A DNA stretch of 24,278 nt, taken from IMG/VR virus record IMGVR_UViG_3300042298_003385, positions 1 through 24,278 of that record; one strand, 5' to 3'. This DNA comes from a virus. A program made the translations under genes and the position numbers. Under the pieces are notes generated by a model. That model was not told the origin of the DNA. It did not search any database and worked only from the letters and a program-made list of their open reading frames with translations. Positions 1 to 24,278 of this stretch are shown piece by piece (within the stretch, counting starts at the first letter, position 1; every line of letters starts with the position of its first letter).

Positions 1-204
1 CCGGACGACTACAGCACGGCGACGCAAAAGAAGGACGAGCTCGAGACCCTCGACGTCGCGAACGTCACGGTCTGCTACCGCGACAACCACGGGCGGAAGC
101 TGTTCGGGAGGATTGCAGACCTCTCGTTCACCGATCAGATCCCGACGTGGTGGCGCGCGTCGGTGGCGATCCGCGAAGAAGCCTATAGCGAGGCGGTGGT
201 CTAG
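1..204 (+). CDS. Phage tail protein, C-terminal fragment
   Basis: The frame is open from the first base to a TAG at 202-204, giving the last 67 residues of a protein that starts outside the window. No named domain is recognisable. The segment is rich in beta-type residues, with a tryptophan pair near the end (PTWWRAS), and the next two genes are tail-tip-like. A tail or baseplate component, for example a distal-tail-like or minor tail protein, is the likeliest role by position. The stop shares its last G with the GTG start of the next gene, so the two are probably translationally coupled. Function is inferred from context only. Confidence 0.6.
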   Translation, partial: PDDYSTATQKKDELETLDVANVTVCYRDNHGRKLFGRIADLSFTDQIPTWWRASVAIREEAYSEAVV

Positions 205-1274
205 TGGCGCGGACGATCTCGACCACGCTGTGGAGGACCGACATCGACGGGAACCGGCTCGAGGATTTGAGCCGGTACCTCACCGAGGGCTCCGTCGAGC
301 TAAACACCGACCGCGTGTCGGGGAAGATGGCCGGGTACTTCTCGATCACCGAGCCCGATCGCATCCGCGCCTACACCGACTTCCTCGCGCCGACGCTGAC
401 GATCGAGTACGACGACGGGTCGCCGACGATCACGAAGTCGCTCGGCTTCTACTCCACGCGCACGGCTCCGGCGACCCGCACCCTCGAGCGACACGAGGCG
501 ACGTTCGAGGTCGAAGACCTCACGCGGCTCCTGTCGCTGTCGGCGTACACGGCGGTCGACAATGTCCCCGCGTCCACCAACATCGTCACCGAGGTCGAGG
601 CGACGATCGGCGAGGCGTCGATCACCCGCTACTCGCTGCCGACGACGAGCAAGACCACGCCGAAGGCTGTCACGTTCCCGATCGGCACGACGCGGCTCGA
701 GAAGGCGAACGACCTGCTCGGCTCTATCGGCTGGTACGCGCTGTTCCCCCGTCTCGACGGGAAGCTCACCAGCAAGCCCTACATCGACCTCGCGAACGCG
801 CAGCCGGTGATGACGATCGGCGACGGGGACCTCCTGGCGCCTATCGATGTGCAGAGCACCGACCAGACGCTCGTGAACGTCGTGATCGTCATCCGCGACG
901 ATCCCGCCCAGGCGTCGCTCTACGCGGTGGCGCGGAACGACGACCCGGGGTCGCCGACATCGACGGTGTCGGTCGGCTTCGAGTACACCCGCATCGAGCG
1001 GGTCGGCGATCTCCAGACTCAGACCGAGGTCGATGCGCTCGCGGCCCGGCTCCTGCGCGAAGCCCGGACCTACTACCAGACGGCGACGGTCAGGGTGTTC
1101 CCCGACACGGACTTCAGCGTCCACGAGGTCGTCGATCTTGCGCTGTCGGGTGAGCTCGCCGCGCTCAACGGGCGATGGTGGGTCCGCCGCTGGGCTCTCG
1201 GTCTCACCCCGGCGTCGTGCTACTACGATCTGGAGCTCAACCGCGTGACGACGGCGTCGGGGGGTGTGTTGTGA
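204..1274 (+). CDS. Minor tail / baseplate hub-like protein
   Basis: This 356-residue protein begins at a GTG that overlaps the upstream TAG by one base. It is mostly beta-structured, with a central ruler-like part that repeats phrases such as TTRLEKANDLLGSIGW, and has no signal peptide or membrane segment. Size, composition and position directly before the fibre gene fit a tail-hub or baseplate protein of siphoviruses (gp27/Tal-N-like fold), which would join the tail tube to the fibre. That assignment rests on gene order and general character, not on a diagnostic motif. The end overlaps the fibre gene by four bases. Codons end mostly in C, as in the head genes at the right of the window. Confidence 0.6.
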   Translation: MARTISTTLWRTDIDGNRLEDLSRYLTEGSVELNTDRVSGKMAGYFSITEPDRIRAYTDFLAPTLTIEYDDGSPTITKSLGFYSTRTAPATRTLERHEATFEVEDLTRLLSLSAYTAVDNVPASTNIVTEVEATIGEASITRYSLPTTSKTTPKAVTFPIGTTRLEKANDLLGSIGWYALFPRLDGKLTSKPYIDLANAQPVMTIGDGDLLAPIDVQSTDQTLVNVVIVIRDDPAQASLYAVARNDDPGSPTSTVSVGFEYTRIERVGDLQTQTEVDALAARLLREARTYYQTATVRVFPDTDFSVHEVVDLALSGELAALNGRWWVRRWALGLTPASCYYDLELNRVTTASGGVL

Positions 1275-2923
1275 CGAGTCTCGACGCGCTCAACCAGAGG
1301 ATCGAGAAGCTTATCGACAAGCGGGTCGAGCGGTACGCGCCGTTCCGCGCGGTCGTCAAGGCGGTCGGCACCGGCGTCGTCACGATCCGCCGCGTCGGTG
1401 CGAGCGCGAACGACAGCGAGGAGTACGCGCGCGTCGCCGGGTTCAACCTCCAGGTCGACGACGAGGTCGTGTGCATCGCGCTTAACGGGAAGCCGGTCGT
1501 GATCGGGCGGCTTCAGCGCGCGGCGATCACCGACCTCGATCTCACGGTGCAGGATCTCACCGTCACCGGCACGCTCACGGGCGGCGGTGCCGGAGCAACG
1601 GGACCGACCGGACCGACGGGACCCGCAGGCGCGAACGGCGCGGCGGGAGCGACCGGCGCAACGGGTCCGACGGGACCGACCGGATCGTTCACCGCACTCG
1701 GCTCCAACGGCATCGTCGCGCAGACGGCGACGACCCCGACGTTCGCCGCTCGCACGGTCACCGGCACGACGAACCAGATCACGGTAACCAACGGCGACGG
1801 CGTCTCCGGCAACCCGACGATCGCGATCTCGCGCGACCCGTCGGTCACCGGGAACGTGGTCGCCACTTTTGACGCAACGACGCCGCGTCCGGTGTTCCGC
1901 CTGAACACCGACAACAGCCTCGGTTCCGGTTCGTTGGGTGGATTCCAACTCTACCGTGGCGCGTCTCTCGCGGCCGAGTTCAAGGTGGACGCGGGCGGGA
2001 CCGTGGACTTCCGTTCGTTTTCCGCTGCCGGTTCGTTTCCGGATTTTCGGATATTTGCGCACCGCGACGTCAAGATCATTCCGGCAAACGAGGCAGCGGG
2101 CGAGGCGTTTCAATTTACCGTAGACACGGCAAGCACCGGCAGTTATGGTTATCTAACCTGCTACCAAGCAAAGGCCAACAACACGTCCGGCGCGCGGATT
2201 GTGCAAACAGGCGGGCCGGGACTCGCAATTGACGCAACCACGGGTTTCCTAAAGATTGGCGCGGCGTCTGCGGTGCCGGTGACAATCTCTCAATCTGGCC
2301 AAACAACGACGGTTGGCGGCAGCCTCGTGGTGAACGGCAACATCACCTCTGGCGATGCCACAACCGATACGATGACAACGGCCGGAACCCTAAACGTTGG
2401 CACAAATCTCTACCAGCAAACTGGCGAGCCGGTTCCGCTCCTTGACGCCGCGCGCACGTCCACAACAACGTTTGCAAGCACGACCGAAACATCTGTTATC
2501 ACCGGGGGATCGTATGCGCTAACTGCCGGTTCTGTGGTGCGCGGAAAGATGTGGGGGTTTTATGGCAACACCTCCGGCGCGGCGACGCTCACGATCACCT
2601 TCCGCCAGGGGACGACCGACGTCGTCATCATCGCGATCCCCGCGCTGTCGGCTCAGACCAACAGTGTCGCGAACTCGTTCTACTGCGAGTTCGAGGCGAA
2701 CGTCCTCACGACCACGACCGCGACCGGGATCGGCCGCGCGCAGGCCGTCAACAACGCCGACGCCGAGGGCGATGTCGCGGTCAACCGCATCGAGCTGTCG
2801 GCGAACCCGGTTACGATCGCATCGGCGGCGACGGCGTGGAACATCGCGCTTGACTACTCCACAACCACAACCGGGCAGCAGGCGACGGTGATGGGTGGCT
2901 ACATCGAGTACATCGTCGAGTAG
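1271..2923 (+). CDS. Tail fibre / receptor-binding protein with collagen-like stalk
   Basis: The gene starts at GTG 1271, inside the previous stop (GTGA). Longer in-frame starts upstream would overlap the hub gene heavily. The 550-residue product has an N-terminal segment (about 1-90) that looks like a compact OB/baseplate-attachment domain. A run of Gly-X-Y triplets rich in GPT and GAT follows at residues 108-138 (1592-1684), then a long beta-rich, Ser/Thr/Gly/Asn-rich region typical of trimeric phage fibres. It should bind the host surface. From about 1860 to 2560 the DNA is clearly less GC-rich and uses A/T-ending codons, unlike both ends of the gene, which suggests that the receptor-binding part was exchanged by recombination. 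Confidence 0.8.
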   Translation: MTSLDALNQRIEKLIDKRVERYAPFRAVVKAVGTGVVTIRRVGASANDSEEYARVAGFNLQVDDEVVCIALNGKPVVIGRLQRAAITDLDLTVQDLTVTGTLTGGGAGATGPTGPTGPAGANGAAGATGATGPTGPTGSFTALGSNGIVAQTATTPTFAARTVTGTTNQITVTNGDGVSGNPTIAISRDPSVTGNVVATFDATTPRPVFRLNTDNSLGSGSLGGFQLYRGASLAAEFKVDAGGTVDFRSFSAAGSFPDFRIFAHRDVKIIPANEAAGEAFQFTVDTASTGSYGYLTCYQAKANNTSGARIVQTGGPGLAIDATTGFLKIGAASAVPVTISQSGQTTTVGGSLVVNGNITSGDATTDTMTTAGTLNVGTNLYQQTGEPVPLLDAARTSTTTFASTTETSVITGGSYALTAGSVVRGKMWGFYGNTSGAATLTITFRQGTTDVVIIAIPALSAQTNSVANSFYCEFEANVLTTTTATGIGRAQAVNNADAEGDVAVNRIELSANPVTIASAATAWNIALDYSTTTTGQQATVMGGYIEYIVE

Positions 2924-2929
2924 GTCGCG

Positions 2930-3124
2930 ATGAGCAGGTCGGCGGTGCGATGTTGGGGATGCGGGACACGGCTGGGGTGGACCAGGGGCGCATACGTGAC
3001 GCCAGCCGCCGGGGCGATGGCGCGGCCGGCCGGTGATGTGGTGTACCTGCGATGTCCCACGTGCGGGCAGGAGCGGGTGTTTTTCATTGACAAGCGGGTG
3101 GTGTTGCCGCTGTCGGTAGACTGA
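2930..3124 (+). CDS. Small zinc-ribbon protein
   Basis: This 64-residue protein carries two CxxC knuckles, CWGC near residue 8 and CPTC near residue 42, spaced as in a zinc ribbon, and ends in a short beta-rich tail. It starts six bases after the fibre stop and is the last gene before the strong terminator at 3151-3192, so it ends the late tail transcript. No strong Shine-Dalgarno is visible. Similar tiny Cys4 proteins are common in phages and usually have no known role. It could bind nucleic acid or be a structural zinc module. Confidence 0.6.
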   Translation: MSRSAVRCWGCGTRLGWTRGAYVTPAAGAMARPAGDVVYLRCPTCGQERVFFIDKRVVLPLSVD

Positions 3125-3150
3125 TAGCAGGGGAATCTGTGGTGGCTCGG

Positions 3151-3192
3151 GCCGCCTGGGGTGCGCAGTGGGGCGCGCCTCGGGCGGCTTTT
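3151..3192 (+). terminator. Intrinsic terminator after the tail operon
   Basis: GCCGCC (3151-3156) pairs with GGCGGC (3183-3188). Inside it a nine-pair arm, 3158-3166 with 3173-3181 (two G-T pairs), closes a six-base loop. The hairpin is followed directly by TTTT. It lies 26 bases after the zinc-ribbon gene and before the ATG at 3212. It makes a translational start upstream of 3212 for the next gene unlikely. Confidence 0.85.
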
Positions 3193-3211
3193 CGTTTGTG
3201 GCGGGGATGCG

Positions 3212-3478
3212 ATGGCGCCGGCTGATGTGAGGGAACTGTTCAATCTCGTGCAGCTGCTGGGTGCGCCGCTGGTGGTGCTGTACGCGATCCACCGGGGGTG
3301 GCTGGCGACCAGGCGCGAGGTGGAGCTGTTGCAGAACTCGCTGGAGCTGCTGCAGGAGCGGTACGCGGTGCTGGAGCAGCAGATGCGCGAAGAGCAGGCA
3401 CGGATGCGCACGGAGCTGGAGTCGACGCGGACCCAGCTGATCGAGCTGCTGGCGAAGGACGCTGGTGGACCCGGCTGA
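3212..3478 (+). CDS. Small membrane-anchored coiled-coil protein, possible lysis accessory
   Basis: The start is taken at ATG 3212, because earlier in-frame starts lie in the terminator hairpin. The 88-residue product has one hydrophobic segment (about 10-28) and then an uninterrupted heptad-type, Leu/Glu/Gln/Arg-rich helix (about 35-82), so it is probably an N-in membrane anchor with a cytoplasmic coiled coil. It opens the lysis cassette in front of the endolysin. A holin partner, antiholin or spanin-like role is possible, but a better holin candidate lies at 5938-6159. The end overlaps the next small ORF by 14 bases. Confidence 0.6.
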   Translation: MAPADVRELFNLVQLLGAPLVVLYAIHRGWLATRREVELLQNSLELLQERYAVLEQQMREEQARMRTELESTRTQLIELLAKDAGGPG

Positions 3479-3620
3479 GCGTTGCAGTGTGTGCGACGGC
3501 GAGGGCTGGGTGATCGTCTGGGTGAGGACGGCGATTTCGGCTTACCGCGTCGGAACAGTGTGTCACGCATGCAATGGCTCAGGAAAGCGGCGGGCGGATG
3601 GAGTGGCGAACGATCGGTGA
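3465..3620 (+). CDS. 51-residue DnaJ-type zinc-finger protein
   Basis: A GTG at 3465 opens a 51-residue frame with two exact CxxCxGxG motifs, CSVCDGEG near residue 7 and CHACNGSG near residue 33. This is the arrangement of a DnaJ cysteine-rich finger reduced to one zinc site. The frame overlaps the end of the membrane-protein gene (14 bases) and the start of the endolysin gene (23 bases). It is easily missed because of its length. The motif pair is unlikely by chance. Role unknown: DnaJ-like single fingers are frequent phage orphans. It might help folding or bind RNA or DNA. Confidence 0.6.
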   Translation: MDPAERCSVCDGEGWVIVWVRTAISAYRVGTVCHACNGSGKRRADGVANDR

Positions 3621-4896
3621 CGTGCCGCTGAGTTTCTGGCGGCAGAAGCTGGAGGTCGCGGGGAGTCCGTTACAGGCGGAGGCGGCGGCGACGTGGGAGG
3701 CGGCGCGGCCGCATTCGGCGCTGGCGCTGGCGATGCTGTGGTGTGAGAGCCAGTTCGGGACGAGATTCAACCGGAACACGGTGACGAACCGGAACGCGTT
3801 CAACCTGCGGCCGCGGGGCGGGGATGGGTACCAGACGTTCGGGTCGTGGGCCGAGGGGATCGCGGAATGGCGGGCGCGTATCGCGGATCCGCTATACGCG
3901 TACGCGACGACGACCTCGGTGGCGGGGCTGGTGGCGGTGTTTGCGCCGGGGTGGGACGCGAACGATCCGGTGAGGTACGCGGCGACGGTGGAGAAGATGT
4001 TGGCGGCGTGGCCGCGGGAGGGGACGACGATGCCAACGTACGAGGTGGCTGGGCTGGGCGGGAAGCGGATCACGCTGCCGGTGCCGCTCGTGGTGCAGCT
4101 GGTGCCGGCGGGGCAGAAGAACCAGCGGCCGGGGATCAAGCGGCAGACGCCGGGGTTCTGGGTGCAGCACGAGACGGGGAATCCGGCAAAGGGCGCCGAC
4201 GCGGCGATGCATGCGCGGTGGCTGGCGAACGGCGCCGGCGGGCAGCAGCTCTCGTTTCACTTTGCGGTGGACGACAAGTTTATCTATCAGATGGTGCCGG
4301 TGGACGAGGTGACCTGGCAGGCGGCCGATGGGGCGGGGCCGGGGAACATGAGCGGCATCTCGTGCGAGCTGTGCATCAACGCGGGGATCGACGTGGCGGC
4401 GTCGCGCAGGAACGCGGAGGCGCTGGCGGCCGGGGTGCTCGCCGCACTGGGCATGCACGCGGACCGGGTGCGGCAGCACAACGCGTTTAGTGGCAAGGAC
4501 TGTCCGTCGCGGATGCGTCGCGAGGGGTACTGGCCGGCGTTTGTGGCCAACGTGGCAAAGCGGATCGGGTCGATCGAGCCGGTGGATCCGCCGAAGCCGC
4601 CGGTGGCGTTCGCGCAGCCGGGGGCGCGGCCGGCGTCGTGGAACGGGATGGACCAGGTGCTCGGGGGGGCGACGTTCCACGCGATCGGGCGGCGGGTGAC
4701 GGCCAAGGCGGGGGCGCGGTTCCGGCAGTACGCGGGGGCCAAGGCGCTGGAGACGCGGGCGCCCGCCACGGTGGAGGAGGTGCTCGAGGTGGAGTGGGCG
4801 GTGCAGGGTGACGGCACGTGGTGGTGGGTGACTGACGAGGGGCACCGGGTGCGGCAGGCGGAGACGGACTGCCGGGTGACGGTGGCGGTCGGGTGA
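3598..4896 (+). CDS. Endolysin: glucosaminidase-like domain plus zinc amidase
   Basis: The start is set at ATG 3598, with AGGAAAG about 11 bases upstream; an ATG at 3574 without a ribosome site would add eight residues. In the 432-residue product, residues 5-135 look like a glucosaminidase or lysozyme-type domain (WCESQFGT with Glu50 as likely acid, then NRNAFNLRPRGGDGYQTF). Residues 180-320 are an Amidase_2 (N-acetylmuramoyl-L-alanine amidase) domain with zinc ligands His191 (QHETGN), His294 (RQHN) and Cys302 (KDCPSR). Residues 355-430 resemble an SH3-type wall-binding tail. Two cuts in peptidoglycan, glycan and stem peptide, would follow. There is no signal peptide, so release should depend on the holin. 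The last four bases overlap the next start. Confidence 0.88.
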   Translation: MEWRTIGDVPLSFWRQKLEVAGSPLQAEAAATWEAARPHSALALAMLWCESQFGTRFNRNTVTNRNAFNLRPRGGDGYQTFGSWAEGIAEWRARIADPLYAYATTTSVAGLVAVFAPGWDANDPVRYAATVEKMLAAWPREGTTMPTYEVAGLGGKRITLPVPLVVQLVPAGQKNQRPGIKRQTPGFWVQHETGNPAKGADAAMHARWLANGAGGQQLSFHFAVDDKFIYQMVPVDEVTWQAADGAGPGNMSGISCELCINAGIDVAASRRNAEALAAGVLAALGMHADRVRQHNAFSGKDCPSRMRREGYWPAFVANVAKRIGSIEPVDPPKPPVAFAQPGARPASWNGMDQVLGGATFHAIGRRVTAKAGARFRQYAGAKALETRAPATVEEVLEVEWAVQGDGTWWWVTDEGHRVRQAETDCRVTVAVG

Positions 4897-5945
4897 GCGG
4901 CGCGGGGTGGAGCGAGGACGAGCTGGCGGCGCTGGCGTCGGGGTTCTCGTACCCGGAGTTCGACGAGTTGTTTCCGGGACGGCGGACGTATGACGCGTGG
5001 CGGCTGAAGCGGGCGGCGGTGGGCGCGCCGCGGGGGCTCGCCGGTGGGGCGACGGTGACGGTGGCTCCGGCGCCGGACGAGGACGACGTCGAGGCGTACT
5101 TCGCGACGCTGGAGCAGGCGGGCGAAGCGCGCGCGGGGATCAGCAGGACGCAGGAGTCGACGACGTTCACGCCGGCCGACAGGTTGCCGATCGGGGTGGC
5201 GTTCACGAGCGACTGGCACGTGGGGGCCGGGGGCGTCGACTACGCGCGGCTGCGGGCCGACCTGGAGGCGATCCGGGACACCGACGGCCTGTACGCGATC
5301 CACCTCGGCGATGTGCTCGAGAACACGAAGCCGCAGGGGAAGTCCGGGCCGGCGTTGTGGGGGGCGTTGTTTCCCTCGCCGGACGATCAGATCCGATACG
5401 CGGTGTCGCGGATGGAGATGGCGCTCGGGAAGTGGATCGCGCTCTGCCAGGGCAACCACGATGCGTGGGATGGCCGGTGGGCGGGGATCGACCGGCTGCC
5501 GCGGCTGGCGGAGCACCTCGGCTGCGCGTACTTCACCGAGCGCGGCGGGACGGTGCTGATCGAGCACGGTGGGCACCGGTACTGCGTGGTGGTGAAGCAC
5601 CAGTGGCGCGGGCAGGGGACGGTCAACAAGAGCAACTCGCAGCGGCGGGTGTGGGACGAGTGGCCGTGGGAGTGGCAGAGCGCGGACGTGGTGGCGCTGG
5701 GGCATACGCACGAGCCGCTGTGCGAGACGGTGCAGCGGCGGGGCGAGCCGGTGGTGTACCTGCGCTGCGGGACGTACAAGACCAAGGACGACTACGGCGA
5801 GCGGCTCGGGTTCCGGGCGGGGTACGGGGTGCCGGTGGTGGTGTTCTGGCCGGGGGAGCGGCGGTTCGTGCCGTTCCCAGGCGAGCGGTTCGACGAGGCC
5901 GTGGCGTTCTTGCGCGCGGTGCGGGGAGGTGACGGGAATGCGTGA
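4893..5945 (+). CDS. Calcineurin-like metallophosphoesterase with N-terminal DNA-binding-like segment
   Basis: The GTG at 4893 overlaps the endolysin stop (GTGA). The 350-residue protein has the full set of metallophosphoesterase motifs: SDWHVG (Asp107, His109), HLGD (Asp140), QGNHD (Asn188, His189), VKHQW (His236) and GHTHEP (His271, His273), so a two-metal site should be intact. Residues 5-45 (WSEDELAALASG, then YDAWRLKR) look like a small Myb/SANT-type helical domain, and residues 55-95 form a linker. Substrate unknown: DNA, a nucleotide or a cell-wall intermediate are possible. Its place inside the lysis cassette, coupled to both neighbours, is odd and suggests late expression. Confidence 0.85.
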   Translation: MSGAGWSEDELAALASGFSYPEFDELFPGRRTYDAWRLKRAAVGAPRGLAGGATVTVAPAPDEDDVEAYFATLEQAGEARAGISRTQESTTFTPADRLPIGVAFTSDWHVGAGGVDYARLRADLEAIRDTDGLYAIHLGDVLENTKPQGKSGPALWGALFPSPDDQIRYAVSRMEMALGKWIALCQGNHDAWDGRWAGIDRLPRLAEHLGCAYFTERGGTVLIEHGGHRYCVVVKHQWRGQGTVNKSNSQRRVWDEWPWEWQSADVVALGHTHEPLCETVQRRGEPVVYLRCGTYKTKDDYGERLGFRAGYGVPVVVFWPGERRFVPFPGERFDEAVAFLRAVRGGDGNA

Positions 5946-6159
5946 TGCGGTGATTCGTGGGGTGCGGACGTTCTTGCAGGCGTTCCTGGGCGTGTTCATC
6001 GCGCTCTCGACGAGCGGGGCGATGGGGATCGACAGCGTGCCGGACCTCCAGGTGTTGAAGCGGGCGGCGATCGCGGCGGGGTGGGCCGGGGTGGTGGCGG
6101 CGGTGTCGTTCGTGCAGAACGCGCTGGAGGATGCGAGCGGGCATCGCGGGTTGAAGTAG
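5938..6159 (+). CDS. Holin, r1t-like
   Basis: The start is ATG 5938, because GGGAGGTGA lies about seven bases upstream and inside the previous gene; the two genes overlap by eight bases. The 73-residue protein has two hydrophobic helices (about 11-29 and 42-62) with a short turn between them and a charged C-terminus. This is a class II holin layout resembling the r1t family (RTFLQAFLGVF, then AAGWAGVVAAV). It would form membrane lesions that free the endolysin. It is the last gene before the terminator at 6231. Confidence 0.8.
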   Translation: MRDAVIRGVRTFLQAFLGVFIALSTSGAMGIDSVPDLQVLKRAAIAAGWAGVVAAVSFVQNALEDASGHRGLK

Positions 6160-6178
6160 GTGTTGGGCGATCGCATGG

Positions 6179-6404
6179 AGCGTCACAAAAATCGTCACGA
6201 TTCTGCGTGACGCTGTGTGATGCGAGCAGGGAAGCGCCGGCCGGTGGGCCGGCGCTTCCTGTCTCTTTGGGTTCTGGTTGTCCTGAGTTTTGGTGCCAAA
6301 ACAGCGGGCGTGGAATGGGCGATACTGCCAGAGATTGGCTTTTGCGCGGAGATTCCTAGGGTTTTGGTGGTGCGAAAATAGCCATCGTCACAAACTCGTC
6401 ACGA
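6179..6404. other. Candidate attP region
   Basis: This gene-free stretch next to the 3' end of the integrase has the layout of a tyrosine-integrase attP. Two arm-like repeats flank it: 6181-6200 and 6386-6404, each two CGTCAC boxes 11-12 bases apart with an A-rich spacer. An inverted GTGACG sits at 6207-6212. Between them lie an exact palindrome, GTTTTGG-TG-CCAAAAC (6287-6302), and a second GTTTTGGTG (6361-6369), either of which could belong to the core. The stop codon of the integrase lies in the second arm repeat. The crossover core cannot be fixed without the attB sequence. Confidence 0.55.
6231..6268 (+). terminator. Intrinsic terminator after the lysis cassette
   Basis: A perfect 12-pair stem (6231-6242 with 6247-6258) with a four-base loop is followed by a T-rich stretch, GTCTCTTT. 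It follows the holin gene by 71 bases and should stop late transcription before the convergent integrase gene. Confidence 0.85.
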
Positions 6405-7544
6405 ACCGGTCGATTTTTTGGGGCGAATGGCGTCGGCAAGGCGGTCGGCGGCGGCTTGCTGCATGTCGGGAGTGACGTGCGAATAGCGGTCGAGGGTCAT
6501 TGCGACCTTGCTATGGCCGAGGCGTTCGGCGACCACCTTGGGATGCTCCCCGGCTTCGAGCATTAGGGTGGCTGCGGTGTGGCGAATGTCGTGGAAGCGG
6601 ATCTTGGGCACGCCGGCCTTTGCGCAGATCACCTCGAGGTGGTAGCTAACGCGGCCTTTGGTCAGGGGCAGGCGGTGCGGGTTGTCGTTGGTGAAGCACG
6701 GGTCGTCAGGGCCGACGGGGAACCGGCCCATCTGCTGGCGGTCTCGGTGCAGGCGGAGCTCGCGGACGATGTCGTCGGCAAGGGCGATGCGGCGCCGGCT
6801 GGTGGGCGTCTTCGGGTCGGAGACGGTGACGTGCCAGCGGTTGGGCGCGTGGACGCTGCGGACAACGCGAAGGAAGCGTCGTTCAAAGTCGATGTCGGAC
6901 CAGCGCAAGCCGAGCAGCTCGCCCAGGCGCATGCCCGTCGAGATGGCCAGGTAATAGAACGCGTAGAGGTCGTGGCCACGCGCGGCGTCGAGGAACAGGC
7001 GCGCTTGCTCGGACGACCAGGTGGCATCGATCGGCGCGCCCTGGCGCGGGGCGATCACGTCGGCGGTGACGTCGCGCGGGATCAGGTTCCAGGCAACGGC
7101 GCGACGCATCGCAGCGCGCAGGATCGAGATGATCTTGTGCACGGTCGACGCCGCAAGTTCGCGTGACTTGCGGGAGACGAGCGCGTGGACGTGGAGCGGC
7201 GTGAGCGCGCGCAGCTGCAGGGCGCCGATGTGCGGGGTGATGTGAGTGCGAATGGTGCCGCGGTAGCTCTCGACGGTAAGCGGGCGGATCGACGGCTCGA
7301 TGGCGACCAGCCACTCGTCGAGATACGCGGCAACGGTGATGCGGCGATCGCTGAGGAGCTCGCCGCGTTCGGCGGCGCCGAGCAACTCGCCGATCTTTGC
7401 CTCGAGCGCCTTGCGCGTGGTGGCGCTCAGGCGCCGCTGGCGCCGCTTGCCGGTCAGCGGGTCGGGACCGAGGTCAATCGTGGCGCGCCAGACGACGCCG
7501 CGCTCGTTCGTTTCCTTGCGAATGTTGTATCGGTTTCGTGTCAT
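6399..7544 (-). CDS. int: Tyrosine-recombinase integrase
   Basis: The start is the ATG at 7544, with GGGAG seven bases upstream; an in-frame extension to 7673 would cross the regulatory region and has no ribosome site. The 381-residue product has an N-terminal AP2-like arm-binding part (1-62), a SAM-like core-binding domain (66-160) and a catalytic domain with Arg206 (STGMRLGE), Lys245, His318-x-x-Arg321 (FHDIRH), His344 (RLGHS) and the nucleophile Tyr354 (LDRYSH). All key residues are present, so it should be active in integration and excision. It is transcribed toward the candidate attP, as in lambda, and its promoter region overlaps an SOS-type box. Confidence 0.95.
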   Translation of the reverse strand: MTRNRYNIRKETNERGVVWRATIDLGPDPLTGKRRQRRLSATTRKALEAKIGELLGAAERGELLSDRRITVAAYLDEWLVAIEPSIRPLTVESYRGTIRTHITPHIGALQLRALTPLHVHALVSRKSRELAASTVHKIISILRAAMRRAVAWNLIPRDVTADVIAPRQGAPIDATWSSEQARLFLDAARGHDLYAFYYLAISTGMRLGELLGLRWSDIDFERRFLRVVRSVHAPNRWHVTVSDPKTPTSRRRIALADDIVRELRLHRDRQQMGRFPVGPDDPCFTNDNPHRLPLTKGRVSYHLEVICAKAGVPKIRFHDIRHTAATLMLEAGEHPKVVAERLGHSKVAMTLDRYSHVTPDMQQAAADRLADAIRPKKSTGS

Positions 7545-7564
7545 AGCCACTCCCTTGCGTTTTA

Positions 7565-7576
7565 GAACAGGTGTTC
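7565..7576. promoter_or_regulatory. SOS/LexA-type box in front of the integrase gene
   Basis: GAACAGGTGTTC is a perfect match to the Gram-positive/actinobacterial LexA core GAAC-RNRY-GTTC. On the minus strand a CATAAT hexamer (7584-7579, one mismatch to the -10 consensus) would place the integrase transcript start near 7572, inside the box. No good -35 is visible. Binding is inferred; an eight-base core like this can occur by chance. Confidence 0.5.
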
Positions 7577-7684
7577 GTATTATGTCCGCGATGTTGCGTT
7601 GAGAGCTGTGACAGACAGCATGCAGACGTCCCCGACCGTGGTATTCTCGTATTGTCAAATCTCTACGCACCAATGGAGGCGCGG

Positions 7685-7951
7685 ATGAAAATCGTTCTCA
7701 CGGCAGCGGTGGCCGGGACGGCGACGATGGAGTCGACGGTCGACGATGTGGCGGTGGCGCTCACAATCGGTGTCGACGACGAGCAGACCGAGGTGTGTGT
7801 GGTGTCGCCTGTCGATCAGCAAGTGCTGGCGCAGATGACAAGCCAAGACGGCACGATCGCCAGGTGGGCGGCCGAGCTCGTCGCTGCACTACTCGCCAAA
7901 TCCGCGTACGTACGCGGGGGGGGGGGCGACCCGCGCAGGGTAGGTCGCTAG
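7685..7951 (+). CDS. Small protein of unknown function in the immunity region
   Basis: ATG 7685 is chosen because GGAGG ends about five bases before it; an ATG 12 bases earlier lacks a ribosome site. The 88-residue product has a short Ala/Val-rich N-terminus, an acidic middle (VDDEQTEVCVV) and a hydrophobic helix (AAELVAALLA). No family is recognised. Near its 3' end is an uninterrupted run of eleven Gs (7916-7926), so length changes there would alter the last ten or so residues. It converges on the repressor gene; the two stop codons share the bases CTAG. Position between integrase and repressor suggests a lysogeny-related role. Confidence 0.5.
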   Translation: MKIVLTAAVAGTATMESTVDDVAVALTIGVDDEQTEVCVVSPVDQQVLAQMTSQDGTIARWAAELVAALLAKSAYVRGGGGDPRRVGR

Positions 7952-8316
7952 GAACCGCGCTCGTTACCACGATCGCGGTCGATCCATCCGCGTAGGATCA
8001 TGTCGACGGTTGCAGCGCGCTCTGGCGTCCAGGTGACGCGATCCACGAGCGCCTGCAACGCCGGCACAGGCGAAGAAGGATCTCGGGGAGCCATCGGCGG
8101 TCGATGACCGGCGAGCTCGAGCACCTGGTCGATGGACACGCTGAACACGTCGGAGATCGTGTCACAGGAACGCGGGTCGGGCAGGCGCTCTCCGCGGAAC
8201 CAGCGGTTGACCACCGAAGACGACACGCCAAGACGGCGAGCGGCATCGGCCTGATTCCACTCGCGTCGCCTCAGTTCACGTTGAAACCACGCAGCAAAGG
8301 CATCGCTGTCTGACAT
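7948..8316 (-). CDS. Xre-family repressor, CI-like
   Basis: The 122-residue protein has a Cro/CI-type helix-turn-helix at about 7-67; NQADAARRLGVSSSVVNRWFRG holds the two DNA-contact helices. The C-terminal part (75-122) is short and has no S24 protease fold or catalytic Ser/Lys, so RecA-stimulated self-cleavage is unlikely. The ATG at 8316 has no clear Shine-Dalgarno; an in-frame GTG six bases earlier is possible. It is divergent from the Cro-like gene, and both share the 8317-8365 control region. It is the best candidate for the immunity repressor. Lack of self-cleavage would fit induction through the LexA-type box instead, which is an inference. Confidence 0.8.
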   Translation of the reverse strand: MSDSDAFAAWFQRELRRREWNQADAARRLGVSSSVVNRWFRGERLPDPRSCDTISDVFSVSIDQVLELAGHRPPMAPRDPSSPVPALQALVDRVTWTPERAATVDMILRGWIDRDRGNERGS

Positions 8317-8330
8317 GCCCACAATGCTAG

Positions 8331-8359
8331 TTGACAGGGTTGTCAGGTTGGAGTAGGAT
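8331..8359 (+). promoter_or_regulatory. Consensus sigma-70-type early promoter (PR-like)
   Basis: TTGACA (8331-8336, exact -35) and TAGGAT (8354-8359, 4 of 6 to TATAAT) are exactly 17 bases apart. The ATG of the Cro-like gene begins seven bases after the -10, so the transcript should start at or next to the ATG and be leaderless. It would drive the long early operon. Confidence 0.8.
8332..8345. promoter_or_regulatory. Probable repressor/Cro operator
   Basis: TGACA-N4-TGTCA is an inverted repeat lying over the -35 element and the spacer of the early promoter, where a bound Xre protein would block RNA polymerase. A related TGTC-T-GACA sits at 8307-8315 over the repressor start codon and may be a second site. 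Confidence 0.6.
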
Positions 8360-8365
8360 GCTGCC

Positions 8366-8629
8366 ATGAAGCAATTGCCCCCGCGCTACCGCGCTACGAA
8401 TGTGGTTCTAACCATACGCGATCAGGGCCGTACCGTGTCGTGGCTGGCCAGGAGAATCGGTGTATCCAGGCAGTACACGAGCAGTGTGGTGCACGGCCAC
8501 ATCGATGTCGCCGAACCGGTTGCGATTCGCATCGCGACAGAGATCGGCGTGCCCTTTTTTTTGCTCTTTGAAGTGTCAAAGAGCAGTGAAATCAACCCAG
8601 ATCGGGTAGACGCGGAGGTGCTGGTGTGA
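8366..8629 (+). CDS. Cro-like helix-turn-helix protein, leaderless
   Basis: The 87-residue protein has a compact helix-turn-helix (about 21-65: TVSWLARRIGVSRQYTSSVVHG), then a hydrophobic helix and an acidic tail. As first gene behind the early promoter and divergent from the repressor it occupies the cro position. The ATG lies six bases past the -10 element with no room for a ribosome site, so initiation on leaderless mRNA is expected. It probably represses the lysogenic side and tunes the early operon. It overlaps the next gene by GTGA. Confidence 0.75.
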   Translation: MKQLPPRYRATNVVLTIRDQGRTVSWLARRIGVSRQYTSSVVHGHIDVAEPVAIRIATEIGVPFFLLFEVSKSSEINPDRVDAEVLV

Positions 8630-8976
8630 GCGAGCTGATGGGGATTGACGAGGTGGTGGCGCTGGCGGGACAGGGCGCGGCGGACATGGCTGGGCGGTGG
8701 CGCGCTGTCTACCGCACGGCAGGGATTCCGCCGCAGTGGGTGGCGGACGAGACGCTGTCGCTGGCCCGGGCGCTGGTGGAGGACGCGCTGGGGGTGAACG
8801 CGCTGGTCCAGCGGTGGCAGCGCGAGCACGGGAGCCGGGAGCAGCAGGAGGTGGCCGGGGAGTTCTTCGCCACGATGCAGGGCGTGCATCGGCAGCTCGA
8901 GCGGCTGGGGCTCGAGGGGATCGACCGGCTGTGCGAGCGACTCGCTGGCGCAGAGGTCGTTGTTCATGCGGTCTGA
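8626..8976 (+). CDS. Conserved-looking helical early protein, unknown
   Basis: GTG 8626 overlaps the Cro-like stop; an ATG at 8638 would shorten it by four residues. The 116-residue product is predicted to be all-helical, acidic, with no membrane segment, cysteine motif or helix-turn-helix that I can recognise. It is translationally coupled to the Cro-like gene, so it is an immediate-early product. Function unknown. Confidence 0.6.
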   Translation: MSELMGIDEVVALAGQGAADMAGRWRAVYRTAGIPPQWVADETLSLARALVEDALGVNALVQRWQREHGSREQQEVAGEFFATMQGVHRQLERLGLEGIDRLCERLAGAEVVVHAV

Positions 8977-9013
8977 AGTGCACGGCTCGTGCCATGGGCG
9001 CGGGGAGGTTGTG

Positions 9014-9376
9014 ATGGCTGAAGGGATGTGGCTCTCGATCGCGGAGGCGGCGCGGGAGCTCGGGGTGTCGGAGCCGACGGTGGTGGCTGGTGTCGAGCAG
9101 GGGCGGATCGAGGCGGTCCGCCTGGGCGAGACGCACCGGGTGACGCGGATTCACCGGCACGCGCTGATGCCGTGGTTGAAGGGTGAGTTCAACCGGAGCC
9201 AGGCGGCGGCGCGAGCGGCGCTGGTGGTGCGGATGCGCGAGCAGCGGCTGGTGGTGGAGCGGATGGAGGCGGAGCTCGATCGGGAGCGTCGCCGGTTGCT
9301 CGAGGTGATGCGGGAGGTGGAGCACGAGGCGGGCGCCTCGGTGACGGACGACGGACGTCGTCTGCGGGTGGTCTGA
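9014..9376 (+). CDS. Excisionase-type / MerR-like helix-turn-helix protein
   Basis: The start is ATG 9014, with GGGGAGG about five bases upstream, rather than earlier in-frame codons. Residues 6-57 (LSIAEAARELGVSEPTVVAGVEQGRIEAVRLGETHRV and on) form the winged helix of the excisionase/MerR-like HTH_17 group, ending at MPWLKG. Residues 65-108 form a charged coiled coil suited to dimerisation. It is the best excisionase (Xis) candidate in the window, but such domains also serve as early regulators. Directly after its stop comes a strong hairpin. Confidence 0.7.
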   Translation: MAEGMWLSIAEAARELGVSEPTVVAGVEQGRIEAVRLGETHRVTRIHRHALMPWLKGEFNRSQAAARAALVVRMREQRLVVERMEAELDRERRRLLEVMREVEHEAGASVTDDGRRLRVV

Positions 9377-9404
9377 GGCTCGCGCGGCGGCAACCGCGCG
9401 AGCC
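9377..9404 (+). other. Perfect intergenic hairpin within the early operon
   Basis: GGCTCGCGCGG (9377-9387) pairs perfectly with 9394-9404 around a six-base loop. It begins immediately after the stop codon at 9376. It is followed by CCAAGGAG, the ribosome site of the next gene, not by a T run, so it is more likely an mRNA-stability, attenuation or processing element than a full terminator. Confidence 0.65.
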
Positions 9405-9422
9405 CCAAGGAGAAGAACGACC

Positions 9423-9725
9423 GTGATCAATTCTAACAGGCACGACAAGGACGATCTGATGGACCAGCAGCGGCGCTTCATGACGATCGACCGGCCTCGC
9501 GGCGTGGAGCCGGTGACGCTGTACGTGCGGCCGGTGACGCCGACGCAGGCGCTCCACAACGTCGAGATGGCGCTGGTGCTCGTGCGGGACTGGCGCGAGG
9601 AAGCGCTGGAGCTGCGGACGTTGCGGCTGCGGGATCGGGTGGAGATCCAGAACCTGCAGGAGCTGCTGGCGGACGCGCTGTGGGACCTGGAGCAGCTGCG
9701 CAAGCGCTGTGAGGAGGCCGAGTAA
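9423..9725 (+). CDS. Early helical protein, unknown
   Basis: GTG 9423 has AAGGAG about nine bases upstream. The 100-residue product has a polar N-terminus (about 1-40), then a long amphipathic helix likely to form a coiled coil (about 45-98). No family is recognised. A start at ATG 9459 is possible. It ends in TAATG, sharing one base with the next gene. Confidence 0.6.
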   Translation: MINSNRHDKDDLMDQQRRFMTIDRPRGVEPVTLYVRPVTPTQALHNVEMALVLVRDWREEALELRTLRLRDRVEIQNLQELLADALWDLEQLRKRCEEAE

Positions 9726-9946
9726 TGGCGGCGGTGGAGTCGGTTGGTGGGCGCCGGGGCTCGTGGCGCATCGATGTGGCGGAGGACGGCGGGTACGTGG
9801 TGTTGACGGTGGTCTATGTGGACCTTCGCGGCATTGACCAGCCAGTGGTCGACGCGCAGGACGTGGAGATCGACCCGCAGGACGCGCTGACGCTGGCCGA
9901 GGTGCTGCGCAAGGCGGCGCTCGCTGCCGGGATGCAGACGTGGTGA
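9725..9946 (+). CDS. Small early protein, unknown
   Basis: ATG 9725 overlaps the upstream TAA by one base. The 73-residue protein has a beta-rich first half (GSWRIDVAEDGGYVVLTVVYVD) and a helical end (ALTLAEVLRKAALAAG). A similar strand-then-helix arrangement occurs in the 65-residue product of 15361-15558, so the two may be distant relatives. No function can be given. Confidence 0.6.
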   Translation: MAAVESVGGRRGSWRIDVAEDGGYVVLTVVYVDLRGIDQPVVDAQDVEIDPQDALTLAEVLRKAALAAGMQTW

Positions 9947-10047
9947 ACCGCGACCCGTGGCGGGATGGCTATCGGTCGTGGTCGTGGGGCGAGCGGGATC
10001 GGGCGCGGCGGAGCTGGCGACGGTGGTTGCCGCGATGGTCGAGGTGA
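9943..10047 (+). CDS. Possible 34-residue Trp/Arg-rich peptide
   Basis: A GTG overlapping the previous stop in the usual GTGA manner opens a 34-residue frame rich in Trp and Arg (RDGYRSWSWGERDRARRSW). It would fill the only gap in an otherwise gapless operon. Composition is extreme, no family is known, and the evidence is only the coupled start. Confidence 0.3.
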   Translation: MNRDPWRDGYRSWSWGERDRARRSWRRWLPRWSR

Positions 10048-10256
10048 CGGTGGTGCGACTGGTGGTGCTGTTCGGTGCGGGTGCGGCGATCGGGACGTTC
10101 GGGGCGTTGCTGCTGGCGATCCGGGTCGCGGAGACGGTGACCCACGAGATGCGCGTGGCGCGCGAGTTCGAGCACCGGCAGTGGCGCGCGTTTGTGCGTC
10201 GGCAGGTGCGTGGTGGGCGCTCGATGACGGGCGCCGATCAGATCGGAGTGAACTAG
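10035..10256 (+). CDS. Small single-span membrane protein
   Basis: The 73-residue product from ATG 10035 has a clear membrane helix (about 7-31, VVRLVVLFGAGAAIGTFGALLLAI) and a basic cytoplasmic-type C-terminus. An in-frame GTG at 9957 would add 26 residues, but neither start has a good ribosome site. It ends at TAG directly before the ATG of the annealing protein. Phage early membrane peptides often act in superinfection exclusion; nothing in the sequence proves that here. Confidence 0.5.
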   Translation: MVEVTVVRLVVLFGAGAAIGTFGALLLAIRVAETVTHEMRVAREFEHRQWRAFVRRQVRGGRSMTGADQIGVN

Positions 10257-10964
10257 ATGGGCGGGCAGCGGTTCGACCTCAAGGACTACATCCCGGTGCA
10301 GGAGCGGATCAACTTCTTCTGGCGGGACTACCCGGACGGGCACATCACGACGCAGCTGATGAGCGATCCGGAGGACTTCACGCTCTGCCGCTATCGGGCG
10401 GAGGTGTACCGCTCGCTCGAGGACAAGCGGCCGGCGGCGACAGGGCACGCGTTCGAGCGGGCCGGGCAGGGGATGGCGAACCAGACGTCGCACGAGGAGA
10501 ACTGCGAGACCTCGGCGATCGGGCGGGCGCTAGCGAACCTGGGGTACGCGACGAGCCACTCGCAGCGGCCGAGCCGGGAGGAGATGGGCAAGGTGCAGCG
10601 GGCGGAGGCGGAGCACAAGCCGAAGGCGACACCGGCCCAGGCGCCGCAGCAGCCACCGCAGCAGCCGGCCCCGGTCGAAGCCCAGCAGCCGGTGGCGGAC
10701 AAGGACGATGCGGCTGCGCCGATCAACCAGAAGGGGATGGGCGCGCTGCACGCGGCGGCGGGGAAGCGAAACCTGAGCCACGACGACGTGAAGGCGATGG
10801 CGGTGGCGCGCTACGGCGTGACGTCGACGAAGGAGCTGACGGTCGGGCAGGGGCGGGAGCTGTACGTGTGGCTGTCGCAGACGCCGGACGAGCAGCTGGT
10901 CGATCTGGTGGTCGCTGCGCGGGAGCAGCTGCGGCGGTCGGGCGTGAACCCGATGTTCGCCTAG
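10257..10964 (+). CDS. ERF/Rad52-like single-strand annealing protein (probable)
   Basis: The 235-residue protein has an N-terminal domain (1-100) that starts YIPVQERINFFWRDYPDG and ends ENCETSAIGRALANLGYA. This conserved helix is typical of phage ERF/Rad52-like annealing proteins. A Gln/Pro/Ala-rich linker follows (120-155). The C-terminal module (156-210, INQKGMGALHAAAG to QGRELYVWL) resembles a domain often attached to such proteins. It would pair homologous single strands during recombination or repair of phage DNA, working with the SSB encoded next and the RusA resolvase downstream. The assignment rests on remembered family signatures. Confidence 0.6.
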   Translation: MGGQRFDLKDYIPVQERINFFWRDYPDGHITTQLMSDPEDFTLCRYRAEVYRSLEDKRPAATGHAFERAGQGMANQTSHEENCETSAIGRALANLGYATSHSQRPSREEMGKVQRAEAEHKPKATPAQAPQQPPQQPAPVEAQQPVADKDDAAAPINQKGMGALHAAAGKRNLSHDDVKAMAVARYGVTSTKELTVGQGRELYVWLSQTPDEQLVDLVVAAREQLRRSGVNPMFA

Positions 10965-10974
10965 GAGGAATGAC

Positions 10975-11337
10975 GTGGCGAGTGGGGCGCATGTGACGGT
11001 GATCGGGCACCTCGGGGCGGACGCGCAGCTCGAGTACGCGCAGAGCGGGACGGCGCGGTTGCGGTTTCGGGTTGCGGTCAGCGATGGCACGGAGCGGGAG
11101 CCGCACACGACGTGGTTCTCGGCCACGTTGCTGGGGAAGCGCGCGGAGCAGTGGTCCGAGTGGGGGCTGGTGAAGGGCGCGCTGGTGGCGGTGATCGGGC
11201 GGCTGAGCGTGCGGGAGTGGGAGTCGAAGGAGGGGGAGCGGCGGTTTACGCCGGAGGTGCTGGTGGACCAGGTGCTGAAGCTGGACAAGCAGCAGCAGTC
11301 TAACGGGGCGCAGGCCAACGGCGTGGTGCCGTTCTAG
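10975..11337 (+). CDS. ssb: Single-stranded DNA-binding protein
   Basis: GTG 10975 has AGGAGGA about five bases upstream. The 120-residue protein is one OB fold (about 2-100) with the SSB pattern VTVIGHLGADAQLEY, LRFRVAVSD, TTWFSATLLGKRAEQ and KGALVAVIGRLSVREW. The tail is short and ends GVVPF. That resembles the usual PF tip but lacks the run of acidic residues that bacterial SSBs use to recruit partners. It should coat single strands made by replication and recombination. Confidence 0.88.
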   Translation: MASGAHVTVIGHLGADAQLEYAQSGTARLRFRVAVSDGTEREPHTTWFSATLLGKRAEQWSEWGLVKGALVAVIGRLSVREWESKEGERRFTPEVLVDQVLKLDKQQQSNGAQANGVVPF

Positions 11338-11346
11338 GAGGGCGCG

Positions 11347-12129
11347 ATGAACTGGCTGCGGCTCTATCACGAGGTGCTCGACGACCCGAAGGTGCAGCGG
11401 CTCGACCCGGTGGTGTTCAAGGCGTGGGTCAACCTGCTCTGCCTCGCGAGCCGCAGCCAGCCGCGCGGGGTGCTCCCGGGAATCGAGGACATCGCGTTCG
11501 CGTTGCGGATGGGAACCGACGAAACGAATGCCGCCGTGGAGCTCCTGGTGGCTCGTGGGCTGATCGATCGCACCAAGAGCGGGCTAGCGATGCACAACTG
11601 GGAAGCGAGGCAATTCAAGTCAGACAACGTTTCAGAGCGCGTGCGTCGTCATCGACAGGCAACGTCTGGTGAAACGTTACATGAAACGTTGCGCGATAAG
11701 ACGGCTGTAACGGATGAGCAACGTTCCACGGAACGGAATAGTAACGCCCTAGATACAGAACAGAACAGAACAGAAACAGAGCAGAGCAGAGGAGATATGG
11801 GCGCTAGCGCGCCAGCAAAAGTGACGCCGATCGAGAAGGGGAAGCGGGGGACGAAGGCGCCGAAGCATTTCGACCTCGATGCGGAGCACTACGACGCGGC
11901 GGAGGCGCTGGGGTTCACGACGCAGCAGACGGTGGACGAGACGGCGCGGTTCCTCGACTGGCACCGGGCGAAGGGGACGACGCACGTGGACTGGACCGCG
12001 GCGTGGCGGAACTGGATGCGGAAGGCTCGGGACCTGAAGGCCGAGCGCGGCTCAAAGCAGACCGATGCGGACTACTGGGCGGAGTTCGACCGGCTGACGG
12101 GCGGCGGTGATGTGGAGGTGGGGCCGTGA
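11347..12129 (+). CDS. Replication initiator / replisome organiser
   Basis: The 260-residue protein has an N-terminal winged helix of the phage replisome-organiser type (1-90, MNWLRLYHEVLDDPKVQRL to GVLPGIEDIAFAL). A polar linker follows (94-150), then a C-terminal DnaT/primosome-like domain (172-230: HFDLDAEHYDAAEALGF, VDWTAAWRNWMRKA). It would bind the origin and load the replication fork with the product of the next gene. The linker is encoded by AT-richer DNA full of AACGTT boxes and pentamer repeats, as in lambda O, so the gene probably contains its own origin. ATG 11347 is preceded by AGGAGGGCG. The end overlaps the next gene by GTGA. Confidence 0.8.
   Translation: MNWLRLYHEVLDDPKVQRLDPVVFKAWVNLLCLASRSQPRGVLPGIEDIAFALRMGTDETNAAVELLVARGLIDRTKSGLAMHNWEARQFKSDNVSERVRRHRQATSGETLHETLRDKTAVTDEQRSTERNSNALDTEQNRTETEQSRGDMGASAPAKVTPIEKGKRGTKAPKHFDLDAEHYDAAEALGFTTQQTVDETARFLDWHRAKGTTHVDWTAAWRNWMRKARDLKAERGSKQTDADYWAEFDRLTGGGDVEVGP
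11626..11791. other. Probable origin of replication inside the initiator gene
   Basis: Four AACGTT boxes start at 11626, 11673, 11685 and 11720, with a variant AACGTC at 11661. Spacings are 35, 12, 12 and 35 bases, symmetric about the middle box. Downstream, CAGAA occurs four times and CAGAG three times in tandem (11756-11791) in an A-rich tract. Iterons next to an easily melted tract, within the initiator's linker, match the lambda ori/O arrangement. Confidence 0.65.
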
Positions 12130-12656
12130 CCTCGTTGAAGCAGGCGCTCGCGGAGTTGCGGACGGCGTTTCCGCAGCGGGATGTGCCGGTGGCGACGCTG
12201 GCGTTGTACGCGCGGCAGCTGGCGGACCTCGATGAGGCGGCGGTGGTGGACGCGGTGTACCGCCTGATCCGGACGGCCAAGTTCTTCCCGACGATTTCGG
12301 AGATCCGGGAGGCGGCGGTGGCCGGCGGGCCGATGGACGGCCTGGCGGAGGCGGCGTGGGCGGAGGTGCGCAAGGAAGCGGCGCGGGTGGGCTGGAACCG
12401 GGGGCCGGTGATGCGGAACCGGGAGCTGGTGGAGGCGGAGGCGCCGGTGTTTGCGAACCCGATCACGGAGGCGGCGGTGGCGTCGATGTCGTGGCGGCTG
12501 ATCTGCCTCGGGGAGCAAGCGGAGGTGCGGGAGCAGTTCCTGTGGACGTGGAAGAACCTGTCGAGCGGGCTGGTGAAGCGCGGGCAGGCGGCGGACGGGG
12601 GGCTGAAGGGGCTGCCGGGGGCGTCGGATTTGGTGGCGCTGAAGAGGGTGAAGTGA
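12126..12656 (+). CDS. Helicase-loader-like replication protein (G39P-type)
   Basis: GTG 12126 is coupled to the initiator by GTGA. Residues 1-65 (LAELRTAFPQRDVPVATLALYARQLADL, then RTAKFFPTISEIREA) follow the pattern of phage helicase loader/inhibitor proteins such as G39P, a helical bundle that binds a DnaB-type helicase. Residues 66-176 are helical and charged without a known motif. Following an initiator gene strengthens the call. The DNA is strongly G-rich on the coding strand. No helicase gene is present here, so the host helicase is the probable partner. Confidence 0.7.
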   Translation: MTSLKQALAELRTAFPQRDVPVATLALYARQLADLDEAAVVDAVYRLIRTAKFFPTISEIREAAVAGGPMDGLAEAAWAEVRKEAARVGWNRGPVMRNRELVEAEAPVFANPITEAAVASMSWRLICLGEQAEVREQFLWTWKNLSSGLVKRGQAADGGLKGLPGASDLVALKRVK

Positions 12657-13555
12657 TGGTGACGAAGAACGACCAGGTCGGGCGGTCCGGCAAGACGCTC
12701 GACAAGCACGTCGAAATGCGAAAGCTATTTGGGATGGCGCTCACGTTCACGAAGAACCTGCGTGCAGGGAAATACCCGCATGAGAAGACGCTGTCCAAGT
12801 TTGTCTATGTCGACCTGCACGCTGGATGCGGTGTTTATCCGGACGGAACAATCGGAAGCCCGCAGTTGTTTATCGACGAAGCCGAGCGCCTCGGTGAGCC
12901 GTATCACGCGATTCTTTGCGAGGTCGGCGCCGAGCAACTGATGAGCTTGCACTCACTTTACGGCAGGAATCCGAACGTCACGGTGGTCGGTGGTGATCAC
13001 ATGCGCACCGTTGAATCTGTGCGTTCGGTTATCCAGCAGGTTCGTGGCGACCGTGGGATTGTCTACGGCCTGGTGCTTGCCGATCCGAATGGAGCTGATG
13101 TTCCGGTGGAGGTGATCAACCAGATTGCCTCTGGATTCAAGGGCTCGCGCATTGACGTTGCGATATCGACGGGAGCGACCTCGTTTAAGCGTCGTGATGG
13201 CCAGCGGCTTCCTGGCGTGTTGGGTGGGATTAACAAGCGGTACTTCAAGTGTTTTTGGGATATCGGGGGGAAGTGGCAGTGGCAGATCTGGGTCGCGTCG
13301 AACTGGACGAATGCCGGAAAGAGCTTCCCCGCTGGAGCTCACTGGATGGACAGCAAGGGGAATCAAGAGGACGCGTTACTCAAGGCGGCTTTCACGAGCA
13401 GAGAAAGAGCGGTCGGCCTGCATCTCCGTATCGAACCTACCGCGAGTATCTCCGTCATCCCGAGTTCCGGAAGGTCCGAGCGCAGGTCTTCTCCCGATCA
13501 GGAGGTTGGTGCGAACGATGCCGGGTTGCCCCAGCAACTGAGCCTCATCACCTGA
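12656..13555 (+). CDS. tcmP: TcmP-family three-Cys-motif partner protein, methyltransferase-like; 3' end doubtful
   Basis: ATG 12656 overlaps the previous TGA by one base. The 299-residue frame has a Rossmann-type methyltransferase-like core: VYVDLHAGCG (Asp53, Gly56, Gly59), an ILCEVG strand end (Glu89) and VLADPNG (Asp143-Pro-Asn). It resembles TcmP, named for occurring beside the three-Cys-motif gp37/gp68 protein, here encoded at 13656-15197. Residues up to about 250 look like real protein. The last 47 or so (from about 13405) are low-complexity and are the out-of-frame reading of the HNH coding sequence, so a one-base indel or an overlap is suspected. The substrate is unknown. The island is less GC-rich than its neighbours, suggesting acquired cargo. 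Confidence 0.7.
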   Translation: MVTKNDQVGRSGKTLDKHVEMRKLFGMALTFTKNLRAGKYPHEKTLSKFVYVDLHAGCGVYPDGTIGSPQLFIDEAERLGEPYHAILCEVGAEQLMSLHSLYGRNPNVTVVGGDHMRTVESVRSVIQQVRGDRGIVYGLVLADPNGADVPVEVINQIASGFKGSRIDVAISTGATSFKRRDGQRLPGVLGGINKRYFKCFWDIGGKWQWQIWVASNWTNAGKSFPAGAHWMDSKGNQEDALLKAAFTSRERAVGLHLRIEPTASISVIPSSGRSERRSSPDQEVGANDAGLPQQLSLIT

Positions 13556-13647
13556 TCTATCCGAAGTGGGGCACGTTTGACCTGCCGGAGAACCTGATTG
13601 CGGTGTGCCACCACTGCCACTGCGAGATTCACGACAAGCCGGACTGA
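13279..13647 (+). CDS. HNH endonuclease, start uncertain
   Basis: From about 13411 the frame encodes a good HNH nuclease: WCERC, EPHHLIYPKWGTFDLPENLIAVCHHCHCEIHDK, with two zinc CxxC pairs and the catalytic His in HHLI. It ends nine bases before the next ATG. Within the part that looks like real protein there is no ATG, GTG or TTG. The first usable start with a G-rich ribosome site is GTG 13279, deep inside the TcmP frame (others at 13249 and 13273). Either the gene overlaps tcmP by over 270 bases, or tcmP and HNH form a single gene split by a one-base deletion near 13403-13407. Cutting activity is plausible from motif integrity. Confidence 0.6.
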   Translation: MADLGRVELDECRKELPRWSSLDGQQGESRGRVTQGGFHEQRKSGRPASPYRTYREYLRHPEFRKVRAQVFSRSGGWCERCRVAPATEPHHLIYPKWGTFDLPENLIAVCHHCHCEIHDKPD

Positions 13648-13655
13648 GGTGCGTG

Positions 13656-15197
13656 ATGGCAGATACGACGCGACAAACAATCACGATAAGCTGGGTGCAC
13701 ATCGACAATGTCAAGACCGATCCGGTGCTTGCTGACATTTGGCCGGTGCACGCGTTGACGGTCGACGCGATCGCCGAGGCGATGCGTGAGCACGGGTACG
13801 ACCGCGCCGAGCCGATCGTGCTGTGGCACGGCCGCGACGTGGTGGTCGACGGGCACACGCGCCTGGCGGCGGCGAAGGCGGCCGGCCTCGATCAGGTCTA
13901 CGTCGCCAAGACCGAGTTTGCCGACGAAGACGACGCGGTGCTTTACGCGATCCAGCGACAGAAGAACCGGCGCAACATTGACCCGGCGCGGCTAGTCACG
14001 CTGGTGCCGGACATTTATGCGCGCATGAAGCGGCAACGCGGCGGAGATCGCAAGAGTCAAGAATCAAAAACCTCCATGGAGGTTTTTGATCGCAAGAACA
14101 CGGCTCAAGAAGTTGCCGAAGTAGTAGGGGTATCTAAGGCTCAAATCGAGCGCATCGTGGCGATTGCCGACGAGCCGGAGCTGGTTGAGCTGGTGGCTCG
14201 CGGCGAGACGTCGATCCGGGCGGCCTACGACCAGGTGCGCGAGAACAAGCGGATCGCCGTCGAGGCTGCGACGACGTTCGAGCCGCCGGTCAAGCCGACG
14301 CCACAGCAGGCGCTGCCGGAGACCAAGCGGTACACGATCGACGAGGTCGGCGGCGCGGCCGTTCGCGGCGCCTACACGATCGCCGAGTGGACCGCGCTCG
14401 ACGATCGGCAGCGTCACCAGCTGCTGACCGCGGCGCCGGCCGAAGCGGCTGCCCAGTTCAACCGGACCAACGACAACGTCGAGTGGGCGCTGTGGACGTG
14501 GAACCCGGTCACTGGCTGCCTGCACAACTGCCCCTACTGCTACGCGCGGGACATCGCGGCGCGCTTCTACCCGCAGGGTTTTGTGCCGGCGATCGTGCCT
14601 GGCCGCCTGCATGCCGCGCGCCACATGAAGGTGCCGGCCGCAGCTGCGACCAACCTCGGCGAAAAGAACGTCTTCGTCTGCTCCATGGCCGACCTGTTTG
14701 GCAAGTGGGTGCCGCAGGAGTGGATCGATGCCGTGCTCGCCGAGGTGCGCGGCAATCCGCAGTGGAACTTCCTGTTTCTGACCAAGTTCCCGCGCCGGTT
14801 GTCGCAGCAGGAATGGCCGGACAACGCGTGGGTCGGCACGACGGTCGACAAGCAGTTCCGGGTCGAGATTGCCGAGAAGTCGTTCCGCGATGTGCGGGCG
14901 GGCGTGAAGTGGCTGAGCTGCGAGCCGATGCTTGAACGGCTGACCTTTTCGTCGCTTGAGATGTTCGACTGGGTGGTGGTGGGCGGGTCGTCGAAGTCGA
15001 CGCAGACGCCGGAGTTCAACCCGCCGATCGAGTGGTTTGAGCATCTGTTGCGTCAGGCGCGCGACGCGGGCTGCAAGGTGTACCTGAAGCCGAACTTTGT
15101 CAATCGGTGGCGGGAGTACCCCGGATTTGACGAGGTGACAACGGAGCACGGGATTGATACCGGGTGGGTTGATGGCGAGCCTGAGGTAGAGCGGTGA
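13656..15197 (+). CDS. ParB-like nuclease domain fused to DUF5131 (gp37/gp68) three-Cys protein
   Basis: ATG 13656 has GAGGTG upstream; an in-frame start at 13605 would invade the HNH gene. In the 513-residue product, residues 10-110 are a ParB/Srx-type domain (VVVDGHTRLAAAKAAGL) and residues 145-195 a ParB-style helix-turn-helix (TAQEVAEVVGVSKAQIERI). Residues 272-485 are DUF5131, with CLHNCPYC (Cys288, Cys292, Cys295), a CX3CX2C radical-SAM-like cluster site, then VFVCSMADLFG, FLFLTKFPRR, LSCEPMLE and VYLKPNF. It probably binds a DNA site through the ParB/HTH half and carries out iron-sulfur chemistry through the other. The reaction is unknown. TcmP and HNH neighbours suggest one nucleic-acid-directed system. 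The gene contains the palindrome at 14063-14090. Confidence 0.85.
   Translation: MADTTRQTITISWVHIDNVKTDPVLADIWPVHALTVDAIAEAMREHGYDRAEPIVLWHGRDVVVDGHTRLAAAKAAGLDQVYVAKTEFADEDDAVLYAIQRQKNRRNIDPARLVTLVPDIYARMKRQRGGDRKSQESKTSMEVFDRKNTAQEVAEVVGVSKAQIERIVAIADEPELVELVARGETSIRAAYDQVRENKRIAVEAATTFEPPVKPTPQQALPETKRYTIDEVGGAAVRGAYTIAEWTALDDRQRHQLLTAAPAEAAAQFNRTNDNVEWALWTWNPVTGCLHNCPYCYARDIAARFYPQGFVPAIVPGRLHAARHMKVPAAAATNLGEKNVFVCSMADLFGKWVPQEWIDAVLAEVRGNPQWNFLFLTKFPRRLSQQEWPDNAWVGTTVDKQFRVEIAEKSFRDVRAGVKWLSCEPMLERLTFSSLEMFDWVVVGGSSKSTQTPEFNPPIEWFEHLLRQARDAGCKVYLKPNFVNRWREYPGFDEVTTEHGIDTGWVDGEPEVER
14063..14090. repeat. 28-bp perfect palindrome within the ParB-DUF5131 gene
   Basis: ATCAAAAACCTCCA is followed exactly by its reverse complement, with no mismatch. 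It codes for part of the linker between ParB domain and helix-turn-helix and holds an in-frame ATG at its centre. GATCGCAAGA repeats directly at 14046-14055 and 14088-14097, flanking it. In RNA it would form an A5/T5 hairpin resembling a weak bidirectional terminator. Confidence 0.9.
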
Positions 15198-15364
15198 TCG
15201 AGCTGGTGAAGCTGGAGGCGCGGCTGGTGCGGTTGGACGAGTTGATCCGGTTCCTGGAGCGGAACCCGCTGGTGCCGGGCGGGCAGCGGGAGTACGAGGC
15301 GGCGATCCGCGAGTACCAGTCGGTGGACGCGCGGATCGAGCGGTTGCGGAGGGAGTTGGCATGA
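15194..15364 (+). CDS. 56-residue coiled-coil protein
   Basis: GTG 15194 overlaps the ParB-DUF5131 stop by GTGA, and the frame ends in an ATGA overlap with the next gene, so it fills the gap exactly. The product (VIELVKLEARLVRLDELIRF and on) is almost fully helical, with heptad Leu/Ile spacing in both halves and a short Pro-Gly turn near the middle, suggesting a helical hairpin. No family is known. Small coiled-coil proteins of this kind are common between phage early genes. Confidence 0.6.
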   Translation: MIELVKLEARLVRLDELIRFLERNPLVPGGQREYEAAIREYQSVDARIERLRRELA

Positions 15365-15558
15365 GCGAGCGGTTTGCGATTCACCACGAGTGGGAGGACC
15401 TGCGGTTGAGCGTCGCCCTGGCGGAGGGCGGCGAGCTGGTGCGGGTGCAGATCGAGGACGAGCGCGAGGTGCTGGCGATCCCGATGGAGATCGATGCGCC
15501 GAGCGCGCGGCGGCTGGCGTACGCGTTGCTGGCGCTCGCTGAGGAGGTGGCGCAGTGA
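15361..15558 (+). CDS. Small early protein, unknown
   Basis: ATG 15361 lies within an ATGA overlap with the upstream stop. The 65-residue product has beta-type segments (RLSVALAEGGELVRVQIED) and a C-terminal helix (ARRLAYALLALAEEVA), a layout like that of the 73-residue protein at 9725-9946. No motif or family is recognised. It is coupled to the next gene by GTGA. Confidence 0.6.
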   Translation: MSERFAIHHEWEDLRLSVALAEGGELVRVQIEDEREVLAIPMEIDAPSARRLAYALLALAEEVAQ

Positions 15559-15896
15559 CTGAGGCGAGGGGCGAGTACGTGACGACGGGGAGGCTGCCGG
15601 TGGTGTCACCTCCGTGCCCGGTGTGCGGGGTGGATCTGGCTCCGGAAGAGGTGTTTGCAGGGCTCTGCTACTTCTGCCAGCAGTGGCCGGCGCCGGTGAT
15701 CGACGCGCACTTGCATGCGGACAACGAGGACCGGGAGCGGGTCAAGGTGCGGCTGATCGCCGTCGGCAACAACCAGTTCGAGTTCCGGATGTGCCGGGTG
15801 CGCGGCGACTGGGTCGAGGTGGAAGACACGAAGCACGGCATGGCGTTCTGGGTGGCGCTCCGGCATGTGGTGACGGTGTGGGAGGAGCGGGTGTGA
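15555..15896 (+). CDS. Zinc-ribbon protein with beta-rich C-terminal domain
   Basis: GTG 15555 overlaps the previous stop. Two CxxC pairs (CPVC near residue 21 and CYFC near residue 38) form a likely zinc ribbon. Residues 60-113 are beta-rich, with phrases such as VKVRLIAVGNNQFEFRMCRVRGDWVEVED that suggest a small barrel. Role unknown; nucleic-acid binding is plausible. It is one of four Cys4-type small proteins in the window. Confidence 0.6.
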   Translation: MTEARGEYVTTGRLPVVSPPCPVCGVDLAPEEVFAGLCYFCQQWPAPVIDAHLHADNEDRERVKVRLIAVGNNQFEFRMCRVRGDWVEVEDTKHGMAFWVALRHVVTVWEERV

Positions 15897-16153
15897 GCAA
15901 TCTCAAGTTCGAGCATTACCCGGGTGTTTGGCCGGCGTTTCTTGTTCGCGCTGACGTTGATCGGCTGAAGGCATGCCCTGAAGCGTGGGAGATCGTGACC
16001 ACCGCCCAGAAGGTTATTGATCTGATGAACGCCAGCGCCGCGACCTATCGCAACGGCACCGAAGAAGTCCAAAGAGCGCTGGCCGAAGCCTATCTCTTGC
16101 CAATTAGGATCTTACTTCGCGAGGTTCAGGTCAGGGAGGGGATGCCTCGGTGA
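15893..16153 (+). CDS. Small early protein, unknown
   Basis: GTG 15893 overlaps the previous stop (GTGA). The 86-residue product is mainly helical, with no cysteine pairs, membrane segment or helix-turn-helix visible. Its DNA (about 15900-16130) is less GC-rich and less G-skewed than its neighbours, which points to separate origin. It overlaps the next gene's GTG by four bases. Confidence 0.55.
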   Translation: MSNLKFEHYPGVWPAFLVRADVDRLKACPEAWEIVTTAQKVIDLMNASAATYRNGTEEVQRALAEAYLLPIRILLREVQVREGMPR

Positions 16154-16365
16154 TGCAGACGTTGCGGTGCTACTCGTGCGCGAGGTCGTTGCCGGACAGC
16201 GCGTTTCTGGAGGATGCGGCGCGAACGGCGCGACGGTGCCGGGCGTACTGGTGCCAAGCGTGCCAGGAGCGGGGCGAGGCGACGAGCGCGGACGATGCTG
16301 TTGCGGGCAACTACACGCGCTGGGCGCTCGATGACGACGGCGTGCCGTATCGGCTGCGCGGCTGA
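16150..16365 (+). CDS. Small zinc-finger protein
   Basis: The start is GTG 16150 (or ATG 16153). The 71-residue protein has a Cys4 site built from CYSC (residues 7-10) and CQAC (about 35-38), with a basic helix between them and an acidic C-terminus (NYTRWALDDDGVPYRLRG). It resembles small phage Cys4 proteins encoded next to RusA-type resolvases. It ends in TGATG, coupled to rusA. Confidence 0.6.
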   Translation: MMQTLRCYSCARSLPDSAFLEDAARTARRCRAYWCQACQERGEATSADDAVAGNYTRWALDDDGVPYRLRG

Positions 16366-16760
16366 TGGTGATCGAGGTGGTGGTGCCGATGACGCCGCCG
16401 CGGGAGTGCTCGCCGAATGCGCGGGTGCACTTCTCGCGCAAGGCGAAGGCGGCGCGCTCGCTGCACCAGGCGGCGGCGCTGGCAACGAGGGAAGTGCTCC
16501 TGGCTGACCCGCTCGGGCGGGACGCGCTGGCGAAGGCGCGGCGGATTTGCTACCGGCTGACGGTGTCGTGGGAGCCGGGGAGACGGGGGACGATCGACGA
16601 AGACAACACGCTGGCTTCGGCGAAGGCGCTGCTCGATGGGGTGGCGCAGGCGCTGGGGGTGGACGATCGGCGATTCCGGGTGCGCGGAGTCGAGATCGAT
16701 CGGGTGACGCGGCGGGGCGTGACGGTAGTGACGCTCTGGCCGGAGGAGCAGGACCTGTGA
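16365..16760 (+). CDS. rusA: RusA-like Holliday-junction resolvase
   Basis: ATG 16365 overlaps the previous TGA by one base. The 131-residue protein has the RusA signature IDEDNTLASAKALLDGVAQALGVDD, giving acidic residues at Asp78/Asp80, Asp91 and Asp100 for metal binding, plus an N-terminal strand with MTPPRECSPNARVH that fits the family's P..K/R start. It would cut four-way junctions formed when the annealing protein recombines phage DNA, and so help resolve branched DNA before packaging. The length is normal for the family. Confidence 0.88.
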   Translation: MVIEVVVPMTPPRECSPNARVHFSRKAKAARSLHQAAALATREVLLADPLGRDALAKARRICYRLTVSWEPGRRGTIDEDNTLASAKALLDGVAQALGVDDRRFRVRGVEIDRVTRRGVTVVTLWPEEQDL

Positions 16761-17356
16761 GCCACGAGTTCAAGCGAATCGAGGAGTTCGTGGGGTGGGC
16801 GTACCGGAAGTTCGAGGTGGACGGTGCGAGCCTCGACCGGGTGGTGGACGAGGCGATGCGCTCGTTCGGGCCGGACGGGCAGTTCATCCAGGAGTTCGTG
16901 TTCGACGCGTGGAAGTTCTTCGCGATCGAGGCGATGACCGGGCACCAGCCACGGGCGGTGCCGGTGCTGCCGCTGCCGAACGAGAAGGTCGAGGTGGCGG
17001 TGGAGATCGACGAGCACCAAGGGAACGAGCGAACGCGGTTGACGGCGGCGCGGCGCCAGCGCCTGGTGGAGTTGGTGCGCAACGATGAGAAGCCGTGGGC
17101 GCGGTGGATGGAGCGACACCCGGAGAACGGCGTGCCGATGCGGCTGCTGAACATGACGAAGGAGCAGCTGCTGGCGGCGGCGACGATCCGGGACCACGAG
17201 AGCGCGGAGGCCAAGAAGCGGGCGACGTTGTGTCGCCGGGTGGCTGATCAGCTGGCGCCGGGGCAACGGGCGCGGGAGGTGATGACCGAGCAGGATCTCG
17301 AGCGGCTCGACGACGAGCTGGAGCCGAAGCCGACGCCGATTCGGGCGCTGGCGTAG
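16757..17356 (+). CDS. Unknown charged helical protein
   Basis: GTG 16757 overlaps the rusA stop by GTGA. The 199-residue product is highly charged and mostly helical. Its central part (about 95-120, RTRLTAARRQRLVELVRNDEKPW) is basic, and the end is acidic then proline-rich. No family is recognised. It could be a DNA-associated early protein. It ends 21 bases before the next start. Confidence 0.6.
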   Translation: MSHEFKRIEEFVGWAYRKFEVDGASLDRVVDEAMRSFGPDGQFIQEFVFDAWKFFAIEAMTGHQPRAVPVLPLPNEKVEVAVEIDEHQGNERTRLTAARRQRLVELVRNDEKPWARWMERHPENGVPMRLLNMTKEQLLAAATIRDHESAEAKKRATLCRRVADQLAPGQRAREVMTEQDLERLDDELEPKPTPIRALA

Positions 17357-17377
17357 CTGACAGGGAGAGGAACGACC

Positions 17378-18136
17378 ATGAGCACGACGATGCAGAAGCC
17401 GCAGCTCTTGAACCCGGACGAGATCCACGGGATCTTCGACGCGCTGGACGAGGAGCTCTTCATCCGCTACCGGGTGGAGTGCCAGTTCACGGACAAGCTG
17501 ATGGGGGGCACGCCGCAGAAGGCGGACCTGATCGCCGGCTGGATCCGGGCGCGGGCGGGCGTGGACGAGGACGCGGAGCTCGCGGCGATGGTGCGGCGGA
17601 CGCTCGGCGAGATCGGGGTGGACACGCCGGAAGAGGCGACGCTCGACGAGATCATCGCGGTCTCGGAGAAGGTGGGGGCCGAGCGGCACGGCAACACGTT
17701 CAAGCGCGACGCCAGCGGGCTGTACATCGAGTCGCGGCAGGTGAAGGCGGGCTTCAAGGAGGCCACCTCGGTGCTCTTCGCCGGCGAGCGGTGGGGGAAG
17801 ACGAAGAAGGGGCCGAAGAACGCGCTGAGCGAGTGGATCTTCGTCGAGGGGCAGCGCATCCACCTGGGGCGGACGGAGCCGGACGGGACGTGGACGCAGC
17901 ACGGCGTGGTGAGCGGGCCGAGCGGGAGCCGGAGCACGCTGACGCAGTATGACTACGTGGAGCAGCCGCGGATCACGTTCGTGCTGAAGAGCCTGGTGGA
18001 CCCGCAGACGGGGAAGGAGCGGATTGAGCAGGAGCAGTGGAAGCTGCTGCTGACGTATCTGCAGTACTCGGGGCTGGGGGCGCTGCGCTCGCAGAGCCAC
18101 GGGCAGTTCAAGGTGATGGTGTTCCAGAAGATCTAG
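17378..18136 (+). CDS. Conserved-type phage protein of unknown function
   Basis: ATG 17378 has GGGAGAGG about seven bases upstream, the best ribosome site in the early operon, which suggests high expression. In the 252-residue protein, residues 28-55 carry FIRYRVECQFTDKLMGGTP followed by LIAGWIRAR, and the C-terminal half is beta-rich (ESRQVKAGFKEATSVL, WIFVEGQRIHLGR, QPRITFVLKSL). I recall this MGGTP-with-GW opening from other phage and mobile-element proteins but know no function. It is the last gene of the early operon, followed by a hairpin. Confidence 0.6.
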   Translation: MSTTMQKPQLLNPDEIHGIFDALDEELFIRYRVECQFTDKLMGGTPQKADLIAGWIRARAGVDEDAELAAMVRRTLGEIGVDTPEEATLDEIIAVSEKVGAERHGNTFKRDASGLYIESRQVKAGFKEATSVLFAGERWGKTKKGPKNALSEWIFVEGQRIHLGRTEPDGTWTQHGVVSGPSGSRSTLTQYDYVEQPRITFVLKSLVDPQTGKERIEQEQWKLLLTYLQYSGLGALRSQSHGQFKVMVFQKI

Positions 18137-18154
18137 TCGAGGCGGAGATTGTCT

Positions 18155-18186
18155 GGCCGGCGGGGCGCGATGCGTCGCCGCCGGCC
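18155..18186 (+). terminator. Hairpin after the early operon, probable terminator
   Basis: GGCCGGCGG (18155-18163) pairs perfectly with 18178-18186 around a 14-base loop, 18 bases after the last early gene. No T run follows (TTCGAC), so termination may be weak or factor-dependent. Confidence 0.6.
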
Positions 18187-19424
18187 TTCGACACACAGCG
18201 ATTCACGCCGATCGACGATTCACGCCAACGCACGACGTCCCGCCCGACTATTCAAGACTGCTCAATTCTCGCCCGGCCGACTTGTCTTCGCAGGTCATGC
18301 CCATGCGAGCGACTTTTCATTGCACCTCCTCGCCTGACTGTTGACTTCACGGGCCAGCCCCACACCCGACCTGCGACCTCACGTGCCATGGCACATCCTG
18401 ATCATGCCGACATGTCGTTGCGACACCCGCCAAGGCACCACTACTGACGGGCCATGCCGAGACCGTGCGCCGCAGGACCCGCAGGCCGTGCCACGTGACT
18501 TGCCACGCCAGCACGACGCATGCCAGCAGCAGGCGACAATACGCGCCCATGCATCGCGTCCTCGCCATGCCACGTGACTTGCCGTAGCCAATCACCGCAT
18601 GCCGACGCAGGCGACAATGCGAGCCGTCCCATAGCCTCTCGCATCCAGGCGGCGCCAGCGACGTCACACATCCCTGCGCGACCAGGCGCCACAAGCGACG
18701 TTGCATACCCGCGCATGCCGACTACCCGGAGCTGTTCTTTTCACTGCCGCTCGTGCCATTCGACAGGCCATATCGCCACGGGGACGCATCACTGACGAAA
18801 CGCTCGACGGGCCTTCCCCAGCCGGCACAGGACTCGCCTGGCCTGGTCATTGCTGCCGACTTGTCATGTCTACCTGCCTCATGCCGTGTCTCTCCCAACG
18901 ACTGGCCTAGACTTGCCGTGCCACTCGACGGGCCAACTCATCCCCGGGACCAGCCGTGTCCAACGCGATCGACTATGCACTTCAAGCCAGGACCCTTCGT
19001 GGCGACTAGCCAATTCCCAACCTGCCATTGCCAGCGACTGGTCATCTCACCGCGCGCCATCGCTTGGCTGCCGACTTGCCAACACATCACCGCACGCATC
19101 CTGACCCCCGCTGCCCGGTGCATCCGACTAGTCACCGCCACGCCAGTCCGTGCTCGACGCGCGACTTATCTACGCTCCGCCATTCGCACCTGAACAGCAC
19201 AGACGACTAGCCAGCTCTTGTCAGGACGCACGACTACCCGGCCCGGGTCTCGCCATGGCTAGCCGTGCCTTGCGACTACGCAAGCCACGCCCGGCGCCGA
19301 TCCGCACATCTCTAGCCGACGGGGCGCGGTGGGGTTGTCAGGCCTCGGTATGCTCGAGAGCAACGGCCCCGCTCCGCCCTGGGCACTGGACAGCCGGTGC
19401 TAGGGTGGAGACGGGGAACGCCGC
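18187..19424. repeat. 1.2-kb gene-free tract of degenerate, oriented repeats before the terminase
   Basis: No credible gene is present; short frames here lack ribosome sites, overlap one another and have abnormal composition. By hand count GACT, mostly as CGACT-(T/A/G)-N-(C/T)-C, occurs 22 times between 18246 and 19277 against two AGTC on the same strand. In the last 300 bases copies lie 27-53 bases apart. Larger repeats occur: a unit of about 79 bases at 18491-18569 and 18570-18648 shares CCACGTGACTTGCC, CGCATGCC and GGCGACAAT. CGACGGGCC recurs near 18803 and 18926. C exceeds G (25 to 15 in 19021-19080), opposite to the flanking genes. It may be a packaging or partition site, or a long structured RNA. 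Confidence 0.7.
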
Positions 19425-19811
19425 GTGGTGGTTGGGGGCGGTGTGGGTAAGGGCAACTGGAGCCAGTGGACCAAGAAAAAGGAGCAGGAACTGCTCGACC
19501 AGCTCCGGAGCGGGAAGACCGTGGCCGGGGCTTGTCGCGCCTGCGGGGTCCAAACATCGACGTTTTATTTCCAGAAGCAGCGACACCCGGAGTTTGCCGC
19601 GGCGGTGGCCGAGGCCATCGACGAGGGCACGGACCATATCGAGGACGACCTGCTCGACCTCGGGCGCGATGGCAACGTCGTCGCGCTGCTGGCCACGTTG
19701 AAGGCGCGGCGCCCGGACAAGTGGCGCGAGAAGAGCACGCACGAGCACACCGGGCCTGGTGGCACCGCGCTGACGATCGTGATCGCCGAGCGCGAGGATG
19801 GCCCGCAGTGA
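19425..19811 (+). CDS. terS: Terminase small subunit
   Basis: The likely start is GTG 19425, with GGGGA about nine bases upstream; GTG 19443 would remove six glycine-rich residues. In the 128-residue protein, residues 20-60 form a helix-turn-helix (SGKTVAGACRACGVQTSTFYFQ), then a helical oligomerisation part (60-100), with RRPDKWREK near the end, a common TerS feature. It should recognise the packaging start and present it to the large subunit. The long repeat tract directly upstream could hold that site. It overlaps the large-subunit start by GTGA. Confidence 0.8.
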   Translation: MVVGGGVGKGNWSQWTKKKEQELLDQLRSGKTVAGACRACGVQTSTFYFQKQRHPEFAAAVAEAIDEGTDHIEDDLLDLGRDGNVVALLATLKARRPDKWREKSTHEHTGPGGTALTIVIAEREDGPQ

Positions 19812-21007
19812 GTGTGGCCGAGGAGCGGCGCTCGACCGTGGCCCTGTTCCCGCGTCAGCGGCGCTTCGTGACGAGCACCGCGGCCTATCCGGCCTACATC
19901 GGCGGCATCGGCTCCGGCAAGTCCTACGCCGGCGCCGCGAAGGTGCTGACGCGCATCGGGCAGCGGGGCGTGGGCACGATCTACGCACCGACGTACGCGA
20001 TGCTGCGTGACGCGACCAGACGCACGCTGATCGACCTCCTGACGGCGCACGGGGTGCCGCACACGCTCCACAAGAGCGAGAACAGCATCACGATCCTCGG
20101 CACCGGGCACGAGATTCTTTGCCGCTCGCTCGACAACCCCGACGGCCTGCGCGGTCCGAACCTCGAATGGGCGTGGGTCGACGAGGCGGCGTACGTCACG
20201 CGCGAAGCGTGGCAGATCGTCAAGGGCCGCGTGCGCACCGGCGATCGCCCGCAGGCATGGGTGACGTCGACGCCGAAGGGGCGCAACTGGCTCTGGGAAG
20301 AGTGGGAGCGCGACGCCAGCGGGACCGAGTTCGACCCGCTGCATCCGCTCTGGCGGGTGCGCACCGACGAGAATCCCGAGCTCCCCGACGGCTTTGCGAA
20401 GAGCATCGGTTACAGCGGCGCCTTCGCGGCACAGGAGCTCGGTGGCGAGTTCGTCGCGTTCGAGGGGCTGGTCTACGCGCAGTTCTCGCGCGCGCGTCAC
20501 GTGCGCCGGGTCGACGTGACCGGGTGGCGGACGATCGTCGCCGTCGACGTCGGCACCCGCAACCCGACCGCGATCCTTACCGTCCACCAGGCGGGCGACG
20601 AGCGCATTCACCTCGGGGCCGAGGTGTATCGCCGCAACATGGCGGCCGGCGAGATCGTGGAGACGATCAGGGCGGCAGTGGACGCGAGCCAGGCCGAAGC
20701 GGTGGTGCTCGACCCGAGCGCCGCGGGGTACATCCTCGACCTCCAGCGAGCCGGGTACCCAGCCGTGAAGGGCGAGAACGCCGTCGTCGAGGGCATCGGG
20801 CGCGTTGTCGACAGGCTCGAACACGGCTTCACGATCGACCCGTCCTGTGTCAACACCATCGCGGAGTTCGAGGCGTATCGCTACCCGGATGGGAGCAAGT
20901 CGGACAACGACAAGCCAGTCAAGGAGTTCGACCACGCGATGGACGCGCTCAGATACGCCGTGATGCATCTGAGCGAACCAGCGTTGTCGGGGAGGTTGTT
21001 TCTGTGA
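19808..21007 (+). CDS. terL: Terminase large subunit
   Basis: GTG 19808 overlaps the small-subunit stop. In the 399-residue protein the ATPase domain has Walker A GGIGSGKS (32-39), Walker B WAWVDEA (121-127, Asp125-Glu126) and the coupling motif TSTPKG (153-158). The RNase-H-like nuclease domain has VAVDVGT (Asp247), VLDPSA (Asp302) and FDHAMDALRY (Asp376, Asp379). It cuts concatemeric DNA and pumps it through the portal. The length is slightly short but both domains are complete. Codon use is C-ending, like the tail genes. The end overlaps the portal start by GTGA. Confidence 0.95.
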   Translation: MSVAEERRSTVALFPRQRRFVTSTAAYPAYIGGIGSGKSYAGAAKVLTRIGQRGVGTIYAPTYAMLRDATRRTLIDLLTAHGVPHTLHKSENSITILGTGHEILCRSLDNPDGLRGPNLEWAWVDEAAYVTREAWQIVKGRVRTGDRPQAWVTSTPKGRNWLWEEWERDASGTEFDPLHPLWRVRTDENPELPDGFAKSIGYSGAFAAQELGGEFVAFEGLVYAQFSRARHVRRVDVTGWRTIVAVDVGTRNPTAILTVHQAGDERIHLGAEVYRRNMAAGEIVETIRAAVDASQAEAVVLDPSAAGYILDLQRAGYPAVKGENAVVEGIGRVVDRLEHGFTIDPSCVNTIAEFEAYRYPDGSKSDNDKPVKEFDHAMDALRYAVMHLSEPALSGRLFL

Positions 21008-23634
21008 GTCGTATGCGTCGATACGCCGACACCGTCGCCCGAGCGTTCGTCACCGGTCCGGGCTCCGTCCCCGATCCTGGCATCGCCAACTACCTCGCGG
21101 GCTTCGGGCTCGAGCAGGAGTCGCGGGTCGACTATGGCGAGTACATCCAGACGAGCAACGCGGTCTACACCGCCGCGCGTATCCGCGCCTCGCTCCTCTC
21201 CTCGCTGCCGATCGTCGCCTACCGCGTCGGTCCCGACGGTCGCAAGGACAAGGTCACTGGCGGGCCGCTCGTCGAGCTCCTTTCGAAGGTCAACCCTTTT
21301 TGGACGTTCCAGCGGCTCGTCGAGATGACGGAGCTCAGCCTCTGCCTCTGGGGGTCCGCGTACATCTTCCTCGACCGGGGGACGAACCGACGCGGGCGAC
21401 CGATGGAGATGTGGTGGGCGAGGCCGGACCGGGTCACCGTCGTCCCGGACAAAGAAGCCTACGTTAGCCACTTCCTCTACCAGGTCGGGAGCGATCAGGA
21501 GCCGATGCGCTTCGAGCGCGACGAGGTGATCTGGCTGCGCTACCCGAACCCGCTCGACGAGTTCGACGGGCTGTCGCCGCTCGCCTCCGCCGCGATCGCC
21601 GCCGACACGAGCCGGGCCGCGATGATCTCGAACGCCGCGATGTTCCGGAACGGGCTGCAGCTCGCGGGGGTCGTGCAACCGGCGAACGGGCAGACGCTCA
21701 CCGAAGAGCAGGCGCGCGGGCTCGAGCAGTCGATGAGCCGCCGGTTCAAAGGCGCGGACAAAGCGCACCGGTGGGGCGTCCTCCGCTTCGAGGCGAAGTT
21801 CCAGCCGCTGAGCGTGACGCCGAAGGACGCCGAATACCTCGGCTCGCTCAAGTGGTCGCTCGAGGAGATCTGTCGCGCCTACGGCGTCCCCCTCGACCTC
21901 GTCGGCGGCGAGCGCACCTACGCAAACCAACAGGACGCGCGGCTCGCGATCTGGACGGACACGATCCAGCCGGAGGCGCGCTTCATCGCGACCGAGCTCA
22001 CCGAGCAGCTCCTGCCGCTGTTCCCCAACGTCGCCGACCTCATCGAGTTCGACCTCTCCGGCGTCGCGGTGCTGCAGGAAGCAGAGGCGGCGAAGTGGGA
22101 GATCGAGAAGCAGAAGCTCGACGCGGGGGTGATGCTCCCGAACGAGTGGCGCGCGTCGAAGGGTCTCGACCCGGTGCCGTGGGGTGACGCCTGGTGGGCA
22201 CCGACCGGGAGTGGCGGCCTCGGTCCAGTCTCCTCCACAGTTCCGCCGGTAAGTGCTGCGACGGCATTGTCGAACGGAACCTTGACTGTCAACGAGGTCA
22301 GACAGTCGCAGGGTCTCGAACCGGTGTCGTGGGGAGACGCATGGTGGGTTCCTGCTGGATCAATGCCAGTCACGTCCGGCGAGGTCCCAACAGCGCAGGA
22401 GCCGGTCCAGCAGCCGATCGACGACACGCCTATCGACGACGAAGACGACACGCCGAACGACCTCGACGACCTCGCGCGCTCGCACCGCGCCGTCGCCGAC
22501 GTGGACCTGCGACCGACCGAAGAGGTCGCCGCCGTCGCCCGCCGCGCGCTCGCGTGGAAAGAGGAGGGGCGACCGGGCGGCACCGCCGTCGGTCTTGCCC
22601 GCGCGAACCAGCTCGCGAACCGGGAGCGCGTGTCGCCGGAGACGATCGCGCGGATGAAGAGCTTCTTCGCCCGGCACGAGATCGACAAGCAGGCCGAGGG
22701 CTTCAGCGACGGGGAGGACGGCTACCCGTCGCCCGGTCGCGTCGCGTGGGACCTCTGGGGCGGCGACCCGGGTCGCGCCTGGGCGGAGCGGAAGCAGCTC
22801 GAGATCGAGCGCGAACAGGAGGCCGGGCGGACGATCGTCGTCACCGGTCGCGAGTACGGCGACCCCGAACACGTCGAGCGGTTCGCCGCGTGGGTCCGCC
22901 GCCTCGAGCCGGAGGAGCGTCGCTTCGGGAACGCCGTCGCCGACCTGATGCGCCGACAGCGGCAGGCGGTCCTCGCCCGCGTCAAGAGCGAGCGCAGCGC
23001 GCGCACGATCGAGGATGCAGCCGAGAACCCGTTCGAGCTTGCGCGGTGGATCCGGGAGTTCCGCGTCGTGATGCGGCCGATATACCGCGACATCATCGCC
23101 GGCGCCGGACAGGATGGGCTCGCGCAGACCGGCGTCGGGATGGCCTTCGACGTGCTCGACCCGCGCGTCGTCAGGTTCATGGAGCGGCAGATCCAACGCT
23201 TCGCCGAAGAGGTGAACCAGACGACGTGGGACGCGCTCCGGGCGACGCTCGCCGACAGCATCGCCCAGGGCGAGGACGTGCTCAAGGCCGCCGACCGCGT
23301 CAATACGATCATGGGCGACCGCATCCGGTCGAGCGCGGAGGCGATCGCGCGGACCGAGGTCGGCGCCGCCGTCAACGGTGGGCAGGAGGAGGGCTGGCGA
23401 CAGTCCGGCGTCGTCGGCGGGAAGCGGTGGCTGTCCGCGATCGACGACCGCACGCGACCCGACCACGTCGCCGCGCACGATCAGGCGGTCGCGATGGACG
23501 AGCCGTTCACCGTCGGTGGGGAGCGGGGCATGTACCCCGGAGATTTCCCGAGCGCGCGGAACGTGGTCAATTGTCGCTGCACAATGGTGCCGATCAGCGA
23601 CACCGAGTGGGCGGCGATGAATGGGCGATCGTGA
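21004..23634 (+). CDS. Portal protein fused to an internal W/GGD domain and a MuF-type head protein
   Basis: GTG 21004 overlaps the terL stop. The 876-residue product is about twice the usual portal length. Residues 1-395 are an HK97-type portal (ALWGSAYIFLDRG-like region, YPNPLDEFDGLSPL, SLEEICRAYGVPLDLVGG). Residues 380-403 and 430-453 repeat the same motif (N-E-W/V-R-x-S, then WGDAWW) exactly 50 residues apart. After an acidic linker, residues 500-605 form a domain with ARHEIDKQAEGFS and GRVAWDLWGGDPGRAWA, known to me from other phage proteins but without a name. Residues about 620-865 are a head-morphogenesis (SPP1 gp7/MuF) domain: IARTEVGAAVNGG, SAIDDRTRPDHVAAHDQ, NCRCTMVPI. One chain would form the DNA gate and carry an ejection or assembly protein. 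Confidence 0.88.
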   Translation: MSRMRRYADTVARAFVTGPGSVPDPGIANYLAGFGLEQESRVDYGEYIQTSNAVYTAARIRASLLSSLPIVAYRVGPDGRKDKVTGGPLVELLSKVNPFWTFQRLVEMTELSLCLWGSAYIFLDRGTNRRGRPMEMWWARPDRVTVVPDKEAYVSHFLYQVGSDQEPMRFERDEVIWLRYPNPLDEFDGLSPLASAAIAADTSRAAMISNAAMFRNGLQLAGVVQPANGQTLTEEQARGLEQSMSRRFKGADKAHRWGVLRFEAKFQPLSVTPKDAEYLGSLKWSLEEICRAYGVPLDLVGGERTYANQQDARLAIWTDTIQPEARFIATELTEQLLPLFPNVADLIEFDLSGVAVLQEAEAAKWEIEKQKLDAGVMLPNEWRASKGLDPVPWGDAWWAPTGSGGLGPVSSTVPPVSAATALSNGTLTVNEVRQSQGLEPVSWGDAWWVPAGSMPVTSGEVPTAQEPVQQPIDDTPIDDEDDTPNDLDDLARSHRAVADVDLRPTEEVAAVARRALAWKEEGRPGGTAVGLARANQLANRERVSPETIARMKSFFARHEIDKQAEGFSDGEDGYPSPGRVAWDLWGGDPGRAWAERKQLEIEREQEAGRTIVVTGREYGDPEHVERFAAWVRRLEPEERRFGNAVADLMRRQRQAVLARVKSERSARTIEDAAENPFELARWIREFRVVMRPIYRDIIAGAGQDGLAQTGVGMAFDVLDPRVVRFMERQIQRFAEEVNQTTWDALRATLADSIAQGEDVLKAADRVNTIMGDRIRSSAEAIARTEVGAAVNGGQEEGWRQSGVVGGKRWLSAIDDRTRPDHVAAHDQAVAMDEPFTVGGERGMYPGDFPSARNVVNCRCTMVPISDTEWAAMNGRS
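22141..22360 (+). repeat. Duplicated segment in the portal linker
   Basis: The codes for NEWRASKGLDPVPWGDAWW (from 22141) and NEVRQSQGLEPVSWGDAWW (from 22291) lie exactly 150 bases apart. The second copy has drifted in about a quarter of its residues and in many silent positions, so it is not a recent duplication. The stretch between them (LGPVSSTVPPVSAATALSNG) is low-complexity. Confidence 0.8.
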
Positions 23635-23716
23635 ACGCGTCCTTTTTCTGGCCATTAGACAGGCACTGCTAATCTGTTTAGGGGCGATAGAGACCTATCT
23701 GGGGCTCGATCGCACA

Positions 23717-23743
23717 GTCGTTCCCCGCCGGAAGCGGGACGAC
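23717..23743 (+). other. Hairpin overlapping the upstream edge of the protease ribosome site
   Basis: GTCGT and CCCGC (left, 23717-23728) can pair with GCGGGACGAC (23734-23743) with a two-base bulge and a five-base loop. GGGAGG follows at 23744-23749 and the protease ATG at 23756. The 121-base gap before it is unusual for this tightly packed module and may hold a promoter or translation control; I see no consensus promoter. Confidence 0.35.
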
Positions 23744-23755
23744 GGGAGGCAGTAA

Positions 23756-24278
23756 ATGCGATACATCCGTGGTGTGATTTCCCGTGCGGATACTCCTGAG
23801 AGCGAGGGGGCGCCGATCCGATTTGTCGCCTCAACAGAAGGTGTCGCCCGCGACGGCCTCGAGATCGGCATGGACGCCTGGAACCTCGACAATTACCGCC
23901 GGAACCCGGTCGTCCTCTGGGCGCACGACTACTCCGGACAGCGTCCCCCGATCGGTCGCGCCGACGTCTTCGTGGACGGCGATCGGCTCATGGCGGACGT
24001 CACCTTCGACCAGTCCGACGACTTCGCCCGCAGCATCGAGGCGAAGTACCGCGGCGGCTTCCTGCACTCCGTCTCCGTCGGCTGGGATACCCAGGCGATG
24101 GAGCCGAGCCCGGTCGCCGGTAGCCGTGGGCGCGTCACCCGCGCCGACCTCCTCGACATCTCCGCCGTCCCGGTCCCCGGAGACCCGAACGCCCTGATCG
24201 CGCGACAGGCTCGCGCGCTCGCGGCGATCGCCGAGGCCGTGGACGTTCCTGCGACGACGCCGGAGCCGACGACCGCCG
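23756..24278 (+). CDS. Prohead protease (HK97 family), N-terminal part
   Basis: ATG 23756 has GGGAGG about six bases upstream. The frame runs off the window after 174 residues. The sequence follows the HK97/U35 protease pattern: NYRRNPVVLWAHDYSG (catalytic His57), KYRGGFLHSVSVGW (Ser105 or Ser107) and ADLLDISAVPVPGDPNALI (130-148), the last being highly typical. The enzyme removes the scaffold or delta domain during head maturation. The major capsid protein should follow outside the window, or be part of the same chain. Codons end mainly in C, as in the portal gene. Confidence 0.9.
   Translation, partial: MRYIRGVISRADTPESEGAPIRFVASTEGVARDGLEIGMDAWNLDNYRRNPVVLWAHDYSGQRPPIGRADVFVDGDRLMADVTFDQSDDFARSIEAKYRGGFLHSVSVGWDTQAMEPSPVAGSRGRVTRADLLDISAVPVPGDPNALIARQARALAAIAEAVDVPATTPEPTTA

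What the first reader, a model, noticed from the sequence alone, without database searches (positions are those of the whole stretch)
12656..15197. TcmP, HNH nuclease and ParB-DUF5131 three-Cys protein form a compact, possibly undescribed nucleic-acid-directed system
Seen: a methyltransferase-like TcmP (Asp53/Gly56/Gly59, DPN at 143-145), an HNH nuclease, and a 513-residue protein joining a ParB-type domain and helix-turn-helix to a CX3CX2C radical-SAM-like domain, all contiguous. Known: TcmP is named for its neighbourhood with gp37/gp68 (DUF5131) proteins, whose reaction is not established to my knowledge. Inference: the ParB/HTH half may direct iron-sulfur chemistry to a DNA site, with TcmP as modifier and HNH as cutter. 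DNA modification, anti-restriction or phage-phage competition are possible outcomes. Composition differs from the surrounding replication genes, as expected for cargo.
Basis: partly seen in the sequence, partly recalled or inferred. Interest (0 to 1): 0.8.

Follow-up and report, generated by a model that had tools for sequence, protein, structure and literature searches.

The report
Phage DNA-enzyme cassette with built-in address
Many tailed phages carry a linked set of genes for a methyl-transferring enzyme, often a small DNA cutter, and a DNA-binding protein joined to a radical-chemistry enzyme whose own gene often hides a long mirror-image DNA sequence, probably its own landing site, which suggests a self-addressed way of marking or editing DNA.

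Summary
The three genes are real and linked. Of 68 distinct viral loci that could be judged (window included), 64 have TcmP closely upstream of DUF5131 on the same strand, and 28 have a small HNH domain at TcmP. TcmP models as a class I methyltransferase nearest RlmJ; its only two invariant residues, K17 and D143 (63 of 63), match RlmJ's essential K18 and D164. The 513-aa protein is a ParB-like N-domain, a helical/HTH region and a radical-SAM barrel nearest spore photoproduct lyase; its three cysteines are invariant (64 of 64).

Corrections: the HNH has no nearby start and lies in the -1 frame of TcmP; three relatives fuse it to TcmP. The TcmP-DUF5131 pair is already a PADLOC defence candidate.

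New: a perfect 28-bp palindrome (14063-14090) sits inside the ParB/HTH-DUF5131 gene, in the linker after the ParB-like domain. 25 of 90 such genes carry a strong palindrome (11 of 3600 codon shuffles do), mostly at that spot, all 25 different. The likeliest reading is a self-encoded, parS-like landing site that loads the enzymes onto the phage's DNA. Binding and chemistry are inferred, not shown.

The parts
12656..13555 (+). TcmP: class I SAM methyltransferase, RlmJ-like; domain ends near 13414, the last ~45 aa overlap the HNH frame
   Evidence: TIGR04474 2.2e-10, below cut-off; AF2 pLDDT 87.9; RlmJ 7p8q Z 15.1, 199 residues, 3.5 A; K17 and D143 invariant in 63 of 63
13429..13647 (+). HNH nuclease domain, -1 frame relative to TcmP; open frame from 13234, nearest standard start GTG 13279
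   Evidence: PHROG HNH families, best 5.9e-10; 64% identical over 70 aa to L006 HNH; frame analysis
13656..15197 (+). 513-aa ParB/HTH-DUF5131 protein
   Evidence: PF07505 6.4e-40; AF2 pLDDT 86.6, pTM 0.58
13680..13973 (+). ParB/sulfiredoxin-like N-domain (residues 9-106)
   Evidence: pNOB8-like ParB 5k5d Z 14.3, 188 residues, 3.9 A; M. xanthus ParB 7bnk Z 14.0, 94 residues, 2.0 A; PHROG ParB 4.1e-9
14063..14090 (.). perfect 28-bp palindrome ATCAAAAACCTCCATGGAGGTTTTTGAT inside the gene, in the linker after the ParB-like domain: candidate self-recognition (parS-like) site
14076..14270 (+). helical, HTH-bearing region (residues 141-205)
   Evidence: DSSP of the model; HTH_3 only at E 0.12
14475..15092 (+). 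DUF5131 domain, radical-SAM barrel nearest spore photoproduct lyase
   Evidence: PF07505; SPL 4rh0 Z 13.9, 224 residues, 4.0 A, and 4fhe Z 13.9, 225 residues, 4.0 A
14517..14540 (+). C288-X3-C292-X2-C295, predicted [4Fe-4S] ligands
   Evidence: invariant in 64 of 64

Best explanation
A phage-borne DNA-modification cassette with its own address. Shown by sequence: TcmP (RlmJ-like base methyltransferase), often an HNH domain placed at or fused to TcmP, and a protein joining a ParB-like/HTH part to a spore-photoproduct-lyase-like radical-SAM domain are inherited together; and the gene of that protein often carries, in the linker after its ParB-like domain, a long palindrome that differs from phage to phage. 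Inferred: a dimer of the ParB/HTH part binds its own palindrome, perhaps loading as a nucleotide-gated ParB-type clamp; this brings the radical-SAM domain and TcmP onto the DNA that carries the gene, the phage's own, where they alter bases in cis; HNH, where present, cuts DNA that lacks or has lost the mark. Because the site lies inside the specificity gene, site and reader travel together when phages recombine.
For: TcmP closely upstream in 64 of 68 viral loci, HNH at TcmP in 28 of 68 (strict rule 60 and 25 of 64). Distances of TcmP, HNH and DUF5131 correlate over 27 loci (TcmP-HNH r 0.34, HNH-DUF5131 0.53, TcmP-DUF5131 0.61; 0 of 5000 permutations each). TcmP fold and catalytic pair as in RlmJ. 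DUF5131 fold nearest SPL, a DNA-acting enzyme, ahead of RlmN at Z 11.2. Palindrome score >=12 in 16 of 90 DUF5131 genes against 2 of 3600 codon shuffles; >=10 in 25 of 90 against 11 of 3600; TcmP genes 1 of 63 at >=10. With a central spacer allowed, 42 of 90 reach 10 against 9 of 540 shuffles, and 31 of the 42 have a spacer of 0-2 nt, as a DNA dyad would. An isolate record (S. caniferus plasmid DUF5131 gene) has a perfect 30-bp palindrome at residue 142, and Methanoculleus virus L4768 gp52, by its motifs a ParB-HTH protein fused to a DNA methyltransferase, a 20-bp one at residue 124. The core of the window's palindrome occurs once in each of 4 records, 3 mismatches allowed. Precedent: B. subtilis parS-359 lies within the parB gene (PMC4442127, one passage read).
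Against: No binding, chemistry or phenotype is shown. 48 of 90 genes do not reach 10 even with a spacer, among them the close relative L006; 8 of the 90 have under 100 aa before the DUF5131 domain and could hardly carry it. The DUF5131 genes of Streptomyces sp. NBC_01238, which has TcmP and HNH, and of the M. intracellulare plasmid score only 6. Of 6 other phage ParB-type genes checked only gp52 reaches 10; AcaML1 gp24, a methylase gene beside one of them, scores 9. SPL kinship rests on fold: at sequence level only the cysteine motif aligns well. TcmP motif IV is DPNG, not DPPY. HNH is absent from 40 of 68. PADLOC treats the pair as a defence candidate, which need not involve self-marking.
Confidence: 0.5

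Rival explanations
1. A phage-carried version of the TcmP-DUF5131 candidate defence system (PADLOC PDC-M30/M41), used against competing phages; the ParB/HTH part only controls expression through the intragenic operator.
For: PDC-M30B 1.3e-35 and M41B 2.2e-38 for the DUF5131 part; of 63 TcmP proteins, 17 and 8 match two PDC-M30A models and 4, 3 and 1 match three PDC-M41A models; pairs on plasmids near integrase genes; PDC-M30 predicted in 32 P. aeruginosa strains, 68.8% of them resistant (PMC10855318, one passage).
Against: The P. aeruginosa plasmid pair has a different architecture (247-aa DUF5131 alone, 439-aa TcmP with a GMT-wHTH domain), and neither its DUF5131 gene nor the short Hymenobacter one has a strong palindrome. 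The PADLOC assignment is itself a prediction.
Confidence: 0.25
2. Partition, origin or incompatibility element: the ParB/HTH part and palindrome serve replication or segregation (as lambda ori lies inside gene O, recalled), with the enzymes as add-ons.
For: Replication genes nearby: SSB and DnaD-like initiator in the window; in relatives DnaB-like helicase, primase and initiator families lead the list of downstream neighbours, though each in at most 4 of 79 proteins scanned; site inside its own gene.
Against: Two conserved enzyme partners make little sense for partition alone; a single site rather than iterons; a similar layout with a DNA methyltransferase in Methanoculleus virus L4768.
Confidence: 0.2
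3. RNA-directed: TcmP (RlmJ-like) and the radical-SAM domain (RlmN-like) modify rRNA or tRNA, and the inverted repeat is an mRNA hairpin.
For: RlmJ is an rRNA enzyme; RlmN at Z 11.2.
Against: SPL fits better (Z 13.9); 18 of 42 inverted repeats have no spacer and 31 of 42 a spacer of 0-2 nt, whereas an RNA loop would leave the centre free; ParB-like DNA-binding part.
Confidence: 0.1
4. HNH is a free-standing homing endonuclease that hitchhikes beside TcmP and is not part of the function.
For: Optional (28 of 68); at least 18 changes of presence on the DUF5131 tree.
Against: Same side of TcmP in 27 of 28, three in-frame TcmP fusions, overlapping frames, correlation with DUF5131 distances r 0.53.
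Confidence: 0.2
5. Direct-reversal DNA repair of photolesions by an SPL-like domain, aimed by ParB/HTH.
For: SPL is the nearest fold of the barrel.
Against: TcmP and HNH partners, single palindromic site, no hit to the Pfam SPL model in the window protein.
Confidence: 0.08

Closest known systems
TcmP + DUF5131 pair (NCBIfam TIGR04474; PADLOC candidates PDC-M30 and PDC-M41)
   Same: Same two families side by side; three-cysteine protein with a methyltransferase-like partner
   Different: Here DUF5131 is fused to a ParB/HTH part, HNH is often added, and the gene often carries a palindrome; the P. aeruginosa plasmid DUF5131 is 247 aa with no strong palindrome
RlmJ (23S rRNA m6A methyltransferase)
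   Same: Fold (Z 15.1), motif I, GSPLI segment, Lys/Asp pair by position
   Different: DPNG in place of DPPY; substrate unknown
Spore photoproduct lyase
   Same: Radical-SAM partial barrel, CX3CX2C, closest solved fold of the barrel (Z 13.9)
   Different: Little sequence similarity beyond the cysteine motif; partners differ
ParB-parS and phage ParB-HTH-DNA methyltransferase fusions
   Same: ParB-like/HTH architecture; palindromic site inside the own gene (parS-359 in B. subtilis parB; L4768 gp52 palindrome)
   Different: Effector is a radical-SAM domain; sites up to 30 bp perfect and all different
Lambda O protein and ori (recalled)
   Same: Site of the DNA-binding protein embedded in its own coding sequence between domains
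   Different: Single palindrome instead of iterons; enzyme effector

Membership tests
DUF5131 (PF07505) | score above Pfam gathering cut-off | tested here: met
   137.6 bits against 28.9
TcmP (TIGR04474) | score above the curated cut-off of 53 bits | tested here: not met
   40.9 bits, 41.5 for the domain alone; 37 of 63 relatives hit the model at E 0.01
TcmP (TIGR04474) | encoded next to the three-Cys (DUF5131) protein (meaning of the name recalled) | tested here: met
   64 of 68 viral loci
Radical SAM superfamily | CX3CX2C on a partial TIM barrel | tested here: met
   Cys invariant 64 of 64; SPL, RlmN, viperin and LIAS folds
Radical SAM superfamily | PF04055 above cut-off | tested here: not met
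   16.6 bits against 29.5; 31 of 64 relatives match at E 0.01
Radical SAM superfamily | [4Fe-4S] cluster and SAM cleavage | not testable with these tools
   needs purified protein
Spore photoproduct lyase (PF20903) | sequence match to the SPL model | tested here: not met
   absent from the Pfam scan at E up to 1; comparison with six SPL-like proteins aligns mainly the Cys motif
RlmJ-type m6A methyltransferase | catalytic Lys and Asp | tested here: met
   K17 and D143, 63 of 63; motif IV aligned to RlmJ; K17 matched to K18 by position only
RlmJ-type m6A methyltransferase | motif IV DPPY | tested here: not met
   DPNG in the window and in 22 of 63; DPPY in none of 63
PADLOC PDC-M30 / PDC-M41 | both components found | tested here: inconclusive
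   B components 1.3e-35 and 2.2e-38; A component only 0.031 in the window, better in relatives
ParB family | Pfam ParB_N hit | tested here: not met
   none in the window at E up to 1; 25 of 64 relatives
ParB family | ParB_N fold | tested here: met
   pNOB8-like ParB Z 14.3, nucleotide-bound ParB Z 14.0
ParB family | CTP binding and hydrolysis | not testable with these tools
   needs protein
parS-like site | palindromic DNA bound by the cognate ParB | tested here: inconclusive
   palindrome shown; binding untested

The most novel reading that the evidence does not exclude
Specificity can drift freely because reader and address sit in one gene.
Probability: 0.3. Interest if true: 0.93.

Novelty: new variant of a known kind. 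Interest (0 to 1): 0.8.

Why it matters
DUF5131 occurs in 133 phage and 258 plasmid records of the collections searched, yet no paper in the open-access library names it and no reaction is known to me. The palindromes give a concrete handle: each predicts which DNA its own protein binds, so binding, loading and chemistry can be tested one phage at a time. If confirmed, this is a new way for a mobile element to tell its own DNA from others, and a natural family of reader/address pairs coupled to radical chemistry on DNA.

Tried and rejected
A general programmed -1 frameshift making TcmP-HNH was considered first. Of 28 HNH loci, 24 are out of frame (15 at -1, 9 at +1), 3 in frame and 1 has HNH upstream of TcmP; 16 of the 24 have a standard start within 48 nt of the HNH domain, so ordinary overlapping starts explain most. 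Among the 8 without one, L006 and L109 have canonical slippery heptamers (CCCTTTC; CCCTTTT and TTTTTTG), and L109 has no standard or near-cognate start in its HNH frame; but such a heptamer turned up in shuffles of the stretch with chance 0.19 and 0.39, and the RNA around it is not unusually stable (z 0.48 to 0.85 for L109, L006 and the window). The window has no canonical site; GTG 13279 behind a GGGGGGAA stretch is a possible start. So frameshifting is kept only as a side lead.

A catalytic cysteine like that of SPL was looked for in the DUF5131 domain (C342, 55 of 64), but the sequence comparison was too weak to align it: no claim is made. DNA similarity to phage records gave one 72-base match; TcmP proteins of the window and of L014 found no phage record, and L014's none among plasmids. 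Other copies of the palindromes in their own loci: none convincing except a 20-of-26 match in L058. Eight of eleven judged bacterial DUF5131 loci lack a detected TcmP, so DUF5131 also occurs alone. Literature. TcmP with its full name occurs in two papers, in a table of each (passages); TIGR04474 and TIGR04471 in none. One passage search of PMC12207404 gave nothing of use; PMC10853773 passages concern other systems.
Full report
What is there. The window is a 24,278-base IMG/VR virus record with tailed-phage genes: tail fibre, amidase, SSB, replication initiator, RusA-like resolvase, terminase and portal/head proteins. Between the replication genes and RusA lie TcmP (12656-13555), an HNH domain (13429-13647) and a 513-aa DUF5131 protein (13656-15197). 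TcmP and the DUF5131 protein are 100% identical in three further contigs (L003-L005), and the DNA of the region is 99.85 to 100% identical, which argues against an assembly accident. L003 differs upstream: window 11347-11761, the first half of the replication-initiator gene, is replaced there by 461 non-matching bases.

Linkage. Scanning IMG/VR with the DUF5131 domain gave 138 relatives, of which the best 80 were kept; the genome collection gave 20. Together with earlier loci, and leaving out loci on contigs already represented, 102 loci were searched with profiles built from the set itself. After removing near-identical and incomplete DUF5131 domains, 88 remained. Of 73 viral ones, 5 without TcmP had under 1.3 kb upstream and were set aside; of the other 68, 64 have TcmP upstream on the same strand within 2.5 kb and 28 have the HNH at TcmP. 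That rule kept 4 short loci because they showed TcmP; requiring 1.3 kb of every locus gives 60 of 64 with TcmP and 25 of 64 with HNH. Of 15 genome loci, 4 were set aside; 3 of 11 have TcmP, 1 with HNH (strict: 2 of 10 and 1 of 10). On plasmids the pair occurs in Streptomyces sp. NBC_01238 (TcmP, an HNH with no gene listed, DUF5131), S. caniferus, Hymenobacter and P. aeruginosa; the M. intracellulare plasmid gene showed no TcmP. Gordonia phage Fairfaxidum has DUF5131 and a TcmP-like methyltransferase side by side on opposite strands; Tetraselmis virus S20 and vir524 showed none in the stretch read. Pairwise distances correlate over 27 loci (TcmP-DUF5131 r 0.61, HNH-DUF5131 0.53, TcmP-HNH 0.34; 0 of 5000 permutations each; L019 and L100, with partial TcmP, left out, L114 added). 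Shared phage ancestry would give the same sign, so this shows co-inheritance, not contact. HNH presence changes at least 18 times on the DUF5131 tree (quick tree, 23 of 66 inner branches poorly supported, no shuffled control), yet it follows the TcmP domain in 27 of 28 loci.

The HNH reading frame. The window's HNH frame is -1 to TcmP; the TcmP stop ends 126 nt inside it, and the nearest standard start is 150 nt upstream of the domain. Of 28 loci, 15 are -1, 9 are +1, 3 (L018, L019, L103) are in-frame fusions and 1 (L098) has HNH upstream of TcmP. Eight of the 24 out-of-frame cases have no standard start within 48 nt. L006 and L109 have canonical -1 slippery heptamers, but the shuffle odds are not small. 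The in-frame fusions suggest that TcmP and HNH work together.

TcmP. The model (63 aligned sequences, pLDDT 87.9, pTM 0.88) matches class I methyltransferases, E. coli RlmJ first (7p8q Z 15.1, 199 residues, 3.5 A, other methyltransferases close behind; best Foldseek E 2.9e-7). A profile search aligns motif I, the GSPLI segment and motif IV to RlmJ (whole-chain E 0.0065; no single stretch passes on its own). Only K17 and D143 are invariant in 63 of 63. RlmJ K18A and D164A are inactive, and T4Dam and EcoRV methyltransferase have a corresponding lysine (PMC3814359, passages read). D143 falls on the motif IV Asp in the alignment; K17 is matched to K18 by position, not by an alignment. Motif IV is DPNG, not DPPY. 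A nucleobase target is therefore likely, but adenine is not established.

The DUF5131 protein. The model (64 sequences, pLDDT 86.6, pTM 0.58, so domain packing is unsure) has an N-domain like ParB (pNOB8-like Z 14.3; nucleotide-bound M. xanthus ParB Z 14.0), a helical region, and a radical-SAM barrel nearest spore photoproduct lyase (Z 13.9, 225 residues, 4.0 A), then RlmN (11.2) and a viperin-like enzyme (11.0). The three cysteines are invariant in 64 of 64. Pfam finds DUF5131 in 64 of 64, Radical_SAM in 31 and ParB_N in 25. At sequence level little more than the cysteine motif aligns to six SPL-like proteins. NCBIfam's rSAM_mob_pairA matches at 83 bits, far below its cut-off of 355.

The palindrome. 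A self-match pointed to 14063-14090, a perfect 28-bp palindrome inside this gene; the next longest perfect palindrome in the window is 16 bp. In 90 non-identical DUF5131 genes (window included; some cut by contig ends), scored +1 per paired and -2 per unpaired position, 46 reach 8, 25 reach 10 and 16 reach 12; 3600 codon shuffles reach these 185, 11 and 2 times; TcmP genes reach 10 in 1 of 63. In the same loci, palindromes scoring 10 or more number 25 in 125 kb of DUF5131 genes and 17 in 729 kb elsewhere. The 25 strings are all different; their centres lie 65 to 184 residues before the DUF5131 domain, 21 of 25 at residues 127-163, which in the window is the linker after the ParB-like domain (pLDDT below 50 at 135-138). 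Examples: CTCGCTTCCCGCAAATTTGCGGGAAGCGAG in L059, GACTTTGTGGCAGATCTGCCACAAAGTC in L093. Weaker ones are shared by close relatives (L014, L025, L123, L125), and centres such as AAATTT recur, so the genes are not all independent. Allowing a central spacer and looking only before the DUF5131 domain, 42 of 90 reach 10 against 9 of 540 shuffles; spacers are 0 in 18, 1-2 in 13, 3-5 in 7 and longer in 4. An RNA hairpin would leave its central bases free, so the excess without a spacer favours a DNA dyad. Mismatched positions show no marked excess of G-T (4 of 30).

Controls. The S. caniferus plasmid gene, from an isolate, has a perfect 30-bp palindrome at residue 142; those of Streptomyces sp. NBC_01238 and the M. 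intracellulare plasmid score 6. Of six phage genes found by ParB-part similarity, one, gp52 of Methanoculleus virus L4768, has a 20-bp palindrome at residue 124; the other five score 3 to 5, and a neighbouring methylase gene (AcaML1 gp24) 9. gp52 is annotated as a partition protein; its DPPY and DPFMGSGT motifs, read by me, mark a DNA methyltransferase half. Four short DUF5131 genes (P. aeruginosa, Hymenobacter, Fairfaxidum, Tetraselmis virus S20) score 5 or 6. Among the 90 genes, 23 of 68 with TcmP and 2 of 22 without reach 10; 8 of the 90 are too short before the domain to carry it. The core of the window's palindrome occurs once in each of four sister records and, as an exact match in IMG/VR, was listed only in the three sister contigs.

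Reading. A protein that combines a dimerising ParB-like domain with an HTH would be expected to bind a palindrome; a palindrome inside its own gene, at a domain linker where the protein sequence is free, with sequence changing from phage to phage, is what a self-recognition site would look like. B. subtilis parS-359 lies within parB (PMC4442127, one passage), and lambda ori within gene O (recalled). A similar ParB-HTH part occurs on a DNA methyltransferase and on the radical-SAM domain, which makes DNA the likely substrate. What the chemistry is, and whether HNH restricts unmarked DNA, is inference.

Known or new. PADLOC has candidate-defence models for both partners, and PDC-M30 was predicted in 32 P. 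aeruginosa strains (PMC10855318, one passage). No paper in the library names DUF5131. The ParB fusion, HNH at TcmP and the embedded palindrome were not met in the listings, which cover open-access papers only and were mostly seen as listings.

Noticed in passing
L109 4171-4213; L006 5135-5156: Canonical -1 slippery heptamers where TcmP would shift into the HNH frame; in L109 the HNH frame has no standard or near-cognate start at all.
   Followed up: partly
L153 1396-2613 (Methanoculleus virus L4768 gp52): A ParB-HTH protein with DNA-methyltransferase motifs carries a 20-bp palindrome TTTTGGAGAATTCTCCAAAA at the same kind of position.
   Followed up: partly
L006 1457-1488: L006, whose DUF5131 gene has no strong palindrome, has a perfect 32-bp palindrome about 3.9 kb upstream of it: possibly a site that moved, or unrelated.
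   Followed up: no
L058 686-711: A 20-of-26 match to the L058 palindrome outside the DUF5131 gene, possibly a second site.
   Followed up: no
L137 4284-5720 (Streptomyces caniferus plasmid): Perfect 30-bp palindrome inside a DUF5131 gene with TcmP upstream: an isolate for binding tests.
   Followed up: partly
window 11347-11761 against L003: In a sister contig the first half of the replication-initiator gene is replaced by 461 unrelated bases: a possible specificity swap.
   Followed up: no
window 20119-23634: A 1171-aa open frame with portal matches followed by head-morphogenesis matches, apparently a fusion.
   Followed up: no
L141 2916-6080 (P. aeruginosa plasmid): Integrase, DUF5131 and a 439-aa TcmP with a GMT-wHTH domain lie side by side, suggesting a mobile unit.
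   Followed up: no
window 4893-5945: Calcineurin-like phosphoesterase gene just after the endolysin gene, before a holin-like frame.
   Followed up: no
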